Part shown: positions 1-64,000 of the stretch, piece by piece
Position numbering within the stretch: the stretch's first letter is position 1
Layout: each line of letters starts with the position of its first letter
NCBI GenBank assembly: GCA_021299715.1
Contig: JAJTEL010000002.1
Span: 1 to 64,000, forward strand
Direction of reading: 5' to 3'
Source of the DNA: Ilumatobacteraceae bacterium
GTDB taxonomy: Bacteria > Actinomycetota > Acidimicrobiia > Acidimicrobiales > Ilumatobacteraceae
Length of the DNA stretch: 64,000 bases
Made by a program: the position numbers and the translations under genes
Notes under the pieces: generated by a model
Told to the model about the DNA's origin: nothing
Seen by the model: the letters and a program-made list of their open reading frames with translations, nothing else
Databases searched by the model: none

Positions 1-407
1 CGCACGTCATCGCTGGTGGTGGGGTCTGCAAGAGCTTCGTCCCACGCCTCGAGCGGTAAGCCGGCTTCGGCCAGCAATTCCAATGCGATGTCTTTGTCGT
101 AGTGGCGGCGGCCGTCAACGTGAAGCGTGCGACCACACACTTCGTAGAACTTGCCGCACCACTCGTTGTCTTGGCGACGAAGCCACGCAGCAACACGCAT
201 GGGTGTCCAGCCATAGGCAAACTCGCGCTCCCACGGATGTGGCTTACCTTCTTCGCGGTTCACTTCTTCCAGGCTGAAGAATCGCCAGCGAATGTTGAAC
301 CCCACTTGGGCCTGAGCCTCACGAATCCAGACTGAGGTCTGGTATGCGTATGGACACATGATGTCGAAGAAAAACTCAATGGTTTCGGGCTGCTGATTGT
401 CTGCCAT
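1..407 (-). CDS. DsbA-family thioredoxin-fold protein (3' part outside the window)
   Basis: The reading frame starts at an ATG at 407 and runs off the left edge, giving about 135 residues. The N-terminus is a beta strand leading into C-P-Y-A (Cys18), the position of the CxxC active site in DsbA/FrnE and HCCA-isomerase-type thioredoxin folds. Only the first cysteine is present there, as in many actinobacterial DsbA-like proteins that are not classical dithiol oxidases. The start of the helical insertion follows (W-x-R-E-F-A-Y-G-W). It probably acts in the cytoplasm, since there is no signal peptide. It is divergent from the small gene at 467, and a TAGTTT box lies 6 nt before the ATG, which supports this start. 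Family assignment is good, but substrate and reaction cannot be told from this fragment. Confidence 0.75.
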   Translation of the reverse strand, partial: MADNQQPETIEFFFDIMCPYAYQTSVWIREAQAQVGFNIRWRFFSLEEVNREEGKPHPWEREFAYGWTPMRVAAWLRRQDNEWCGKFYEVCGRTLHVDGRRHYDKDIALELLAEAGLPLEAWDEALADPTTSDDV

Positions 408-413
408 GACCGA

Positions 414-419
414 AAACTA
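414..419 (-). promoter_or_regulatory. -10 box, leaderless type, for the DsbA-like gene
   Basis: TAGTTT on the minus strand ends 6 nt before the ATG at 407, so transcription would begin at or next to the start codon. Confidence 0.5.
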
Positions 420-453
420 GTGCGTTGTTCGTTGGTGTGGCGTAGTGGGCGAC

Positions 454-459
454 TACCGT
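454..459 (+). promoter_or_regulatory. -10 box, leaderless type, for the 74-residue protein
   Basis: TACCGT lies 7 nt before the ATG at 467. A TTGGTG at 432-437, with a 16-nt spacer, could be the -35. No Shine-Dalgarno sequence is visible. Confidence 0.5.
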
Positions 460-466
460 TGTACCC

Positions 467-691
467 ATGGAACGCCCCGTACGGTTTGAACACACTCGAT
501 TCCTCGGCGACAAGCGCACACAACTGGTGTACGACCTTGACGAATGGACCGAGGAAGACATCATCAACGAAATCGTGGATGAGGGTGTTGGTCTGTGTTT
601 CGGACCAGACACGTTGGCTGAAGCTCGCAACCGCGGGTACACCTTGGCTACGGCTGGCGCCACGCGTCGTCATCGCAAGCCACGCGCGTAG
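467..691 (+). CDS. Small conserved actinobacterial protein of unknown function
   Basis: A 74-residue protein, acidic in the middle and basic at the C-terminus (ending R-R-H-R-K-P-R-A). It has an N-terminal R-F-x-H-T-R-F-L-G-D-K-R-T block and a central E-E-D-I-I-N-E-I helix, then F-x-P-D-T-L-A-E-A-R-N-R-G. I have the impression of similar short proteins in other Actinobacteria but recognise no domain. There is no signal peptide or membrane span. The gene sits between divergent dsbA-like DNA and the downstream alpha/beta hydrolase. Its TAG stop (689-691) forms the first three bases of a possible -10 box for that hydrolase. Coding status is supported by an ATG correctly placed behind a TANNNT box and by actinobacterial-type codon use. 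Confidence 0.6.
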   Translation: MERPVRFEHTRFLGDKRTQLVYDLDEWTEEDIINEIVDEGVGLCFGPDTLAEARNRGYTLATAGATRRHRKPRA

Positions 692-694
692 GTT
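689..694 (+). promoter_or_regulatory. -10 box overlapping the preceding stop codon
   Basis: TAGGTT begins with the TAG stop of the 74-residue gene and lies 6 nt before the ATG at 701, so the downstream hydrolase could be transcribed as a leaderless mRNA. Confidence 0.45.
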
Positions 695-700
695 CACTTC

Positions 701-1468
701 ATGTCCGGAGCAATGAACGGCAACTTCCGTTCTGGCTCTCTCACTCTCAATCGCTACTTGGCAGTGCCAAGTGGACACAATCCGCAGTTACCTGGCGTCA
801 TTTTGTGTCACGGATTTCCCATTGGCCCTCTCGACGCTCGTCAATCTGCTGTCACATTTCCGCAACTCATGGACCGAGTTGCAAACGATCTTGGTTGGGC
901 TGCGCTCACTTTCACATTTCGCGGATGTGGCGAAAGTGATGGAGATTTCTCCATGCAAGGGTGGGTCGACGATCTTCGCGCAGCAATTGATCACTTAGAA
1001 GAAGAAGTGTCTCCACAAGGAATTTGGTTGGTGGGCACGAACACTGGTGGTGCTCTTGCATTGTGTGTTGCTGCAGACGATCCGCGAGTTCGTGGATGTG
1101 CACTTCTGGGTGCACGCGCAGACTTTGACGATTGGGCTGGTCAGCCCAGACGGTTTCTTGAACATGCGCGCGAGATTGGCGCTATTCGAACAAATGGTTT
1201 CCCGAAAGCATTCGATGAATGGAGTCGCGAACTTCGTCGGTTTAGGCCGGTGGATGCCGCTCGTCGTTTTGCACCGCGTCCGTTGTTGGTGATGCACGGA
1301 GAAGAAGACGAGAGCGTCCCTGTAGCCGACTCGCGAGATTTGGCACGCGCACATGGAACTGCTGAATTACGCATTGTTCCTGGTGCGGGGCACCGCTTGC
1401 GTCATGACCCGCGCGCCATTGCTGTGTTGTTGGGTTGGTTAGACCGTCAGCGCGCGTTGTTGATGTAA
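701..1468 (+). CDS. Alpha/beta-hydrolase-fold protein with Asn at the nucleophile position
   Basis: A 255-residue protein with the full alpha/beta hydrolase layout: H-G-F-P oxyanion segment near residue 38, F-R-G-C-G-E-S-D near 73-80, nucleophile elbow at 112-116, an acid in G-E-E-D-E-S-V-P and the catalytic-type His in G-A-G-H near the C-terminus. The elbow reads G-T-N-T-G, so the residue that should be Ser, Cys or Asp is Asn114. Close relatives of this architecture are serine esterases or acyl-peptidase-like hydrolases. With Asn there the protein may be catalytically dead, act as a lyase-type or binding protein, or depend on another residue. It is convergent with galE: its stop at 1466-1468 directly abuts galE's stop at 1469-1471. 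Confidence 0.8.
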   Translation: MSGAMNGNFRSGSLTLNRYLAVPSGHNPQLPGVILCHGFPIGPLDARQSAVTFPQLMDRVANDLGWAALTFTFRGCGESDGDFSMQGWVDDLRAAIDHLEEEVSPQGIWLVGTNTGGALALCVAADDPRVRGCALLGARADFDDWAGQPRRFLEHAREIGAIRTNGFPKAFDEWSRELRRFRPVDAARRFAPRPLLVMHGEEDESVPVADSRDLARAHGTAELRIVPGAGHRLRHDPRAIAVLLGWLDRQRALLM

Positions 1469-2452
1469 CTAACTGTCGTGTCCCAGCGGGTGCGATGAAT
1501 GCCATGCGAATGCTGAGGCAATGATGTCGTCGAGCGATCGTGTTGGAGACCAGCCGAAAAGTTGTTGAATGCGTTGAGTGTCGGCGTAACACTCGGCCGG
1601 GTCGCCAGCGCGACGTCCTGCCACTGTGTACGGCACGTTTTTGCCGGTAACACGTTCTGTTGCGTGAATGATCTCCATCACACTGGTACCAAACCCGGTT
1701 CCCACATTGCACGTGACGCTGTCTCCGTTATTTCGCAAGTACTCCAGTGCCGCCACGTGGGCGGTGGCTAGGTCTTCTACATGGATGTAGTCGCGCACAC
1801 CGGTTCCGTCGGGCGTGGGGAAGTCGTTGCCAAACACGGTGAGCGCAGGTGATGCGCCCATGACTGCTTTCATGACGTGAGGAATGAGATTTTGCGAGAA
1901 ACGCCAATCTTCACCGAGTGTGCCATCTGTGGCAGCGCCAGCAGCATTGAAGTAGCGCAACGACACGTGACGCATGTTGGTTGTGCGCGAGTACCACTGC
2001 AAAGTCTTTTCAATCATCAGCTTTGTTTCTGCGTACACGCTTTCACAACGTGGTTCTGCTTGTTCCGTCACGGGAACAACTTCTGGTGTGCCGTAAATGC
2101 CAGCAGTTGATGAGAACACAACTCGGTTCACACCAACGCGAGATAACGCATCGAATAATTTTTGTGAACCTGTGACGTTGTTCTGAAAATACTTTGCGGG
2201 ATTCTCCATGGATTCACCCACTGCTTTATATGCCGCAAAGTGGACAACTTCATCAACCTGATGCTCGCGGCACACGCGTTCTACAAGCTCTGTGTCTGCA
2301 ATGTCGCCTTGTACAAAAGGGGCATCACCCACAGCTTTGCGATGACCATTCTCTAGCGTGTCCAACACAACGACGGCACGACCGGTTGACCGAATGAGGC
2401 GTGAGGTGATTGAGCCGATGTATCCGGCTCCACCTGTGATGAGCGTTGTCAC
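1469..2452 (-). CDS. galE: UDP-glucose 4-epimerase
   Basis: A 327-residue short-chain dehydrogenase of the extended (epimerase) class that interconverts UDP-glucose and UDP-galactose in the cytoplasm. The NAD-binding G-G-A-G-Y-I-G is at residues 7-13. Catalytic Ser115, Tyr140 and Lys144 (S-V-Y-A-E-T-K) are present, as is the GalE-typical R-Y-F-N-A-A-G-A. Length is normal for the family. The start ATG (2450-2452) overlaps the stop of the upstream HhH glycosylase gene by 4 nt, so the two are translationally coupled, behind aceE. The role is likely supply of UDP-galactose for cell-surface polysaccharide. Confidence 0.95.
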   Translation of the reverse strand: MTTLITGGAGYIGSITSRLIRSTGRAVVVLDTLENGHRKAVGDAPFVQGDIADTELVERVCREHQVDEVVHFAAYKAVGESMENPAKYFQNNVTGSQKLFDALSRVGVNRVVFSSTAGIYGTPEVVPVTEQAEPRCESVYAETKLMIEKTLQWYSRTTNMRHVSLRYFNAAGAATDGTLGEDWRFSQNLIPHVMKAVMGASPALTVFGNDFPTPDGTGVRDYIHVEDLATAHVAALEYLRNNGDSVTCNVGTGFGTSVMEIIHATERVTGKNVPYTVAGRRAGDPAECYADTQRIQQLFGWSPTRSLDDIIASAFAWHSSHPLGHDS

Positions 2453-3063
2453 GACTTCTTCTTTGCGGCAGTCTTTTTTGCCGGAAGCGGACGTGATTGC
2501 TTATCGCGGTCGGCCGCTTTCTCGGCTTTCTTCCACGCGCGTACTTTCAGCAAAGTGGCTTGGTCGGTGATGTCGGCAATTGTTCGTGGGTTCTTGTCGC
2601 TAAACACTCCAGCGGCCTTCTGCCAGCCGTCGGGAGCAATACTGAAACGCTTGCCGAGAAGCGCAATGAAGATCTGTGCTTTCTCTTCGCCATATCCAGG
2701 AAGTTTGCGAAGGCGTTCGAATAACACCTGAGCATCGGAGACATCTTTCCAAATGTTTTCGCCCTTGTTTTTATATGACGTAGCGATGATGGCGCACATT
2801 CCTTGAATGCGCTGCGCCATTGCTTTTGGAAAACGATGAATGGCGGGCTTTTGCAGACACACCTGCAGAAACTCATCGGGATCCATGTCGGCAATTTTCT
2901 TTGGGTCGAGATGACCGAGGCGTTCTTTCAGAGTGAATGCACCGTTGAATGCCCATTCCATGGGAACTTGTTGGTCGAGCAACATTCCGATGAGAAGTGC
3001 TGTTCCGTTCTTGTTCAACAGAGCGTCGGACTTTGGATTGCCGGTGATGTAAAGAGTGCCCAT
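2449..3063 (-). CDS. HhH-GPD-type DNA glycosylase family protein
   Basis: A 204-residue protein of the actinobacterial HhH-GPD base-excision repair family. It starts with the typical L-x-I-T-G-N-P-x-S-D-A-L-L and L-L-D-Q-Q-V-P-M-E segments. The helix-hairpin-helix (L-P-G-Y-G-E-E-K-A) is at about residues 129-137, with an Asp shortly downstream in the A-P-D-G region. The C-terminus is a Lys/Ala-rich tail (A-K-K-T-A-A-K-K-K-S), probably a disordered DNA-contacting segment. Substrate lesion is unknown. It starts 2 nt after the aceE stop and overlaps galE by 4 nt, so it sits in the middle of an aceE operon with unrelated functions. Confidence 0.8.
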   Translation of the reverse strand: MGTLYITGNPKSDALLNKNGTALLIGMLLDQQVPMEWAFNGAFTLKERLGHLDPKKIADMDPDEFLQVCLQKPAIHRFPKAMAQRIQGMCAIIATSYKNKGENIWKDVSDAQVLFERLRKLPGYGEEKAQIFIALLGKRFSIAPDGWQKAAGVFSDKNPRTIADITDQATLLKVRAWKKAEKAADRDKQSRPLPAKKTAAKKKS

Positions 3064-3065
3064 CG

Positions 3066-5774
3066 TTAGTCTCGCGTGAGTCCGTTCTCTGCTTCGGGAT
3101 TTATACCAAGGTCAATAATTGCCTGTGCGACAGTCTCGCGTGAAATGCCGTGATTTCCGATGAGTGATGTCAGAACTGCCACGACCACATGCTCGGCGTC
3201 GGTTTCAAAGTATCGGCGGAGCGCTTCACGTGTATCGCTACGACCCATTCCGTCAGTTCCGAGAACTGTGAACGAGCGTTGCGGGACAAAGGCTGCAATT
3301 TGCTCGGGCACAATGCGCATGAAATCGCTCACAGCAACAATTGGTGTTGTTTGCGTACCGAGTGTTTGAGCCACATGTGATGTTCGAGGAGATTGTGTGG
3401 GGTGCAGGCGATTCCAACGCTCTACTTCTATGGCGTCGTCACGAAGTGCTTTGTACGACGTTGCAGACCACAGGTCGACAGAGATGTTGTACTTCTCGCG
3501 AAGTATTGCTGCGGCCTTTGCTGCGGCCACATACGCCGTACCTGAAAACAACACCGATGCTTGTGCAGGAGAGTCTGGGCGTGAGTACTGATACACACCG
3601 TTGATGATGTCTTCGGCCGACACGTGGTCTGGCCTGACAGGCATAATCATGTTTTCGTTGTACAGCGTGACGTAATAGAAATTGTCGGCGGGATGTGGCC
3701 CGTACATCTTGTTGATTCCGTGTTCAACAATTGCTGCCATCTCGTATGCGAACGCGGGGTCATAGGCCTGACACGCAGGAATTGTGCTGGCAAGAACCAA
3801 ACTGTGGCCGTCTTGGTGCTGTAGTCCTTCACCATTCAGCGTTGTGCGGCCAGCGGTTGCGCCCATAAGGAAACCGCGTGTGCGCGAATCGGCTGCTTGC
3901 CAAATGAGGTCGCCTACACGTTGGAACCCAAACATGGAATAGAAGGTGTAGAAGGGCACCATTGGTACACCGCGCGTGGAGTAACTGGTTCCGGCAGCAA
4001 TAAAGCTGCTCATTGCACCTGCTTCGGTGATTCCTTCTTCAAGGATCTGTCCTTGCGAAGATTCGGCGTATGACAACAACAAGTCGTGGTCAACTGGTTC
4101 GTATTTCTGGCCTTGAGATGCGTAGATGCGGAACTCACGGAAGAGTGAATCCATACCGAAGGTGCGTGCTTCGTCGGGAATAATGGGAACAACTCGTGGA
4201 CCGAAGTTGTCATCGCGCACAAGATTTCGCAATAACCGTGTGAATGCCATGGTGGTGCTGACTTCTTGTTCGCCAGAACCCTTGGTGAACTCGGTAAAAG
4301 CGTCGGCAGAGGGAAGGGTGAGCGGACGTCTGGTCCAGTTCACTCGCTTTGGCAACGAACCATCGAGTGCGCGACGTCGTTCCAGCATGTACTGGTACTC
4401 AACAGAGTCGGGTGACGGACGGAAATACGGAAGTTCGCCATTTTCAAATGCCGAGTCTGGGATTTCTTCTTGAAGATGCAAACGATCGCGCATTGCACGT
4501 AGCTGATCGCTGTTCAACTTCTTAATTTGGTGTGTGGCGTTGCGTCCTTCCACCTGCGGGCCAAGTGTCCATCCTTTAATGGTTTTGCACAAAATGGCGG
4601 TTGGTCGCCCAGAACCCAAGTTGTCGGCTGCGGCTTTGTATGCGGCATACAACTTGCGGTAGTCGTGACCACCACGGGGAAGATTCACAAGTTCTTCGTC
4701 CGAGAGATGGGCCACCATCTGACGCAAACGTGGATCGGGTCCAAAGAAGTTTTCGCGAATGTATGCACCGTTCTCGACAGACAAGCGTTGGAATTCGCCG
4801 TCCACCGTGGAGTTCAGTTTGTTTAAGAGAACACCGTCAACATCGCGCGCAAGAAGGTCGTCCCACTTTGAACCAAGAATTACCTTGATGACGTTCCATC
4901 CGGCACCACGGAAGACCGCTTCGAGTTCTTGAATGATTTTTCCATTACCGCGAACGGGACCATCGAGTCGTTGCAAATTGCAGTTGACCACAAACACCAA
5001 GTTGTCAAGGTGCTCGCGTGCGGCAAGCGAGATTGAACCAAGTGTCTCTGGTTCATCGGTTTCGCCGTCGCCAAGGAATGCCCACACGCGACTTTGCGAC
5101 GTGTCGTCAATGTGGCGGTTCTGCAGGTATCGGTTGAATCGTGCGTGATACAGCGCGGTGAGTGGCCCAAGCCCCATAGAGACGGTGGGGTATTCCCAAA
5201 AGTCGGGCATCAGACGGGGGTGCGGATAACTAGAGAGTCCACGACCACCACGACCAATTTCGCGACGGAAGTGATCAAGGTCGTCTTCGGTTAATCGACC
5301 TTCCATGAATGCACGTGCATAAATGCCCGGTGCTGCGTGACCTTGGATGTACACGTGATCGCCGGGAAGCCCGCCATCTTTGCCACGGAAGAAATGGTTG
5401 AAGCCAATTTCATACAAACTTGCAGAACTCGCAAACGTGGAGAGGTGCCCGCCAATTCCATCTGATGTGTAGTTGGCGCGAGTGACCATGACGGCCGCGT
5501 TCCACCGAACGTAGGCACGGATACGGCGTTCAATGTGCTCATCTCCGGGGAACCACGGTTCAACTTCGCGGGGGATTGTGTTGACGTACGGAGTAGACAC
5601 CGTTGCGGGGAAGCTGACGTGTTTGTCGTGTGCGCGTTCTAAGAGTCGTGCAAGGAGGTACTGCGCTCTGTTCGTGCCGTGTACGTCGACAACTGCGTCA
5701 AGCGATTGCAGCCACTCTTGTGTTTCACCGGGGTCGGTATCGGGCAACTGGTGGACGAAATCGTCAAAGATCAC
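3066..5774 (-). CDS. aceE: Pyruvate dehydrogenase E1 component, homodimeric type
   Basis: A 902-residue thiamine-diphosphate enzyme that decarboxylates pyruvate and passes the acetyl group to a lipoyl E2. The ThDP motif runs from G-D-G-E-T-D-E-P-E to N-C-N-L-Q-R-L-D, followed by G-P-V-R-G-N. The C-terminal half carries the transketolase-like pyrimidine domain. An in-frame ATG at 5834 exists, but it would overlap rnhA and add a non-family extension. I prefer the GTG at 5772-5774 because it gives the family start M-I-F-D-D-F-V-H-Q-L-P-D and has a GGGAG Shine-Dalgarno 9 nt upstream. It is first gene of the aceE-glycosylase-galE operon. E2 and E3 partners are likely encoded at 15265 and 13839, although that E2 could also serve 2-oxoglutarate dehydrogenase. 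Confidence 0.96.
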   Translation of the reverse strand: MIFDDFVHQLPDTDPGETQEWLQSLDAVVDVHGTNRAQYLLARLLERAHDKHVSFPATVSTPYVNTIPREVEPWFPGDEHIERRIRAYVRWNAAVMVTRANYTSDGIGGHLSTFASSASLYEIGFNHFFRGKDGGLPGDHVYIQGHAAPGIYARAFMEGRLTEDDLDHFRREIGRGGRGLSSYPHPRLMPDFWEYPTVSMGLGPLTALYHARFNRYLQNRHIDDTSQSRVWAFLGDGETDEPETLGSISLAAREHLDNLVFVVNCNLQRLDGPVRGNGKIIQELEAVFRGAGWNVIKVILGSKWDDLLARDVDGVLLNKLNSTVDGEFQRLSVENGAYIRENFFGPDPRLRQMVAHLSDEELVNLPRGGHDYRKLYAAYKAAADNLGSGRPTAILCKTIKGWTLGPQVEGRNATHQIKKLNSDQLRAMRDRLHLQEEIPDSAFENGELPYFRPSPDSVEYQYMLERRRALDGSLPKRVNWTRRPLTLPSADAFTEFTKGSGEQEVSTTMAFTRLLRNLVRDDNFGPRVVPIIPDEARTFGMDSLFREFRIYASQGQKYEPVDHDLLLSYAESSQGQILEEGITEAGAMSSFIAAGTSYSTRGVPMVPFYTFYSMFGFQRVGDLIWQAADSRTRGFLMGATAGRTTLNGEGLQHQDGHSLVLASTIPACQAYDPAFAYEMAAIVEHGINKMYGPHPADNFYYVTLYNENMIMPVRPDHVSAEDIINGVYQYSRPDSPAQASVLFSGTAYVAAAKAAAILREKYNISVDLWSATSYKALRDDAIEVERWNRLHPTQSPRTSHVAQTLGTQTTPIVAVSDFMRIVPEQIAAFVPQRSFTVLGTDGMGRSDTREALRRYFETDAEHVVVAVLTSLIGNHGISRETVAQAIIDLGINPEAENGLTRD

Positions 5775-5841
5775 GCAGCCATTCTCCCATCTTTTTGCGC
5801 AAATGCCTGTCGCACGACCCTGAATGGTGAACAATCAACGC

Positions 5842-6297
5842 ATGGAATTTTCTGACGACACTCTTGTCATCTATTCAGATGGGGCGTGCTCAGGAAATCC
5901 CGGCCCTGGGGGGTGGGCGTGGGCTGTGTCTCCGCGGGGGTCTGAATTCTCAAGTGGTGGCGAGGCGCACACCACAAACCAACGGATGGAAGTGCTTGCA
6001 GCATTCGACGCGGTACGGACATTTGCAAATGACCCACGTCGAATCGTGATTGTGTCCGATTCCACATATGTGGTGAAGTGCTTCACCGACGGGTGGTGGC
6101 GCGGCTGGCTTCAACGTGGCTGGAAGAACTCACAGAGACAACCAGTGGCGAATAGAGACTTGTGGGAGCCATTCATTGAGTTGGTAAACACCCGTGGAAA
6201 TGTGGACTTTGCATGGGTGAAGGGCCACAGTGGCGACCCCATGAACGACTATGTGGATTCACTGGCAGTAGAGGCCTCTCAGGCGTATTTGAACTAG
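5842..6297 (+). CDS. rnhA: Ribonuclease HI
   Basis: A 151-residue RNase HI that cleaves the RNA strand of RNA-DNA hybrids. The four catalytic acids are visible: Asp13 (Y-S-D-G-A-C-S-G-N-P-G), Glu50 (N-Q-R-M-E), Asp73 (V-S-D-S-T-Y-V) and Asp139 (Y-V-D-S-L-A). The mobile-loop His is in V-K-G-H-S-G. An upstream in-frame ATG at 5824 would add six residues not expected in the family, so the ATG at 5842 is preferred, though either is possible. It is divergent from aceE, with 67 bp between the two chosen starts that must hold both promoters. I see no clear -10 box for this gene. Confidence 0.94.
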   Translation: MEFSDDTLVIYSDGACSGNPGPGGWAWAVSPRGSEFSSGGEAHTTNQRMEVLAAFDAVRTFANDPRRIVIVSDSTYVVKCFTDGWWRGWLQRGWKNSQRQPVANRDLWEPFIELVNTRGNVDFAWVKGHSGDPMNDYVDSLAVEASQAYLN

Positions 6298-6332
6298 TGG
6301 GCTCGGGCTAGGTGGTCGGGCGTTTCGTTGCG

Positions 6333-6338
6333 TAGCCT
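6333..6338 (+). promoter_or_regulatory. -10 box, leaderless type, for the HSD10-like gene
   Basis: TAGCCT lies 6 nt before the ATG at 6345. No ribosome-binding site is visible. Confidence 0.5.
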
Positions 6339-6344
6339 GACGGA

Positions 6345-7130
6345 ATGGATATTTCAGGCGTTAGCGCAATTGTTACGGGAGGAGCATCGGGTATCGGTGC
6401 AGCCTCAGTTCGTCTCCTCGCAAAGGGTGGAGCCAAGGTTGTTATTGCAGACCTTGATCGTCAGAAGGAACAGGGCGAAGCCCTTGCTAAAGAAGTAGGC
6501 AATGCAGTCTTCTGCGCCGTCGACGTCACCAACACCGACGACATCATCAACGCTGTTGAAATGGCAAAGTCCATGGGTCCACTTCGCGTTCTTGTGAACT
6601 CGGCAGGCATTGGTTGGGCGCAGCGCACCATTGGCAAAGACGGAAGCTACGACTCAGCAGCAAACATCGATGCATTCAAGAAAGTCATTGCCATCAACTT
6701 GGTGGGAACCTTCGATGCAATTCGTATTGCTGCCACTGCAATGAGCCAAACCGAGCCATTAGAAGACGGCGAGCGCGGCGCAATTGTCAATATTGCATCT
6801 GTTGCCGCATTCGATGGTCAGATTGGCCAGAACGCGTACTCAGCATCTAAGGGCGGCGTTGTGGGAATGACTCTTCCCGTTGCTCGTGACCTCGCTGCAG
6901 TTGGTGTTCGCGTGAACACTGTTGCTCCAGGCCTTATCGACACCCCCATCTACGGTTCGGGTGACCAGAGCGAAGCATTCAAGGCACAGTTGCAAAAGGG
7001 TGTTCTCTTCCCGCAGAAGTTGGGCAAGCCAGAACAGCTTGCATCAATGGTGCTTGAGTGCGTCACCAACAGCTACATGAATGCCGAAACCATCAGAGTT
7101 GACGGTGGCATTCGTATGCCACCTAAGTGA
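6345..7130 (+). CDS. SDR oxidoreductase, 3-hydroxyacyl-CoA dehydrogenase type 2 (HSD10)-like
   Basis: A 261-residue classical short-chain dehydrogenase. The NAD-binding T-G-G-A-S-G-I-G is near residue 11, D-L-D after beta 2 points to NAD rather than NADP, and N-S-A-G and the Tyr-x3-Lys pair Y-S-A-S-K are present. The stretches [14 protein letters not shown] and the end [11 protein letters not shown] closely resemble the HSD17B10 family, which oxidises short branched 3-hydroxyacyl-CoA esters in isoleucine and fatty acid breakdown. The downstream gene starts by GTG inside its stop codon (4-nt overlap), so it is co-translated with an N-demethylase family protein. Confidence 0.88.
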
Positions 7131-8035
7131 GCATCGTTTTTCATAACAATCCGTTCACGCCGTTTGATCGGCAACCATCTCTACGCGAGACCCCGAGCAA
7201 TGGCTCGGGGTATCGTCTTTCTATTGCTATTCCTGAAGGGCTGTTACCAACGGCAGTTGATGCAGTGCGGTTACGCGTTGGTGCTCGTCCGTTAGATGTT
7301 GCGCAATGGGTGTCTGTTGAAGATGCGGACTGGGCACCCACCATTGCGATGAAGCGAGCATTGATTGCACAGCGTCCACAAGAAGTCATTTCATGCCTTG
7401 AAGGTGCCGAAGAAGCGTGCGAAGAAGTGGCAACCGGAATCTTTTCGTCACTTCAGTTGCCGCCAACACATGAGTCAGGCCTTGATGCATTAGTAGATGC
7501 TGCGTTACACGTGGCTGATGACCTATGTGTGTTGTTGCCCGATGAAAATGGTGTTCCACGACTTGTTGCTGGGGTGCTGTGTGCGCCGAATAGGTGGCGC
7601 TTAGCCGACAAGATTGGCGGAACCATGGCTGGTATTCACCAGCCCGTTGCTCGTTATGCAGACGACCTTGATTCGCCAGTCAATGCAATGTTGATGCGAC
7701 TTTCGGTGGAAAAACCAGTGTGGCGCATCAACTGGGGAATCTCGAATCATCCATCGTTGTTTCAGCCAGAGATTCCACCTGTAACACCAGACATGCAGGC
7801 ATCTGACATGTGGTTTCGTGTGGAATGGCAAACATTGCGTCGACTACCCATTACCGGCGGCATCTTGTTCACGATTCGCACCTATGTGGAGAAACTGTCT
7901 GACTTTATGGTGCGTGATCAGCAGTTGGTGCAAGACATTGCAGAACTGGTCAACAAGATTCCGGAGAACGTAGCGACATACAAGAGCATTGCGCCGTACC
8001 GCGAAAAACTGTTCGCGTATTTCGAAACGCGTTAA
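7127..8035 (+). CDS. Heme-dependent oxidative N-demethylase family protein (DUF3445)
   Basis: A 302-residue protein of the HODM/DUF3445 family, whose characterised members are heme proteins that oxidatively remove N-methyl groups (for example dimethylamine monooxygenase subunits). Family landmarks are G-V-L-C-A-P-N-R-W followed by K-I-G-G-T-M-A-x-I-H-x-P-V near residues 145-170, the W-R-I-N-W-G-I segment, and the R-V-E-W-Q-T-L-R-R-L-P block near the C-terminus followed by F-T-I-R-T-Y. The GTG start at 7127 overlaps the upstream stop by 4 nt. The reductase and ferredoxin-type subunits seen with dimethylamine monooxygenase are not adjacent, so the electron donor and substrate are open. It is convergent with argJ, with 6 nt between the stops. 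Confidence 0.8.
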   Translation: MSIVFHNNPFTPFDRQPSLRETPSNGSGYRLSIAIPEGLLPTAVDAVRLRVGARPLDVAQWVSVEDADWAPTIAMKRALIAQRPQEVISCLEGAEEACEEVATGIFSSLQLPPTHESGLDALVDAALHVADDLCVLLPDENGVPRLVAGVLCAPNRWRLADKIGGTMAGIHQPVARYADDLDSPVNAMLMRLSVEKPVWRINWGISNHPSLFQPEIPPVTPDMQASDMWFRVEWQTLRRLPITGGILFTIRTYVEKLSDFMVRDQQLVQDIAELVNKIPENVATYKSIAPYREKLFAYFETR

Positions 8036-8041
8036 CGATTT

Positions 8042-9217
8042 TTAGGTGGTGTAGTCCGCGTTAATGCGCACGTAGCCATCGGTGAGGTCGCAGCCCCACA
8101 CAGTTGCCGACGCTGTTCCTGTTTGCAGCGACACATGAATGAGAACATCGTCGCCCTTCATGTATTCGCTCAGTTGTGCCAGTCCAGATTCGTCCACGCG
8201 TGACGGGTATACCTCTTGTGAGCCAAAGCGAATGACCACAGTGTCTTGGTTGATGTCTGTGTACTCGCTGCACTTTCCAATGGCCATTGCTACGCGGCCC
8301 CAGTTGGGGTCGGCACCATGAACAGCTGTCTTCACAAGGGGAGAGTTCACAATTGCTTTTGCGACTGTTTTGGCTTGCTCGACATCTCGAGCGTTGTCCA
8401 CGCGAACTTCAATGAGGGTTTCAGCACCTTCGCCGTCTCGCGCGATCTTCTTCGTCAATTCCAGCAGAACGGTTTCTAGTGCAGTCTCAAATGCTGACGC
8501 GTCAACAGCTCCCGCAGAACCGCTTGCCAACACAACAGCAGTGTCACTTGTTGATGTGTCGGTGTCTACAGAGACGCAGTTGAGCGTTCTGTTAATGACA
8601 GCACGAAATGTTGTGTCAAGAGATTTCTGGTCGACCAACGCATCGGTGAACACCATGGCAATCAGTGTGGCCATGTTGGGTTCAATCATTCCCACACCTT
8701 TTGCTACACCTACAACGCGTGCGGTGGAACCAGCAACAGCACATTCAGCCACTTTGTGCACGGTGTCGGTGGTCATAATTCCACGTGCTACATCTTCTGC
8801 ATCGACTGATGGCAATGGCGTGGGTAGTGCGTCAATTCCATTTCGAATACGGTCGATGGGGTAGAGGCGTCCAATCACTCCTGTAGACGCAATAAGGATC
8901 TCTTCCGCAGCAATTCCTAACTTGCCAGCAACTTGATTGGTGATCTCTTCTGCATGTGCGAGTCCTTCGGGACCATTTGCCACATTTGCGTTCTTTGAAA
9001 TAACAACAATGGCGCGTGCATGCCCCGTGTTGTGGCGGCGCGACACTTCAACAGATGGACCGGCGAAGCGGCTTTGTGTAAAGACTCCCGCCGACGTGCA
9101 GCCAGGGGCGCCCAGAATCACGGTGAAGTCTTTGCTGTTGTCCTTCACGCCCACATTGGTGACGTACGACGTGAAGCCAGAGGGAAGAGAGATAGTCACG
9201 GCATATGGGTTTAGCAC
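8042..9217 (-). CDS. argJ: Bifunctional glutamate N-acetyltransferase/amino-acid acetyltransferase
   Basis: A 391-residue ArgJ, which makes N-acetylglutamate and recycles the acetyl group from N-acetylornithine in arginine biosynthesis. The autocleavage site is visible as K-G-V-G-M-I-E-P-N-M-A-T-L, where the Thr would become the N-terminal nucleophile of the beta chain after self-processing. Family blocks H-G-A-D-P-N-W-G-R and the C-terminal acetyl-binding region are present, and length is normal. It starts with GTG at 9215-9217. ArgJ is usually in an argCJBD cluster, but no other arginine gene is in this window, so it is a lone copy here, divergent from a dihydropyrimidinase. Confidence 0.95.
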   Translation of the reverse strand: MLNPYAVTISLPSGFTSYVTNVGVKDNSKDFTVILGAPGCTSAGVFTQSRFAGPSVEVSRRHNTGHARAIVVISKNANVANGPEGLAHAEEITNQVAGKLGIAAEEILIASTGVIGRLYPIDRIRNGIDALPTPLPSVDAEDVARGIMTTDTVHKVAECAVAGSTARVVGVAKGVGMIEPNMATLIAMVFTDALVDQKSLDTTFRAVINRTLNCVSVDTDTSTSDTAVVLASGSAGAVDASAFETALETVLLELTKKIARDGEGAETLIEVRVDNARDVEQAKTVAKAIVNSPLVKTAVHGADPNWGRVAMAIGKCSEYTDINQDTVVIRFGSQEVYPSRVDESGLAQLSEYMKGDDVLIHVSLQTGTASATVWGCDLTDGYVRINADYTT

Positions 9218-9239
9218 CCTCGGCGGGTGGAGAACGGTT

Positions 9240-9245
9240 TAGATT
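9240..9245 (+). promoter_or_regulatory. -10 box, leaderless type, for dihydropyrimidinase
   Basis: TAGATT lies 6 nt before the GTG at 9252, which supports that GTG as the start. Confidence 0.5.
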
Positions 9246-9251
9246 TGCCTT

Positions 9252-10661
9252 GTGCGCACCATCGTGACCAACGGAACCATTGTGAATGCGGACGGACGCG
9301 TAGACGCAGACCTTGCCATTAAAGATGGGGTTATTCAGGCCATCACGCCGCGCTCGGCCGGCGGAATCACTCCTGGCCCCGACGATGTAGTCATAGACGC
9401 AACGGGATGCCTGGTGGTTCCCGGTGGAGTAGACGCCCATGTGCACATGCAGCTCGACACGGGTACCACGGTGTCGTCCGATTCTTTTGAGTCGGGCACC
9501 ATTGCGGCGGCCCATGGCGGCACCACCACCATTGTTGACTTCGCCGAACAACGTGCTGGTGGAAATGTTCTGCAGGCATTCGAGAAGCGAATGGCCGAGG
9601 CAGAGGGGCAGTGCGTAGTTGACTGGGCACTCCATCAAATTTTGGGTGGAGTTAATGAGCAAGCTCTCATCGATACGCGTTCGCTGGTTGAACGTGAAGG
9701 TGTTGCTTCTATCAAATTGTTTATGGCGTATCCGGGGCGGTTGTATTCCGACGACGGGCAGATTCTGCGTGCATTACAGATGTGCGCCGACACAGGCATG
9801 ATGGCCATGGTGCATGCCGAGAACGGTTTAGCAATTGACGTACTTGTCGAGCAAGCAATTGCTGCTGGCAACATCACACCAGATTTTCACTCGCGTACAC
9901 GACCACCAGAACTTGAAGCAGAGGCAGTTCACCGCGCGGCTGTTCTGTCACGCGTTGCCGGCAATGCTCCGTTGTATATCGTGCATCTCTCCAGTTCTCA
10001 TGCCTTACGAGAAGTTGTCGAGGCTCGTTCGCGCGGTACCAACATTTTTGCCGAGACATGTCCGCAGTATTTACATCTGTCGTTAGAAGATCACCTAGGA
10101 AAAGGTTGGCCCGACGGTGCGGCGTACATTTGCTCAACTCCTCTGCGCTCGAAGCATGAACATCATCATGCAGACCTGTGGGAAGGGCTGCGCGTTGATC
10201 AACTTGCTGTTGTAAGCACCGACCATTGTCCGTTCTGTTTACGTGAACAGAAACTGGCAAATGGTGAATCTTTCAATGTGGTGCCAAACGGAATTGGTGG
10301 CGTGGAACATCGCATGGACCTGGTATTCCAAGGTGTTGTGGCAGGGCATATCTCTGCTGAACGTTGGGTGGAAGTGTGTGCAACCGCACCCGCGCGTTTG
10401 TTTGGCTTAGGAAAAAAGGGCGCATTGCGCGAAGGCATGGATGCCGACGTTGTGGTGTACGACCCCGCAAAAGTTCACACACTCAGTGTGGCGACACATC
10501 ACATGAATTTGGATCATTCCGCGTATGAAGGAATGGAAGTGACGGGCGCTGTGAAAACAGTGGTGTCGCGTGGAGACATCATTGTTGACAACGGAGAATT
10601 CCATGGTCGTGCGGGTCGCGGAAAATACTTGCGACGCGATGTGTCGCAGCACGTGCGTTAA
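9252..10661 (+). CDS. hydA: Dihydropyrimidinase / D-hydantoinase
   Basis: A 469-residue cyclic amidohydrolase that opens dihydropyrimidine or hydantoin rings. The binuclear zinc site is complete: His63 and His65 (D-A-H-V-H), Lys155 as the carboxylated bridging lysine (A-S-I-K-L-F-M-A-Y), His188 (V-H-A-E-N), His245 (V-H-L-S-S) and Asp324 (S-T-D-H-C-P-F). Length matches the family. The likely role is step two of reductive pyrimidine degradation or salvage of hydantoins, but neither dihydropyrimidine dehydrogenase nor beta-ureidopropionase is adjacent, so the natural substrate is uncertain. It is convergent with the SRPBCC gene, 3 nt apart. Confidence 0.92.
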   Translation: MRTIVTNGTIVNADGRVDADLAIKDGVIQAITPRSAGGITPGPDDVVIDATGCLVVPGGVDAHVHMQLDTGTTVSSDSFESGTIAAAHGGTTTIVDFAEQRAGGNVLQAFEKRMAEAEGQCVVDWALHQILGGVNEQALIDTRSLVEREGVASIKLFMAYPGRLYSDDGQILRALQMCADTGMMAMVHAENGLAIDVLVEQAIAAGNITPDFHSRTRPPELEAEAVHRAAVLSRVAGNAPLYIVHLSSSHALREVVEARSRGTNIFAETCPQYLHLSLEDHLGKGWPDGAAYICSTPLRSKHEHHHADLWEGLRVDQLAVVSTDHCPFCLREQKLANGESFNVVPNGIGGVEHRMDLVFQGVVAGHISAERWVEVCATAPARLFGLGKKGALREGMDADVVVYDPAKVHTLSVATHHMNLDHSAYEGMEVTGAVKTVVSRGDIIVDNGEFHGRAGRGKYLRRDVSQHVR

Positions 10662-10664
10662 CTG

Positions 10665-11108
10665 TTACGAGAAACGCTTCACCAAGTTGTCGAGTGTCTT
10701 CTGAATAGAGACACTGTTTCGGTCCACGGCCTTCATCACTTTCAACATGATGGGGCTCTTGTTGGTATTCCAGTCGAACTGCTCGGTGACTTTGGTGCCA
10801 CCGTCTACTGGTTCCAAGATGTAACGCCATACGTGACCACCAAGGTGACGCCATCCGATGAGGCGACCCTCTTCAAACTCAACAACCTCGTTTGTCATCT
10901 TGTAAGGGAGAACTATCTTCATCTCCATTCCAAACTTTGCACCAAGCGAGAGTCGTTCTGGTGCGTTGAGTTTCGCAGCCTTCACTGAGCCCGAGCCATC
11001 AATTTCGCTGTGTCGACGTGGGTCGGCCAGCAGATTGAAAATGTCACTGGCGGGTGCAGGTACCACGACGGAGTGGGACACGATTTTTGCGGGGTTAGAT
11101 GTGCTCAT
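10665..11108 (-). CDS. SRPBCC (polyketide cyclase/START-like) family protein
   Basis: A 147-residue protein with the START-like layout: an N-terminal strand (H-S-V-V-V-P-A-P-A-S-D-I-F), the short helical pair with L-L-A-D-P-R-R-H, a curved sheet and a long C-terminal helix (N-S-V-S-I-Q-K-T-L-D-N-L). These proteins bind hydrophobic ligands in a deep cavity. No catalytic residue can be assigned. The start ATG overlaps the stop of the FAD oxidoreductase gene by 4 nt, making it the last gene of a three-gene operon with an FAD amine-oxidase-like protein and a YfcH-like epimerase. That association hints at one pathway on a lipid, carotenoid or pigment-like substrate, but this is inference. Confidence 0.8.
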   Translation of the reverse strand: MSTSNPAKIVSHSVVVPAPASDIFNLLADPRRHSEIDGSGSVKAAKLNAPERLSLGAKFGMEMKIVLPYKMTNEVVEFEEGRLIGWRHLGGHVWRYILEPVDGGTKVTEQFDWNTNKSPIMLKVMKAVDRNSVSIQKTLDNLVKRFS

Positions 11109-12361
11109 ACAGACATTCTCACTTGTTCAGCCACCATTTCGGCGGTTCGTCGGCCAGAAAACATTGCTCCTTGAATAGAGCCCGTATCTCTGTGGTCTCC
11201 ACACACAAACAAACCCTCACCAAGAGACACATTCTTCTTCGGAGAGAAGGGGGCGTCTTGGCCAGGTTGTCCGTGCGGAATTCGATAGGTGCGCACGTGG
11301 CGCCATTCGTCAACTTGCGCCCCCCACCAACTGCGCAGTTGTGCACGCGCGGCACCTTCTAGGTCGCCGTCGCACATTCCGGGAAGTGCGGCCGCAATGA
11401 GATGTTTATCTGCAGGCGCATAATGCGGAGACACCTGTGACATAACGGCAACGTTCAGCACCGGACCTTGCCCGCTTCCATCCAAGATGACATAAGCACC
11501 GTTCACGGGAGAGATAGGGGCAGAGAAATACACAACGCCGGCGGCGCGCGACGACACCGGTGACAGTCCGAGTAGTTGTGACGCAACCGGGCCTTCGGTT
11601 GCCACCACGACATTGCGCGCTTCAACGACGTGACCGTTTGTCACTGTGACTTCACCGGGTTTCACATTCGTCACCGCAGTATTCAGATGAAGCGATGTGG
11701 TCTTTAAAGACTGTGCTAACTGCTCGGAGATTGCACCCATTCCGTGCGCTGGAACTACGGAGTCACCCGTTGCCAATGTACGAAAGATGACATCGAACAT
11801 TCTGCGAGATGTTGCCAAGTGTGGGTCGAGTTGAATGCCACCAACAAGCGGGCGGAAGAATCGTTCGATCATTCTCGACGAGAATCCCATTGCGCGTAAT
11901 GCGCTTGCAGTGGGCATGTCGTCTCCCCGAAGCAGTTCGCGCGGATCGGATGACTTCAGCTTTGCGCGAAAGAGTGCAATGCGTGCTTTGTCGGCAAGAG
12001 TTCCGATTGGTGCAAATGATGTAGACATCAATGTCTGTGGGCGTCGAAATGGGTCACCAACAATGTGGCCCTTTCCCTTGCGCCACACCACGGCCCCTGG
12101 TTCAAATGCACGCAGGTCTAGTGCTGGAATGTCGAGATGGCGGTGGATTTCTGGATAACCAGTGAGAAGAACTTGAAATCCGCGATCAAGAATGAATCCG
12201 TCTACTACATCACTACGCACGCGGCCACCAACACCGTCCGATGCTTCAAGAAGTACAGGCGAGATGCCGTGTTGTTCTAGAACTTTGGCTGCAACAAGAC
12301 CGGCAAGTCCGGCGCCAACAATGACGACGTCTGCAGACGTGGGTAGTGGAGGAGTGATCAC
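11105..12361 (-). CDS. FAD-dependent oxidoreductase, amine oxidase/phytoene desaturase-like
   Basis: A 418-residue flavoprotein. The Rossmann motif V-I-V-G-A-G-L-A-G-L is near residues 13-22, followed by L-L-E-A-S-D-G-V-G-G-R-V-R-S (the dinucleotide-binding tail typical of the monoamine oxidase/protoporphyrinogen oxidase/phytoene desaturase group). The C-terminal FAD motif is in L-F-V-C-G-D-H-R-D-T-G-S-I-Q-G-A. It lacks membrane spans. Substrate is not evident. It overlaps by 4 nt with both neighbours, between the epimerase and the SRPBCC gene, so all three are probably translated together. Confidence 0.85.
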   Translation of the reverse strand: MITPPLPTSADVVIVGAGLAGLVAAKVLEQHGISPVLLEASDGVGGRVRSDVVDGFILDRGFQVLLTGYPEIHRHLDIPALDLRAFEPGAVVWRKGKGHIVGDPFRRPQTLMSTSFAPIGTLADKARIALFRAKLKSSDPRELLRGDDMPTASALRAMGFSSRMIERFFRPLVGGIQLDPHLATSRRMFDVIFRTLATGDSVVPAHGMGAISEQLAQSLKTTSLHLNTAVTNVKPGEVTVTNGHVVEARNVVVATEGPVASQLLGLSPVSSRAAGVVYFSAPISPVNGAYVILDGSGQGPVLNVAVMSQVSPHYAPADKHLIAAALPGMCDGDLEGAARAQLRSWWGAQVDEWRHVRTYRIPHGQPGQDAPFSPKKNVSLGEGLFVCGDHRDTGSIQGAMFSGRRTAEMVAEQVRMSV

Positions 12362-13254
12362 TTCTTCAGTAGAGCACGAAGAGCGGCATCGAGTGTTTGA
12401 TGCGTGAATACGAATCCATCACGTGTGAGTGCGCTTGGAATAACTCGTTGACCTGTGAAGAGCAGTGCATCAGCAAGTTCGCCACCTAACAACAACTTCG
12501 GACCAAACGACGGAATGGGGAGAACTGCGGGGCGAGATATTGCTCGGCCAAGTTCTTTGGCAAACCCGGCGTTGGTGACTGGTTCGGGAGCAGTGAGATT
12601 CACAGGCCCGCTCAATTGCGACGTGAGCAAATGAATGATTGCATTCACCTCGTCGGTGATGCTGATCCAGCTTTGCCAATGCTTTCCATTGCCGAACTTT
12701 CCACCAGCACCCAATTTGAAGATTGGCAACTGCTTCTTTAACGCGCCACCATTTTTTGACAACACAATTCCGGTGCGTAGGTACACCGTGCGAATTCCTG
12801 CTTCTACTGCGGGTGCGGCTGCTGCTTCCCACTGCTTGCACACATCGGCCAAGAAACCGTCACCAAGCGTGGCGTTTTCGTCTAACGCTTCGTCGCCACG
12901 CATTCCGTAGATACCAATTGCTGACCCCGACAAGAACACGCGTGGCTTGTTCGGTAGCGCTGCCATGGTGGTGGCAAGTAGGTGAGTAGAGAGTGTGCGG
13001 CTTTCAAGGATTTCGCGTTTGTAGTCATCTGACCAACGCTTATCGCCAATTCCGGCACCAGCCAAGTGCACCACTGCATCGACACCATCGAAGGCAGACG
13101 CATTGAGGACGCCGGCTTTTGGATCCCACTGCACTTCATTGGCGGACTTCGGCGCGCGACGAACGGCTGCGATCACGGTGTGGCCTTGAGACGACAATTC
13201 GGCGGACAATGCGCGTCCGATAAGTCCAGATGCGCCAGTAATCAAAATTTTCAT
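12358..13254 (-). CDS. YfcH/TIGR01777-type NAD-dependent epimerase
   Basis: A 298-residue extended SDR of the YfcH (TIGR01777) family. The start M-K-I-L-I-T-G-A-S-G-L-I-G at 13254 fits the family; an upstream in-frame start at 13266 would add four residues and lies closer to the gene's upstream edge. Other landmarks are V-V-H-L-A-G, the S-G-S-A-I-G-I-Y-G block, L-R-T-G-I-V-L-S and the C-terminal A-L-F-T-G-Q-R-V-I-P-x-A-L. The family's biochemical function is not established. It heads the operon epimerase, FAD oxidoreductase, SRPBCC. It is divergent from the anchored protein at 13357, with about 100 bp between starts. Confidence 0.9.
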   Translation of the reverse strand: MKILITGASGLIGRALSAELSSQGHTVIAAVRRAPKSANEVQWDPKAGVLNASAFDGVDAVVHLAGAGIGDKRWSDDYKREILESRTLSTHLLATTMAALPNKPRVFLSGSAIGIYGMRGDEALDENATLGDGFLADVCKQWEAAAAPAVEAGIRTVYLRTGIVLSKNGGALKKQLPIFKLGAGGKFGNGKHWQSWISITDEVNAIIHLLTSQLSGPVNLTAPEPVTNAGFAKELGRAISRPAVLPIPSFGPKLLLGGELADALLFTGQRVIPSALTRDGFVFTHQTLDAALRALLKK

Positions 13255-13341
13255 ATACAAGGACAACAGTTTCTTCTCGTGGCTTGTTCCACAACCGGTG
13301 GTGACCTACGACCCTTTTCGCTCTGTTGGCGTTGTCGGTCG

Positions 13342-13347
13342 TAGTCT
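13342..13347 (+). promoter_or_regulatory. Possible -10 box for the anchored protein
   Basis: TAGTCT lies 9 nt before the ATG at 13357, giving a leaderless or nearly leaderless mRNA. Confidence 0.35.
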
Positions 13348-13356
13348 GAAAGGCGC

Positions 13357-13773
13357 ATGAGCACCAGAAAACTCATCCTGACGGCCCTTGTTTGTGGTCT
13401 TGCCATCATGTTGGCGGGCGGTTTCAAGCTGTTTCAGGTGGCCACAGAAGACGTTGAAGCCGTGGTGAACGACATAGGTACCGAACAGGTCTTGGGCGAC
13501 ATGTTGGTCACCGTGGTCTCAATTGATCAGAAGCAAGATGGCACATTTGTCACCGTTTCCATGCGTGGAGTTGAGGGCGCGAATGGTTTTGAGGGCTGGA
13601 AACTGCTGGCCAATGGCGAATTGTCGGATCCTGTCGTTGGCGCCGATACAGAACCCTGCACCACCAAGGTTGCTCAGTTCGTTAAATGTGTCGTTCCGTT
13701 TGTGGCGTCGTCGGGCTCCACTGTGACCGTTGCCTACCAACGCGCAGACGCCCAATCTCAGTGGGCTCCGTAG
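13357..13773 (+). CDS. Membrane-anchored or secreted protein of unknown function
   Basis: A 138-residue protein. The first 28 residues (K-L-I-L-T-A-L-V-C-G-L-A-I-M-L-A-G-G-F-K) form a signal anchor or signal peptide without a lipobox cysteine. The rest alternates hydrophobic and polar strands and suggests a small beta sandwich exposed outside the membrane; two cysteines (in E-P-C-T-T and V-K-C-V-V) could form a disulfide. It vaguely recalls the Ig-like DUF4352 fold, but I do not assign it. It is upstream of lpdA on the same strand, 65 bp before it, with a probable separate promoter between. Confidence 0.6.
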   Translation: MSTRKLILTALVCGLAIMLAGGFKLFQVATEDVEAVVNDIGTEQVLGDMLVTVVSIDQKQDGTFVTVSMRGVEGANGFEGWKLLANGELSDPVVGADTEPCTTKVAQFVKCVVPFVASSGSTVTVAYQRADAQSQWAP

Positions 13774-13783
13774 CGGGAACGGC

Positions 13784-13789
13784 TACCGT
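13784..13789 (+). promoter_or_regulatory. Possible -10 box for lpdA
   Basis: TACCGT lies 49 nt before the lpdA ATG. A start near 13796 would give a leader of about 40 nt that begins with the hairpin at 13800-13817. Confidence 0.3.
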
Positions 13790-13799
13790 AGAGGGCGTC

Positions 13800-13817
13800 G
13801 GATACAGCGTCGTATCC
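13800..13817 (+). repeat. Short inverted repeat upstream of lpdA
   Basis: GGATAC and GTATCC form a perfect 6-bp stem with a 6-nt loop, between the putative -10 box and the Shine-Dalgarno of lpdA. It could be a protein-binding site or an mRNA 5' hairpin. It is short enough to be chance. Confidence 0.3.
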
Positions 13818-13838
13818 ACGTGATTGGAGTAAACCCCC

Positions 13839-15239
13839 ATGGCTGACCAGTTTGACCTCATCATTGTTGGTGGTGGACCTGGCGGTTATGCAGCGGCTTT
13901 CTATGGCGCATCTGCAGGTCTCAATGTTGCGCTAGTGGAGAAAGACACCATTGGTGGCACATGCCTGAACCGTGGTTGCATTCCCGCAAAAGCATTTCTT
14001 GAAACCGCAGCGGCACGTCGCCATGCGGAACATGCGGCCGATTTCGGAATTGCTGTCACTGTCGGAGCAACAGATTTCGCAGTAGCACAAGCACGCAAGC
14101 AGAAGATTGTCGATGGTTTGGTGAAGGGTCTCACTGGCCTCACCAAAGCAAAGAAGGTCACCTACCTGTTGGGTAAGGGTGCGTTGAACGCTGACAACTC
14201 GGTCACTGTTACTGCCGAAGACGGAACAGTTACTCAACTGCACGGTGCTGCCGTCATTTTGGCGGCAGGTTCTGTACCGCGAATCATTCCTGGTTTTGAA
14301 CCGGGTGGCCCGGTCATGACATCTGATGAAGTGCTCATGCTGAACCACATTCCTGCACGCATTGCGGTGATTGGTGGCGGCGCAATTGGGTGTGAGTTCG
14401 CGTCAACATTTGCCGACCTTGGTTCACAGGTAACAATTCTTGAAGGCCTTCCCAAAATTCTTCCTGGCCTCGATGCCGACCTTGCAAATGTTGTTGTGCG
14501 TTCCTTCCAGAAGAAGAAAATCGATATCAAAACCGGAGTTGCTGTCACAAAGCACACGCCAACTGGCTCTGGTTCAACGGTTATTTCGTTCGGTGAGGGA
14601 GAAACACTTGAAGTCGATGCCGTCATCGTCTCTGTGGGACGCCGTCCGTTCCCCGATCAACTTGGTTTGGCCAACACACAGGTTGCTGTCACCGATCGCG
14701 GTTTCGTAGAAGTCGATGCGTTGTGTCGTACGTCTGTTCCGAATGTGTGGGCAATTGGCGACCTCATCAACACCCCGCAACTTGCGCACGTTGCCTACGC
14801 CGAAGCAATTCTTGCGGTGAAGCAAATTCTTGGTGAAGAAGCAATCCCTGTTGATTACGACCGAGTTCCGTGGGCCATCTACTGCAGTCCTGAAGTTGCA
14901 TGGGCAGGACCAGGTGAAGAGGCAGCCAAGGCCGCCGGATACGACGTTGTTGTATCAAAGCACCAATTCCGTGCAAACAGCCGTGCTCAAATTCTTGGCG
15001 AAATCGACGGCTTGGTAAAGATCATCGCAAAGAAGAATGCCGATGGTTCTGCTGGTCAAGTTTTGGGTGTGCACATGGTGGGACCATGGGTCACCGAACA
15101 GTTGTCGGGTGGCTATCTCGCAGTGAACTGGGAAGCAACGGTTGAAGAAATCGCTCACTTCATTCAGCCGCATCCAAGCTTGTCTGAATTGTTTGGCGAG
15201 ACAGTTATGGCACTCACTGGTCGAAGCATTAACTCGTAA
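13839..15239 (+). CDS. lpdA: Dihydrolipoyl dehydrogenase (E3)
   Basis: A 466-residue FAD disulfide oxidoreductase that reoxidises dihydrolipoyl groups on E2 proteins with NAD. FAD motif G-G-G-P-G-G-Y-A-A-A is at 11-20, redox pair Cys42/Cys47 in G-G-T-C-L-N-R-G-C-I-P, NAD motif G-G-G-A-I-G-C-E-F-A in the middle, and the base pair His445/Glu450 (H-P-S-L-S-E) near the C-terminus from the dimer partner. Most relatives have a Ser after C-I-P; here it is Ala (C-I-P-A-K-A). GGAG lies about 8 nt before the ATG. It is directly followed by the E2 gene (25 nt) and the lipoate synthesis fusion. Confidence 0.96.
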   Translation: MADQFDLIIVGGGPGGYAAAFYGASAGLNVALVEKDTIGGTCLNRGCIPAKAFLETAAARRHAEHAADFGIAVTVGATDFAVAQARKQKIVDGLVKGLTGLTKAKKVTYLLGKGALNADNSVTVTAEDGTVTQLHGAAVILAAGSVPRIIPGFEPGGPVMTSDEVLMLNHIPARIAVIGGGAIGCEFASTFADLGSQVTILEGLPKILPGLDADLANVVVRSFQKKKIDIKTGVAVTKHTPTGSGSTVISFGEGETLEVDAVIVSVGRRPFPDQLGLANTQVAVTDRGFVEVDALCRTSVPNVWAIGDLINTPQLAHVAYAEAILAVKQILGEEAIPVDYDRVPWAIYCSPEVAWAGPGEEAAKAAGYDVVVSKHQFRANSRAQILGEIDGLVKIIAKKNADGSAGQVLGVHMVGPWVTEQLSGGYLAVNWEATVEEIAHFIQPHPSLSELFGETVMALTGRSINS

Positions 15240-15264
15240 ACGAACTACTCAAGGAACGAACACA

Positions 15265-16653
15265 ATGGCAGAGATCACACTCCCTCAACTCGGCGAAACG
15301 GTGACCGAAGGAACCATTACACGTTGGTTTAAAAAGGTGGGCGAGTCTGTTGCGGCTGACGAACCGCTTTTCGAAGTATCAACCGACAAAGTCGACACAG
15401 AGGTTCCATCTCCCATCGCTGGAGTTCTCACCGAAATTCGTGTACCAGAAGGCGACACAGTTCCCGTTGGCACTGTGATTGCTGTTGTCGGCGATAGCGC
15501 CGGTGCGCCTGCTCCTGCGCCAGCAGCACCAGCGGCTGCTCCTGCGCCCGCGCCACAACCAGCACCTGCACCACAGCCTGCTCCTGCGCCAGTTGCTGCA
15601 CCGCCTGCACCTGCGCCAGTTGCTGCACCGCCTGCACCTGCACCAGTCATGGCACCGCCTGCACCAGCTCCTGCACCCGCGCCAGCACCTGCCGCAGTCA
15701 GCAGCACCGAAGGTGTGGTGTTGTCTCCCGTTGTGCGCAAGCTCATTGCAGAAAACGGACTCGATGTGTCTCGCATTGCTGGTACCGGCCCCGGTGGGCG
15801 CATTACGCGCGACGATGTGATTGCAGTCATTGAAAGCGGTGCCGGTCGTGCGGTTGCTCCAGCGGCTTCTGTCGCAACACCGGCTGCTGCACCTACGCCA
15901 GCACCTATCGCAGCATCGGTGCCACGCGCAGTTGCTGGCGCTCGCGACGAATCCATCCCGTTGTCAAAGATTCGTCAAGCAACAGGTGCTCATATGTTGA
16001 TGAGCAAAGGTGCCAGCCCACATGCATTCAGCGTTGTCGAGGTTGACTTTTCAAACGTGGACGCCACTCGTTCACGCGCCAAAGATGATTTCAAAGCAAC
16101 TGAAGGTTTCAGCCTGACCTACTTGCCATTCATTGCACGCGCAGTAGTAGACGCACTCGTTGAGTTTCCGCATCTGAATGCATCGCTCGGTGTGAATGAG
16201 TTAATTGTTCACAAGTACATCGACCTCGGAATTGCTGTGGACTTGGATTATCAGGGTCTCATCGTTCCTGTCATTCGCGATGCCGAAGAAAAGCGATTGC
16301 GTGGACTTGCGCGCGAAGTCAACGATCTTGCATCGCGTGCTCGTACTCGTCGTTTGTCACCCGATGAAATTTCTGGGGGAACATTCACCATTACCAACAA
16401 TGGTTCCGCTGGTTCGGTGTTGACAATGCCCATCATTAACCAACCACAGGTGGCAATTTTGTCTACCGATGCAATTGTGAAAAAGCCAGTCGTTGTTTCT
16501 CTCCCCGGTGGTGGCGACAGCATCGCTATTCACCCAGTGGGAAATCTTGCAATGGCGTGGGATCATCGCGCATTCGATGGTGCATACGCCGCAGGTTTCC
16601 TAGTGAAGGTGAAGTCAATTTTGGAAACTCGCGACTGGTCCGCAGAGGTCTAA
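15265..16653 (+). CDS. 2-oxoacid dehydrogenase E2 (dihydrolipoyl acyltransferase, DlaT/SucB type)
   Basis: A 462-residue E2 core protein. Residues 1-78 are one lipoyl domain, with the lipoylated Lys42 in D-K-V-D-T-E-V-P-S-P. A long Ala/Pro linker with 9-residue repeats spans about 82-150. The peripheral subunit-binding domain (S-P-V-V-R-K-L to D-D-V-I-A-V-I-E) follows at about 155-190. The catalytic domain ends with D-H-R-A-F-D-G, giving catalytic His434 and Asp438. AAGGA sits 9 nt before the ATG; an upstream in-frame ATG inside lpdA is not used. Acyl specificity (acetyl or succinyl) cannot be decided from sequence; in Actinobacteria one E2 often serves pyruvate dehydrogenase. It sits in an operon with lpdA and the lipoate synthesis gene. 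Confidence 0.93.
   Translation: MAEITLPQLGETVTEGTITRWFKKVGESVAADEPLFEVSTDKVDTEVPSPIAGVLTEIRVPEGDTVPVGTVIAVVGDSAGAPAPAPAAPAAAPAPAPQPAPAPQPAPAPVAAPPAPAPVAAPPAPAPVMAPPAPAPAPAPAPAAVSSTEGVVLSPVVRKLIAENGLDVSRIAGTGPGGRITRDDVIAVIESGAGRAVAPAASVATPAAAPTPAPIAASVPRAVAGARDESIPLSKIRQATGAHMLMSKGASPHAFSVVEVDFSNVDATRSRAKDDFKATEGFSLTYLPFIARAVVDALVEFPHLNASLGVNELIVHKYIDLGIAVDLDYQGLIVPVIRDAEEKRLRGLAREVNDLASRARTRRLSPDEISGGTFTITNNGSAGSVLTMPIINQPQVAILSTDAIVKKPVVVSLPGGGDSIAIHPVGNLAMAWDHRAFDGAYAAGFLVKVKSILETRDWSAEV
15586..15666 (+). repeat. Three 27-bp tandem repeats encoding the E2 Ala/Pro linker
   Basis: Units at 15586-15612 and 15613-15639 look identical, and 15640-15666 is diverged. Each encodes A-P-V-A-A-P-P-A-P or similar. 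They sit within a longer Ala/Pro-rich stretch that gives the swinging-arm linker of E2. Slippage at such repeats would change arm length without a frameshift. Confidence 0.85.
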
Positions 16654-16684
16654 GCGAGAGAATGCGGAAGGAGAGACAGTCACC

Positions 16685-18352
16685 ATGACAATCTCTTCAA
16701 CACATTTGCGTGTGCGTTGGCTTGGCAAGGTTCCCTATACCGAAGCACTCGCAGTTCAAGAGTCTTTGTATCGACACGGGTCGGGCAATGTGTTGCTTTT
16801 GATGGAGCACCCACATGTGTTTACGTATGGACCATCTGCAGATCTTGAAAAGAATTTAAAGTGCAACCCCGCCGATGTGGGTGCCGATTTTGTGCAGGTA
16901 AAGCGCGGTGGCGACATTACGTATCACGGCCCCGGACAATTGGTGGGGTATCCCATTGTCAATCTGCAGCCAAAGCACGGTGCCGATGGCCCCGCCGATT
17001 CGGTTGCGTATGTGCATTCCGTCGAGCAGGTCATTATTAATTCGCTCCGCGAAGTGGGGCTTTCGTCTGCAGATCGCTTCCCCGGATATCCGGGTGTGTG
17101 GGTGAACGTAGAGGGAGACATTCCACGAAAGATTTGCGCCATCGGCGTACGGGTTGGTCGTCGCCGCACGATGCATGGTTTTGCTGTGAATGTTTCAACA
17201 GATCTTCACTACATGTCAACAAACATCGTTCCATGTGGGATTGCCGACTATCCCGTCACATCGCTTGAGGCAGAAGGCATCTCAGTGTCGATGAAGGAGT
17301 TCACTGAAGTTGTTTCGCGTCACGCTGCTGCTATGTGGGGCGACGGAATTGTGGAACGTCAAGACGTTGCGTGGAAACACACCCCCGATGATTTATCCGC
17401 GTTCTCTCGTGGTGAAGGGCCTGGTCAACCAGTTCGCATGTTGGGTCGACTTGCTCAAGCAGGGGTGGAAGAATCCATCTCATTGTCGGAACGAAAGCCC
17501 GATTGGATTCGCCCGCACGTGAAGCACGGCGAAGAAGTGCTCACGTTGAAAAAGACATTGCGAGATTTATCTCTGGTCACCGTGTGTGAAGAAGCCGGTT
17601 GTCCGAATTTGTCTGAATGTTGGAATGATGGCACCGCCACTTTCATGGTGTTGGGAGAACGGTGCACGCGCGCATGTGGTTTCTGCTTAGTAGATACGCA
17701 AAAACCCGAAGCACCAGATGCCAACGAGCCGTCGCACGTTGCCGAAGCTGTCGCCCGCATGGGATTGAAGTTTGCGGTTCTCACAATGGTGGCGCGTGAT
17801 GATTTAGCCGATGAGGGAATGGGTCATGTTGCACAATGCATTCAGGCCATTCGTGCACGTGATGAATCGGTGCAAGTAGAGACTCTTATCTCCGACGCGC
17901 GTGGCACTGCATCGCTTGATGTGTTAATCAATGCGCGACCCGATGTGTTCAACCACAACGTGGAAACTGTTCCGCGATTACAGCGCGCTGTACGCCCAAG
18001 CGCCGGATACGCACGAAGCTTGTCTGTGTTGGCGCGTGGCAAAGCGGCCGGTCTCACAGTGAAGTCTGGCCTCATTGTGGGCATGGGCGAGACAGACGAC
18101 GAAATTGTTGGAGTGCTGGCCGACCTTGCTGACCTTGGTGTCGACATTGTGACTATTGGGCAATATTTGCGACCGACCACCAATCATCTACCCGTTGCGC
18201 GGTGGGTAGAACCTGCTGTGTTCGAGATGTACAAGCGCGTGGGTGAAGAATTCGGAATTGGTCATGTGGAGTCCAGTCCACTTACTCGGTCTAGTTATCA
18301 CGCACGAGAGTCGGCAGAACACGCCGTACCTGTCACAATTGGTACTCGATGA
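16685..18352 (+). CDS. lipB/lipA: LipB-LipA fusion: octanoyltransferase plus lipoyl synthase
   Basis: One 555-residue frame joins the two steps of lipoate synthesis. Residues 1 to about 235 are LipB, moving octanoyl from acyl carrier protein to the target lysine: R-G-G-D-I-T-Y-H-G-P-G-Q at 74-85, Lys149 (R-K-I-C-A-I-G) and Cys184 (V-P-C-G-I), the acyl-thioester residue. After a linker of about 30 residues, 265-555 is LipA, the radical-SAM sulfur inserter: auxiliary-cluster Cys301, Cys306, Cys312, radical-SAM Cys327, Cys331, Cys334 (C-x3-C-x2-C), and the C-terminal R-S-S-Y (535-538) whose Ser ligates the auxiliary cluster. Cysteine spacing equals that of E. coli LipA. lipB and lipA are usually separate genes. 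No internal stop or frameshift exists. The next gene overlaps by 4 nt. Confidence 0.95.
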   Translation: MTISSTHLRVRWLGKVPYTEALAVQESLYRHGSGNVLLLMEHPHVFTYGPSADLEKNLKCNPADVGADFVQVKRGGDITYHGPGQLVGYPIVNLQPKHGADGPADSVAYVHSVEQVIINSLREVGLSSADRFPGYPGVWVNVEGDIPRKICAIGVRVGRRRTMHGFAVNVSTDLHYMSTNIVPCGIADYPVTSLEAEGISVSMKEFTEVVSRHAAAMWGDGIVERQDVAWKHTPDDLSAFSRGEGPGQPVRMLGRLAQAGVEESISLSERKPDWIRPHVKHGEEVLTLKKTLRDLSLVTVCEEAGCPNLSECWNDGTATFMVLGERCTRACGFCLVDTQKPEAPDANEPSHVAEAVARMGLKFAVLTMVARDDLADEGMGHVAQCIQAIRARDESVQVETLISDARGTASLDVLINARPDVFNHNVETVPRLQRAVRPSAGYARSLSVLARGKAAGLTVKSGLIVGMGETDDEIVGVLADLADLGVDIVTIGQYLRPTTNHLPVARWVEPAVFEMYKRVGEEFGIGHVESSPLTRSSYHARESAEHAVPVTIGTR

Positions 18353-19464
18353 ACTCAATGCTTTCCTCACACACATACGCCGAACGCCTGGCTCGCGCTC
18401 GAGCAGAGATGAAGCGTTGTGGTGTCGACGCCATGATTTTGTCGCTTGGTCACGACATGCCCTATCTCATGGGATATTTGGCTATGCCGTTGGAGCGTCT
18501 CACCATGTTGGTGATTCCTCAAGATGGTGAAGCGTCACTCATTATTCCGCGCCTTGAAGGTCCGCGAGTTCATCAAATGAACGATGTGTTCACCATGGTT
18601 CCGTGGAATGAAACCGAAGACCCTGTGGCAATTGCGCACACACTCTTGGGATCTGCACAAACAATCGCAGTAGGTGACCAAATGTGGTCGCGTTTCCTTG
18701 TTGACTTGCTTGTGCATCGCCCGAATGCAAAGTACGTGCGCAGCGTGACAGTGATGGAGGCCTTACGTTCACGTAAAGACGCAGCAGAAATTGCAGCTCT
18801 CGTTGCTGCAGGCGCTGCCGCCGACCGAGTGGCCGCTCAACTTCACGCTGGCGACATTCCCATGGTGGGTCGTACGGAAGCCGAAGTGTCTGCAGATATC
18901 TCGGCGCGACTTATTGCAGAAGGTCATCAGAAAGTGAATTTTGCAATTGTTGCAGCAGGGGAGAATGCGGCAAGTCCACATCATCACGCTGGTGACCGAG
19001 TTATTCAATACGGTGAGATTGTTTTGTGTGACTTTGGCGGAACCATGAACGGATACTGCAGCGACATCACGCGTTGTGTTCACATTGGCGACGTTCCACA
19101 AGATATTGCCGATGCGTATGCAGTGCTTCTGCGGGCGCAAGCGGCTGGCGTCAGCGCCGGGGTTGTGGGTTCATCGTGTGAAAACGTCGATGCAGTAACT
19201 CGCGCCATCATTGATGAAGCGGGGTATGGCGAATACTTCGTTCACCGCACGGGACATGGAATTGGTATGGAAGAACACGAAGATCCCTACATGGTTTCGG
19301 GAAACACCACTCCTATTGCGCCAGGCCATGCATACAGCGTGGAGCCAGGCATTTATGTTCCCGGTAAATGGGGTATGCGTCTTGAAGACATTGTGGTGGC
19401 AACAGAAAATGGCCCGATGGCCGTGAATCACGCCAACCATCAACTAGTAGTTCTTAACCGATAA
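18349..19464 (+). CDS. M24-family metallopeptidase (Xaa-Pro peptidase type)
   Basis: A 371-residue protein with an N-terminal creatinase-like domain (about 1-135) and a pita-bread M24 catalytic domain. Metal ligands are seen in order: Asp of L-C-D-F-G-G, Asp of S-D-I-T-R, His of G-H-G-I-G-M-E-E-H-E, Glu of S-V-E-P-G-I-Y and Glu of R-L-E-D-I-V. This is the proline-dipeptidase/aminopeptidase P arrangement. It is cytoplasmic, with no signal peptide. Its ATG overlaps the lipB-lipA stop by 4 nt, so it is co-translated with lipoate synthesis, though no functional tie is evident. Confidence 0.9.
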   Translation: MNSMLSSHTYAERLARARAEMKRCGVDAMILSLGHDMPYLMGYLAMPLERLTMLVIPQDGEASLIIPRLEGPRVHQMNDVFTMVPWNETEDPVAIAHTLLGSAQTIAVGDQMWSRFLVDLLVHRPNAKYVRSVTVMEALRSRKDAAEIAALVAAGAAADRVAAQLHAGDIPMVGRTEAEVSADISARLIAEGHQKVNFAIVAAGENAASPHHHAGDRVIQYGEIVLCDFGGTMNGYCSDITRCVHIGDVPQDIADAYAVLLRAQAAGVSAGVVGSSCENVDAVTRAIIDEAGYGEYFVHRTGHGIGMEEHEDPYMVSGNTTPIAPGHAYSVEPGIYVPGKWGMRLEDIVVATENGPMAVNHANHQLVVLNR

Positions 19465-19477
19465 GCGAATCGTCTCC

Positions 19478-20212
19478 GTGATCAAACTCGACGCAGCGAC
19501 AGTTCTTCTTCAATGGGCCACAGGTGGTTTGTTTTTCCTGTGGTTCACCACGCGCAAGCACGAAATGGGTGCCGGATACGGATGGCTTCTTCGTGGGTCT
19601 TTCTTGGTACTGGCCGCAGGCGCTGCCGCTGCTGGCTTTGCCACTCATACGGTGATGGCGCGCGAGGTGGCATCTATCGCGGTTGCTGTTGTCAGCGTGT
19701 TGACTCTTCGCCGAAAGAATGCTTCATGGGACCTTGTAGCACCACTGATTGGTGTGATCGGACTCGTTATTGCTGCGTTCGACGCAGCAAGCGGAACAGG
19801 CGACACCGTGGTGAGTTTGTTGCGCATTTTGGTGGGCACCGCATTCCTTGGTGCCGTGAGTGATGCCATGTTGCTTGGTCACTGGTACTTGGTGCAACCA
19901 GGACTACCGCGGTCAATTCTTGGAGAACTTGTGACTGCGCTCCGATGGATTACGCCTTTTGAAATTGTTGTCATGTTGTTGCCCACCGGAATGGTGAGTG
20001 TTATCAACGGATCAATTGACGATGGATGGGGCGGCATGCTCGGGTGGTTCTGGATTGCATGTGGAATTACCACCATTGTTCTTACCGAAGTCACACGCGC
20101 TGCTCTGCGTGAGCGCAGTTATTCGGCTGTTATGGCGGCAACAGGTTTGCTGTACTTGGCAATTCTCACTGCGTTTGGCACAGACCTTGTGGCCCGCGCA
20201 GTACTTGCCTAG
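19478..20212 (+). CDS. Multi-spanning membrane protein of unknown function
   Basis: A 244-residue protein beginning at GTG 19478. Hydropathy by eye gives about seven membrane spans: near 8-24, 34-52, 58-74, 83-99, 111-128, 155-176 and 188-240 (two). Notable polar residues inside the membrane region are H-W-Y-L-V-Q-P near residue 134 and R-x-I-T-P-F-E near 154. I do not recognise the family; it resembles uncharacterised actinobacterial membrane proteins. It is 13 nt downstream of the M24 peptidase and probably co-transcribed. It is convergent with the PPOX gene, with a 4-nt overlap of stop regions. Confidence 0.65.
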   Translation: MIKLDAATVLLQWATGGLFFLWFTTRKHEMGAGYGWLLRGSFLVLAAGAAAAGFATHTVMAREVASIAVAVVSVLTLRRKNASWDLVAPLIGVIGLVIAAFDAASGTGDTVVSLLRILVGTAFLGAVSDAMLLGHWYLVQPGLPRSILGELVTALRWITPFEIVVMLLPTGMVSVINGSIDDGWGGMLGWFWIACGITTIVLTEVTRAALRERSYSAVMAATGLLYLAILTAFGTDLVARAVLA

Positions 20213-20643
20213 AACTTCGAATAGTCCACGGTGAACCAACGCTCGGGCGTTGTCGATATACGCATCGACTCCCCGTCGTCTTCTCCGTCACCTCTCTCGA
20301 CGTATTTGTCGCCTTCCTTCACGCCCAGGTAGCGGTGGGCCATAGGGCGACTGTGTAGTTCCTTATCTGCGGTTGAGATAGTTGCTGCTCCTTCAATGGA
20401 CACGTATTTGTACGGCAGCGATTCTGATTGTGCGCACAAGCTAAATCGCATCGACTTTTGAAGCAGGCGACCTTTCACCGAGTCGAGCGATGTGAGGAAC
20501 CACAATTCGCCTCCTGGCTCGTAGATGTACCAAACGGGAACCGTCAGCGGTGGGCCATCTGGGCGCTCAATTGCCAGCACCCCCACGTGGAGGTCGGCGA
20601 GAAACTGCTCTCGTTCTTCTGGTGTCATTGAAAGCGTGCCCAT
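20209..20643 (-). CDS. PPOX-class (pyridoxamine-oxidase-like) flavin/F420-binding protein
   Basis: A 144-residue split-barrel protein. The start M-G-T-L-S-M-T-P-E-E-R at 20643 is fixed by AGGAG 4 nt upstream; longer in-frame starts run into the divergent acyl-CoA dehydrogenase. The pattern F-L-A-D-x-H-V-G-V-L-A-I, P-L-T-V-P-V-W-Y, W-F-L-T-S-x-D-S-V-K-G-R-L-L is that of the PPOX/F420-dependent oxidoreductase group, where the basic K-G-R contacts the cofactor phosphate. The C-terminal W-F-T-V-D-Y-S-K-F is typical. Cofactor (FMN or F420) and substrate are not determined. Confidence 0.8.
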   Translation of the reverse strand: MGTLSMTPEEREQFLADLHVGVLAIERPDGPPLTVPVWYIYEPGGELWFLTSLDSVKGRLLQKSMRFSLCAQSESLPYKYVSIEGAATISTADKELHSRPMAHRYLGVKEGDKYVERGDGEDDGESMRISTTPERWFTVDYSKF

Positions 20644-20748
20644 GGTTCTCCTTAGTGTTCGCCTGTGTGATGGACAGGAGTTGTCAGGTGTTTCTGAGAG
20701 TAGTCGGCTGAAGTTGGGCTCTACTTCAGTCTGTGAATAGCCAACGCC

Positions 20749-20754
20749 TATCGT
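20749..20754 (+). promoter_or_regulatory. -10 box, leaderless type, for acyl-CoA dehydrogenase
   Basis: TATCGT lies 6 nt before the ATG at 20761. Confidence 0.5.
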
Positions 20755-20760
20755 GAAGGC

Positions 20761-21918
20761 ATGGACTTCTTTGAGCGCACCGTCTACAACGCAGATCACG
20801 AACAGTTTCGTTCCGTGTTTCGCCAATGGCTAGACAACGAAGTGGTGCCAAACCATGAACAATGGGAAGCCGATGGCATTGCGCCACGCGAGATGTGGCT
20901 AGAGGCAGGCAAGCACGGCTTTCTCGGCTACCACGTTCCAGAACAATACGGTGGCGGCGGAACCGACGACTACAAGTTCGGCGCTGTCATGCAAGAAGAA
21001 GTGTCTGACACCGGTGTGATTGGTAGTGCAAATGGAATCACTCTGCACAACGACATTGTTCTTCCGTATTACTTATCTCTGGCAAACGAAGAGCAGAAAG
21101 CACGGTGGCTGCCAAAGATGGTGACGGGTGAGTACATCACCGCTATCGCTATTACCGAACCAAACACAGGCAGCGACATGGCAGGCGTGAAGACGTCAGG
21201 CGTTCGTCATGGAGACACTTGGGTCGTAAATGGTGCAAAGACATTCATCACCAATGGCATTAACGCCGACCTGGTGTTAACGGTGTGTCGCACAGACCCC
21301 GATGCTGGTCACCGCGGGTTTTCTCTCATCGTTCTTGAACGAGGCATGAAGGGTTTTGAACGCGGTCGCAACTTGAACAAGTTGGGTATGCACGCGCAAG
21401 ACACCGCCGAGTTGTTCTTCGACAATGTGGAAGTACCAGCAGAGAATGTTCTGGGAGAACCAGGGCAAGGTTTTATGTATCTCACACACAACTTGGCGCA
21501 AGAGAGATTCGGCATGGCAATTGGCGCTGTTGCAGTCGCAAAGGCTGCGTTGCGCTGGACTTTGGAATACACGCGCGAACGCAAAGCGTTTGGTCAATCC
21601 ATTGCAAGTTTCCAGAACTCCAAGTTCTTGTTAGCTGAATTGCATACCGAAGTTCAGATGGCGCAAGCGTATGTAGATCGCTGTTTAGAACTGCATTGCG
21701 AAGGCAAACTCAGTGTTGAGCAGGCTGCAGCGGCAAAGTTCATCACCACTGAATTGCAGAACAAAGTTGTGGACCGGTGTTTGCAGTTACATGGTGGATA
21801 TGGGTACATGGTGGAGTACCCCATTGCGCGTGCGTGGGCAGACAGTCGAATTCAAACTATTTACGGTGGAACGACCGAAATTATGAAAGAGATTGTTGGG
21901 CGAGCACTCGCCAAATAA
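20761..21918 (+). CDS. Acyl-CoA dehydrogenase, long-chain type
   Basis: A 385-residue FAD enzyme that desaturates acyl-CoA at C2-C3. Signature blocks A-I-T-E-P-N-T-G-S-D-M (about 130-140), W-V-V-N-G-A-K-T-F-I-T-N-G and Q-L-H-G-G-Y-G-Y are present. The usual catalytic Glu in the C-terminal Y-E-G-T motif is Gly here (I-Y-G-G-T-T-E). In the long-chain/isovaleryl subgroup the base is instead in helix G; Glu248 in L-A-Q-E-R-F matches that position, so the enzyme should be active. Electrons go to ETF. It is convergent with the CoA transferase (4 nt), within a block of acyl-CoA genes. Confidence 0.93.
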   Translation: MDFFERTVYNADHEQFRSVFRQWLDNEVVPNHEQWEADGIAPREMWLEAGKHGFLGYHVPEQYGGGGTDDYKFGAVMQEEVSDTGVIGSANGITLHNDIVLPYYLSLANEEQKARWLPKMVTGEYITAIAITEPNTGSDMAGVKTSGVRHGDTWVVNGAKTFITNGINADLVLTVCRTDPDAGHRGFSLIVLERGMKGFERGRNLNKLGMHAQDTAELFFDNVEVPAENVLGEPGQGFMYLTHNLAQERFGMAIGAVAVAKAALRWTLEYTRERKAFGQSIASFQNSKFLLAELHTEVQMAQAYVDRCLELHCEGKLSVEQAAAAKFITTELQNKVVDRCLQLHGGYGYMVEYPIARAWADSRIQTIYGGTTEIMKEIVGRALAK

Positions 21919-21922
21919 TGCT

Positions 21923-23101
21923 CTAGCCAATGACGCCGCGGGCCCGAAGATCGGCGGTGTCGTGACCAAGCGCCCCAATAATCTCGTCGGTATGCGCACC
22001 TTTTCGTGGTGCGTGGTGACCAACAATGGCCGGTGTTGCGCTGAAACGCGGCGCCGGCCGCACCTCGCGAATAGTCCCTGCATCAGGATGCTCTCGAACG
22101 ACAAATGTTTCGTTGTGGACGATCTGTGGGTCGTCAATCACGCTGTGTAAGTCATTCATTCCGCCAGCGGGAACATCGTGTTCTCGTGCTCCTTGGAGGA
22201 AAGTTTCCAACGGCATGTTTGCGGCTAATTCACGAACAATCTTCCTGTATGCGTCTCCATTTTGTGATCGCAAAGTGGACGATGCAAAACGTGGATCGTC
22301 GGCAAGCTCTGGTTGACCAAGTGCTGCGCAATAGCCGCGAAATTCAGATTCCGTCACAATTGACACCGCCGCGTAGCCGTCTTTAAATGTGACGGGAACG
22401 TAATTTGCCGAGATAGTGGGAAGTCGCATGACATCGTCGTCGAGAAGTGCCACATCCATCGCACAGTCTGGCCACGTAAATGCAACGGCAGCATCAAGCA
22501 TGGACAAGTTGATGTGTTGGCCCGTTGCGCCGCGCTCACGAGCGAAGAGGGCAGCGGTAATTGCTTGTGCTGCCGTATACGCAGTGACTTTGTCACAGAT
22601 GAGATGGCGAAACAATGCAGGCTTACCCGTGACAGGGTCTGTTTGCACACTGGCTAAACCGGATGCGGCTTGAATGACATTGTCATAGACGCGGCGTTTC
22701 GCGCTTGGGCCATCTTCTCCAAATCCGGCGATAGAGACATACACAAGATTTGGGTTGATGCGTGCGGCATCGTCGTATCCGAAGCCCAGACGATCCATTG
22801 CACCAGGTCGGAAATTCTGAATGAGAACATCGGCAGTTGAAATGAGTTCGCGAAGAAGCGATGCACCTTCATCCTCTTTGAGGTTAAGAACAATGGACTT
22901 CTTTCCTCGGTTATGAAGGGCATATAACCCTGTAACACCGTTCTTCTGGGTGCCCAGGTGACGCATCATGTCGCCCATTCCGGGTGATTCAATCTTGATA
23001 ACTTCGGCACCTTGATCGGCCAGCATCATTCCGGCGAGTGGACCAGAAATCATGGTGGCAAGGTCGAGAACTCTGATTCCAGAGAGGGGACCATGTGTCA
23101 T
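21923..23101 (-). CDS. Type III CoA transferase (CaiB/BaiF family)
   Basis: A 392-residue family III CoA transferase that moves CoA between carboxylic acids. The N-terminus is L-S-G-I-R-V-L-D-L-A-T-M-I-S-G-P, followed by D-Q-G-A-E-V-I-K-I-E and N-R-G-K-K-S-I-V-L-N-L. The conserved active-site Asp lies in the Y-V-S-I-A-G-F-G-E-D-G region and downstream helices. I use the ATG at 23099-23101, which overlaps the amidase stop by 4 nt; ten more codons upstream are possible but lack family support. Donor and acceptor acids are unknown. It is in an operon with the amidase. Confidence 0.92.
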   Translation of the reverse strand: MTHGPLSGIRVLDLATMISGPLAGMMLADQGAEVIKIESPGMGDMMRHLGTQKNGVTGLYALHNRGKKSIVLNLKEDEGASLLRELISTADVLIQNFRPGAMDRLGFGYDDAARINPNLVYVSIAGFGEDGPSAKRRVYDNVIQAASGLASVQTDPVTGKPALFRHLICDKVTAYTAAQAITAALFARERGATGQHINLSMLDAAVAFTWPDCAMDVALLDDDVMRLPTISANYVPVTFKDGYAAVSIVTESEFRGYCAALGQPELADDPRFASSTLRSQNGDAYRKIVRELAANMPLETFLQGAREHDVPAGGMNDLHSVIDDPQIVHNETFVVREHPDAGTIREVRPAPRFSATPAIVGHHAPRKGAHTDEIIGALGHDTADLRARGVIG

Positions 23102-24492
23102 TGAGGTACTCCTTGTGCGGTGAGAGGCCATGGGCGTTCGCGTTCTAAGACGTGTGCGAGTTCAAGCAGAACTTGTTCAGAAAAATGTCGTCCGATGATT
23201 TGCAGACCAACAGGCAAACCATCAACAAAACCGGCAGGAACTGAGATGCCGGGGTTGCCATGCAGGTTGCACGGGAACGTGAGCTGACCATTATTGCCAG
23301 CACCCGCCTTAATGCCGCCGAACACACTAGGAAGTGGTCCTTCTGCATCGAAGGCAACATCGGGGTTTGTCGCTGCAATCACAATGTCAACGTCATTAAA
23401 GATTTCTGCCATGCGTGTATTGACTGCAGCACGACGGTCTTCAATTTTGGCGCGCGCTTCTGCTGAATACAGACCGGCGGTGTATTCAAGTCCGGCACGC
23501 ATTTCTGGTGTGAGCACATCGGCACACTGCGGCCAATGATCTTTTAGTGCTTCAGCAATTTCCAACATGCCGCTGATAGACCACGCAGCACCCATACGTG
23601 GCAGCGACGTGTCAACACCGTCTACTCGCCGAAGCCCTGCCTTCTTAATGAGGAAGTCGGCGCTTTCTAGTAACACTTCCCACATGGCCGGCGACACCAC
23701 GGCACCACCCCAATTTTCTACGATGGCAACTTTCAATCCGCTGACATCGATAGTGCCGAGGCCCGCTTCCCATCCACCAACGCGGGGAAGACTAAGCGGG
23801 TCGTGCGCGTCGTGGCCGTTGCATGTGTCAAACCAGCGAGCGGTATCGCGCACACTGCGTGACACGCAGCCGACAGTCACAGTGAGGTTTCCATACGCAG
23901 CACCGGGGCCGCGCGGAATGCGTCCGTACGTTGACTTCAAGCCAACAAGTCCAGTGAATCCAGCGGGAATTCGAATTGATCCACCGCCATCGCCGGCAGT
24001 TGCGAGAGTGAACAGTCCACCCGCAACTCCAGCAGCGCTTCCACCCGATGATCCACCTGGTGTGCGCGATGCGTTCCACGGATTCTTTGTTGCACCATTA
24101 AGAACTGTGCGAGTGAGATTGACTCCGCCGAATTCACTTGCAGTGGTAAGGCCAAATGCCACAGCACCACCTTGTTGTGTGATGCGTTCTACGTGGATAC
24201 TCGTTTTTGTAGCGATGCGATCAGAAAACGGAACGGATGCTTCGGTATCTGGCCATCCCTTCACCGGGTCGAGTTCTTTAATACCTAATGGCACACCACC
24301 AAATGGGAGTGTGATGTCTGCGTTGCTCGCACGTTCAAGTGCGCCATCGGTGTCAACAAAAGAGATGGCGTTCAAGGAACTTTTTGCAACAGCGTCCAAC
24401 GTGGCTTGCATTTCTTCTTTGGGGGAACGCCGTCCAGCTCGGAATTCTTCTACGAGAGAGATTGCGTCTCCCTGCCATGGTGTTTCGCTCAT
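23098..24492 (-). CDS. Amidase signature family protein
   Basis: A 464-residue amidase of the Ser-cisSer-Lys class. Lys72 (P-L-G-I-K-E-L), the cis-Ser in T-P-G-G-S-S-G-G-S-A (146-152) and nucleophile Ser172 (G-D-G-G-G-S-I-R-I-P) are all present. The flanking T-K-N-P-W-N-A-S-R is typical. Without GatB/GatC neighbours it is more likely a free amidase or aryl-amide hydrolase than GatA. The start ATG is preceded by TAGGTT at 6 nt. It heads an operon with the CoA transferase, suggesting amide hydrolysis followed by CoA activation of the released acid; that link is inference. Confidence 0.93.
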   Translation of the reverse strand: MSETPWQGDAISLVEEFRAGRRSPKEEMQATLDAVAKSSLNAISFVDTDGALERASNADITLPFGGVPLGIKELDPVKGWPDTEASVPFSDRIATKTSIHVERITQQGGAVAFGLTTASEFGGVNLTRTVLNGATKNPWNASRTPGGSSGGSAAGVAGGLFTLATAGDGGGSIRIPAGFTGLVGLKSTYGRIPRGPGAAYGNLTVTVGCVSRSVRDTARWFDTCNGHDAHDPLSLPRVGGWEAGLGTIDVSGLKVAIVENWGGAVVSPAMWEVLLESADFLIKKAGLRRVDGVDTSLPRMGAAWSISGMLEIAEALKDHWPQCADVLTPEMRAGLEYTAGLYSAEARAKIEDRRAAVNTRMAEIFNDVDIVIAATNPDVAFDAEGPLPSVFGGIKAGAGNNGQLTFPCNLHGNPGISVPAGFVDGLPVGLQIIGRHFSEQVLLELAHVLERERPWPLTAQGVPQ

Positions 24493-24498
24493 TGTGGC

Positions 24499-24504
24499 AA
24501 CCTA
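24499..24504 (-). promoter_or_regulatory. -10 box, leaderless type, for the amidase operon
   Basis: TAGGTT on the minus strand ends 6 nt before the ATG at 24492. Confidence 0.5.
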
Positions 24505-24550
24505 GCCCATGCGAAACGGCCACAATCCGTTGGGAAAATCCTTATGGGAC

Positions 24551-24556
24551 TAGGGT
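24551..24556 (+). promoter_or_regulatory. Possible -10 box for the thioesterase operon
   Basis: TAGGGT lies 9 nt before the ATG at 24566 and faces the amidase promoter 47 bp away. Confidence 0.35.
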
Positions 24557-24565
24557 CAAAGGGTC

Positions 24566-25366
24566 ATGGATAGTCGCACCTTCCTCGGTCTTCAACAGAC
24601 CCATAACCCCTATCGGTGGTACTTGCCGGTTCAGCGCAAACTATGCACGGGTGGCGATTTTCTCTATGGCGGTAGTGCGCTCGGTGCGGCCATTTCTGCA
24701 CTCGAGGGTGCCACCGGGCGAAATGTCATTTGGGTAACTGCTCAGTACCTGTCGTATGCGCGACCCGATGAAGTCATGGATATCGACGTCATCGTGCCAG
24801 TAATGGGAAATGCCATCACGCAGGCACGTGTGGTGGGCCGTGTGGGTGAGCGAGAGATCATTACGGTAAACGCTGCATTGGGCGACCGTGAGTTTCCCAT
24901 TACAGCGCAATTTGAGACTGCGCCACCTGCACCTCATCCCGACGACTGTCCTCCCTGGGAGCATTATCGGCGAGATTTTGAAACCATTCACAACTTCATG
25001 GAAGAACGAGTGGTCAAGGGTCGATTCGGAAACGATTTAGACGGCTCACTCAGCGATGGGCGCGCAACAATGTGGGCTCGGCTGCCGCAAGTTATTGACG
25101 GTGTCGATGCAGCAACGCTTGGCGTCTTAGGAGATTTTGTCCCTCGCGGTGTTGGCCAAGCACTTGGTCTTCATGCGGGTGGCAATTCGTTAGACAACAC
25201 CTTGCGAGTAGTCAACCTTGTTCCCACTACATGGGTGTTGTTGGACATTCGTGTTCACGCAGTCGCGCGGGGCTTTGCACACGGTCTTGTTCACATGTAC
25301 GCAGAAGACGGAACTTTGATGGCAACTGCTAGCCAAAGTTGTATTGCACGAATTCATAAGAAATAA
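24566..25366 (+). CDS. Acyl-CoA thioesterase, TesB-like double hot dog
   Basis: A 266-residue protein made of two hot-dog domains, the TesB/thioesterase II layout: N-terminal G-G-S-A-L-G-A-A-I-S-A-L-E and V-T-A-Q-Y-L-S-Y-A-R-P, and C-terminal S-L-D-N-T-L-R-V-V (the catalytic Asp segment in the TesB family) with L-x-D-I-R-V-H-A-V-A-R-G-F-A-H-G near the end. It hydrolyses acyl-CoA in the cytoplasm; chain length is unknown. It is first in a four-gene run with an LLM oxidoreductase and two ABC exporter halves. Confidence 0.88.
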   Translation: MDSRTFLGLQQTHNPYRWYLPVQRKLCTGGDFLYGGSALGAAISALEGATGRNVIWVTAQYLSYARPDEVMDIDVIVPVMGNAITQARVVGRVGEREIITVNAALGDREFPITAQFETAPPAPHPDDCPPWEHYRRDFETIHNFMEERVVKGRFGNDLDGSLSDGRATMWARLPQVIDGVDAATLGVLGDFVPRGVGQALGLHAGGNSLDNTLRVVNLVPTTWVLLDIRVHAVARGFAHGLVHMYAEDGTLMATASQSCIARIHKK

Positions 25367-25378
25367 ACGGGGGATTAC

Positions 25379-26389
25379 ATGAACGCTTACGGCGCACAAT
25401 CACAACCAGGAATGCCGGTTCGTCCGGGAATGACAGTTCCGCTTCCAGGCCATCTCAACACGCATCGCGACAAGTTAATTGAGTTGGCCGATATGGGGTA
25501 CACCGATATATGGTCGGCTGAAGCAGACGGCGCAGACGCCTTCACTCCGCTTGCACTTGCTGCTGCATGGGAGCCGCGCTTGCGCTTGGGTACCGCAATT
25601 GTTCCCGCGTATACGCGTAGCCCAGCCTGTTTCGCACAATCTGTGGCGACGTTGGCCGATGCTGCACCCGGTCGTTTTGCCATTGGCATTGGTTCATCAA
25701 GCAATGTGATTGTCCAGAAGTGGAATGGCATTCCGTTTGACGAGCCATATAAGAAGGTTCGCGATGTTGTTCGTTTCTTGAACGATGCTTTGTCTGGCGA
25801 AAAAGTGGCCAAGCAGTACGACACCTTCAATGTGGATGGTTTCCGTTTAGGAATTCGCCCTGAAGTAAGGCCACAAATTTTGGTAGCAGCGCTGCGTGAA
25901 GGAATGTTGCGACTTGCAGCGCGTGAAGCAGACGGCGCAATCATTAACTGGCTCAGCCCAGAAGATGTGGTGCGCGTTGCAGAAGTGGTACGCAATGCGG
26001 CTGAAGGGTCGCCAAAAGAAATCGTGGCGCGAATCTTTGTGTGTCCATCGGAGAACACAGAAGTTGTGCGAGCCGCAGCACGGTTCGCAATTGCGGCGTA
26101 CTTGAATGTTCCTGTGTACGCACAGTTCCATGCATGGCTAGGTCGTGGTGATGAGTTGAAGGGAATGTGGGACATGTGGAAAGCGGGAGACCGCAAAGCC
26201 GCACTGGCCGCAATTCCTGATGAAGTTGTCGATCAACTCATTGTTCACGGTTCACCGGAGTATTGCCGCGAACGCATCCGCCAGTACTTCGACAATGGCG
26301 TCACCACATCGTCGTTGGCCATCATGCCGTTCGACCCGGAGTTGAACTATTGGGAAGCAGTGAAGTCACTGTCACCATCAGCTCACTAA
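25379..26389 (+). CDS. LLM-class (luciferase-like) oxidoreductase, probably F420-dependent
   Basis: A 336-residue TIM-barrel enzyme of the bacterial luciferase-like family. Features are the early G-Y-T-D-I-W-S-A-E strand, L-R-L-G-T-A-I-V-P-A-Y-T-R-S-P, the glycine-rich F-A-I-G-I-G-S-S-S segment and G-A-I-I-N-W-L-S in the C-terminal barrel half. Related actinobacterial enzymes use coenzyme F420 to reduce or oxidise small molecules; FMN use is the alternative. GGGGGA lies 4 nt before the ATG. It is 12 nt downstream of the thioesterase and 6 nt upstream of the ABC exporter. Confidence 0.88.
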   Translation: MNAYGAQSQPGMPVRPGMTVPLPGHLNTHRDKLIELADMGYTDIWSAEADGADAFTPLALAAAWEPRLRLGTAIVPAYTRSPACFAQSVATLADAAPGRFAIGIGSSSNVIVQKWNGIPFDEPYKKVRDVVRFLNDALSGEKVAKQYDTFNVDGFRLGIRPEVRPQILVAALREGMLRLAAREADGAIINWLSPEDVVRVAEVVRNAAEGSPKEIVARIFVCPSENTEVVRAAARFAIAAYLNVPVYAQFHAWLGRGDELKGMWDMWKAGDRKAALAAIPDEVVDQLIVHGSPEYCRERIRQYFDNGVTTSSLAIMPFDPELNYWEAVKSLSPSAH

Positions 26390-26395
26390 GAATCA

Positions 26396-28165
26396 ATGTC
26401 CGACCCTGATCGCCCTACCCGTGAGGGATGGAAACTTCTTCTCAGCACGTTGCGTGTTCAACGCGCAGGTTTGGCGACGGGTGCTTTGGTGGGCTTGGCG
26501 TGGACACTTGGCAAGGTGGCGGTTCCTCAACTAACCAAGTTGGCTATCGACCGTGGCATTGAAAAGAATGGTTCACTCATCTTTTGGACGCTTCTCATCT
26601 TGGCTGCTGCAACCATTGCGGGCTTCTTTGCCGCGTGGCGTCGTTTTATTGCATTTCGTGAAAGCCGATTGACTGAAACTCTCTTGCGAGAGCGAATCTT
26701 TGCTCACTTGCAAGGACTTCACGTGGGGTTTCACGACCGTGCTCAAACTGGTCAGCTAATGAGCAGATCTTCTAGTGACCTGCAACAAGTACAGGGATTT
26801 GTAGTCAACATTCCCATCTTTGTTTCGCAGATCACCATGGTTCTCGCCGTGGTCATAGTCCTGTTTTCGTCAGATGCCTTGCTTGCCGCGGTGTCGCTTG
26901 CGCCGCTTCCGTTTATCAACGTGTCGGCACGGTCTTTCTCGCACAAGATTCACCCTGCTGTGTTGGCAGTTCAGCAAGAACAAGCCCAACTTGCCAATGT
27001 TGTTGAAGAAAGTGTGTCGGGTGTTCGCGTCATTAAAGGTTTCGGCGCCGAAGGTGTTCAGCAACGCAAATTAGAAACCGAAGCAAACGACATTCAGCGC
27101 GAGTCCATGCGCGCTGCGCGAATTCGCAGTCGTTTTCTCCCCGCTATTGACTTGCTGCCGTCATTGGGTCTTGTGGCAGTTCTTGGTCTTGGTGGTCATC
27201 GGGTTATCAACGGCGACATGACATTGGGCGGACTCGTTGCGTTCAACACATATCTCACCATGCTTATTTGGCCAATGAGAAACATCGGTATGACCGTGGC
27301 GTTCGGGCAACGTGCTGCATCGGCCCTGTTGCGGGTGAATGAGATTTTGTCTGAAGAGCCGGCCATTGCAGATCCCGCACATCCGAAGAAACTTCCCGCT
27401 TCTGGACTTGCGCAACCCGTTGGTGCGGTGCGGTTTGATGCTGTCCGTTTCGGTTACGACATTGGCCATACAGATGTGCGTGTGTTGAACGGACTGAGTT
27501 TGGATATTCAACCGGGCGAGTCGGTGGCCATTGTGGGTGCAACGGGGTCTGGAAAGTCCACTATCACTCGACTTCTGCTTCGCTTTTATGACCCGCAATC
27601 CGGATCGGTGACGCTAGACGGCATAGATCTTCGTGAACTGAAACTGTCCGACTTACGACGTGCAGTTGGTGTCGTGTTTGAGGACACTTTGCTGTTTCAC
27701 GACACGGTGTCAGCAAACATTGCCTTCGCCAAACCAGGGATTGATTCCGAGATTGTGGTGCGAGCAGCAAAGTTGGCAGGCGCTCACGACTTTGTGATGC
27801 AGTTGCCAGAGAAGTACGACACCGTTTTGGGAGAACGAGGGTTCTCGCTGTCTGGTGGACAACGTCAACGTATTGCTATTGCGCGAGCCATCGTTGCCGA
27901 CCCACGAGTGTTGGTGTTGGACGACGCGACATCTGCCGTAGACCCCACGAAAGAGCATGAAATTCGCGACGCACTAGCAACGGTGATGCGTGGGCGTACC
28001 ACGTTGGTCATTGCTCATCGTCCCGCCACTATTGAATTAGCCGACCGCGCGGTGTTGTTAGACAATGGTGTGATCGCTGCAGTGGGAACACACCACGAGT
28101 TGTTGGCAACAAACAATCGCTATCGCGAAGTCCTTGCGGCCATGTCGCACACGGTGGGTGAGTAG
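26396..28165 (+). CDS. ABC exporter half, degenerate ATP site
   Basis: A 589-residue half-transporter with six membrane spans (about 1-320) and an ATPase domain. Walker A is G-A-T-G-S-G-K-S-T near 380, signature L-S-G-G-Q-R-Q-R is canonical, but Walker B ends in L-D-D-A-T-S, so Asp replaces the catalytic Glu. This is the pattern of the first subunit in heterodimeric exporters such as TM287/288 or mycobacterial Rv1273c/Rv1272c, where one site only binds ATP. It is 2 nt upstream of the second half, which has the complementary features. Likely exports a lipid or hydrophobic compound; substrate unknown. Confidence 0.93.
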   Translation: MSDPDRPTREGWKLLLSTLRVQRAGLATGALVGLAWTLGKVAVPQLTKLAIDRGIEKNGSLIFWTLLILAAATIAGFFAAWRRFIAFRESRLTETLLRERIFAHLQGLHVGFHDRAQTGQLMSRSSSDLQQVQGFVVNIPIFVSQITMVLAVVIVLFSSDALLAAVSLAPLPFINVSARSFSHKIHPAVLAVQQEQAQLANVVEESVSGVRVIKGFGAEGVQQRKLETEANDIQRESMRAARIRSRFLPAIDLLPSLGLVAVLGLGGHRVINGDMTLGGLVAFNTYLTMLIWPMRNIGMTVAFGQRAASALLRVNEILSEEPAIADPAHPKKLPASGLAQPVGAVRFDAVRFGYDIGHTDVRVLNGLSLDIQPGESVAIVGATGSGKSTITRLLLRFYDPQSGSVTLDGIDLRELKLSDLRRAVGVVFEDTLLFHDTVSANIAFAKPGIDSEIVVRAAKLAGAHDFVMQLPEKYDTVLGERGFSLSGGQRQRIAIARAIVADPRVLVLDDATSAVDPTKEHEIRDALATVMRGRTTLVIAHRPATIELADRAVLLDNGVIAAVGTHHELLATNNRYREVLAAMSHTVGE

Positions 28166-28167
28166 GT

Positions 28168-29973
28168 ATGTGGTCTGGTGGCGGTCGCGGCGGAGGCAGA
28201 AGCGGAATTGACGAAGACGACAAACTGAACCGCACTCAAACACGCGTGGTGTTGGCCCGCAGTATTCGTATGGCGGGGGAGTTCCGTCGTCATGCCGCCT
28301 GGGCACTTGTTTTGGTCACTATCACCGTGCTGTGCACGCTTGCTGGACCTGTTTTGGTGCGCCACGGAATCGATGCGGGTATCAAGGCTAAAGACGCGAG
28401 CGCATTGAATATCACAGTCGTCGCGTACCTGGTGGTGGTGGCTATTGCTTATGTGATCGGCCGCATGCAGTACGTGGTGTTGAACAAAGCCGGCGAAGGG
28501 TTCCTGCGCCTGTTGCGAGTGAAGGTGTTTGCGCAGTTGCAACGCCAGTCAATGGCGTTCTTCGATCGCGAGAAGGCCGGTGTTCTTGTTGCGCGCATGA
28601 CGGCTGACATTGAGTCAATGGCCGAACTGGTGCAGTGGGGGCTAATGCAGTTCTTGTCTGCGTTCTTGCTGCTGTTCCTGGCCTTCTTCTTGTTGCTCAG
28701 TTTGTCGTGGCAACTCACGTTGATCACTCTCATCGTGTTCCCATTCCTTATTGCTGCGTCGGTGAAGTTTCAACGGGACTCCAACCGTGCGTATTTGGAA
28801 GTGCGCGAGAAGGTGGGTGCCAACCTTTCTGCTCTGCAAGAGGGCATTACTGGTGTACGCGTGATTCAGGCCTATGCACGCGAAGACGAACAGATTCGTC
28901 GATTTGAGGAGTCGAACCGCGCCTTGTTCCGCAGTCACATGTACAGCGTGAAAGTCAGTACTTGGTACTTCGGGCTTATCGAGTTTGCCGGTATTGCATC
29001 GTCGGCATTAATTGTGGGTGTAGGTGGCTGGCTGGTGCATCGAGGCACAGTGTCATTGGGAACCGTTGTTGCTTTTGTGTTGTTGTTGGCCAACTTGTTC
29101 GACCCTGTTCAGCAGTTGTCGCAGTTGTACAACACCCTTCAGTCCGCAGCGGCCGCATTGCACAAGTTGTTTGGCATTTTGGATGCTGTTCCCGATGTCA
29201 ATGAATCTGATTCGCCCGTGTCACTGCCCGCAACTGGTGATGTAGAAGTGCGAGACATCTCTTTCACGTACGCAAGCGGTTCACAGCCGGCTTTGTCGAA
29301 TGTGAGTGTCACGTTGACTGCAGGAACTCGCTTGGCGCTGGTGGGACCAACAGGTGCTGGTAAGTCCACCTTGGCCAAACTGATGGCGCGTCTGTACGAC
29401 CCGCAGACAGGTCAGGTTCTCTTTGGGGGAGTAGACCTTCGCGATTCATCACTTGAAGATTTACGCAAGCGCATTGTGGTTATTCCTCAAGAGGGCTTCT
29501 TGTTCGACGGTTCTGTGCGCGACAATTTGCTGATTGCTCGACCCGATGCAACAGAAGACATGTTGCTCGGCGCATTGAACAACTTGGGTTTACGCGAACG
29601 ATTTGAGTCTCTCCCCGAAGGTTTAGATACGCAAGTACGTGAGCGCGGTTCGCGATTGTCGGCAGGGGAGCGTCAATTGGTGGCACTCTCGCGTGCGGCA
29701 TTGGTAGACCCAGCTGTGTTGGTGTTGGATGAAGCAACTTCGAACTTGGACCCTGGCACTGAGATGTTGATTGAGGCTGCGCTAGAGAAGTTGATGGCTG
29801 GCAGGTCTGTGATAGTGGTTGCGCACCGGTTGTCCACTGTGCAGCGCGCCGACAAGATTGCTGTGGTGTCAGATGCTCGCATTACAGAGATTGGCTCGCA
29901 TGATGAGTTGATTGCTATGGGTGGTCATTACGCAGCGTTAGTGAACAACTGGAACAAATCCCAACCGCAATGA
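28168..29973 (+). CDS. ABC exporter half, active ATP site
   Basis: A 601-residue half-transporter. After a Gly/Arg-rich N-terminus come six spans, then an ATPase domain with Walker A G-P-T-G-A-G-K-S-T near 392, a deviant signature L-S-A-G-E-R-Q and a canonical Walker B with L-D-E-A-T-S near 516. Its normal Walker B pairs with the canonical signature of the upstream half, and its deviant signature completes the degenerate site, so the two genes encode one asymmetric dimer. It ends the operon that begins at 24566. About 100 bp without a gene follow. Confidence 0.93.
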   Translation: MWSGGGRGGGRSGIDEDDKLNRTQTRVVLARSIRMAGEFRRHAAWALVLVTITVLCTLAGPVLVRHGIDAGIKAKDASALNITVVAYLVVVAIAYVIGRMQYVVLNKAGEGFLRLLRVKVFAQLQRQSMAFFDREKAGVLVARMTADIESMAELVQWGLMQFLSAFLLLFLAFFLLLSLSWQLTLITLIVFPFLIAASVKFQRDSNRAYLEVREKVGANLSALQEGITGVRVIQAYAREDEQIRRFEESNRALFRSHMYSVKVSTWYFGLIEFAGIASSALIVGVGGWLVHRGTVSLGTVVAFVLLLANLFDPVQQLSQLYNTLQSAAAALHKLFGILDAVPDVNESDSPVSLPATGDVEVRDISFTYASGSQPALSNVSVTLTAGTRLALVGPTGAGKSTLAKLMARLYDPQTGQVLFGGVDLRDSSLEDLRKRIVVIPQEGFLFDGSVRDNLLIARPDATEDMLLGALNNLGLRERFESLPEGLDTQVRERGSRLSAGERQLVALSRAALVDPAVLVLDEATSNLDPGTEMLIEAALEKLMAGRSVIVVAHRLSTVQRADKIAVVSDARITEIGSHDELIAMGGHYAALVNNWNKSQPQ

Positions 29974-30009
29974 GTCCTGTGGGATGCAGGAACTGTCGGC
30001 AAGAGATCA

Positions 30010-30024
30010 CGTGAAATGTTCACG
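30010..30024. repeat. Short inverted repeat in the intergenic gap
   Basis: CGTGAA and TTCACG around a 3-nt loop, 36 bp after the exporter gene. No T run follows, so a terminator is not supported. It may be an operator for the serine hydrolase or chance. Confidence 0.25.
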
Positions 30025-30079
30025 AGCCAAACGGAATACAGCCAATAGCCACCACATCGTCCGCGTGAAACACACAAAG

Positions 30080-30085
30080 TAGTGT
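30080..30085 (+). promoter_or_regulatory. Possible -10 box for the serine hydrolase
   Basis: TAGTGT would start transcription near 30092, upstream of an AAGGGGGG Shine-Dalgarno. This favours the ATG at 30107 over the GTG at 30086. Confidence 0.35.
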
Positions 30086-30106
30086 GTGACAAAACAAGGG
30101 GGGCCA

Positions 30107-31237
30107 ATGGTTGCAGTTCAAGGAAAAGTTCAGTCTGGCTTCGAAGGTGTCAGCGAAGCATTCGCTGCCAACTTTGCCAACGACTTTGAAGTAGGCGCAT
30201 CTGTCGCAGTCGTGCATAAGGGTGAGCTTGTGGTGGACATCTGGGGTGGTCATGCCGATATCGAACGGACTGCTCCATGGCAGGGCGACACCATTGTCAA
30301 TGTGTGGTCCACAACGAAGACCATGATGTTTCTCACACTTCTCACGCTCGCAGATAGAGGAGAAATCTCACTCTCAGACCCAGTGCACAAGTATTGGCCG
30401 GAGTTCAAGACAAACGGCAAAGAGTCGGTTGAAATTCGTCATCTCATGGCTCACACCGCTGGACTCTCCGGCTGGGACGAGCCAATGACGGAGCAAGACC
30501 TGCATGACCATAACAAGTGCGCCTCGCTGCTCGCTACGCAGGCACCGTGGTGGCAACCAGGGTCACAGTCGGGCTATCACGCGATTTCACAGGGGTATCT
30601 AATTGGTGAAGTCGTCAGGCGTGTCACGGGACAGTCGCTGGGTTTATTTTTTCAGCAGAATTTTGCCGAACCGCTGGGCGCTGATTTCCACATCGGCACG
30701 GATGCCCAGCACGATCATCGCGTGTCTGCGGTCATCCCCAATGATTCTGCAGTGACGTCCACCATGGACCCCACGGGTGTTGCTGCCCGCACGTTTTCGA
30801 ATCCGATGATGAATGCACGCATGGCGCTTACAGAGGCTTGGCGTCGTTGCGAGAGCCCCGCAGCTAATGGTCACGGCAACGCTCGTTCCGTTGCTCAACT
30901 GCAATCCATCATCTCCCACGGCGGTGAAGCAATGGGCACGCGGTTCCTGTCCGCGTCGGGCGTCGAAGCACTCTTCGCAGAGCAAGCCAGTGGGGTTGAT
31001 CTTGTGCTTGGTGTGCCAATGAAGTTCGGCATGGGTTACGGGCTCGTTTCCGAATACAGCCCGATCAGTCCGAATGCACGTGCTTGTTTCTGGGGTGGTT
31101 GGGGTGGCTCGCTTGTCGTGAACGATCTCGATGCAGAACTTACTTTCGCCTACGTCATGAATCGCATGGGCGATGGAACAGTGGGGGACATGCGCGCTGC
31201 TGGACCTCTCATGGCCACTTTTGGTGCCATCGCCTGA
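30107..31237 (+). CDS. Beta-lactamase-family serine hydrolase (EstB-like esterase type)
   Basis: A 376-residue class-C beta-lactamase fold protein. The S-x-x-K motif is S-T-T-K at 68-71, the tyrosine motif is S-G-Y-H-A (Tyr157), and W-G-G-W-G-G-S stands near the C-terminal strand where the K/H-T-G motif would be. This pattern fits carboxylesterases of the EstB/LACT-like group rather than true beta-lactamases. There is no signal peptide. A strong AAGGGGGG precedes the ATG at 30107. Its last codons and stop lie inside the first copy of a 55-bp repeat shared with the metH end, so an insertion has occurred immediately downstream. Confidence 0.88.
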   Translation: MVAVQGKVQSGFEGVSEAFAANFANDFEVGASVAVVHKGELVVDIWGGHADIERTAPWQGDTIVNVWSTTKTMMFLTLLTLADRGEISLSDPVHKYWPEFKTNGKESVEIRHLMAHTAGLSGWDEPMTEQDLHDHNKCASLLATQAPWWQPGSQSGYHAISQGYLIGEVVRRVTGQSLGLFFQQNFAEPLGADFHIGTDAQHDHRVSAVIPNDSAVTSTMDPTGVAARTFSNPMMNARMALTEAWRRCESPAANGHGNARSVAQLQSIISHGGEAMGTRFLSASGVEALFAEQASGVDLVLGVPMKFGMGYGLVSEYSPISPNARACFWGGWGGSLVVNDLDAELTFAYVMNRMGDGTVGDMRAAGPLMATFGAIA

Positions 31238-31283
31238 TTAGGTGCTCTAGTCGCGGGCGACGAAGTGCTTGGCTTTGGGGTGG
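31229..31283. repeat. 55-bp direct repeat, copy 1
   Basis: Matches 32613-32667 over 55 bp with one mismatch (G at 31267, A at 32651). Copy 1 contains the stop codon of the serine hydrolase followed by a dead copy of the last 37 bp of metH. Flanking sequence diverges at once on both sides. Together the copies bracket a 1329-bp segment. Confidence 0.97.
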
Positions 31284-31313
31284 CGTTGTCTCGGTCTCTG
31301 GCCAATAGAAATA

Positions 31314-32600
31314 TCAATGTTGGTTGTTGAGTTCTGCCGCGAACTTTGTCTCGGAAGTTACGTAACGAGACCCGAATCTTCGGTGGCAGTATTCACCGAC
31401 AGCTATCAGCGCTGCTGCGTAGATGCATGCAATCATCCATGTGGGGATGCCGAGATTCACTAGAAGATGGCCAAAGAGGTAGACGACAATGAACACCCAG
31501 GACACGAGGAACAACGGTGGAAAGAAGAAAGACATGAAGACGAGTATCAATCCAACGGGGGCCACTACGAGTAATGCCCATACAACTGACATATAAGAAC
31601 GCCTGCGAGAAATCCTAAGGTGCTTGCGTTGCGCCGTGGTTAGATGTTCTTTGTTGTCGGCGGCAACGATGGCTTCCTCATGAAACTTGACGGCCCAACT
31701 TCTGAAATTCTCGCGTGCGATGGAAGCCTGAGCCTTCTGCGCCTGTTTGAGAGACTTGGCTGACTCGCGAGCGAGTTTTTCCTGTTCTTGTCGTCGAAGA
31801 CGTTCTGCGTTTGCAGCGGCTTCCTTCTCTTGCGCTCTCTTTTTGACAAGTTGTTCCCGTTCGTTTCGCTTTGCTTCCTCCAAGAGTCGGCGAGCAACTT
31901 CTGCCCTCGCGGCTGACTCTTCGGCAGCACGAGCAGTTTCGATTTTTTCTTGGGATCTTTTTTTCTGTCTAAGTTCGGCAGCACGAGCAGTTTCGATTTT
32001 TTCTTGGGATTTTTTCTTCTGTCGTAATTTGGTTGAGTACCCGCGAAAAATTGCCATAACATCCGAGACTTCTCTAGATAGAGGTGGTGGATTTGGGTGG
32101 CTCGAACTATGTCGCGCTTTCTTTGAACGTTCAAAGTCTTTCTCGGAAATCGAGGCTCGTTGTTCGGGCATCAAATCCCAGTAGTCGAGCAGGCCGTCGA
32201 ACAAGTCTTCCCATCTTCTGAGAAGGTCTTGACGTTGGCGTCGGGTAGCAAACTTCTCCTGAGACCACTCGGACTGCAACCGATTCCAAAGTCTGTCAAA
32301 GCGGTCGCGACCGAGGATGATCTCGTTCAGGCGTCTCAGGATGGCTGAGTGCCCAGAGACATCCCACTGGTCGATGGTTGGATCGTAATGAGCAATTGTG
32401 TTGCGCAAGTCTCGAAGCTCGCTCGCGAGGAGGTCTTGTGAATCTAGGAACCTAAGGCAAGCGATGCGACGTTCTGTTTCGAGTTCGTTTAACGGATCTA
32501 CTGACGATTGATTGCTGATGCTCAGCCACACTTTCTGGCGTTCAAGAATTGCCCAGAGTTCAAGGAACTCATGCTTGGCATTAACACTTTCTCTCCCCAT
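31314..32600 (-). CDS. HEPN-like, coiled-coil, membrane-anchored accessory protein
   Basis: A 428-residue protein I cannot match to a named family. Residues 1-150 are helical and contain L-R-D-L-R-N-T-I-A-H (62-71); Arg66-x4-His71 fits the Rx4-6H motif of HEPN ribonucleases. Residues 150-190 are polar. Residues 191-295 form a highly charged coiled coil rich in K, E, R and A, with an 18-residue unit repeated in tandem at 192-227. Residues 337-403 contain two or three hydrophobic spans (about 337-360, 362-384, 386-403). The tail is short and basic. The order suggests a nuclease-like or sensor head on a stalk anchored in the inner membrane. It lies in the inserted element, 30 nt after metH on the same strand, with TATTCT 7 nt before its ATG. 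A defence role is a hypothesis. Confidence 0.7.
   Translation of the reverse strand: MGRESVNAKHEFLELWAILERQKVWLSISNQSSVDPLNELETERRIACLRFLDSQDLLASELRDLRNTIAHYDPTIDQWDVSGHSAILRRLNEIILGRDRFDRLWNRLQSEWSQEKFATRRQRQDLLRRWEDLFDGLLDYWDLMPEQRASISEKDFERSKKARHSSSHPNPPPLSREVSDVMAIFRGYSTKLRQKKKSQEKIETARAAELRQKKRSQEKIETARAAEESAARAEVARRLLEEAKRNEREQLVKKRAQEKEAAANAERLRRQEQEKLARESAKSLKQAQKAQASIARENFRSWAVKFHEEAIVAADNKEHLTTAQRKHLRISRRRSYMSVVWALLVVAPVGLILVFMSFFFPPLFLVSWVFIVVYLFGHLLVNLGIPTWMIACIYAAALIAVGEYCHRRFGSRYVTSETKFAAELNNQH
31921..32028 (-). repeat. 54-bp tandem duplication inside the coiled coil
   Basis: Two adjoining 54-bp units (31921-31974 and 31975-32028) differ at only a few bases and encode two near-identical 18-residue segments (L-R-Q-K-K-K/R-S-Q-E-K-I-E-T-A-R-A-A-E). 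The unit is in frame and lengthens the coiled coil by about 27 angstroms, so it is probably a recent duplication. Confidence 0.95.
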
Positions 32601-32607
32601 ATCCGCG

Positions 32608-32613
32608 AGAATA
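32608..32613 (-). promoter_or_regulatory. -10 box at the element/repeat junction
   Basis: TATTCT on the minus strand ends 7 nt before the ATG at 32600. Its first base is the last base of repeat copy 2, so the box is made by the junction. It fits the leaderless pattern used elsewhere in the window. Confidence 0.4.
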
Positions 32614-32667
32614 TCGCCTGATTAGGTGCTCTAGTCGCGGGCGACGAAGTACTTGGCTTTGGGGTGG
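32613..32667. repeat. 55-bp direct repeat, copy 2
   Basis: Contains the real last 37 bp and stop of metH (32631-32667) plus 18 bp beyond it. It matches 31229-31283 with one mismatch. Confidence 0.97.
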
Positions 32668-35600
32668 TGGCAAATAATCGCTGACGTTGTTTGCTCTGGT
32701 TGATACTGCCAACCAGTTTCTTCGCCCACTTCAATTCCCAGTCGGCCAGCTTCCAAGATGCGCGCGACAGTTGCGTTGTCTTCTAAGTCTGGGCAAGCGG
32801 GGTAGCCCCAGCTGTAGCGACCACCGCGGTATTGCTGACGGAATAAGCCTGCAAGTGATGGTCCATCTTGATCAACAAAGCCCCACTCGGTGCGAATGCG
32901 ATGGTGCCAGTATTCGGCAAGGGCTTCGGCCATCTCTACGCCAATGCCGTGCAACACCATGTAGTCGTTGTACTTGTTTTCAGCAAACAACTCCGCAGCT
33001 TTTTCGCTGACTGGTGAACCCATTGTCACGATGTGGAATGCGGCGTAATCCTTCTCGCCACTTTCCACGGAACGGAAGAAGTCGGCAATGCACAAGTACG
33101 GCGCCACTTTTTGACGTGGGTAGTGGAAGCGTGCTTGTTCAACAGTGCGTGTATCGTCTGTGTAGACCACTAGGTCATTGCCATCGGCGTTGACAGGGAA
33201 GTAGCCGTACACCACTTGCGGAACCAAGTATCCGCCAGCCTTTGCTGCAGCAAGTTGTTCGCGAAGCAACGGACGAATGCGGTCTTTGAATTCGGCATCG
33301 GTCTCGCCGTCGTTGGGGCGGTACTGCCATTGATTGCGGAACAACGCCGTTTCGTTAATGTATTCCGCAATTTCGTCAAGGCCAATACCTTTCACCACTT
33401 TCGTTCCAAGGAACGGTGGCTGGAACACGGGGTTGTCGGTTTCGGCTTCTGGTGAACGAGAAGGAATGGTGGACGGATCAACTTCTTCTTTGGCGGGGCG
33501 CTCAATAAGGCGAGTACCAAGAACGCGACCGAAGTCAGGGTCGTCTTTGCCGTTGCGCTTCATGTCCATCAACTTGTCCAACGTGGACAAGCCTTCGAAT
33601 GCATCTTTGCCGTAGAACACTCGACCCATGTACACCTTGCGCAGGTCTTGCTCTACATAGCTACGCGTGAGTGCTGCACCACCGAGGAGAACGGGAATCT
33701 CGCTGAGTTCTTGTTCGTTCAAAGTTTCAAGGTTTTCACGCATGATGATGGTGGACTTCACAAGAAGGCCGCTCATGCCCAGAGCGTCGGCTCCAACTTC
33801 TTTCACCTTGTCGATCATCTCTTGGATGCCAATCTTGATGCCAATGTTGTGCACTTCGTATCCGTTGTTGGTACAGATGATGTCCACCAGGTTTTTGCCA
33901 ATGTCGTGAACGTCGCCCTTCACGGTTGCGAGAACCAATTTGCCCTTCGCGCTGCTTTCACCGGTTTTCTCCATGAACTGCTCAAGGTGGGCAACAGCAG
34001 TCTTCATAGTCTCTGCGCTTTGTAGAACGAAGGGCAGCTGCATGCGGCCACTACCAAACAGTTCTCCAACTTCACGCATTCCGTCCAGCAGAATCTCGTT
34101 AATGATGTCGAGCGGAGCAATTCCTTGAGCACGCGCAACTTCAAGGTCGTCCACTAGGCCTTCGCGGTCGCCATCGATAATGCGTTGGCGCAGAATCTTT
34201 TCAATGGTCCAGTCGCTGCGGTCTTCTTTTACTGCAGCTACAGAGGATACGCCTGCAAACAATTCAAGGAGTTTTGTGAGTGGGTCGTAGCCATCAGCAC
34301 GGCGGTCATAAATAAGGTCTGTGCACACTTGAATTTGTTCTTCGGGAATGCGTGCAAGCGGAAGAATCTTCGACGCGTGAACAATTGCTGAATCCAGTCC
34401 GTGTTCGCGCGCCTCGTGCAAGAACACACTGTTCAGTACTTGGCGTGTTGCAGGGCTAAGACCAAAGCTGACATTAGATAAACCAAGCGTGGTGTACGCG
34501 CCAGGAATTTCGGTCTTGATGCGCTTAATGGCTTCCAGAGTGGCAATGCCATCTTTGCGCAGGTCTTCGTCACCGGTTCCAATAGGGAAGGTCAAGGCGT
34601 CAAAAATAAGGTCGCTTGCGTGAAGCCCGTATCGCCGAGTGGCAATGTCGTGAAGTCGGTGAGCAACTTCCATCTTCCATTCCACGTCGCGCGCCTGTCC
34701 ACGTTCGTCAATCAGCAAACAAATAACGGCGGCGCCGTAGTCACGCGCAAGTGAGAACACGCGGTCGAGTCGACTGCCTGGTTCTTCGCCATCTTCAAGG
34801 TTGGCAGAGTTCAGAATGCATCGCCCACCAGCGTGAACAAGACCAGCTTCCATGACTTGCGGTTCGGTGGAGTCGAGAACCAACGGAACGCTTGCTTGTG
34901 TGGCGAAGCGCGATGCAATTTCGTGCATATCAACTGTGCCGTCGCGACCGACGTAGTCAACACACACGTCCAACACGTGTGAGCCTTCACGAATTTGTTC
35001 AGTTGCCATTTTGAGGCAGGTGTCCCAGTCTTCGCGCAACATCGCTTCGCGGAAGGCTTTTGATCCGTTTGCATTTGTGCGCTCACCAATAATGAGGAAA
35101 CTGTTGTCTTGTTCGAGCGGCACAGGGGAGTACAGCGATGTCACGCTTGGCTCGTCTTCTGGTGCGCGTTTCTTCACTGGCACGGCATGCACTGCGTTAC
35201 ACACTTGGCGTAGGTGTTCGGGAGTTGTTCCGCAGCAGCCACCAACAATGGTGATGCCAAGGTCTGTCACGTGGTGAGCGTGGTATTCGGCAAGTTGTTC
35301 GGGTGTGAGGTCGTAGTGTGTGCGGCCATCAACGACACTAGGTAAACCAGCGTTGGGAAGAACGCTGATAGGAATGTGTGAGTGCTCGCTGAGATAACGC
35401 AAGTGTTCTTGCATTTCAGCAGGACCAGTGGCGCAGTTAATGCCAATGACATCTGGCTTCATAGAAATGAGTGCTGAATACGCAGCACCAATTTCTGTTC
35501 CTACCAACATGCGACCTGTGGTTTCCATAGTGACTTGCACCTGGATGGGAAGTTCGCGCCCGCATTCTTTCATTGCAATGCGACATGCCTGCATTGCAGC

Positions 35601-36110
35601 TTTGATTTGCAGCAAGTCCATGCATGTTTCAATAAGGAAAAGATCGCAACCACCGTCAATGAGTCCGCGCGCTTGCTCTACATATGAATCGCGTAACTCG
35701 TAGAAACCAATGTGACCAAGGCTTGGCAACTTGGTGCCTGGGCCCATGCTTCCTGCTACGTAACGAGGGCGTCCGTCTGATTCAAAGCGGTCGGCCACGC
35801 GTCGAGCAATGGCAGCAGCGGCAACGTTCAGTTCGTATGCCCTTTCTGGAATGTCGTATTCGGTGAGCACCGTGGAGAAACTGCCGAAACTGGCGGTCTC
35901 AATCGCGTCGACGCCCGCCTCCAAAAAAGCGGTGTGCATGGCTTCAATGACGTCTGGTCGAGTGATGCACAACATCTCGTTACAGCCCTCTAGCGAGGCG
36001 CCGCCAAAGTCATCGGCAACAAGGTCGAGGTCTTGTACGAAAGTGCCGAATGCACCATCAAAAACGATGACTCGTTCGCGGATGGCTTCTGTATAGGGCT
36101 GGCGACTCAT
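32631..36110 (-). CDS. metH: Cobalamin-dependent methionine synthase
   Basis: A 1159-residue four-module enzyme that methylates homocysteine with methyl-tetrahydrofolate through cobalamin. The homocysteine/zinc module occupies about 1-320, with its zinc cysteines in I-N-C-A-T-G (about 226) and G-G-C-C-G-T-T (about 290). A pterin-binding barrel spans about 340-600. The cobalamin module carries D-V-H-D-I-G-K-N near 730, whose His is the lower ligand. The C-terminal AdoMet reactivation module runs from about 880. The start ATG has TAGCGT 9 nt upstream. It is divergent from a cobalamin adenosyltransferase, which fits shared B12 use. Its 3' end is the target of the insertion at 31229-32667. Confidence 0.97.
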   Translation of the reverse strand: MSRQPYTEAIRERVIVFDGAFGTFVQDLDLVADDFGGASLEGCNEMLCITRPDVIEAMHTAFLEAGVDAIETASFGSFSTVLTEYDIPERAYELNVAAAAIARRVADRFESDGRPRYVAGSMGPGTKLPSLGHIGFYELRDSYVEQARGLIDGGCDLFLIETCMDLLQIKAAMQACRIAMKECGRELPIQVQVTMETTGRMLVGTEIGAAYSALISMKPDVIGINCATGPAEMQEHLRYLSEHSHIPISVLPNAGLPSVVDGRTHYDLTPEQLAEYHAHHVTDLGITIVGGCCGTTPEHLRQVCNAVHAVPVKKRAPEDEPSVTSLYSPVPLEQDNSFLIIGERTNANGSKAFREAMLREDWDTCLKMATEQIREGSHVLDVCVDYVGRDGTVDMHEIASRFATQASVPLVLDSTEPQVMEAGLVHAGGRCILNSANLEDGEEPGSRLDRVFSLARDYGAAVICLLIDERGQARDVEWKMEVAHRLHDIATRRYGLHASDLIFDALTFPIGTGDEDLRKDGIATLEAIKRIKTEIPGAYTTLGLSNVSFGLSPATRQVLNSVFLHEAREHGLDSAIVHASKILPLARIPEEQIQVCTDLIYDRRADGYDPLTKLLELFAGVSSVAAVKEDRSDWTIEKILRQRIIDGDREGLVDDLEVARAQGIAPLDIINEILLDGMREVGELFGSGRMQLPFVLQSAETMKTAVAHLEQFMEKTGESSAKGKLVLATVKGDVHDIGKNLVDIICTNNGYEVHNIGIKIGIQEMIDKVKEVGADALGMSGLLVKSTIIMRENLETLNEQELSEIPVLLGGAALTRSYVEQDLRKVYMGRVFYGKDAFEGLSTLDKLMDMKRNGKDDPDFGRVLGTRLIERPAKEEVDPSTIPSRSPEAETDNPVFQPPFLGTKVVKGIGLDEIAEYINETALFRNQWQYRPNDGETDAEFKDRIRPLLREQLAAAKAGGYLVPQVVYGYFPVNADGNDLVVYTDDTRTVEQARFHYPRQKVAPYLCIADFFRSVESGEKDYAAFHIVTMGSPVSEKAAELFAENKYNDYMVLHGIGVEMAEALAEYWHHRIRTEWGFVDQDGPSLAGLFRQQYRGGRYSWGYPACPDLEDNATVARILEAGRLGIEVGEETGWQYQPEQTTSAIICHHPKAKYFVARD

Positions 36111-36119
36111 GACCCTTCA

Positions 36120-36125
36120 ACGCTA
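36120..36125 (-). promoter_or_regulatory. Possible -10 box for metH
   Basis: TAGCGT on the minus strand lies 9 nt before the ATG at 36110. The 106-bp divergent gap is too short for a full cobalamin riboswitch. Confidence 0.35.
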
Positions 36126-36203
36126 CTGCCATCACCGTGGTGGGGACCCGTTTCTTCATGCTGTGACATTCACGGAAAACCCCTGTTGAGCCTTTGTCAC
36201 CCA

Positions 36204-36209
36204 TAGAGT
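36204..36209 (+). promoter_or_regulatory. -10 box, leaderless type, for adenosyltransferase
   Basis: TAGAGT lies 7 nt before the ATG at 36217. Confidence 0.45.
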
Positions 36210-36216
36210 CTGTGTC

Positions 36217-36762
36217 ATGGCTCGCGAGAAGATCTACACCCGGGAAGGCGACGACGGCACGACCGGACTCTTCTACGGAGGCCGAGTACCCAAAGACTCT
36301 GCATTGCCGCGCGCGTATGGCGCAGTCGATGAAGCACAGGCCGTTATTGGTTTGGTGCGCACCGCTGCTGGTCACGGGTCTGACGTGGACGCAATTGTGG
36401 TTCCCATTATGAAAGACCTCTACGTGTTGATGGCCGAACTAGCGACACTTCCCGAAAACCGCCACAAACTCACACCGGGTAAAAGCAGCGTGACATCGGA
36501 AATGGTGGATCGTTTGGAAACCATCATTGACGACCTTGATACAAAATTCGAACCTCCCACCGAGTTCGTTGTGCCGGGCGAACATCCCGTGTCTGCATGG
36601 CTCGACTTTGCTCGCACCACGGTGCGCCGAGCCGAGCGCCAAGCGTTTGGTGCTGCGCCGCCACCGTCATATGTGGTGCCGTATTTGAACCGCTTGTCAG
36701 ACCTGTTGTGGACCATGGCTCGCTGGCAAGAGGGCGTCTCTCGCCCAGTGAAGAGCCTGTAG
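36217..36762 (+). CDS. pduO: Cob(I)yrinic acid a,c-diamide adenosyltransferase, PduO type
   Basis: A 181-residue PduO-type ATP:cob(I)alamin adenosyltransferase that makes adenosylcobalamin. The ATP-binding N-terminus reads K-I-Y-T-R-E-G-D-D-G-T-T-G-L-F-Y-G-G-R-V-P-K-D. The helical bundle continues with Y-G-A-V-D-E, V-V-P-G-E-H-P, R-T-x-V-R-R-A-E-R and Y-L-N-R-L-S-D-L-L-W. In most relatives the glycine-serine loop reads P-G-G-S; here it is P-G-E-H. Product cofactor could serve ethylmalonyl-CoA and methylmalonyl-CoA mutases, in line with the pathway genes at 53737-57285. Confidence 0.93.
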   Translation: MAREKIYTREGDDGTTGLFYGGRVPKDSALPRAYGAVDEAQAVIGLVRTAAGHGSDVDAIVVPIMKDLYVLMAELATLPENRHKLTPGKSSVTSEMVDRLETIIDDLDTKFEPPTEFVVPGEHPVSAWLDFARTTVRRAERQAFGAAPPPSYVVPYLNRLSDLLWTMARWQEGVSRPVKSL

Positions 36763-36784
36763 CGCCTCAGCGCAGAACCTTTTG

Positions 36785-36805
36785 CCCCACCCCCATAGAG
36801 TGGGG
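36785..36805 (+). repeat. Short inverted repeat just before pepA
   Basis: CCCCAC and GTGGGG form a 6-bp stem with a 9-nt loop, ending 2 nt before the pepA ATG and overlapping its -10 box. It could be an operator or a chance GC palindrome. Confidence 0.3.
36796..36801 (+). promoter_or_regulatory. -10 box, leaderless type, for leucyl aminopeptidase
   Basis: TAGAGT lies 6 nt before the ATG at 36808. Confidence 0.45.
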
Positions 36806-36807
36806 AC

Positions 36808-38274
36808 ATGCGTACCACGTTCACCACATCAAAGTCCGCGCCAGCCAAGGTTGACGCTGTTGTTGTTCCTGTTGCAGCCTCAGGTGCTGTTCCGTCTGGT
36901 TTAGGCCACACCCGTGCGCAACTATCTGCGCTTGGCTTCGATGGTGCCGCAGGTCAAACACTTGCTCTTCCTGGCTCTGGTTCTGCAAAGGCCACACTTC
37001 TTGTTGGCATTGGCGAAGTCAAAGACCTCACACCGAATTCCTTGCGCAACATTGCGGCATCTGCAGCACGTGCAGCATCTCGGTTCGCATCGTTGTCCAC
37101 CACGTTGGCCTCGGTTGGTCGTGGTTCGGCAAAAGCAAATACGCAAGCCGTTGTTGAAGGGATGGCGCTTGCACTTCATCGCTGGGTTGATTTGAAAAAC
37201 GACAAGGGTGGACTTCCAAAACTCACATCCATCACTTTCGTTGCGGCAACAGGTACTGCTGAAGTGAAAGCCGGAATGGACAACGGAATTGCGACAGCAT
37301 CGGCAGTGTGTTTGGCACGCGATCTTGCCAATACGCCACCATCGCATCTCACGGCTCGTCAGTTAGCGGATCGTGCGGTTGAAGTAGCTCGTACCAGCGG
37401 CTTAAAAGCAACGGTGTACAACCGTGACCAACTCATCGCAATGGGTTGTGGCGGTCTTGTTGGTGTGAACGCGGGAAGCGTGGAGCCACCACGAATGGTG
37501 AAGTTGGAATATCGCCCCACAAAAGCATCAGGAAACATTGTGTTGGTGGGCAAGGGCGTCATGTACGACTCAGGCGGCATCTCGTTGAAGCCAAGCGACC
37601 CAAGCCATGCATCGATGAAGATGGACATGAGCGGTGCTGCAGCAGTGCTTGCAACAATGGGTGCGTTGCGTTCTTTGAAAGTGAAAGCAAAAGTAACGGC
37701 ATACCTCATGTGCACCGACAACTTGCCAAGCGGTAGTGCGCTGAAGTTGGGCGATGTTCTCACCATGCGCAACGGAAAGACTGTTGAAATTCACAACACC
37801 GACGCTGAAGGTCGTCTGATTCTTGCAGACGGTTTGTCATTGGGTGCAGAAAGCAAGCCCGATGCAATGTTGGATATCGCAACTCTGACGGGCGCATGCA
37901 TGGGTGCGCTCGGAAAGCACATGGCCGGAATTTTGGGCAACAATGATGGCGTGTTGACGCAATTGAAAGCGGCAAGTTCGCGCACCGATGAATTGGTATG
38001 GGAACTTCCATTCCATCGCCCGTACCGTGCGTTGCTCGACTCGAACGTTGCCGACATGCGCAACATTGGCGGGCCACTTGCCGGTGCCACCACCGCAGCA
38101 TTGTTCTTGGGTGAATTTGTTGGAGAAACTCCATGGGCTCACATTGACATGGCTGGCCCAATGGACGCCGATGGCGACAATGGTTGGTTGAACCGCGGTG
38201 CAACTGCGTACGGAACGCGTCTACTTATTGACTTCTGTGCAAACTTTAAGAAGCCAGCAGGCAAGAACAAGTAA
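36808..38274 (+). CDS. pepA: Leucyl aminopeptidase (M17)
   Basis: A 488-residue cytoplasmic metallo-aminopeptidase that trims N-terminal residues from peptides. The N-terminal macro-like domain spans about 1-160. The catalytic domain has V-G-K-G-V-M-Y-D-S-G-G-I-S-L-K (metal Lys and Asp), M-K-M-D-M-S-G-A-A and the family signature N-T-D-A-E-G-R-L-I-L near residue 331, supplying Asp, Glu and Arg. Length is normal. It is convergent with the LLM gene at 38275, with adjoining stops. Confidence 0.95.
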   Translation: MRTTFTTSKSAPAKVDAVVVPVAASGAVPSGLGHTRAQLSALGFDGAAGQTLALPGSGSAKATLLVGIGEVKDLTPNSLRNIAASAARAASRFASLSTTLASVGRGSAKANTQAVVEGMALALHRWVDLKNDKGGLPKLTSITFVAATGTAEVKAGMDNGIATASAVCLARDLANTPPSHLTARQLADRAVEVARTSGLKATVYNRDQLIAMGCGGLVGVNAGSVEPPRMVKLEYRPTKASGNIVLVGKGVMYDSGGISLKPSDPSHASMKMDMSGAAAVLATMGALRSLKVKAKVTAYLMCTDNLPSGSALKLGDVLTMRNGKTVEIHNTDAEGRLILADGLSLGAESKPDAMLDIATLTGACMGALGKHMAGILGNNDGVLTQLKAASSRTDELVWELPFHRPYRALLDSNVADMRNIGGPLAGATTAALFLGEFVGETPWAHIDMAGPMDADGDNGWLNRGATAYGTRLLIDFCANFKKPAGKNK

Positions 38275-39180
38275 CTAGTTCTGCAGCGGCATTAAGTGTG
38301 TTGCTGCATCGGCCAAATGATCATTCCATTCATTCACTGAGCCAGGCTCGGCAAGTGGAATGACAACAAACTTTGACGCACCAACGTCAATGAATTGTTC
38401 AATGGTGTGCGCAAGCGCGTGCCAACTAGAAGGCACAAGGACAGAAACATCATCAAGATCTGGTCGACGTGCCTTCAGGCCCGCCAGCAACTGAGGTGGT
38501 GGATCACCAATTGTGTAGGGAATGAGCACACCGAAGTGTTCGGGATCAATCTCGCGATTGTTTTCGGCGGCAATGTCGGTCACGGTTTTCCAACCGGCTG
38601 CTGCATCGGCGGGCGTGACGAATGAAGGAAGCCAACCATCGGCCATACGGCCAACTCGTTTGAGTTCACTGTCTGCAATTCCACCTAACCACACTTCGGG
38701 TGGTTGCTGAAGGGGTTTTGGTTGAACTCGCAAGTTGTCGTAGTTGTAATACGTGCCGTGGAAAGTAACCGACTCGTCCATCCAGCACGACCGCAAAACG
38801 GCAAGAGCTTCGTTGAACATTTTTGCTCGTGCAGAACGTTCAACGCCGAAGGCTTGTTGTTCGTGTGGGTCAGCAACACCAAGACCAAAAGCGGGAAGCA
38901 AACGACCATTTGACATGCGGTCAAGCGTTGCAAGTTCTTTGGCAAGCACAATGGGGTTGCGTCCGGGGAGAACCATCACGCTCATGCCCAGCTTCAGGCG
39001 AGTGGTGCGCGCGGCCGCCATTGACATGGCCACCAACGGGTCGGGTGCTTCACCGCCAATGCGCTCGCTCAGCCACAAGCTGTCGAAACGCAAGCGTTCC
39101 AGAGTGTCGACCACATCGAGGAACCCTGAGTCATTGAGTTGGGTGCGAACCCCAAGGCCATATCCCACGCGTACTTTCAC
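38275..39180 (-). CDS. LLM-class (luciferase-like) oxidoreductase, probably F420-dependent
   Basis: A 301-residue luciferase-like TIM barrel if started at the GTG at 39178-39180 (V-K-V-R-V-G-Y-G-L-G), which has GGAA just upstream. An ATG at 39204 and longer starts reaching into the divergent SDR gene are also in frame but less likely. Core blocks are F-D-S-L-W-L-S-E-R-I-G-G-E-A-P-D-P, L-G-M-S-V-M-V-L-P-G-R-N-P, F-G-L-G-V-A-D-P-H-E-Q-Q and V-W-L-G-G-I-A-D-S-E-L-K-R-V-G-R-M-A-D-G-W. The last is a hallmark of F420-type members. Substrate unknown. Confidence 0.86.
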   Translation of the reverse strand: MKVRVGYGLGVRTQLNDSGFLDVVDTLERLRFDSLWLSERIGGEAPDPLVAMSMAAARTTRLKLGMSVMVLPGRNPIVLAKELATLDRMSNGRLLPAFGLGVADPHEQQAFGVERSARAKMFNEALAVLRSCWMDESVTFHGTYYNYDNLRVQPKPLQQPPEVWLGGIADSELKRVGRMADGWLPSFVTPADAAAGWKTVTDIAAENNREIDPEHFGVLIPYTIGDPPPQLLAGLKARRPDLDDVSVLVPSSWHALAHTIEQFIDVGASKFVVIPLAEPGSVNEWNDHLADAATHLMPLQN

Positions 39181-39212
39181 GTTTCCATGCTTGCACACAC
39201 CCATCGAACACA

Positions 39213-39218
39213 TAGCCT
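39213..39218 (+). promoter_or_regulatory. Promoter, leaderless type, for the SDR/MFS pair
   Basis: TAGCCT lies 6 nt before the ATG at 39225. TTGCAC at 39191-39196, with a 16-nt spacer, could be the -35. Confidence 0.5.
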
Positions 39219-39224
39219 CGGCGT

Positions 39225-40004
39225 ATGGCGAATTCTCTAAATTTTGACCCCACAGCTCAATTTCGTGTTGACGGCAAAATAGCAATCGTTACCGGAGCGT
39301 CGTCAGGCCTTGGCGCACGCTTTGCACGGGTGTTGCATGCAGCCGGTGCAACCGTTGTTCTTACGGCACGACGCCTTGACCGTCTAGAAACGTTGTCTGC
39401 AGAATTACCTGGCTCTCTGCCCGTTCAGTGTGATGTCGCTGATGAGGGGCAACGGGTGGCACTTATTGAAACTGTCGTGAAAACATATGGACGTATTGAC
39501 ATTTTGGTGAACAACGCTGGCATCACGCACAAGGTTCCCATTGAGTCGGAAACAATTGATCAGTTTCGAGAAGTCATCGAAGTGAACACCACCGCAATTT
39601 GGCACTTGTGCAAGTTGGCAGGGGAGAACATGGTGGCAAATAAGAGTGGCTCTATTGTCAACGTTGCATCAATTCTTGGAATGATTGCAGGTACACCTGT
39701 TAAGCAAGCGAACTATGCAGCAAGTAAAGGTGCGGTCATTGCAATGTCGCGAGAAATTGCTGTGCAGTGGGCACGAAAAGGTGTTCGTGTTAACTCATTG
39801 TGTCCTGGGTGGTTCGTAAGCGAAATGACTGCCGGTATGGACACCGATGAAGGGTCGCAGAAATATGTGATGCAGAACTCACCCATTCCACGCATGGGTG
39901 CAGAACACGAATTAGACGGCGCATTGTTGTTTATGGCAAGCGATGCATCGTCGTTCATGACCGGACAATCAATTGTTGTTGATGGCGGTTGGACCGCTCG
40001 ATGA
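39225..40004 (+). CDS. SDR-family oxidoreductase
   Basis: A 259-residue classical short-chain dehydrogenase. NAD(P) motif T-G-A-S-S-G-L-G is near 24-31, with T-A-R-R after beta 2 suggesting NADP. N-N-A-G and Y-A-A-S-K (catalytic Tyr and Lys) are present, and it ends V-D-G-G-W-T-A. It resembles gluconate 5-dehydrogenase or 3-oxoacyl reductase-like SDRs, but substrate cannot be assigned. The following MFS gene starts inside its stop (4-nt overlap). Confidence 0.88.
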   Translation: MANSLNFDPTAQFRVDGKIAIVTGASSGLGARFARVLHAAGATVVLTARRLDRLETLSAELPGSLPVQCDVADEGQRVALIETVVKTYGRIDILVNNAGITHKVPIESETIDQFREVIEVNTTAIWHLCKLAGENMVANKSGSIVNVASILGMIAGTPVKQANYAASKGAVIAMSREIAVQWARKGVRVNSLCPGWFVSEMTAGMDTDEGSQKYVMQNSPIPRMGAEHELDGALLFMASDASSFMTGQSIVVDGGWTAR

Positions 40005-41257
40005 CCGAACAACCCGGAACTCTCTCTGCGCGGGAGGTCATTACATCGCGTGGTATTCGACCACTGCTGTTGTCCAGTGTGGTGCTCACAATCGGTGTCA
40101 TGTTGCAGGCTGCTGCGTTAGGCAAACACGTCTACGACATCACCGACTCTGAATTGTCTATTGGTTGGCTCGGTTTGGCGGAGTTTCTTCCGGCAGCAGC
40201 ATTGGTACTGGTGACCGGAACAGTTGCAGACCGCTTGAATCGCAAAAAAGTGTCATTGTTCGCACAGGGTGGCGAACTTCTGTGTTCGCTGTTGTTGATG
40301 TGGTACGCCCTTGGTGATCCCACATCTGCAACACCCATCTATGTGATTGCAGTTCTCTTCGGAGCATCACGCGCATTTTTGGCACCTGCGCTTCGTCCTA
40401 TTGCAGCGATGATTGCACCCGAAGGTGGATTGCCCCGCGTTATTGCTTTTTACAGCGCAACGTGGACGGGGGCGGCAATTATTGGCCCGGCCGTAAGTGG
40501 TTTCTTGTATGCCGTTGACCCTGCGTTGGCGTACGGAGTGGCTGCAGTTCTTATTGGTGGCGGAATGTTCAGTTTGTCGCTTGTTACGTTGCCGCCCGTT
40601 GTGGAAAGCGAAGTGAAATCTGAGCGTCCTACATTGCGAGACGCAGTAGAAGGCTTGGTCTTTATTCGTCGCACGCCTGTGTTGTTAGCCGCAATTTCGC
40701 TCGATCTCTTTGCGGTTCTCTTCGGTGGTGCCGTGGCATTGCTGCCCGTTATTGCTGAAGAGCAATTGAAGGTGGGTGACGTTGCATACGGGTGGTTGCG
40801 TGCGGCTGGTGGAATTGGCGCCGCAATAATGGCGGTGTTCTTGGCATTCCGTCCTGTACGCCGTCATGTGGGCAGAACATTGTTGTGGGTGGTTGCCGTC
40901 TTTGGTGCTGCCACCATTGTGTTAGGCACAACGAAGGTGTACTGGATTGCTTTTGTTGCTGTTCTTGTCGCGTTCGCAGCCGACATGGTCAGTGTTTTTA
41001 TTCGCAGTTCATTGGTGCCACTCGTGACTCCCGACGATAAGCGGGGTCGGGTGTCCGCTGTAGAGAACGTGTTCATTGGTGCATCGAACGAATTAGGTGC
41101 ATTTGAATCGGGGGCCGTTTCCAGCGTTGCAGGTACGCCAGCCACAGTGATTGGTGGCGGTATCGCCACTATTGCAATAGCCGGACTGTGGTGGGTGGCA
41201 TTTCCATCACTTCGAAACGTTGATCGATTCGAAGACCTAGAAGACAGAGCGGAGTAA
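40001..41257 (+). CDS. MFS transporter, EntS/MFS_3-like exporter
   Basis: A 418-residue protein with about 12 spans. The loop 2-3 motif is present as T-V-A-D-R-L-N-R-K-K, and a second copy-like loop follows L-A-F-R-P-V-R-R-H-V-G-R in the second half. It ends in a short acidic tail. The ATG at 40001 overlaps the SDR stop by 4 nt and is preferred over a start at 39989. Similar proteins export siderophores or drugs; substrate unknown. Co-translated with the SDR, so the pair may handle one metabolite. Confidence 0.88.
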   Translation: MTEQPGTLSAREVITSRGIRPLLLSSVVLTIGVMLQAAALGKHVYDITDSELSIGWLGLAEFLPAAALVLVTGTVADRLNRKKVSLFAQGGELLCSLLLMWYALGDPTSATPIYVIAVLFGASRAFLAPALRPIAAMIAPEGGLPRVIAFYSATWTGAAIIGPAVSGFLYAVDPALAYGVAAVLIGGGMFSLSLVTLPPVVESEVKSERPTLRDAVEGLVFIRRTPVLLAAISLDLFAVLFGGAVALLPVIAEEQLKVGDVAYGWLRAAGGIGAAIMAVFLAFRPVRRHVGRTLLWVVAVFGAATIVLGTTKVYWIAFVAVLVAFAADMVSVFIRSSLVPLVTPDDKRGRVSAVENVFIGASNELGAFESGAVSSVAGTPATVIGGGIATIAIAGLWWVAFPSLRNVDRFEDLEDRAE

Positions 41258-41260
41258 TCT
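41255..41260 (+). promoter_or_regulatory. -10 box overlapping the MFS stop codon
   Basis: TAATCT begins with the TAA stop of the MFS gene and lies 6 nt before the mscL ATG at 41267. Confidence 0.45.
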
Positions 41261-41266
41261 GCGTTC

Positions 41267-41731
41267 ATGGCTGAAATCATGAACAAAGTAGAAGAACACG
41301 TGAACAAAATCACGAAGCGTGGCATTGTCGCAGAGTTCAAAGAGTTTGTGAACCGTGGCAACGTTGTTGACGTTGCTGTTGCTTTCGTCATGGGTGCTGC
41401 ATTTAAGACGGTGGTCGATTCTTTTGCTGGCAGCGACAAGAGCCCCGGAATTCTTGGTGGTCTCATTGGCGCAATCTTTGGTGGGCAGCAGCCAGACTTT
41501 TCAAAAAAGGTGGTCTCTGTTAACGGGAGCGACATTCCGTTAGGTGCTTTTGCAACTGCTTCAATGAACTTCTTCTTTGTGGCCCTGGTGCTGTTTGCCG
41601 TAGTGAAGTTGTACAACCGTCTGCGGGACAAAGAAGTCACCGAGGACGGAAGTCCTGCTCTCTCAACAAATGAGTTGCTTGCCGAGATTCGTGACGAGTT
41701 GAAGAAGTCGCGAGCTGGCCAGGGCGAATAG
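41267..41731 (+). CDS. mscL: Large-conductance mechanosensitive channel
   Basis: A 154-residue MscL, the pentameric emergency valve opened by membrane tension. The N-terminal amphipathic helix leads into E-F-K-E-F-V-N-R-G-N-V-V-D-V-A-V-A-F-V-M-G-A-A-F, the gating TM1. The periplasmic loop is about 50 residues, and TM2 (N-F-F-F-V-A-L-V-L-F-A-V-V-K) is followed by a cytoplasmic helix. About 18 residues precede TM1's usual start, slightly longer than E. coli MscL. Its mRNA is probably leaderless. Confidence 0.95.
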   Translation: MAEIMNKVEEHVNKITKRGIVAEFKEFVNRGNVVDVAVAFVMGAAFKTVVDSFAGSDKSPGILGGLIGAIFGGQQPDFSKKVVSVNGSDIPLGAFATASMNFFFVALVLFAVVKLYNRLRDKEVTEDGSPALSTNELLAEIRDELKKSRAGQGE

Positions 41732-41766
41732 ACGTCTGCTGCCCTCAGTAAGGGCACTTTCACCAA

Positions 41767-41772
41767 TAACCT
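41767..41772 (+). promoter_or_regulatory. Possible -10 box for the lipoprotein gene
   Basis: TAACCT lies 9 nt before the ATG at 41782. Confidence 0.35.
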
Positions 41773-41781
41773 AAGAGCCTT

Positions 41782-42681
41782 ATGTTCTTGTCTCGTGTGC
41801 GCACCGTGGTTGCAGTTGCTGGCGTTGCCGCTCTGCTTGGCGCGTGTACCGGGTCTGGCAGATCTGGCCTTACCGAGTTGCAGTACGTGGGCCGAATCCC
41901 AGGAATTAATTCTGCGGGTGGCTCGGTTGTTGTCGACGGTGTTCGCGCAAACTTGTCGTCGTTAGAAGGAACAAGTCTTGGTTCGGTGGCTGCTGGAAAC
42001 AGGCTTCTTGTCATCGGCGACTCCATCCTGGCGGGGACAGCAAGTAGGTATGGCGGTGCATTGTGTTCTGCTGTGGTGCCGTTGGGGTGGCGCGTAGCAG
42101 TAGAGGCCGAAGCGGGCCAGTTGGTGGGTTTTGGTCGCACCGTGTTGCGCGACCGCATCTATGAAGGGTGGGATGCCGCAGTTGTGTTCTTGGGAACCAA
42201 CTACGGCGGAAGCAAAGAGAACTATGAACGTGATCTCACTCGCATTGTGGAATCTCTTGCACCGCGTCCAACCTTGCTTCTTACTGCCACATTGTTCCGT
42301 GACTCAATGCAGCAAGTAAACGAAGTAATTCGAGTTGTTGCATCGCGTAATACTCACGTGTCGGTCTTGGACTGGGGAACTGCATCGGTGCAACCAGGTT
42401 TGTTGAATAAAGATCGCGTGCACCCCACAAACGCTGGTCGTGCGGTGCTGGTGTCGTCTATTGCAGCCGCTTTGGGTACTGCACCTGAAACACCTGGTGC
42501 ATGTTTGCCCGCAAAGTTCACCGACGATTCGCTAGTGGAAGACAATGTCATGCCGGCCACCACCTTGCCTGGTGACACCATTCCGTACGGAACGACACCA
42601 CCTGTTGCCACAACACTGCCCGTTGTTGCATCGACAACAACAACGTTGGTTAGTGCAACCACCACAACGGTTCGTCAGTAA
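41782..42681 (+). CDS. SGNH-hydrolase-fold lipoprotein
   Basis: A 299-residue exported lipoprotein. The signal peptide ends in the lipobox L-L-G-A-C, with Cys22 as the lipidated residue. The SGNH core is recognisable: block I G-D-S (79-81), block II Gly in A-G-Q-L-V-G, block III G-T-N (138-140) and block V D-R-V-H-P-T with Asp211 and His214. Such proteins deacylate or acylate cell-surface glycans or lipids. The last 50 residues are Thr/Pro-rich (T-T-T-T and T-T-L-P repeats), like a wall-spanning or O-glycosylated stalk. The next gene starts within its stop (TAATG), coupling it to an ABC-F protein. Confidence 0.85.
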   Translation: MFLSRVRTVVAVAGVAALLGACTGSGRSGLTELQYVGRIPGINSAGGSVVVDGVRANLSSLEGTSLGSVAAGNRLLVIGDSILAGTASRYGGALCSAVVPLGWRVAVEAEAGQLVGFGRTVLRDRIYEGWDAAVVFLGTNYGGSKENYERDLTRIVESLAPRPTLLLTATLFRDSMQQVNEVIRVVASRNTHVSVLDWGTASVQPGLLNKDRVHPTNAGRAVLVSSIAAALGTAPETPGACLPAKFTDDSLVEDNVMPATTLPGDTIPYGTTPPVATTLPVVASTTTTLVSATTTTVRQ

Positions 42682-44297
42682 TGCTGCAGGTGCACAACCT
42701 CACCGTTGAGGTGGGTGGCCGAAATGTGGTGGAAGGCGCAACGTTCACCATCATGGCGCGCGACAAAGTGGGCATTGTGGGGCGCAACGGTGCTGGCAAA
42801 ACGTCCATGTTCAAAGTCTTGGGTGGAGACAACGAACCCGCTGGTGGCAAAGTAACGCGCAGCGGTGCCTATGGCTATTTGTCTCAAGACCCACGCACCA
42901 CTCAAGAGGCCGAGAGGCGTTCGGCAATTTCACACATTCTGAGCGGGCGCAGTATTGACGAAGATCTGGAACGACTTGAGAAATTGCGCGTTGCAATGGA
43001 AGAAAATGCGGACGAACGCAACGTGTCGCGCTTCATCAAGGCAGAAGACGCCTTCAACCTAAAGGGCGGGTACTCGGCAGAGAGCGAAGCCCGCAGTATT
43101 GCGGCAGGTCTTGGGTTGAAAGCAGATCGATTGGATTTATCTCTTGGTGTGTTGTCGGGTGGCGAGCGACGCCGAGTAGAACTTGCGCGCATTTTGTTTG
43201 CGGGTAGCGACATGTTGTTGTTAGATGAACCAACAAACCACTTGGACGTTGATGCAAAGACGTGGCTTCTGAATTTCTTGCGCAACTACAAGGGCGCGTT
43301 GTTGGTTATTAGCCACGACCTTGAATTGCTAGACGAAGCAATTACTCGTGTGTTGCATCTTGACCGTCCGAATGAAGACGACATTGGCACGGTGTATGAA
43401 TATCGCGGTACATATAGCCAGTACAAGCGTTCGCGTGCAGAGGACGAAGCGCGCGCCGAAAAGAAAGCAATGATGCAGGCCAAAGAAGTTGCGCGCTTGC
43501 AAGAAGTGGTGGACAGATTTGGTGCGAAGGCAACAAAAGCGACAATGGCACACAGCATTGAGAAGCGAATTGCGCGCATTGAATCTGAATCCACAGGCGT
43601 GCGAAAGAAAGATCGTGTTCTTACGGTGAAGTTTCCCGACCCGCCGCAGAGTGGCGTCACTGTGGTGACAACGCGTGGCCTCAGTAAGGGATACGGCGGC
43701 CCACCTGTGTTTGAAGATGTGTCGTTCGATTTAGGTCGTGGCGAACGATTGCTGGTGCTTGGTTTGAATGGCGCTGGAAAGACTTCGCTGTTACGCATTC
43801 TTGCGGGGGCAACGCCGGCCAACATTGGCGATTTTGAGTGGGGATACCAAGTCAGCGTTGGGTATTTTGCTCAAGAACACGACACGCTTGATCCGCATCA
43901 GTCGTTGTTGTGGCACATGCGACGAGAATTACCCGTTGGATCACCGCTCACCGAGACACAACTTCGCGCACTGTTGGGAATGTTCGGGTTGCAAGGCGAG
44001 AAGGTCTTTCAAGAGTCCGGTTCGCTCTCTGGTGGAGAGAAGACCAAGCTTGCATTGGCCATGTTGATGGTGGGGCGCAACAACGTGCTGTTGTTAGACG
44101 AACCCACGAACAACTTGGACCCACAGAGTCGCGAGGCGGTGGCGGGCGCATTAGAGAACTGGAAGGGTTCCATCATTATGGTGAGCCACGACGAAGAGTT
44201 CGTGCAGCGTTTGAATCCCACGAAAGTCATTCTTATGCCAGACGGTCAAGTTGATTACTTCAGTCCTGAATGGTTGGAACTGGTCAGCCTCTCCTAG
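42681..44297 (+). CDS. ABC-F family ATPase (ribosome-associated type)
   Basis: A 538-residue protein with two ATPase domains and no membrane span. Domain 1: G-R-N-G-A-G-K-T-S, L-S-G-G-E-R-R-R, L-L-D-E-P-T-N-H-L-D. Domain 2: G-L-N-G-A-G-K-T-S, L-S-G-G-E-K-T-K, L-L-D-E-P-T-N-N-L-D. The charged linker between them (about 245-305) is the P-site tRNA interaction motif region of ABC-F factors. Both catalytic Glu are present. Such proteins act on stalled ribosomes or give ribosome-protection antibiotic resistance; which applies is unknown. It overlaps the lipoprotein stop. Confidence 0.92.
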   Translation: MLQVHNLTVEVGGRNVVEGATFTIMARDKVGIVGRNGAGKTSMFKVLGGDNEPAGGKVTRSGAYGYLSQDPRTTQEAERRSAISHILSGRSIDEDLERLEKLRVAMEENADERNVSRFIKAEDAFNLKGGYSAESEARSIAAGLGLKADRLDLSLGVLSGGERRRVELARILFAGSDMLLLDEPTNHLDVDAKTWLLNFLRNYKGALLVISHDLELLDEAITRVLHLDRPNEDDIGTVYEYRGTYSQYKRSRAEDEARAEKKAMMQAKEVARLQEVVDRFGAKATKATMAHSIEKRIARIESESTGVRKKDRVLTVKFPDPPQSGVTVVTTRGLSKGYGGPPVFEDVSFDLGRGERLLVLGLNGAGKTSLLRILAGATPANIGDFEWGYQVSVGYFAQEHDTLDPHQSLLWHMRRELPVGSPLTETQLRALLGMFGLQGEKVFQESGSLSGGEKTKLALAMLMVGRNNVLLLDEPTNNLDPQSREAVAGALENWKGSIIMVSHDEEFVQRLNPTKVILMPDGQVDYFSPEWLELVSLS

Positions 44298-44313
44298 AGA
44301 GGGTTGCCCCTGA

Positions 44314-44319
44314 TACCGT
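44314..44319 (+). promoter_or_regulatory. -10 box, leaderless type, for the LLM gene
   Basis: TACCGT lies 8 nt before the ATG at 44328 and supports this start over the TTG at 44304. Confidence 0.45.
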
Positions 44320-44327
44320 CTCTTGCC

Positions 44328-45233
44328 ATGAGATATGGCATTTTTGGCGGAGCAGTAAACGACGGAACAGTGGACGATGTGGTCGCTGAAGCAAGGTCGG
44401 CAGAACAAGATGGTTTCGCGAGCTATTGGGCTCCGAATATCTTCGGACACGATGCGCTCACCAGCTTGGCAATCGTTGGTCGAGAAGTGCCACGTCTTGA
44501 ATTAGGCACCTCGGTTGTACCCACCTACCCGCGTCACCCACATGCCATTGCTCAGCAGTGCCACACAGTGGCTGCAGCGTCTGGCAATCGCCTCACGCTT
44601 GGAATTGGCCTTAGCCACAAGATTGTTATTGAGAACATGCTCGGTATGTCGTACGACAAGCCAGTGCGTCACTTGAAGGAATACCTGAGCGTTCTCATGC
44701 CGTTGTCGCGCAACGAACCCGCCAACTTCGATGGTGAGACATACAAAGTGCACGGCGGAATCGCCGCAAAGGGATCCAACGGTTTCGGTGTAGTTGTGGC
44801 GGCACTTGGGGAACAGATGTTGCGAGTCACCGCAGCAATGGCCGACGGAACACTTACGTGGTGTACTGGCCCCGCAACATTGTCGTCGCACACCATTCCC
44901 ACCATTAATCGTGCCGCTGACGAGTTTGGTCGTCCGGCGCCACGTGTGATTGCGGCGTTGCCCGTGTGTGTCACGCAGGACAAAGAAGCAGCTGCTGCTC
45001 GTGCGGCAAAAGTGTTCGCGGTGTATGGCACTTTGCCCAGTTATCGCGCCATGTTGGACAAAGAGGGCGCTGCAGGTCCAGCAGACATTGCCATCACTGG
45101 TTCAGTTGCGGAAGTGCAAGACCGCGTAGCGGCATTGGCCGACATTGGTGTCACAGACTTTGCTGCTGTTGAATTCGGTGCAACTCCCGACGAGATTGCC
45201 GAAACCCGCGCAGCAATCAAGGCGCTTCTTTAA
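44328..45233 (+). CDS. LLM-class F420-dependent oxidoreductase
   Basis: A 301-residue luciferase-like barrel starting M-R-Y-G-I-F-G-G-A. Blocks are D-G-F-A-S-Y-W-A-P-N-I-F-G-H-D-A, L-E-L-G-T-S-V-V-P-T-Y-P-R-H-P, L-T-L-G-I-G-L-S-H and A-L-G-E-Q-M-L-R-V-T-A-A-M-A-D-G-T. The last two match the F420-dependent TIGR03564-like subgroup of Actinobacteria. Substrate unknown. Its TAA stop shares its last base with the ATG of the OYE gene, so the two oxidoreductases are co-translated. Confidence 0.9.
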   Translation: MRYGIFGGAVNDGTVDDVVAEARSAEQDGFASYWAPNIFGHDALTSLAIVGREVPRLELGTSVVPTYPRHPHAIAQQCHTVAAASGNRLTLGIGLSHKIVIENMLGMSYDKPVRHLKEYLSVLMPLSRNEPANFDGETYKVHGGIAAKGSNGFGVVVAALGEQMLRVTAAMADGTLTWCTGPATLSSHTIPTINRAADEFGRPAPRVIAALPVCVTQDKEAAAARAAKVFAVYGTLPSYRAMLDKEGAAGPADIAITGSVAEVQDRVAALADIGVTDFAAVEFGATPDEIAETRAAIKALL

Positions 45234-46309
45234 TGAGTTCATTGTTCGACCAGGTGTCGTTTTCGCACGGCCCTGGAATGAAGAACAGATTTATGTTGGC
45301 GCCGCTGACCAACCAGCAAAGTCACGCAGACGGAACATTGTCTGATGACGAATATCGCTGGCTCACCATGCGTGCCGAAGGCGGTTTCGGCCTCACAATG
45401 ACCTGTGCGTCGCACGTTCAAGCAGTGGGTCAAGGATTCGCTGGCCAACTTGGTTGCTTTAGCGACGTGCATCTTGATGGCCTCACGCGTTTGGCGGCGC
45501 GTATTCATGCCAATAACTCAGTGGCCATCGTTCAATTGCATCATGCGGGTCGTCGCTCACCCAAGGACCTCATCGGTGGTCAACCATTGAGTGCCGGTGA
45601 CGACGAAAAGATGGGCGCGCGCGCCATGTCCACTGCTGAAGTGGAAGAAATAATCCAAGCATTTGTTGATGCGGCCGTCCGCATAGAAAAAGCTGGCTTT
45701 GACGGAGTAGAGCTACATGGTGCTCACGACTATCTCATTTGTCAGTTCTTGAACGAAGATCTCAATCAACGAAGCGATCAATACGGCGGGTCATTTGAGA
45801 ACCGTCAGCGCGTTCTGTTCTCAATTATCGAAGGTATTCGTGCAGCAAGTGGAAGTGATTTCCATCTCGGTGTCCGTTTGTCACCAGAGCGATTCGGAAT
45901 GAAAACCTCAGAAATTGTTGAGGTGTACAAGAGACTTGTTGCGGAGCACAACGTGGACATGATTGACATGTCTTTATGGGATGTCTTCAAGACAGGCGCC
46001 GACGAAGAGTTCGCCGAGCAGCGTCTCATTGATGTGTTTGCAAACCTCGAGCGCGGTAATGTTCGGCTAGCCGTGGCCGGCAAGTTGTACACGGCTGACG
46101 ACATGGCGAAAGCAATCGACTCTGGCGCCGACATGGTTGCCGTTGGGCGTGCAGCAATCACTAACCACGATTTTCCACTGCAAACCCAGAAGAACCCGCA
46201 CTTTGCAATGCGAGAACTTCCCGTTCCCCGTGCCACTTTGCGTGACGAGGGTTTGAGCGACCTCTTTATTGGTTACATGGGTAACTGGCCAGGTTTCGCT
46301 GGCGAATAG
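45233..46309 (+). CDS. NADH:flavin oxidoreductase, old yellow enzyme family
   Basis: A 358-residue FMN TIM barrel. Family features are N-R-F-M-L-A-P-L-T, I-V-Q-L-H-H-A-G-R, the G-V-E-L-H-G-A-H-D-Y-L-I-C-Q-F-L segment with its His pair near the flavin, and N-Q-R-S-D-Q-Y-G-G-S-F-E-N-R. It reduces activated C=C bonds with NAD(P)H. It lacks the iron-sulfur and second flavin domains of 2,4-dienoyl-CoA reductase, so it is the short type. Co-translated with the LLM gene. Confidence 0.9.
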   Translation: MSSLFDQVSFSHGPGMKNRFMLAPLTNQQSHADGTLSDDEYRWLTMRAEGGFGLTMTCASHVQAVGQGFAGQLGCFSDVHLDGLTRLAARIHANNSVAIVQLHHAGRRSPKDLIGGQPLSAGDDEKMGARAMSTAEVEEIIQAFVDAAVRIEKAGFDGVELHGAHDYLICQFLNEDLNQRSDQYGGSFENRQRVLFSIIEGIRAASGSDFHLGVRLSPERFGMKTSEIVEVYKRLVAEHNVDMIDMSLWDVFKTGADEEFAEQRLIDVFANLERGNVRLAVAGKLYTADDMAKAIDSGADMVAVGRAAITNHDFPLQTQKNPHFAMRELPVPRATLRDEGLSDLFIGYMGNWPGFAGE

Positions 46310-46312
46310 TCT
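46307..46312 (+). promoter_or_regulatory. -10 box overlapping the OYE stop codon
   Basis: TAGTCT begins with the TAG stop of the OYE gene and lies 8 nt before the ATG at 46321. Confidence 0.4.
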
Positions 46313-46320
46313 GACAAGCA

Positions 46321-47325
46321 ATGTCAGACATCAAGATCATTCAACTCACACATCCCACAGCCGAGCAACTTGCGGCAGCAATTGCAGAGTTTGAGGGTAC
46401 GTGTGGTGGTCGTCGCTTGCATCCCGCGGCGGTGCGTGGTCTGTCGCACATTGATGAACGCCTTGCAGCAGAGCCTTTTCCAAAAGTTGAGTCCCATGGT
46501 TCGTATGTGTTTGGAGCACTTGCGACGCCGACAGATATCAGCGATGCAAAGAGCGAATATTTCAATATTCATTTCGTAGTGAATGACATTGCGGCTATCA
46601 CCGTCTTATGGGGCCCTCCAGATGCTCCTAAAGACCGGCTGGAAGATATCCGACGCCGTATCGCCCGTGAGTTTTCCGACAACTTTCCAGAGAATGCACC
46701 AGGCGACGTTGTTGTTCAAATTGCTGAAGTGGTAATTGAAGATCTTGAGAATGTCTTATGGGAGATGCGAAAGAAGGTGACTGATGAACTTCAAGAACTT
46801 GAGACAGAGTTGTTTGAAGACTCCACCAACATCAACAGCATCAACACCACAGAGAAGCATCGGTCAGCCTCTTTACTGAAGTCTGAGATTCTCTCTATGA
46901 AGACAACGGTGGAAGAAACTAAGAATACTTTTTCGTCAATTGTTCGTGGTGAAGTAAAACTAGGCACGACAGCAGATGGCCGTGCGTATCCACCATTTAC
47001 GGAGAGCCAACAAGTGTGGTTTAACGATCTCTTGATGAGGGCAAGAAGTATTAAAGCCCAGCGCGCAGATCTGGAAGCTGAAATTCGTCTCGTGTACGAC
47101 CGACTGGAAAGTCTTGAAACTCAGCGTCAAACAATTGCACAAATGCGAATTGGTGCGGTGGCGAGCATTTTGCTGTTGCCCGCATTAATCGTGGGATTCT
47201 TCGGGCAGAACTTCAACAAGACTCCGTGGGAAGACTTTGATTACGCATGGCAAGTTAACGCAAGCGCTCTTGCTGTAATTGCAGTCGTGCAGTTTGTTTA
47301 TTTCAAGCGAAAGAAGTGGCTGTAG
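46321..47325 (+). CDS. CorA-family ion transporter with GQN in place of GMN
   Basis: A 334-residue protein with the CorA layout: a soluble N-terminal alpha/beta domain (about 1-145), a long helical stalk (about 145-275), TM1 (279-296), a short loop and TM2 (about 311-328) followed by a basic tail (K-R-K-K-W-L). TM1 ends in F-F-G-Q-N-F, where the family selectivity signature is G-M-N (295-297). The loop contains W-E-D-F-D instead of the usual M-P-E. These changes sit at the pore entrance, so ion specificity may differ from magnesium. It would act as a homopentamer in the membrane. Confidence 0.82.
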   Translation: MSDIKIIQLTHPTAEQLAAAIAEFEGTCGGRRLHPAAVRGLSHIDERLAAEPFPKVESHGSYVFGALATPTDISDAKSEYFNIHFVVNDIAAITVLWGPPDAPKDRLEDIRRRIAREFSDNFPENAPGDVVVQIAEVVIEDLENVLWEMRKKVTDELQELETELFEDSTNINSINTTEKHRSASLLKSEILSMKTTVEETKNTFSSIVRGEVKLGTTADGRAYPPFTESQQVWFNDLLMRARSIKAQRADLEAEIRLVYDRLESLETQRQTIAQMRIGAVASILLLPALIVGFFGQNFNKTPWEDFDYAWQVNASALAVIAVVQFVYFKRKKWL

Positions 47326-47328
47326 CGG

Positions 47329-48969
47329 CTAGTGCAGGTGCACTGGTGTTCCGGTGCCGCCAACTTGATCAAAGAAGTCATTGCCCTTGTCGTCAACAAC
47401 GATGAATGCGGGGAAGTCCTGCACTTCAATTTTCCACACTGCTTCCATGCCGAGTTCTGCGTATTCAAGAACTTCCACTTTGGTGATGCAGTCTTGAGCC
47501 AAACGTGCGGCAGGACCACCAATAGAACCAAGGTAGAAACCACCGTAGGTGTTGCACGCTTCGGTGACTTGGCGTGAGCGGTTGCCCTTTGCAAGCATCA
47601 CAAACGAGCCGCCAGCAGCCTGGAAGTCGGATACGTAGCTGTCCATGCGGCCTGCTGTTGTTGGACCGAATGAACCAGAGGCCATTCCGTCGGGAGTCTT
47701 TGCAGGACCTGCGTAATACACGCAGTGATCTTTCATGTATTGCGGAAGGCCCTGACCAGAGTCGAGGCGTTCTTTCAGTTTTGCGTGTGCAATGTCGCGC
47801 GCAACCACCATGGGGCCAGTCAGCATGACGCGAGTCTTCACAGGGTATTTACTGAGAGTTGCGCGAATTTGGTCCATTGGTTGAGTGAGGTCAATCTGCA
47901 CTACTTCATCGCTGAGTTCTTCATGCGTGACTTCGGGAAGGAAACGTGCAGGATCTGTTTCCAACGCTTCAATGAACAGGCCATCTTTGGTGATCTTGCC
48001 GAGCGCTTGACGGTCTGCGCTGCATGACACGGCAAACGCAACGGGGCAACTTGCACCGTGACGCGGTAGGCGAATTACTCGGACATCGTGGCAGAAATAC
48101 TTTCCGCCAAACTGTGCGCCAATTCCGGTTTGTTGTGACAATTTCAGAATCTTGGCTTCGAGTTCAATGTCACGGAAACCATTTCCTAAGTCACTTCCTT
48201 GGGTGGGAAGCGAGTCGAGGTAACGAGCACTTGCTAACTTCGCAGTTTCTACTGCTTGTTCAGCAGATGTTCCACCAATGACGATGGCAAGGTGATACGG
48301 CGGACATGCAGCTGTGCCAAGAGTGATCATCTTTTCGAAGACCCATGGCAACAGGGTCTTTTCATTCAGCAGAGCTTTGGATTCTTGGAAGAGGTAGCTC
48401 TTGTTGGCTGAGCCGCCACCTTTGGCCATAAACAAGAATTTGTAAGAGTCTCCGTCTACAGCAGAGATTTTAATTTCTGCTGGCAGGTTGTTGCCTGTGT
48501 TCTTTTCGTCATACATATTTAACGGAGCCATTTGGCTATAACGAAGGTTGCTGGTGAGGTACGTGTTGTACACGCCGCGCGCAATTGCTTCTTCGTCGTT
48601 GCCGCCAGTCATTACAAACTGACCCTTCTTGCCCTTCACAATGGCCGTACCCGTGTCTTGACACATGGGCAAAACGCCACCTGCTGCAATGCTCGCGTTC
48701 TTTAAAAGGTCAAGTGCAACGAATCTGTCATTGGCGCTTGCTTCGGGGTCCTCCAAAATGTTGGCCAGTTGCTGAAGGTGACCGCTACGCAACAGATGCG
48801 CAATGTCCCGCATTGCAGTTTGTGTGAGAAGAGTGAGGGCTTCGGGCTCCACCTTCAAAAATGTGCCAAGTGGTGTCTCCACTTGGGAGACGCCTTCGGT
48901 GCTGACCAATCGATATTCAGTGGTGTCCGCGCCGAGGGGGAGAATCTCTGTGAATGCAAAATCTGGCAT
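47329..48969 (-). CDS. fumA: Class I (iron-sulfur) fumarate hydratase
   Basis: A 546-residue class I fumarase converting fumarate to malate in the TCA cycle. The 4Fe-4S ligands are Cys103 (P-M-C-Q-D-T-G-T), Cys222 (A-A-C-P-P-Y-H-L) and Cys316 (V-S-C-S-A-D-R-Q). Their spacing of 119 and 94 residues equals that of the structurally known Leishmania enzyme. The C-terminal half ends with K-G-N-R-S-R-Q-V and G-S-I-G-G-P-A-A. Class I enzymes are oxygen-sensitive; many aerobic Actinobacteria use class II FumC, so this choice is notable. Leaderless-type TAGCCT lies 6 nt upstream of the ATG. Confidence 0.95.
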
Positions 48970-48975
48970 ACCGCA

Positions 48976-48981
48976 AGGCTA
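48976..48981 (-). promoter_or_regulatory. -10 box, leaderless type, for fumarase
   Basis: TAGCCT on the minus strand ends 6 nt before the ATG at 48969. Confidence 0.5.
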
Positions 48982-49003
48982 TGTCGGTATGCGTCGTGAC
49001 GCC

Positions 49004-51496
49004 CTATGCGCTGGGGTCAATGGGCCATTTGTGCTTTGGATAACGGCCCGCCATGTCTTTGCGCACGTCGGCCCACGACCCAGTCCAGAAAGCAGGTAGA
49101 TCGGCGGTGATTTGAATGGGGCGGTCGGCGGGCGAGAGCAACTGAATTCGTAACGGAACCTTCCCGTTCAGCACGGTGGGGTGCGTGGTGGCTCCGAAGA
49201 GGTGCTGGACACGCACCGCAATGGTGGGTGCAGTGGCATCGGCGTAGTTAATGGGTACGGGTTTGCCATGAGGAGGCGTGAACATTGCCGGTGCCAGCGA
49301 GTCAAGCGACGTGCTCTTGTCCCATCCAAGATTCGACTGCAGAACCATTGTGAGATCAATTGCTGCGAGATCTTTGCGTCCGGTGGCACCAACAAGAAAT
49401 GGTCGCAACCACTCATCAACTGTGGCAAGTAGATGTTGTTGAGATGTGTCTGGCCACTCGTCTCCCAGGTGGTGACGAAGAAACGCGATGCGATGACGGA
49501 ACTCGCTTGCTGCACCGCCGGAAAACACTTTCATGCCGGTTGCTTTCACTCGCTCAATGAGAGCTTCGGTGGTGTCGTCACCCGGAATTGGTTCTAGGTC
49601 GCGTTCGTCAATGCGAATGCTGCCCACTTTTCGTACTACTCGTTGCACCAAATCATCTTTTGATTTATCCCACAGCAAGTACGACTCCACTTGGACATCA
49701 TCACCAAGTACCGGGGCAATGAGTTCAAGATCTACGGCAGCGGCGCGACGCAGGCGTGAACCTCCACGACGCGAATCCACGTCGGCAGCAACAATGAATG
49801 CTTCGCGTGCAATGGCGTCTTTGTTGTCGCAACTCACCGCACCACCTTCACGTATCACAAATTGCCCTGCAGATGATCGGCGCATCGCAAGACGGTCGGG
49901 ATATGCGGACAACGCAATTGCTCCACACAATGTGTCCACCATGTCGGCGGTGACGTATGCGTCGGAGCTAATTCCGCTTCGGCGTGCGATGTCTTTTGCT
50001 GCGTCGCGCACTCGGTGCAGTGCGCCCTTGTCTGCGAGATCGTGGCGTTCTAGGTCCAGCACCAGTCGTACGCGAAGTGCGAGGTCGGCGGGCAATGTGT
50101 CGGGACGGCCTCGCAAAATGTCGCGTTCTTCCAACAGTGCCGCCAATACACACGCAATCCAGCCTTGAGCAGGCGAGTCCGCATTACGAGCGACCATTGC
50201 CCCCAAACGTGGATGCAATGGCAGACCCAGCACCGTGCGACCAAGTGCTGTTACTGCGCCTGAGAGATCTACGAGATGAAGCATGTGCAGAGTGTCTGTT
50301 GCCATGGCTAACGTGCGCGGTGGCGGAGCATCGAGAAACATCAGTTGATCGACAGGTGTTCCCCACGAAGCAATATCAAGCGCGAGCGAACACAGGTCTG
50401 CTTGAGTGATTTCTGCAGGAAGGTGTGCAAGGCGAGTGGAGTCTTCAATGCGACTCCACAATCGATACGCCACACCCTCACGAATTCGACCCGCTCGGCC
50501 ACTGCGTTGATCGGCCGATGCGCGGGACGATGTAACGGTGACGAGTTCTGTGAGGCCAGTGCGCGTGTCTAGCCGTGGTGTGCGCGCCAGACCAGCATCA
50601 ATCACGATGTGTATGCCTTCAACGGTAAGAGATGTTTCGGCAATATCTGTGGACAACACCACGCGCCGTCGACCTTCTGTGCTGGCGTTGAGGGCTGCAT
50701 CTTGTTCGGCAAAAGGCAGAGCCCCCGCAAGACGCACAACATCAACAGTTGCAGGCACACGTTCTTTCAGGAGTGTTTGAGCTCGATTGATCTCGCCAAT
50801 GCCTGGAAGGAAAACAAGGATGTCGCCATTGTCGTTCTTCAGTGCGTGAAGAACTGCATCGGTGATTGCGTTTTCTAATCTGTCGTCGCGTTGTCGTGGT
50901 AAGTAGCGGACATCGACAGGAAAGATTCGACCGTCAGATGTAATGACCGGAGCTGGGCCATCAACGTCTGCAAGTACATCGGCAAACTTCTCTGCCTGCG
51001 CGGTTGCGGACATAGCCAGTATTCGCACGTCACTGTCGAATGTCTTTCGTGCATCAAGCAGAAATGCAAGGCCAAGGTCGGTCGGCAGGTTTCGCTCGTG
51101 CACTTCGTCGAAGATGACTAATGCAGTTCCATCGAGTGTTGGGTCGTTTTGTAGGCGGCGCGTCAAGATTCCTTCTGTGAGAACCACAATGCGTGTGCTT
51201 GCACCAATCTTGCGTTCATCCCGTGTCTGGTAGCCAACAGTGTCGCCCACTTTCTCGCCCAGCAGTGATGCCATGCGTTGTGCCGCAGCTCGTGCAGCTA
51301 GGCGCCGCGGTTCCAACATGACTATGCGACGGTTATTCACCCACGATTCATGAAGTAGGCGCAGTGGAACCAGAGTTGTTTTGCCAGCACCCGGTGGTGC
51401 AACAAGAACAGCGTTGTGACGAGACTGAAACGCATCGCGCAATGGCGCAATGGCCTCCTCTACGGGTAGACCCGAGAAGGGAAGCGGGTTAGACAA
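49004..51496 (-). CDS. hrpB: ATP-dependent DEAH-box helicase HrpB
   Basis: An 830-residue DExH helicase. Walker A A-P-P-G-A-G-K-T-T is near residue 38, the DEVH box (I-F-D-E-V-H-E-R) near 130, motif III S-A-T-A, motif VI Q-R-S-G-R-A-G-R, then a helicase-associated region and the HrpB C-terminal domain (W-x-D-V-R-K-D-M-A-G-R-Y-P-K-H-x-W-P). The end P-K-H-K-W-P is a family hallmark. Function is probably in RNA metabolism; HrpB is poorly characterised. Its start overlaps the upstream thioredoxin-like gene by 8 nt, so the two are likely co-translated. Confidence 0.95.
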   Translation of the reverse strand: MSNPLPFSGLPVEEAIAPLRDAFQSRHNAVLVAPPGAGKTTLVPLRLLHESWVNNRRIVMLEPRRLAARAAAQRMASLLGEKVGDTVGYQTRDERKIGASTRIVVLTEGILTRRLQNDPTLDGTALVIFDEVHERNLPTDLGLAFLLDARKTFDSDVRILAMSATAQAEKFADVLADVDGPAPVITSDGRIFPVDVRYLPRQRDDRLENAITDAVLHALKNDNGDILVFLPGIGEINRAQTLLKERVPATVDVVRLAGALPFAEQDAALNASTEGRRRVVLSTDIAETSLTVEGIHIVIDAGLARTPRLDTRTGLTELVTVTSSRASADQRSGRAGRIREGVAYRLWSRIEDSTRLAHLPAEITQADLCSLALDIASWGTPVDQLMFLDAPPPRTLAMATDTLHMLHLVDLSGAVTALGRTVLGLPLHPRLGAMVARNADSPAQGWIACVLAALLEERDILRGRPDTLPADLALRVRLVLDLERHDLADKGALHRVRDAAKDIARRSGISSDAYVTADMVDTLCGAIALSAYPDRLAMRRSSAGQFVIREGGAVSCDNKDAIAREAFIVAADVDSRRGGSRLRRAAAVDLELIAPVLGDDVQVESYLLWDKSKDDLVQRVVRKVGSIRIDERDLEPIPGDDTTEALIERVKATGMKVFSGGAASEFRHRIAFLRHHLGDEWPDTSQQHLLATVDEWLRPFLVGATGRKDLAAIDLTMVLQSNLGWDKSTSLDSLAPAMFTPPHGKPVPINYADATAPTIAVRVQHLFGATTHPTVLNGKVPLRIQLLSPADRPIQITADLPAFWTGSWADVRKDMAGRYPKHKWPIDPSA

Positions 51497-51998
51497 GCGC
51501 GGGCGTACCGCGGAATGCGCCGGGGTCGCCAGGAGCAGGAATTGTTGGCTTTGACCACGCGGTCAAAGTTGCAACTGCTGATGCAACGTCTTTCCAGTCG
51601 GCTGCCGTCCAACCTTGCGCGGCGTGCGGGATAGTTCCGTTTGACTGAATGAGAACAAAGGCAGGAAGTTCGCTGAGGCCAAGTGCCTTTACTGCAGCGC
51701 GGTCGGGGTCGCAATACACCAAGAACTCATCGGCATATGGTCCGAGGAATGACCGGGCACTCTCTGCATCGCAGGTGACAATGAAGTTCACGCGAACGGC
51801 AGCACCAGAGAATTGGCGCATGATGCGAACGGCAGTTTCGAGAATCCACGAGCTCTCGTTGGTGTAGGGGTCGAGCACAATGGAAGCGAGATGGAAAGTG
51901 GTGAGCCACTCGCGCAAGGTGCGACCACCGCCAGACAGTGGGGTAAGGGTGAGATCGAGGCTGGGGTTGGGGAGAGATGCGCTTGCCACGCCCTTCAC
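51489..51998 (-). CDS. Thioredoxin-fold protein lacking the redox cysteines
   Basis: A 169-residue protein from a GTG at 51996-51998. After a polar N-terminus comes a thioredoxin/peroxiredoxin-like order: a strand (A-S-I-V-L-D-P), a helix where C-x-x-C would be (N-E-S-S-W-I-L-E-T-A), a strand V-N-F-I-V-T-C-D, a second helix, and L-S-E-L-P-A-F-V-L-I with the cis-Pro site, then G-W-T-A-A-D-W. The active-site cysteines are absent. It could be a binding or scaffold protein. It overlaps hrpB by 8 nt, suggesting coupled expression. Family assignment is moderate. Confidence 0.6.
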   Translation of the reverse strand: MKGVASASLPNPSLDLTLTPLSGGGRTLREWLTTFHLASIVLDPYTNESSWILETAVRIMRQFSGAAVRVNFIVTCDAESARSFLGPYADEFLVYCDPDRAAVKALGLSELPAFVLIQSNGTIPHAAQGWTAADWKDVASAVATLTAWSKPTIPAPGDPGAFRGTPALV

Positions 51999-52116
51999 GC
52001 TAGTGGCTATGACCCTCGCGGGAGAACCCTCTCTACAGCAGAACTATGTGGCAAATGTCGGTCTAAGTTGGGCACAGAGCCCGCCACTGCGGCGGTGTTA
52101 TGCAAAGGGGACGTTC

Positions 52117-52785
52117 ATGGGCGAGATGGTGGAATTCAAGAGCAACGGCGGAACATGCACGGGGTACCTTGCTGGCGACTCAGGACCTGGCGTCGTGGTC
52201 ATTCAGGAATGGTGGGGTCTGAATGACCACATCAAAGACATTGCCGACCGATTTGCAATTGCCGGATACACCGCACTTGCGCCAGATTTGTATCACGGTG
52301 AAGTCACAACCGAACCCGACAGCGCCGGCAAGTTGTTAATGAGTATGAATCTTGCAACTGCAGCGAAAGATTTGAGTGGTGCTATCGACTTGTTGCAACA
52401 GCGCACAGGTCGCACAAAGGTGGGCGTCACCGGTTTTTGCATGGGTGGCGGGCTCACGTTGATGGTGGCGTGCCAACGTCCCGACGCGGTCGCAGCGGCT
52501 GCGCCTTTCTATGGCGGCATGCGTCCCGACACTCCTATCAATTGGGAGAACATGTCGGCAGTGGTGGAAGGTCATTACGCCGAGCACGATCGCGGCACGG
52601 CAGCGCCAGAGGCCATTAGGCAGACAGAGGCAGACCTGCGTGCGTTGGGAAAGACTGCAACGTTCCACGTGTACCCCGGAACACATCACGCGTTCTTCAA
52701 CGACACTCGTGACGAGGTGTACGACGCCGAAGCATCGGCGACCGCGTGGACTCGTACTCTTGCTCTCTTCCAGGCCAATCTGTAG
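52117..52785 (+). CDS. Dienelactone hydrolase family protein
   Basis: A 222-residue alpha/beta hydrolase of the carboxymethylenebutenolidase type. Nucleophile Cys108 sits in T-G-F-C-M-G-G, the Glu of I-Q-E-W-W-G-L (residue 31) is the usual partner that activates it, an Asp is in E-H-D-R-G, and catalytic His is in T-H-H-A-F-F-N. The ATG at 52117 has AAAGGGG 6 nt upstream; an in-frame upstream extension overlaps the divergent gene and lacks family similarity. It would open dienelactones from aromatic breakdown or a related lactone. The XRE/nucleotidyltransferase module starts 48 nt after its stop. Confidence 0.9.
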   Translation: MGEMVEFKSNGGTCTGYLAGDSGPGVVVIQEWWGLNDHIKDIADRFAIAGYTALAPDLYHGEVTTEPDSAGKLLMSMNLATAAKDLSGAIDLLQQRTGRTKVGVTGFCMGGGLTLMVACQRPDAVAAAAPFYGGMRPDTPINWENMSAVVEGHYAEHDRGTAAPEAIRQTEADLRALGKTATFHVYPGTHHAFFNDTRDEVYDAEASATAWTRTLALFQANL

Positions 52786-52792
52786 ACAACCA

Positions 52793-52820
52793 CAGGTGTT
52801 ATCTAATTAGATAACACCTG
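52793..52820. promoter_or_regulatory. Perfect 28-bp palindrome, probable operator
   Basis: CAGGTGTTATCTAA is followed at once by its exact reverse complement, so all 28 bases pair about a centre between 52806 and 52807. It ends 1 bp before the -10 box and 13 bp before the XRE start codon. No T run follows, so it is not a good terminator. It is the expected site for a dimeric XRE autorepressor. Confidence 0.8.
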
Positions 52821-52821
52821 A

Positions 52822-52827
52822 TATGAT
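52822..52827 (+). promoter_or_regulatory. -10 box, leaderless type, for the XRE/NTase module
   Basis: TATGAT, near consensus, lies 6 nt before the ATG at 52834. The palindrome covers the -35 region, so a bound repressor would block RNA polymerase. Confidence 0.6.
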
Positions 52828-52833
52828 GGGCGC

Positions 52834-53151
52834 ATGGACGCAGGTCATGTCATCCGAGTAGCTCGCGAGAAGTCGGGGCTGTCAAAGCGAGAACTTGCTC
52901 GCCGCGCTGGCACATCTCCAGCCGCCATAGTGAAGTACGAGTCGGGTGCAATGTCACCAACGGTCGACACGTTGAATCGAATCCTCCGTGTTGCCGGTTG
53001 GGAAATTGAAGTACAAGTGGCCCCCGTATCAGATCAACTCGTTGAGCGAGGGGAGATGATGCACGATCTGCTTGGCATCGTTGATCTAGTTGACATTCAT
53101 CCAGCCAATCCAACTCTTGAGTTTCCGAGGTTTGAAGATGTTGTTCACTGA
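52834..53151 (+). CDS. XRE-family helix-turn-helix regulator (putative antitoxin)
   Basis: A 105-residue protein. Residues 5-57 are a Cro/XRE HTH: I-R-V-A-R-E-K-S-G-L-S-K-R-E-L-A-R-R-A-G, T-S-P-A-A-I-V-K-Y-E-S-G with the recognition helix, and S-P-T-V-D-T-L-N-R-I-L. The C-terminal 45 residues are acidic and end in P-T-L-E-F-P-R-F-E-D, a short linear segment that could wrap a partner toxin. It overlaps the nucleotidyltransferase gene by 14 nt. It is preceded by a perfect palindrome that it probably binds. Antitoxin role is inferred from this arrangement. Confidence 0.85.
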   Translation: MDAGHVIRVAREKSGLSKRELARRAGTSPAAIVKYESGAMSPTVDTLNRILRVAGWEIEVQVAPVSDQLVERGEMMHDLLGIVDLVDIHPANPTLEFPRFEDVVH

Positions 53152-53740
53152 ACTGATTTTTGCCACTCACAAAGCATTCACCGATGCTGGTATTGACCAC
53201 GCATTTGGTGGGGCTCTTGCGCTGATGCATTACGTCGGCGAGCCGAGAACAACATGGGATATCGACATCAATGTGAGTGTCCCAAAAGAAGATGCTGATG
53301 TTGTCGTTCAGGCATTGGCTGGCATCGTTGAAGCATCGCAAGATCAGGTTGCGATGTTAAAGCGCGACGGTCAGGTGCGACTTATGGCTGGGAGATATCC
53401 AATTGATATTTTTCTTGCCGTTCATGAATTTCATGAAGAGATGCGACTGATGAGTTCTCTTCGGCTGTTTGGCAACACAAAACTTCCATACATTTCAGCC
53501 ACTCATCTCGTTGTCTTGAAAGCAATGTTCAATCGCAGCAAGGACTGGGTGGATATTGAGGCAATGTTGGTGCACGGCTCTGTTGATATTCCACGCGCAA
53601 TTGGTTGGCTAGTGACTTTATTGGGTGATGACAATGACGCTCCAGCTCGAGTTCGCGCGCTGTCGCTTCTTGAAGACACTGCTGCGCCAACTGCTGCGCA
53701 GCTCTTCAAGCCTAAAGCGTTGTGGGGTGAAGAGGCTTAG
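53138..53740 (+). CDS. Nucleotidyltransferase-fold protein (AbiEii/MNT-like, putative toxin)
   Basis: A 200-residue protein starting M-L-F-T-E-L-I-F-A. The polymerase-beta-type nucleotidyltransferase core is G-G at 24-25 followed by D-I-D (Asp41, Asp43), and a third acid is Asp90 in Y-P-I-D-I-F. Further on, L-K-A-M-F-N-R-S-K-D-W-V-D-I matches the C-terminal helix motif of AbiEii-like and related NTases. Partners of XRE or AbiEi-type antitoxins of this fold modify tRNA or proteins. The start chosen removes 16 in-frame upstream codons that lie inside the XRE gene. It is convergent with the citE-like gene, overlapping 4 nt. Confidence 0.82.
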   Translation: MLFTELIFATHKAFTDAGIDHAFGGALALMHYVGEPRTTWDIDINVSVPKEDADVVVQALAGIVEASQDQVAMLKRDGQVRLMAGRYPIDIFLAVHEFHEEMRLMSSLRLFGNTKLPYISATHLVVLKAMFNRSKDWVDIEAMLVHGSVDIPRAIGWLVTLLGDDNDAPARVRALSLLEDTAAPTAAQLFKPKALWGEEA

Positions 53741-54603
53741 GCCAATTCGGCAATTGCCTCTGCAATAGCAATTGCGCGCCGTGCGTTGTCTACGTGCAAG
53801 TTTTCAATCATGCGACCGTTTAACTGCACCACGCCCTTGCCTGCAGCAAGGGCTTCATCAAACGCTGCAATGACCTCACGTGCATGGGCTACTTCATCTT
53901 CCGATGGCGACCACACGTCGTTTGCAATTCCCACCTGATCGGGGTGAATGAGAGTCTTTCCATCGAATCCCATCTGCTGTCCCTGAACGCATTCGTCACG
54001 GAAACCATCAGCATTCTTAATGTCGTTGTACACGCCATCCAAGATGACTTTTCCTGCTTCGCGTGCGGCCAGCAATGCCATGTGCAAACTTGGAGTGAGC
54101 GGTGCGCGCCCCGGAACTTGAGCAGCACGTAGTTCCTTGGCCAAGTCATTTGTTCCCATTACCAAAACAGCCACACGCGGATGGGCGGCGATTGCGCGGC
54201 AATCCATAATGGCGGTTGGCGTTTCAATCATTGCCCAGATCATCATCTCTTGTGGTGCGCCAGCAGCATCGAGCGCAGCCGACACCTCGTTAACTTCTGC
54301 AACAGAGTTGATTTTCGGAATAACAACGGCAGACACACAAGCTTTTGCTGCTGCAGCAACGTCTGCATGTCCCCATGGTGTTGCCAGCGCGTTGCAACGA
54401 ATAGTGAGCTCGCGCTTTCCGTATTCGCCGCTGTTTACCGCGGCTACAGCCTGGGCACGTGCCAGATCTTTTGAATCGGGAGACACAGCATCTTCAAGGT
54501 CGAAGATGATTGCATCGGTAGAGATTCCTTTGGCTTTCTCCAATGCGCGCTCGTTTGCGGCGGGCATATACAAGGCAGAGCGACGTGGGCGTAATGAACT
54601 CAT
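53737..54603 (-). CDS. CitE-like lyase/thioesterase, candidate (S)-malyl-CoA thioesterase
   Basis: A 288-residue HpcH/HpaI barrel of the CitE type. R-R-S-A-L-Y-M-P-A-A-N-E-R-A-L-E-K-A opens the protein; D-A-I-I-F-D-L-E-D-A-V carries the magnesium acids, and I-E-T-P-T-A-I supplies another Glu. In Rhodobacter, the paralogue Mcl2 of this type hydrolyses (S)-malyl-CoA in the ethylmalonyl-CoA pathway; citramalyl-CoA lyase is the main alternative. The ATG at 54601-54603 is preferred because upstream in-frame codons are not family-like. It is third in the operon mcd, mcl, this gene. Confidence 0.85.
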   Translation of the reverse strand: MSSLRPRRSALYMPAANERALEKAKGISTDAIIFDLEDAVSPDSKDLARAQAVAAVNSGEYGKRELTIRCNALATPWGHADVAAAAKACVSAVVIPKINSVAEVNEVSAALDAAGAPQEMMIWAMIETPTAIMDCRAIAAHPRVAVLVMGTNDLAKELRAAQVPGRAPLTPSLHMALLAAREAGKVILDGVYNDIKNADGFRDECVQGQQMGFDGKTLIHPDQVGIANDVWSPSEDEVAHAREVIAAFDEALAAGKGVVQLNGRMIENLHVDNARRAIAIAEAIAELA

Positions 54604-54626
54604 GGCTGTCTTTCCGTATGAAGTAT

Positions 54627-55676
54627 TTAGAAACCGTATTGGGCGGCAAGTTCTGGGTCGCGTGCGGCCAATTGGCGCGCAAGTTCTACAACAACCTTGC
54701 ACTGCTTCACAGATGCATCGTCTTCCATCTTGCCATCCAACATGATGGCTCCGGTTCCGTCACCCATTGCATCAATCACGCGTTGTGCTTGCTTCACATC
54801 TTCTGGACGTGGGCTAAACACGCGCTTTGCAATGTCGATCTGAACAGGGTGGAGGCTCCATGCGCCAACGCAACCCAGAAGGTATGCGTTGCGGAACTGG
54901 TCTTCACATGCAACAACGTCCTTAATGTCGCCGAATGGACCATAGAAGGGCAGAACTCCGTGCATCACGCACGCGTCGACCATGCGGGCCATTGTGTAGT
55001 GCCACAAATCTTGTTGGTACGTAGTGCGAGCACCTTGGTAGTCGTCCCCTTGTGGGTCTTGACGCACGACATAGTCAGGGTGTCCGCCGCCAACGCGCGT
55101 GGTCTTCATGCGACGGTTTGCAGCAAGGTCGGCTGGCCCCAAGGAGATTCCCTGCATGCGCGGTGATGCGCCACAAATTTCTTCCACGTTGGCAACGCCA
55201 CGCGCAGTTTCAAGAATTGCGTGCAACAACAATGGCTTCTTCAATCCTGCACGTGCTTCAAGTTGAGCCAACAAGCGATCTACATAGTGGATGTCTTCTG
55301 GGCCTTCCACTTTCGGAATCATGATGACGTCGAACTTGTCTCCGGCTTTGGTGACAATGTCGGTGACATCATCCAAGAACCACGGAGAGTCCAGGCTGTT
55401 CACTCGTGTCCACAACTGTGTGGTGCCAAAGTTCAGTTCGTTCGCAACCTTGATGAGGCCCGCACGTGCTGCTTCTTTGTCGGCCATTGGAATGGCGTCT
55501 TCCAAGTTGCCAAGGATGATGTCTACATTCGGAATGGTTTCCGGAAGCTTCGACACCATCTTTTCGTTGTGTGGCGGGAAGAAGTGAATAACACGACTTG
55601 GCTTGAATGGAATTTCGTGCAGAGGTGCGGGAGCACCTGCAGCAAGCGGCTTAAAGAAGTCTCTGGCGGAACGCAT
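54627..55676 (-). CDS. mcl1: L-malyl-CoA/beta-methylmalyl-CoA lyase
   Basis: A 349-residue HpcH/HpaI-family lyase that splits beta-methylmalyl-CoA into glyoxylate and propionyl-CoA, and malyl-CoA into glyoxylate and acetyl-CoA. The N-terminus [11 protein letters not shown], the H-F-F-P-P-H segment, G-N-L-E-D-A-I-P with its metal acid, [11 protein letters not shown] and [11 protein letters not shown] closely follow my recollection of Chloroflexus and Rhodobacter Mcl, including length (about 348). It sits 10 nt after mcd and 23 nt before the CitE-like gene, the expected neighbours. Confidence 0.92.
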
Positions 55677-55686
55677 TTGTGAGACC

Positions 55687-57285
55687 TTACTTGGCGGCTT
55701 CGCAAAGGTTCTTTGCGATGACCTTCAAGCAGAGTGTCTCGTCTGCGCCTTCGAAGATGGACAGAACGCGGGCGTCTACATACAAACGGCTCACGCTGTA
55801 TTCCTCGGCGTATCCGTATCCACCGTGGATTTGCATTGCTTCACGCGCAACCCACTCGGCGGCTTTACACACATATGCCTTCACCATGCTGGCTTCCATT
55901 GCGCCCTCGCCCTTACCCATGAGGCGGGCAACGGCGTACGAGAACTGGCGAGATGCCTGAGTAATGACGGCCATGCGACCCAACTTCACTTTGGTGAGTT
56001 CGTACTCGCTAATGGATGAACCAAACACCACGCGGTTCTGCGCGTAGTCAAGCGCTGCTTCGTATGCAGCCTGCATGACGCCAACTGCACGTGCTGCAGT
56101 TTGCAGACGACCGTTTTCAAAGCCAGCCATTTGCAAATAGAAGCCTTTACCCAAACCGTCACGCTCACCAATGAGGTTGGCTTCGGGAACCCACCAGTTT
56201 TCGATTGCGATTTCGTAACTGTGCATGCCGCGATAGCCAATGGTGTCAATGGGGCGACCTTCCATTTTTCCGCCACCATCTTGGGTGAACATGAAACCAT
56301 GAGCATCACCAATTGGCTTTGGAACAATGAACAACGACAAACCGCGGTGTGCCTTTGAACGATCGGGGTCTGTACGTGCCAACAGCATGAGCACATTTGC
56401 GCGCGCACCGAATGTGCACCATGTCTTCACGCCGTTAATCAACCAACCGGCTTCGCCATTTGGACCAGGTGCTTCAACAGCGGTTGTTTTCAATCCGGCA
56501 ACGTCTGAGCCGTAGTCGGGCTCGGTCACAGCAACAGCAGACATCACTTCAGCGCTAGCCAGTTTTGGCAACCACTCATGCTTTTGTGCCTCTGTTCCGC
56601 CCTTTACTAACGCGCGGGTAAGAATTTCAGGACGGGTGATGAGTGAGCCGCCAATTCCGAGCGATGCTTTCGAAAGTTCTTCTGTGGCAATAACTGACGC
56701 CATGTATTCACCTTCGCCCCCTTCGGAGAAGCCTTCGTATTCAACGGGAACGCTTAAGCCGAATGCGCCAATTTCTGCGAGACCAGCAATGACATCTTCG
56801 GGAACATCGCCGTTGTGACGGTGAACATGCTCTGCCTTTGGTGCCACAACTTTTGTTGCGAACGAACGGAAAGTGTCTTGCACCATTTCAAAATCATCGG
56901 CCAGGTGGCGAGGGCCCTGAACATCTGCAAGTGAGGCGAGGAATTCTGGAGCACGGTACGTGGCTACGAAATCATGAGCACCAGACAATGCAGATGGGTC
57001 GACGCCCCACAACTTTTCGCGACCAATGAGGCGAGACACAAAGTCGTGCACCATGTCGGCGGTGAATGCACACGTGATGTTGCCTTCAGCGGTTCCCTTT
57101 GCGCCGTAATCAAGAAGCGAGCGAGCAGTTTCAACCGCAGCCGCCACGTGAGCAATGTCGTAGGCAAGGGTCTGATTCTTGTCCGGACCACCTTTGGCGA
57201 TGAGGCTCTGAATGGCGGTGTCCACCATGGTTCGAGCGGTGGAAATCACCGAGGCGGCGGTTTGGAGGTCTGGCGCAGTGCTCAT
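55687..57285 (-). CDS. mcd: (2S)-Methylsuccinyl-CoA dehydrogenase
   Basis: A 532-residue acyl-CoA dehydrogenase with an N-terminal extension of about 145 residues ahead of the usual 390-residue core. That extension, and the C-terminal [10 protein letters not shown] (catalytic Glu512) followed by L-K-V-I-A-K-N-L, are marks of Mcd, which oxidises methylsuccinyl-CoA to mesaconyl-CoA in the ethylmalonyl-CoA pathway. [12 protein letters not shown] and Q-I-H-G-G-Y-G-Y are standard family blocks. It heads an operon with mcl1 and a CitE-like gene, which perform later steps. TAGCGT lies 8 nt before the ATG. Confidence 0.92.
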
Positions 57286-57293
57286 GCGGTAAA

Positions 57294-57299
57294 ACGCTA
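57294..57299 (-). promoter_or_regulatory. -10 box, leaderless type, for the mcd operon
   Basis: TAGCGT on the minus strand lies 8 nt before the ATG at 57285. Confidence 0.45.
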
Positions 57300-57410
57300 G
57301 TGAGCCGTGCGCCGATTTGGCTTATCCACGGTGCATTTCTGTGGGTTCACGGGGTTGTCGAGCGGTGGTATTTGGTCACGCTTCGATGCGGGGTCCGCGG
57401 GTCTCACGCC

Positions 57411-57416
57411 TAATGT
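57411..57416 (+). promoter_or_regulatory. -10 box, leaderless type, for the NylB-like gene
   Basis: TAATGT lies 6 nt before the GTG at 57423, supporting that start. Confidence 0.45.
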
Positions 57417-57422
57417 CGTGGG

Positions 57423-58433
57423 GTGGCAGATCGGGTGTTTCCTCAGGGTGACTGGGCTCGTGGCGACCTTCGGCAGGGAGTGAGTGCGACTCGCCTTGAT
57501 GCCGCCATTGACGCACTGGTGAATCGACCCGAGTCCGAGGGTCGCACCCACGGGCTTCTCATTGTGGCCAACGGTCATGTGGTTCGGGAATGGAATGGAG
57601 ACGGATTAACGCCAGAGTCCACGCATATTTCATGGTCAATGGCCAAGAGCGTCACTCACGCTTTGGTGGGTATTGCGGTGGGCGATGGTCTGCTCTCGCT
57701 TCATGACACCAACTTGTTGCCGGAGTGGCAGAACGATGAGCGCTCACACATTTCATTGAGCGACCTGTTGACCATGCGAAGTGGCTTGAAATGGATAGAG
57801 GACTATGTGGATGGAACCACATCAGACGTCATTGAGATGTTGTTCGGTGAATCCGATTTCACGGGTGACCACGCCGCCTATGCGGCTGCAAAGCCGTTGC
57901 TCTATAAACCCGGAACCCAGTGGGTGTATTCGTCGGGCACCACCAACATTGTTGCGCGAATACTTGCGAACGCAATAGGAGAGCGGGGCCAATCTCACGA
58001 CGCGCTGGATGTATTTATGCGCAGTCGATTGTTTGCGCCACTTGGAATGTCTGCAATTCCAAAGTTCGATTCTGCAGGAACATTCGTCGGGTCGTCATTT
58101 TTATATGCCACAACGCGTGACTTTGCAAAGTTCGGATATTTGTACCTCAACGGCGGAAACTGGGGCGGACAACAAATTCTTCCCATCGGTTGGGCTGATG
58201 ATGCAGCGCGCTCAGTTGTTCATGACGATGAAACGGGAATGGGCTATAGCTCGCATTGGTGGACATGGCCAACAGACGAAGGGTCCATGATTGCCCACGG
58301 TTATGAAGGACAGATCACGTGGGTGTCACCTGCACGAGATGTGGTTGTTGTTCATGTAGGGAAAACATCGGCTGACCACAGCGATCAATTACGGCATGGG
58401 CTAGAGCGGATAGTGGTTGAATTCCCTGCATGA
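57423..58433 (+). CDS. Beta-lactamase-family serine hydrolase, NylB-like
   Basis: A 336-residue class-C beta-lactamase fold protein. S-M-A-K at 72-75 is the S-x-x-K motif, Y-S-S-G-T-T near Tyr169 is the tyrosine motif, and H-G-Y-E-G-Q near the end replaces the K-T-G strand. L-T-M-R-S-G-L-K-W and Y-S-S-G-T-T are reminiscent of 6-aminohexanoate-dimer hydrolase (NylB) and its carboxylesterase relatives. No signal peptide is present. The natural substrate is probably a small amide or ester. Confidence 0.87.
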   Translation: MADRVFPQGDWARGDLRQGVSATRLDAAIDALVNRPESEGRTHGLLIVANGHVVREWNGDGLTPESTHISWSMAKSVTHALVGIAVGDGLLSLHDTNLLPEWQNDERSHISLSDLLTMRSGLKWIEDYVDGTTSDVIEMLFGESDFTGDHAAYAAAKPLLYKPGTQWVYSSGTTNIVARILANAIGERGQSHDALDVFMRSRLFAPLGMSAIPKFDSAGTFVGSSFLYATTRDFAKFGYLYLNGGNWGGQQILPIGWADDAARSVVHDDETGMGYSSHWWTWPTDEGSMIAHGYEGQITWVSPARDVVVVHVGKTSADHSDQLRHGLERIVVEFPA

Positions 58434-58452
58434 GGATGCGTAATCGGTCACG

Positions 58453-59652
58453 ATGGTAGAGATGAATTCAGAGAAGAGAAAAAGGCCCGCATTTCTGCGA
58501 CCTATTCAGATTGTGCTCGCGGGCGCAGTCATCTACTTCTTTGTGTTGCCCCTTATCCCTGGGTTTAGAGATGCTGTAAATGACCTCAACACCATTGATC
58601 CGTCGTTGCTGTTCGCGGGAATTGGTTTTCAGGCGCTGTCGCTTTTTGCATATTCGCTTCTCACCAAGGCGGCGCTTGGTGAAAGCGGCAACAATGTCAG
58701 CGCGTTACGCCTCTATCGAATTCAGCTCAGCACGAAGGCGCTTGGCAATATCGTTCCTGGCGGAAGTGCGGCAAGTTCAGCACTTGGTTATCGGCTCATC
58801 ACAATGTGCGGAGTTAGGGGTCCCGATGCCGCTTTCGCTCTTGCGACAGCCGGTATTGGTTCAGCGGTCGTCTTGAACATCATTTTGTGGGTGGGTCTCA
58901 TCGTTTCCATTCCGGCACGGGGAGTTAACCCTGCCTACGGATCTGCAGCAATTGTTGGCGTCATCCTTATGGCGTTTGCCGCCTTCATCATCTTTGGTCT
59001 TGTTGAAGGACAAGGTCGCTCCGAGCGCCTTGTTCGCACAATTGCGCGTCGATTGAGATTCGACGAACATCATGCTGCGGAAGTGTTGGCGCATCTGGGT
59101 TCGCGCATTGAAGGTTTGTACGCCGACAAGCAACTTCTTCGTCGCGTTGTTATGTGGGCAACGGTGAACTGGCTGCTCGACGCAGTCTCACTGTGGGTGT
59201 TCTTGCGCGCATTTGGCGGCAACATTGGTCTTGACGGACTCATTGTTGCCTTTGGTATTGCGAACGTGTTCTCTGTAGTTCCCATTACGCCTGGTGGTCT
59301 TGGAATTGTGGAGAGCATTTACATTCCAACGCTCGTTGGTTTCGGACTTGCGCGTCGCACTGCAACGGTTGGTGTGTTGTCGTATCGCGTTGCGCAGTAC
59401 TGGCTTCCCATTGTTGTGGGCTGGCTCTGTTATCTCTCTCTGCAATTTGGACCGTGGGCAATTGACCGTCGCCATCGACTTGCATCGTTGCCGCGCGTGG
59501 CTCAATCGCAGACTGAACGTGGCTTAACGACGGTGGATTGGGTGGAAAAGTTTGCGCCGCGGGACCGCACCGGCCAATTCCCCATGCCCAAGATTGACCC
59601 CAGCGAACTCGAATACAACGACGATACGGATGGTTCGGCTCGCCCTGAGTAG
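58453..59652 (+). CDS. Flippase-like / lysylphosphatidylglycerol synthase TM-domain protein
   Basis: A 399-residue membrane protein with about eight spans between residues 18 and 345 and a polar C-terminal tail of about 50 residues. G-N-I-V-P-G-G-S-A-A-S-S-A-L-G and V-V-P-I-T-P-G-G-L-G-I-V-E-S are the two signature loops of the UPF0104/LPG synthase transmembrane family, which includes MprF flippase domains. There is no C-terminal synthase domain. It may move a lipid across the membrane. The acidic tail ends D-D-T-D-G-S-A-R-P-E. Confidence 0.87.
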   Translation: MVEMNSEKRKRPAFLRPIQIVLAGAVIYFFVLPLIPGFRDAVNDLNTIDPSLLFAGIGFQALSLFAYSLLTKAALGESGNNVSALRLYRIQLSTKALGNIVPGGSAASSALGYRLITMCGVRGPDAAFALATAGIGSAVVLNIILWVGLIVSIPARGVNPAYGSAAIVGVILMAFAAFIIFGLVEGQGRSERLVRTIARRLRFDEHHAAEVLAHLGSRIEGLYADKQLLRRVVMWATVNWLLDAVSLWVFLRAFGGNIGLDGLIVAFGIANVFSVVPITPGGLGIVESIYIPTLVGFGLARRTATVGVLSYRVAQYWLPIVVGWLCYLSLQFGPWAIDRRHRLASLPRVAQSQTERGLTTVDWVEKFAPRDRTGQFPMPKIDPSELEYNDDTDGSARPE

Positions 59653-59655
59653 CGT
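59650..59655 (+). promoter_or_regulatory. -10 box overlapping the flippase-like stop codon
   Basis: TAGCGT begins with the TAG stop of the membrane protein and lies 8 nt before the MaoC ATG at 59664. Confidence 0.4.
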
Positions 59656-59663
59656 TTGGTGCC

Positions 59664-60179
59664 ATGACAACACATGAGCGCCCCTTTGGTCGATACCTCG
59701 AAGACTTTGTTCCCGGAGACGTTTTCCGTCATTGGCCAGGCAAGACCATCACTGAATACGACGATCATCTTTTTTGCATGATCACCATGAACCATCACCC
59801 GTTGCACACCAACGACTGGTTTGCAAAAGAAAGTGTTCAGGGACGCAATGTTGTTGTGGGCAACTTGGTGTACTCGCTTGTTCTCGGAATGAGCGTGCCC
59901 GATGTCAGTGGTGCAGCAATTGCAAACTTGGAAGTGGAAACACTTCAGCACAAGTTCCCAACATTCCATGGCGACACTATTCATGCGGAAACACGTGTTC
60001 TTGAAGTAGCCGAGAGCAAGTCAAAGAACGATCGTGGCATTGTCACGGTTGAAACAAAAGGTTTCAATCAAGACGGCAAAGAAGTGTGTTACTTCCGTCG
60101 CCGTGTCATGGTGTGGAAGCGAGACAGCGCGCCAGATCGTCGCCGTCCATACGACGGACAGGACGTGTGGGCCGACTAA
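59664..60179 (+). CDS. MaoC-family dehydratase, candidate mesaconyl-CoA hydratase
   Basis: A 171-residue single hot-dog protein of the MaoC family. The hydratase segment is I-T-M-N-H-H-P-L-H-T-N-D-W-F-A, in which N-x-H-P-L-H occupies the place of the classical D-x-N-P-L-H catalytic loop. Other blocks are Q-G-R-N-V-V-V-G-N-L-V-Y-S-L and H-K-F-P-T-F-H-G-D-T-I-H-A-E-T. Only 2.4 kb from mcd-mcl, it could hydrate mesaconyl-CoA to beta-methylmalyl-CoA, the step between them. Known Mch enzymes are about twice this size, so this is tentative. The mutY GTG lies inside its 3' end. Confidence 0.82.
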   Translation: MTTHERPFGRYLEDFVPGDVFRHWPGKTITEYDDHLFCMITMNHHPLHTNDWFAKESVQGRNVVVGNLVYSLVLGMSVPDVSGAAIANLEVETLQHKFPTFHGDTIHAETRVLEVAESKSKNDRGIVTVETKGFNQDGKEVCYFRRRVMVWKRDSAPDRRRPYDGQDVWAD

Positions 60180-61030
60180 CCCGCAACGACCGCATTGCGG
60201 TCGCGTTATTGAAATGGGGAAGTGACACTCTGCGCGATTTGCCGTGGAGACGTACACGAAACCCCTGGCACGTGCTGGTGAGTGAGGTCATGTTGCAGCA
60301 GACATCTGTTGCGCGGGTACTTCCTAAATTTGAAGCGTTCATTGACGAGTTTCCCACTCCACAGCATTTAGCAGCGGCTCCACTCGGCGATGCCTTGCGT
60401 TTATGGTCAGGTCTTGGGTATCCGCGTCGTTGTCGTAATTTGCGAGAAGCAGCGCGTGTTGTACACGAGGAGTTCAACGGAGAATTCCCACGTTCGTTAG
60501 AGACTTTGCTTACGTTGCCTGGGGTGGGGCAGTACACAGCACGAGCCGTCATGGCATTTGCTTTTGAGCACGATGTTGCTGTGGTGGATACCAATGTGTC
60601 TCGCGTGTTGTCGCGGCTTGAAGGGAAACCACTCAAGGCGAAGGAACTACAGACGCTCGCTGACTCGTTCGTACCTCAGGGTCTTGGGTGGGAATGGAAT
60701 CAGGTGATGATGGATTTTGGTGCCCGTCATTGCACTGCCCGCCAACCACTTTGCGCGCAATGCCCACTGCGTCAACAGTGTGCGTGGAGGGGCAACGGCG
60801 ATGACCCAGCACCTGCATCAGCGGGGGCAAGTAAGCCACAAGGAAGATTCGAAGGTTCAGACCGTCAAGCTCGCGGTCGCGCGTTACGTGCAGTGGCAGA
60901 TGGTGCGACCACGCTTGCACGACTTGCGAAAGTTATGGGCGTAGACAATGAACGAGCAAAAGTGTTGGTGCACGCACTTGTCGACGAAGGCCTGCTTGTG
61001 CGAACGGGAAATCGCTTTACTTTGCCGTAA
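60167..61030 (+). CDS. mutY: A/G-specific adenine glycosylase, without NUDIX domain
   Basis: A 287-residue MutY that removes adenine opposite 8-oxoguanine. Catalytic Glu is in V-S-E-V-M-L-Q-Q-T, the helix-hairpin-helix is L-P-G-V-G-Q-Y-T-A, the catalytic Asp is in V-V-D-T-N-V, and the 4Fe-4S loop is C-x6-C-x2-C-x5-C. The usual C-terminal NUDIX-like recognition domain is missing. Instead about 60 residues resemble a winged helix (R-A-L-R-A-V-A-D to L-L-V-R-T-G-N-R-F-T-L-P), a form also seen in mycobacterial MutY. The GTG at 60167 overlaps the MaoC gene by 13 nt; upstream in-frame starts are unlikely. Confidence 0.92.
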   Translation: MGRLTRNDRIAVALLKWGSDTLRDLPWRRTRNPWHVLVSEVMLQQTSVARVLPKFEAFIDEFPTPQHLAAAPLGDALRLWSGLGYPRRCRNLREAARVVHEEFNGEFPRSLETLLTLPGVGQYTARAVMAFAFEHDVAVVDTNVSRVLSRLEGKPLKAKELQTLADSFVPQGLGWEWNQVMMDFGARHCTARQPLCAQCPLRQQCAWRGNGDDPAPASAGASKPQGRFEGSDRQARGRALRAVADGATTLARLAKVMGVDNERAKVLVHALVDEGLLVRTGNRFTLP

Positions 61031-61895
61031 CCCAATTAACAATCAGTTCGTTGACTTCGTTTGGCTTCTCTAATTGAAGGAAGTGTCCCGCATCTTCCAC
61101 TATGCGAAGAGTGGCCCACGGCGCGAATGTTGCAATTGATTCTGCAACTTCTCGACCAATGCAGCCATCGTTTGCGCCGTGCAGATACAAAGTGGGTTGA
61201 GTGAGTTCGCCCCCACCGGCAGCCTGAATAGCGTCGTACTTTTCCGAACGCGGACCTGCACCAAGTGTGCAGCGGTAATAACCAAGCGCGGCTGCCAAAT
61301 GTTGTGCATCGCGAAGACTCGCTTTGCAGTTCTCAGCATCTGCCGCTCCGTCGTATCCGGGTGACCAGTCACGCCACAACATGTCGATGAACGCAAGATC
61401 GTTCGATGGCACAACAATGTCGGACAGTGGGTGTTGGAAATAGAACATGTACCAACTGCGCTTGATTTGGTCCATGTTGTTGACGAAAGCCACGTTCATT
61501 GCACCACCAGGTGGCACTGCCATTCCCACAACCCGCTTCCATCGGGATGGTTCAGATCCGGCCGCGCCATACACCGATGGGGCTCCCCAGTCGTGACCAA
61601 TGATGACGGCGTTCTCATCGCCACCGAGAGCTTCGTGTAACGCATTGGCATCTGCCGACAGTGCGCCAGTTTGGTACATGCCATCACTCGCAAGCGACGT
61701 TGGTGCATACCCGCGAGTAAACGGTGCAATTGCGCGAAAACCAGCATCTGCCAGCGCAGGCAACAGAAAGCGCCAACTATGTGGGGAATCGGGAAACCCG
61801 TGAAGACACAGAGCTAACGGCCCTGTTCCGCATTCAAGATAGGAAAAGTCAATGCCGTTTGCGCTAACCGTTCCCGTGGAGATGAGTGGTGTCAT
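61017..61895 (-). CDS. Alpha/beta hydrolase, epoxide hydrolase/haloalkane dehalogenase-like
   Basis: A 292-residue hydrolase with an Asp nucleophile: H-G-F-P-D-S-P-H-S-W near the start, G-H-D-W-G-A with nucleophile Asp, and D-A-G-H-F-L-Q-L-E with catalytic His. An acid follows in L-H-G-A-N-D-G-C. Asp nucleophiles are typical of epoxide hydrolases and haloalkane dehalogenases; a cap domain of about 80 residues lies between. Starting at the ATG 61893-61895 is supported by TACGGT 7 nt upstream; a GTG at 61934 is the alternative. It overlaps mutY by 14 nt, tail to tail. Confidence 0.87.
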   Translation of the reverse strand: MTPLISTGTVSANGIDFSYLECGTGPLALCLHGFPDSPHSWRFLLPALADAGFRAIAPFTRGYAPTSLASDGMYQTGALSADANALHEALGGDENAVIIGHDWGAPSVYGAAGSEPSRWKRVVGMAVPPGGAMNVAFVNNMDQIKRSWYMFYFQHPLSDIVVPSNDLAFIDMLWRDWSPGYDGAADAENCKASLRDAQHLAAALGYYRCTLGAGPRSEKYDAIQAAGGGELTQPTLYLHGANDGCIGREVAESIATFAPWATLRIVEDAGHFLQLEKPNEVNELIVNWVTAK

Positions 61896-61902
61896 ACGAA
61901 GA

Positions 61903-61908
61903 ACCGTA
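61903..61908 (-). promoter_or_regulatory. -10 box, leaderless type, for the epoxide-hydrolase-like gene
   Basis: TACGGT on the minus strand lies 7 nt before the ATG at 61895. Confidence 0.4.
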
Positions 61909-61968
61909 GTGCCCTGTGGTGCGACAGGCGTCACCTAAATGAAACATGGGTAAAGCGGTGAAGTTCCG

Positions 61969-61974
61969 TAGCGT
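61969..61974 (+). promoter_or_regulatory. Possible -10 box for the MBL-fold gene
   Basis: TAGCGT lies 21 nt before the ATG at 61996, leaving a short leader that carries GGGGG 7 nt before the start. Confidence 0.35.
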
Positions 61975-61995
61975 TTCTCGCATGGGGGCCAAGCC

Positions 61996-62826
61996 ATGCT
62001 GACTGTGACATTCCACGGCGTACGTGGATCAACGCCGTGTCATGGCCCGTCCACGGCAAAGTACGGCGGCAATACGTCATGCGTCTCGGTGCGTGCTCCA
62101 GGTCGACGTCCCATCTTGTTAGATCTTGGAACTGGTCTTCGTTACTTCGGTAAGCAATACACCGCCGGAACAGAAAGTCCGTTGAAGGCAATTGCTTTAG
62201 TGACACATCTCCACTGGGACCATGTTCAAGGTCTTCCGTTCTTCACACCAATGCTTCACCCAGGTGCGCGTTTAGAAATCTTTGGTCCACCACAATCAGA
62301 TGGAACTTCATTTGAACGTGCAATGCAAGAAGCAATTTCGCCGCCAACGTTTCCTGTTGGTCTGAAAGATTTCCCCGGCAACTTCTCGTTTAACGATGTA
62401 GCCGATACCGAATGGGAAATGGATGACTACAAGATCATCTCGCGTCTTGTTCCACACATTGGGCCAACGGTTGGCTATCGCATTGAGTTTGCGGGTTCCA
62501 CTATTGCGTACATCTCCGACCATCAACAGCCCCTCGACGGTTCTTTTCATCTGCCAGAAGGCGTTCGTGAACTCGCCCAAGACGTTGACCTGTTAATTCA
62601 CGACTCGCAATACACGCCGCAGGAGTTTGCAGTGAAGGCAAACTGGGGTCACTGCACGGCCGAGTTCGCTATGGGAATTGCTGCAGCAACCGGGGCGAAG
62701 CGTTTGGCGTTGTATCACCACGACCCAGACCGCACCGACAATGCGCTCGATGCAATGGCAACCTGTGGAACGGGCAAGGGCATGGACGTTTTCTTCGCTC
62801 GCGAGGGCGGAACAATTTCCGTCTAA
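61996..62826 (+). CDS. MBL-fold metallohydrolase
   Basis: A 276-residue metallo-beta-lactamase-fold protein. It begins with the strand F-H-G-V-R-G-S-T-P and G-G-N-T-S-C-V; the metal motif is T-H-L-H-W-D-H-V-Q-G, with later ligands in Y-I-S-D-H, H-D-S-Q-Y and H-H-D-P. The start R-G-S-T-P-x-x-G and H-x-H-x-D-H pattern groups it with RNase Z/PhnP-like phosphodiesterases. Those cleave cyclic nucleotide or sugar phosphodiesters; substrate here is unknown. Located before a flavin reductase on the same strand. Confidence 0.86.
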   Translation: MLTVTFHGVRGSTPCHGPSTAKYGGNTSCVSVRAPGRRPILLDLGTGLRYFGKQYTAGTESPLKAIALVTHLHWDHVQGLPFFTPMLHPGARLEIFGPPQSDGTSFERAMQEAISPPTFPVGLKDFPGNFSFNDVADTEWEMDDYKIISRLVPHIGPTVGYRIEFAGSTIAYISDHQQPLDGSFHLPEGVRELAQDVDLLIHDSQYTPQEFAVKANWGHCTAEFAMGIAAATGAKRLALYHHDPDRTDNALDAMATCGTGKGMDVFFAREGGTISV

Positions 62827-62837
62827 CGGCTCTGGTC

Positions 62838-62843
62838 TACTGT
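62838..62843 (+). promoter_or_regulatory. -10 box, leaderless type, for flavin reductase
   Basis: TACTGT lies 6 nt before the GTG at 62850. Confidence 0.45.
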
Positions 62844-62849
62844 GGTCGC

Positions 62850-63347
62850 GTGACCTCAGAAATCAATCCCGCACTCTTTCGTTCCGTACTTGGGCATGCA
62901 CCAACATCTGTTGTTGTGGTCACTGGTTGCGATGCATCGGGTCAGCCATTCGGAATCACGATTGGGTCGTTTGTTTCTGTCTCCCTCGATCCACCACTCG
63001 TTGGATTCTTGCCAGGAACATCGTCACGTTCGTGGAATGCAATTCAGGAGTCTGGGCATTTTTGCGTCAACATCCTTGGGGCCGATCAAGAAGATCTGTG
63101 TTGGAAGTTTGCGAAAGAAGGGGACGACAAGTTCGAGGGAATCAACTGGACACCGTCGTCAACGGGTAGTCCCGTGTTGCCAGGTGTCATCGGTGTTATC
63201 GATTGCTCCATTGAGTCTCAGGATGTCGTAGGTGACCACTATTTCGTAGTGGGTCGCGTCGCTCAGATGTCTCACGTTGAGAATGCAGATACTGCAATGG
63301 TGTTCTTCCGTGGGAAAGTGGTCAGCGCCACCTACCCAACTGCGTAA
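62850..63347 (+). CDS. Flavin reductase family protein
   Basis: A 165-residue FMN-binding split barrel of the flavin reductase (HpaC/DIM6) family. V-V-V-V-T-G, the F-G-I-T-I-G-S-F-V-S-V-S-L-D-P-P-L segment and G-H-F-C-V-N-I-L-G are typical, as is the H-Y-F-V-V-G-R-V strand near the end. It supplies reduced flavin to a monooxygenase or reduces flavin itself. Starts with GTG. Its TAA stop shares a base with the next gene's ATG. Confidence 0.88.
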   Translation: MTSEINPALFRSVLGHAPTSVVVVTGCDASGQPFGITIGSFVSVSLDPPLVGFLPGTSSRSWNAIQESGHFCVNILGADQEDLCWKFAKEGDDKFEGINWTPSSTGSPVLPGVIGVIDCSIESQDVVGDHYFVVGRVAQMSHVENADTAMVFFRGKVVSATYPTA

Positions 63348-63724
63348 TGCTGTCTCGCATTCTTGCCGCATGTGTTGGGGCTGTCATCTTGTTCGCTGGT
63401 GCCACGAAAGCCACAGGATTTCAGCAATGGAAGGCAGACGCACGTTCGCAGGGACTATGGCCAGCTATTGCGTATGTTGTGCCAGGTGTTGAATTGCTAC
63501 TTGGTGCTCTCTTGATTGTTCTTGCACCAACCCCTGTCGTCTTCGGAGCCGCCACACTGTTGTTGCTGATTTTTACTGTGTATTTGCTTGTGCTTGTTGC
63601 GTCGGGCTCAACGGTGCCGTGTGCGTGTTTTGGTGCACAATTTTCGAAACCGCCGTCGTGGAGAGACGTTCTGCGTAACGTTCTGATGCTGACGGCGTTG
63701 TTCGTTGCTGCTGCTATGTACTAG
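63347..63724 (+). CDS. MauE/DoxX-like membrane protein
   Basis: A 125-residue protein with four spans (about 5-22, 40-57, 64-86, 106-124). The loop after span three holds C-A-C-F-G, the C-x-C-F-G motif of the MauE branch of the DoxX superfamily. MauE helps form or transfer disulfides during methylamine dehydrogenase maturation; here no mau genes are near, so a general thiol-redox role is more likely. Start overlaps the flavin reductase stop (TAATG). Confidence 0.82.
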   Translation: MLSRILAACVGAVILFAGATKATGFQQWKADARSQGLWPAIAYVVPGVELLLGALLIVLAPTPVVFGAATLLLLIFTVYLLVLVASGSTVPCACFGAQFSKPPSWRDVLRNVLMLTALFVAAAMY

Positions 63725-63727
63725 CGA

Positions 63728-64000
63728 CTAGTCAATGCAACTAATGGCAAATGCCAAAGTTCGCGCTTCATCTCGCCATTGTTCATAGCGACCAGACAGA
63801 CCGCCGTGTCCGGCCCCCATTTCGCATGTAAACACAACTGTTGTCTGCGGAGATTCGTGTCGTATTTTGGCTACCCACTTTGCGGGTTCGTGATAACTCA
63901 CGCGAGGGTCATTGAGTCCGGCCGTTACGTACACCTGTGGGTACGTCACAGATGTGGTGTTGTCGTAGGGAGAATACGACTGAATGTATGACGCGAATGG
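63728..64000 (-). CDS. ptrB: Oligopeptidase B (S9), C-terminal fragment
   Basis: The last 90 residues of an S9 prolyl-oligopeptidase-family protein; the gene continues beyond the right edge. Y-S-P-Y-D-N precedes T-A-G-L-N-D-P-R-V with the catalytic Asp, and E-M-G-A-G-H-G-G with the catalytic His. The Y-S-P-Y-D-N and G-A-G-H-G-G pair fits oligopeptidase B, which cuts peptides after basic residues. The serine nucleophile lies outside the window. It is convergent with the MauE-like gene, 3 nt apart. Confidence 0.9.
   Translation of the reverse strand, partial: PFASYIQSYSPYDNTTSVTYPQVYVTAGLNDPRVSYHEPAKWVAKIRHESPQTTVVFTCEMGAGHGGLSGRYEQWRDEARTLAFAISCID

Follow-up and report, generated by a model that had tools for sequence, protein, structure and literature searches.

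A single orphan gene between two copies of the serine hydrolase-metH junction in an Ilumatobacteraceae genome

How did one gene come to lie between two almost identical copies of a gene junction at the 3' end of metH, with both neighbouring genes left whole? The question is raised by a 64,000-nucleotide stretch of an Ilumatobacteraceae bacterium (the window; its source genome is called G000 below). An earlier note, made from the letters alone, had reported here two 55-bp direct repeats with one mismatch, bracketing 1329 bp that are nearly all one gene, and both observations were borne out (Table 1). The longest exact word common to the two copies is 38 bases, and 55 bases are reached with one mismatch; among 200 random position pairs from the same contig, compared over 160-base neighbourhoods, the longest exact common word had a median of 7 and a maximum of 10 bases, so the repeat exceeds chance. 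The repeat had been described as the 3' end of metH. The living metH end does lie in the right copy and the dead one in the left copy, but according to the ORF coordinates each copy also includes the hydrolase gene's final 9 bp and a 9-bp spacer in addition to the last 37 bp of metH, which means that the whole convergent junction was copied.

Table 1. Coordinates of the features at the hydrolase-metH junction (positions in the window)
Feature	Position	Strand	Remarks
Serine hydrolase (Pfam Beta-lactamase family)	30086..31237	+	Intact neighbour; ORF and Pfam match
Left 55-bp copy	31229..31283	.	Living hydrolase 3' end 31229-31237, spacer 31238-31246, dead metH 3' end 31247-31283
Inserted 1329 bp	31284..32612	.	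Missing from the empty site of G007
Orphan gene, 428 aa	31314..32600	-	From ORF list; fills 1287 of 1329 bp
Internal 54-bp tandem duplication	31920..32027	.	Copies 91% identical; inside the long-helix part of the orphan gene
Right 55-bp copy	32613..32667	.	Dead hydrolase 3' end 32613-32621, spacer 32622-32630, living metH 3' end 32631-32667
metH, cobalamin-dependent methionine synthase	32631..36110	-	Intact neighbour; convergent with hydrolase, codirectional with orphan gene

The genus sibling G007 has an empty site, in which the hydrolase flank (95% identity) and the metH flank (90% identity) overlap in exactly one 55-bp copy. This is the outcome that the earlier note had named as the check for an insertion with target duplication, and the locus has the corresponding structure: an insertion-type arrangement, an empty site in a relative, an exact 55-bp local duplication and two intact neighbours. 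The window copies differ from each other at one of 55 positions, and from G007 at four (left) and three (right). The mismatch between them is an A in G007 and in the right copy and a G in the left copy, which is explained most simply by a change that arose in the dead metH end. At the other three of the four variable positions the window copies agree against G007, namely in the hydrolase stop codon (TGA versus TAA), one spacer base and the metH stop codon (TAG versus TAA). Since both copies carry the bases of their own lineage at these three positions, the second copy is local, and the 55-bp repeat has the look of a duplicated local target, not of a foreign attP. Apart from the window's own locus, only that of G007 among the 12 genus hydrolase loci cut out has metH next to the hydrolase gene (one of the 10 others, in G004, stops at a contig end); the only such case among 80 hydrolase loci from genome_contigs (kept out of 136) is the G007 record again. 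When 14 of 60 fetched G007 contigs were mapped to the sampled part of G000, with matches below 80% identity dropped, five indels of at least 500 bp were seen, and only the metH insert has flanking repeats longer than 10 bp, those of the other four being 6-7 bp.

The orphan protein, judged by its sequence, is without a convincing homologue in the collections searched. The full protein had no match in any of the 31 other genus genomes, several of which are incomplete, nor in 97 of 99 other relatives; the three matched among 100 relatives were the source genome itself and, weakly, G053 (E 3.2e-4) and G057 (E 7.3e-4). At the level of the class, 392 of 394 other genomes were unmatched, with itself, G053 and G758 (E 1.4e-4) as the three of 395 that were matched, again weakly for the latter two, and the N-terminal part matched only itself and G053 among 396 genomes of the phylum. 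None of 86 stretches from genome_contigs or three from viral_contigs was homologous, phages and plasmids gave no match, and PADLOC, PHROGs and NCBIfam gave weak matches only. The G057 match was discarded: it lies opposite a permease-like ORF and yielded no BLASTP alignment to the orphan protein with low-complexity filtering. The G053 stretch aligns with residues 63-157 (31% of 95 columns) and shares its frame with an ORF whose product, inspected by eye, looks amidohydrolase-like. Because each E-value applies to a single genome and the search took in about a hundred of them, we judge this match to be probably due to chance. The codon usage of the orphan gene is atypical: of 398 sampled ORFs, 5 have scores as low as its own, or 14 when E, K, Q, R and A are masked. 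Its GC3, however, is ordinary.

These data bear on the direction of the event. That the insert and both repeats are ancestral, and that recombination between the two 55-bp copies removed the gene from G007, we consider decidedly unlikely. Such a loss would leave the origin of the duplication unexplained, and the gene's absence from the rest of the genus, its codon usage and the closer agreement of the window copies with each other than with G007 all argue against it. On the other hand, near-identical repeats can delete the DNA between them, and only one relative shares the junction, with no outgroup to fix the direction. In the sections of PMC3119063 considered here, repeats bounding indels are usually shorter than 20 bp, and 10 of 11 indels of decidable direction are deletions; those of PMC2884548 ascribe part of such variation to recombination between repeats, 66 to 94% of the repeats flanking variable segments being shorter than 30 bp. 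As far as these sections describe them, the segments resemble the metH insert in being strain-variable, flanked by direct repeats and represented by a single copy at the empty site, whereas the metH repeat is 55 bp long, copies a local two-gene junction and is one for which insertion is favoured. Three of the four changes fall on the G007 branch, which has a probability of 0.11 if all three copies are equally old, a modest argument. With G007 the sole relative in which this junction was seen, the direction of the event is argued from the codon usage, from the absence of the gene elsewhere and from this modest dating.

A minimal element might instead have been integrated site-specifically by a recombinase supplied in trans, the 55 bp being the shared att core and the element restoring the gene end and leaving a displaced fragment; in our estimate this is unlikely. 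An intact metH together with a displaced dead metH end is the classic geometry of such integration, and in integrase-type genomic islands (Islander; PMC4383910, in the part considered) a regenerated target gene and a displaced fragment likewise mark the ends. At metH both the whole target and the displaced fragment are present; in contrast to these islands, the insert is a single gene with no integrase of its own, and the repeat covers a junction peculiar to this lineage instead of a single conserved gene end, the attP-attB identity not being confined to the end of the target gene. Integration at a conserved gene end, which the earlier note had seen in this arrangement, is weakened by a core that crosses the spacer into the hydrolase gene, by the rarity of the metH-hydrolase pair in the genus and by the lineage-specific bases in both copies. 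Such bases are unexpected for an attP from another lineage; an attP from an element of the same population would possibly remain compatible with them.

The search for an enzyme also speaks against this reading. As the note had stated, there is no recombinase in the insert: its one gene lacks a significant recombinase match in Pfam, PHROGs, NCBIfam and PADLOC (a PADLOC match to Cas1 was disregarded at E 0.35). Of tyrosine recombinases, the genome yielded only XerD and a XerC-like protein, whose G007 counterparts are 94% and 92% identical, and no serine recombinase was found in either of the two genomes. With the integron integrase model, which has a cut-off of 265 bits, the XerC/D-type proteins reach 131 and 118 bits; in the comparison with integron cassettes, the 55 bp is native host sequence. 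No Rfam family or tRNA was detected in the window. The metH end is present at 27 of 29 distinct relative sites, and at these 27 no second match better than E 0.008 occurs in the flanks available, mostly of about 1.5 kb or less; a 36-bp match of G006 to the core was set aside, as it lies inside an unrelated gene. With no homologous element in genome_contigs, viral_contigs, phages or plasmids, the small element mobilised in trans that had been proposed gained no positive support.

Other routes to a duplicated target were considered. DDE-type transposons duplicate about 2-14 bp of target, in comparison with which 55 bp is too long, and the insert has no terminal inverted repeats of 8-25 bp (at least 80% identity, ungapped, starting within 15 bases of the ends). 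It seems quite unlikely to us that a double-strand break with 55-nt staggered ends captured a foreign fragment and that fill-in and end joining then sealed it: filling in a long stagger does produce a 55-bp duplication that is exact and costs the host no bases, but a stagger of 55 nt is long, and Ku was found in neither of the two genomes at the sensitivity used, an absence that is not proof in genomes about 92-93% complete. We also considered that a graph loop had been wrongly opened in the G000 assembly (16 contigs, 92.8% complete, 1,907,092 bases), since 55 is a common assembler k-mer size and matches the length of the repeat. Such an artefact is very improbable, because the copies differ by one base and are not a single shared 55-mer, the insert carries an intact reading frame, and the sole long overlap among the 23 of 32 contig ends tested, between the 3' end of C6 and the 5' end of C12, measures 114 bp, not 55. 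The 5' end of C6 has a 33-bp match inside C14.

The explanation that we favour, and to which we give roughly even credence, is that the hydrolase-metH junction took up a single foreign gene lacking a promoter, in a one-off event of recombinase-independent, template-switch-like recombination that probably followed the split from G007. Template-switch insertion, also proposed in the earlier note, is the best remaining reading, although both the mechanism and the making of the join by no dedicated recombinase are what we infer. In such an event, replication or repair would copy rightwards across the junction into metH, switch to a foreign strand, for example DNA taken up via a competence channel, copy 1.33 kb of it and return to the chromosome 55 nt upstream of the exit point, inside the last hydrolase codons, so that the junction would be written twice. 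The duplication keeps both gene ends whole, and the event would therefore be tolerated. The orphan gene, which starts 30 bp past metH on the same strand, could be transcribed by read-through from metH, and the near-identical repeats would also permit a scarless loss of the insert.

Homology-facilitated illegitimate recombination usually deletes host sequence, and a 55-bp step back with no deletion would be an unusual outcome of it. The metH insert shares with that process, as far as the considered sections of PMC2884548 and PMC3784515 describe it, the integration of foreign DNA with no recombinase, and a ComEC-type competence family is present in both genomes; it differs in that no homologous anchor is visible and host sequence is duplicated. 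The borders of the insert show no visible microhomology to the host flanks. As in illegitimate recombination, a relative holds a one-copy empty site and no dedicated recombinase was found (tyrosine and serine types searched). Our literature search found no paper on long target duplications with end joining or on template-switch insertion with no integrase. With its empty site, exact borders and two whole neighbours, the locus documents cleanly the natural entry of one apparently foreign gene into a small genome (1.9 Mb), unaccompanied by any part of a mobile element. It could help to explain the arrival of orphan genes where searches for recombinases reveal XerC/D-type proteins alone and none of the serine type.

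As to the function of the gene, the N-terminal part of its product is predicted to be all-helical, with the motif RNTIAH at residues 66-71, followed by a single long predicted helix (residues 175-316, a coiled coil by eye) and a hydrophobic C-terminal region (about residues 337-403). The motif fits the Rx4-6H pattern with a polar residue after R, and the N after R and the helical N-terminal part recall the Swt1-like members of the HEPN superfamily as presented in the considered part of PMC3710099 (Pfam PF18731). The orphan protein differs from these in its long helix and hydrophobic C-terminus, in the lack of a significant structure match and in a PF18731 score of 17.6 bits for residues 1-145 only, below the cut-off of 27.5, the family not being listed for the whole protein. 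When residues 1-180 were shuffled 5000 times, RNxxxH appeared in 2.0% of the shuffles and the looser R[NDH]x2-4H in 24%. The structure model has a mean pLDDT of 64.8, and the models of the whole protein and of its N-terminal part are too poor to define the fold; a structure search gave no match at E <=0.001 and named no HEPN protein among the best 50 matches listed. The product may, tentatively, be a membrane-anchored HEPN-like protein, and the gene might serve in defence or conflict. Among sequence matches, however, this N-terminal stretch has its best one (E 3.2e-4) in the amidohydrolase-like ORF of G053 mentioned above, which counts against a HEPN assignment.

Direct-repeat pairs of at least 24 bp and at least 85% identity, 250-12,000 bp apart, were sought in 805,730 bases of G000 (42% of the assembly); seeds occurring more than 30 times were skipped, and the repetitive part of C10, with starts past 555,000, was left out. 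Nine pairs were found, five of them within one open frame. Of the remaining four, the metH pair alone reaches 95% identity or more, and no second near-identical gene-bracketing pair occurs in the sampled bases. A C9 pair (50 bp, 86%) brackets an oxygenase-like gene and was ruled out as a recent insertion, since in 14 of 32 genus genomes both this gene and the one following it have matches on one contig. A 23-bp pair was likewise rejected, lying by eye in two adjoining TldD/TldE-like genes. In the siblings G002, G006 and G007 (1,016,148 bases, at least 90% identity) there are 12 pairs: six in one frame, three in a ybaK array, one in what appear by eye to be two dehydrogenase-like paralogues, and two more.

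In the G002 array, cargo and two dead ybaK 3' ends, both preceded by a common sequence of about 20 bp, come after an intact ybaK. The array is older than the metH duplication, and its duplicated stretches reach up to about 167 bp. It shows that repeated duplication of gene ends occurs in the genus and would fit a site-specific process, which is a point in favour of integration in trans. A broader proposal, that the genus has an unrecognised integrase-free process landing small cargo at protein-gene junctions and duplicating tens of bases, via an undescribed enzyme or Xer in trans, appears highly doubtful to us. If the ybaK array and the metH locus do share a mechanism, the genus would hold a testable recombinase-free route of gene acquisition.

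The orphan gene of the window lies between a serine hydrolase gene and metH and is bracketed by two direct repeats (see table below). The pair described in the earlier note (55 bp with one mismatch, and between the copies about 1329 bp that is mostly one gene) was borne out: the repeats start 1384 bp apart, and 1287 of the 1329 bp separating them belong to the orphan ORF. According to the ORF coordinates, each copy consists of 9 bp of the hydrolase end, a 9-bp spacer and 37 bp of the metH end. The longest exact word common to the copies is 38 bases (55 with one mismatch), compared with a median of 7 and a maximum of 10 for 200 random position pairs on the same contig; the pair is not due to chance. 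No terminal inverted repeats were found at the ends of the insert, and those within the 55-bp core span 5 bp only.

Features of the hydrolase-metH junction in the window
Feature	Position	Strand	Remark
Serine hydrolase	30086-31237	plus	left neighbour; Beta-lactamase Pfam family
Left 55-bp direct repeat	31229-31283		one mismatch vs right copy
Orphan gene	31314-32600	minus	one ORF, 428 aa
Tandem duplication	31920-32027		54 bp, within orphan gene
Right 55-bp direct repeat	32613-32667		one mismatch vs left copy
metH	32631-36110	minus	right neighbour

An empty site with a single 55-bp copy was found in G007, a genome of the same genus. Its contig C110 (12,617 bp) matches the window with 95% identity on the hydrolase side and 90% on the metH side, the two matches overlap by exactly 55 bp, and synteny continues upstream to an ABC transporter gene (98.5% protein identity). 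The hydrolase query, which included the left copy, had matches in 22 of the 32 genomes of the genus. Among the 12 genus loci cut out, one of which (G004) ends at a contig end, metH adjoins the hydrolase solely in G007 and in G000, the source genome of the window; beyond these 12, the match coordinates place the two genes on separate contigs. In genome_contigs, the G007 record alone had them adjoining, among 80 loci kept of 136. Since many assemblies are fragmented, there may be further carriers of the junction.

Across the two copies of the window and the one of G007, 4 of 55 positions vary. At three of these (hydrolase stop codon, spacer and metH stop codon) the window copies agree, whereas G007 differs, so the template of the second copy was most likely the junction of the window lineage itself. 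At the fourth, in the dead metH part, the left copy alone deviates (it would read His in place of Tyr, codon read by eye); an assembly artefact is barely credible. Were the three copies of the same age, at least three of the four changes would fall on the G007 branch with P = 0.11, which speaks mildly for a duplication after the split from G007. Loss of the insert from G007 by deletion appears quite improbable, although decidable cases of repeat-bounded segments were mostly deletions in PMC3119063, with repeats usually <20 bp. Such strain-specific segments are known, their repeats being as a rule shorter than at metH (66 to 94% are <30 bp in PMC2884548). A narrow literature search of partial coverage brought up neither a description of this locus nor a case in which copies of a two-gene junction flank one gene.

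These locus facts fit an insertion that duplicated 55 bp of local sequence and removed no host bases. A template switch that stepped back by 55 nt would yield such a duplication without a dedicated enzyme, and it is our first choice, with about an even chance of being right; how the donor DNA was joined, when the insertion took place and what brought it about are inferred. Of the insertion reading in the earlier note, the target duplication stood, the empty site that it proposed as a check having been found, and mobilisation in trans is now rated less likely than a template switch. At the ends of tRNA and tmRNA genes, islands are known that regenerate the target and displace a fragment (PMC4383910). 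G000, G007, G002 and G006 (the last two also of this genus) each have two tyrosine recombinases. Those of G000 are XerD, over the NCBIfam XerD cut-off and 94% identical in G007, and an XerC-like protein, with XerC as best match but under the cut-off and 92% identical in G007. Serine recombinases were found in neither of two genomes. A match in the spacer and in the stop codon of the neighbouring gene would be unexpected for an attP (recombination site carried by an element) from another lineage, but could occur in one from the same population; a recombinase acting in trans is, overall, an unlikely agent. Capture of a foreign fragment in a staggered break is rather improbable; Ku was found in neither of two genomes. 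The ComEC-type competence family was present in both.

In G002, contig C1 at ~55.3-60.7 kb (L259:15298-20000 and L260:1-650) holds an intact gene that we take to be ybaK; after it come cargo and two dead ybaK 3' ends (93/89% and 88% identity). The array looks like an old series of insertions at a protein gene. Each dead end is preceded by a similar sequence of ~20 bp, which suggests a site-specific process in G002. No integrase family match lies inside the array, nor does either G002 tyrosine recombinase. At metH, no shared end sequence of this kind was visible.

The insert may be foreign. Its codon usage score is equalled or undercut by 5 of 398 sampled ORFs (14 of 398 with E, K, Q, R and A masked), and on contig C10 alone it is the lowest of 246 ORFs, itself included. 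Given the modest GC difference (50.2%, against a mean of 53.0%, s.d. 2.1, for 596 pieces of 1329 bp) and an ordinary GC3 (rank 110 of 246), the evidence is no more than moderate. For the orphan protein no convincing homologue was found, the weak matches being in 2 of 99 other relatives and 2 of 394 other class genomes, with one for the N-terminal part in 395 other phylum genomes; genome, viral, phage and plasmid collections yielded none at the sensitivity used. The match in the relative G053 (31% over 95 columns, in a stretch amidohydrolase-like by eye) was taken as chance.

Residues 1-145 match Pfam HEPN_Swt1 (E 0.0049, under the curated cut-off) and contain RNTIAH, the Rx4-6H form with N after R that PMC3710099 describes in HEPN proteins. 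A search with a structure model of mean pLDDT 64.8 yielded nothing at E 0.001 or better, and none of the 50 matches listed was named as a HEPN protein. A long predicted helix, lengthened by 18 residues through the 54-bp tandem duplication, and a hydrophobic region follow. The product could be a membrane-anchored HEPN-type conflict protein, but this is no more than a lead. The gene shares its strand with metH and begins 30 bp beyond it; a simple sigma-70 scan found no promoter-like site in the gap, so that read-through from metH likely supplies its transcription.

In 42% of G000, no second repeat pair at ≥95% brackets more than one open frame. Comparison of the sampled part of G000 with the G007 contigs that mapped to it (14 of the 60 fetched) gave five indels of at least 500 bp, and long flanking repeats occur solely at the metH insert. 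Gene-sized segments at window 21919-23123 and 20211-20743 (CoA-transferase-like and pyridoxamine-oxidase-like, named by eye) are missing from the matching G007 contig and have flanking repeats of ≤7 bp; conversely, G007 has ~2.2 kb (L242:321-2521) missing at window ~44296-44307, with flanking repeats of ≤6 bp. The metH end is present at 27 of 29 distinct relative sites, with flanks of ~1.5 kb or less at most and some ended by a contig edge; among the four best matches per site, none of these 27 had a second match better than E 0.008. Elsewhere in G000, on contig C9, 50-bp repeats (86%; L055:16319-16368 and 17069-17118) flank an oxygenase-like gene that is also present in siblings.
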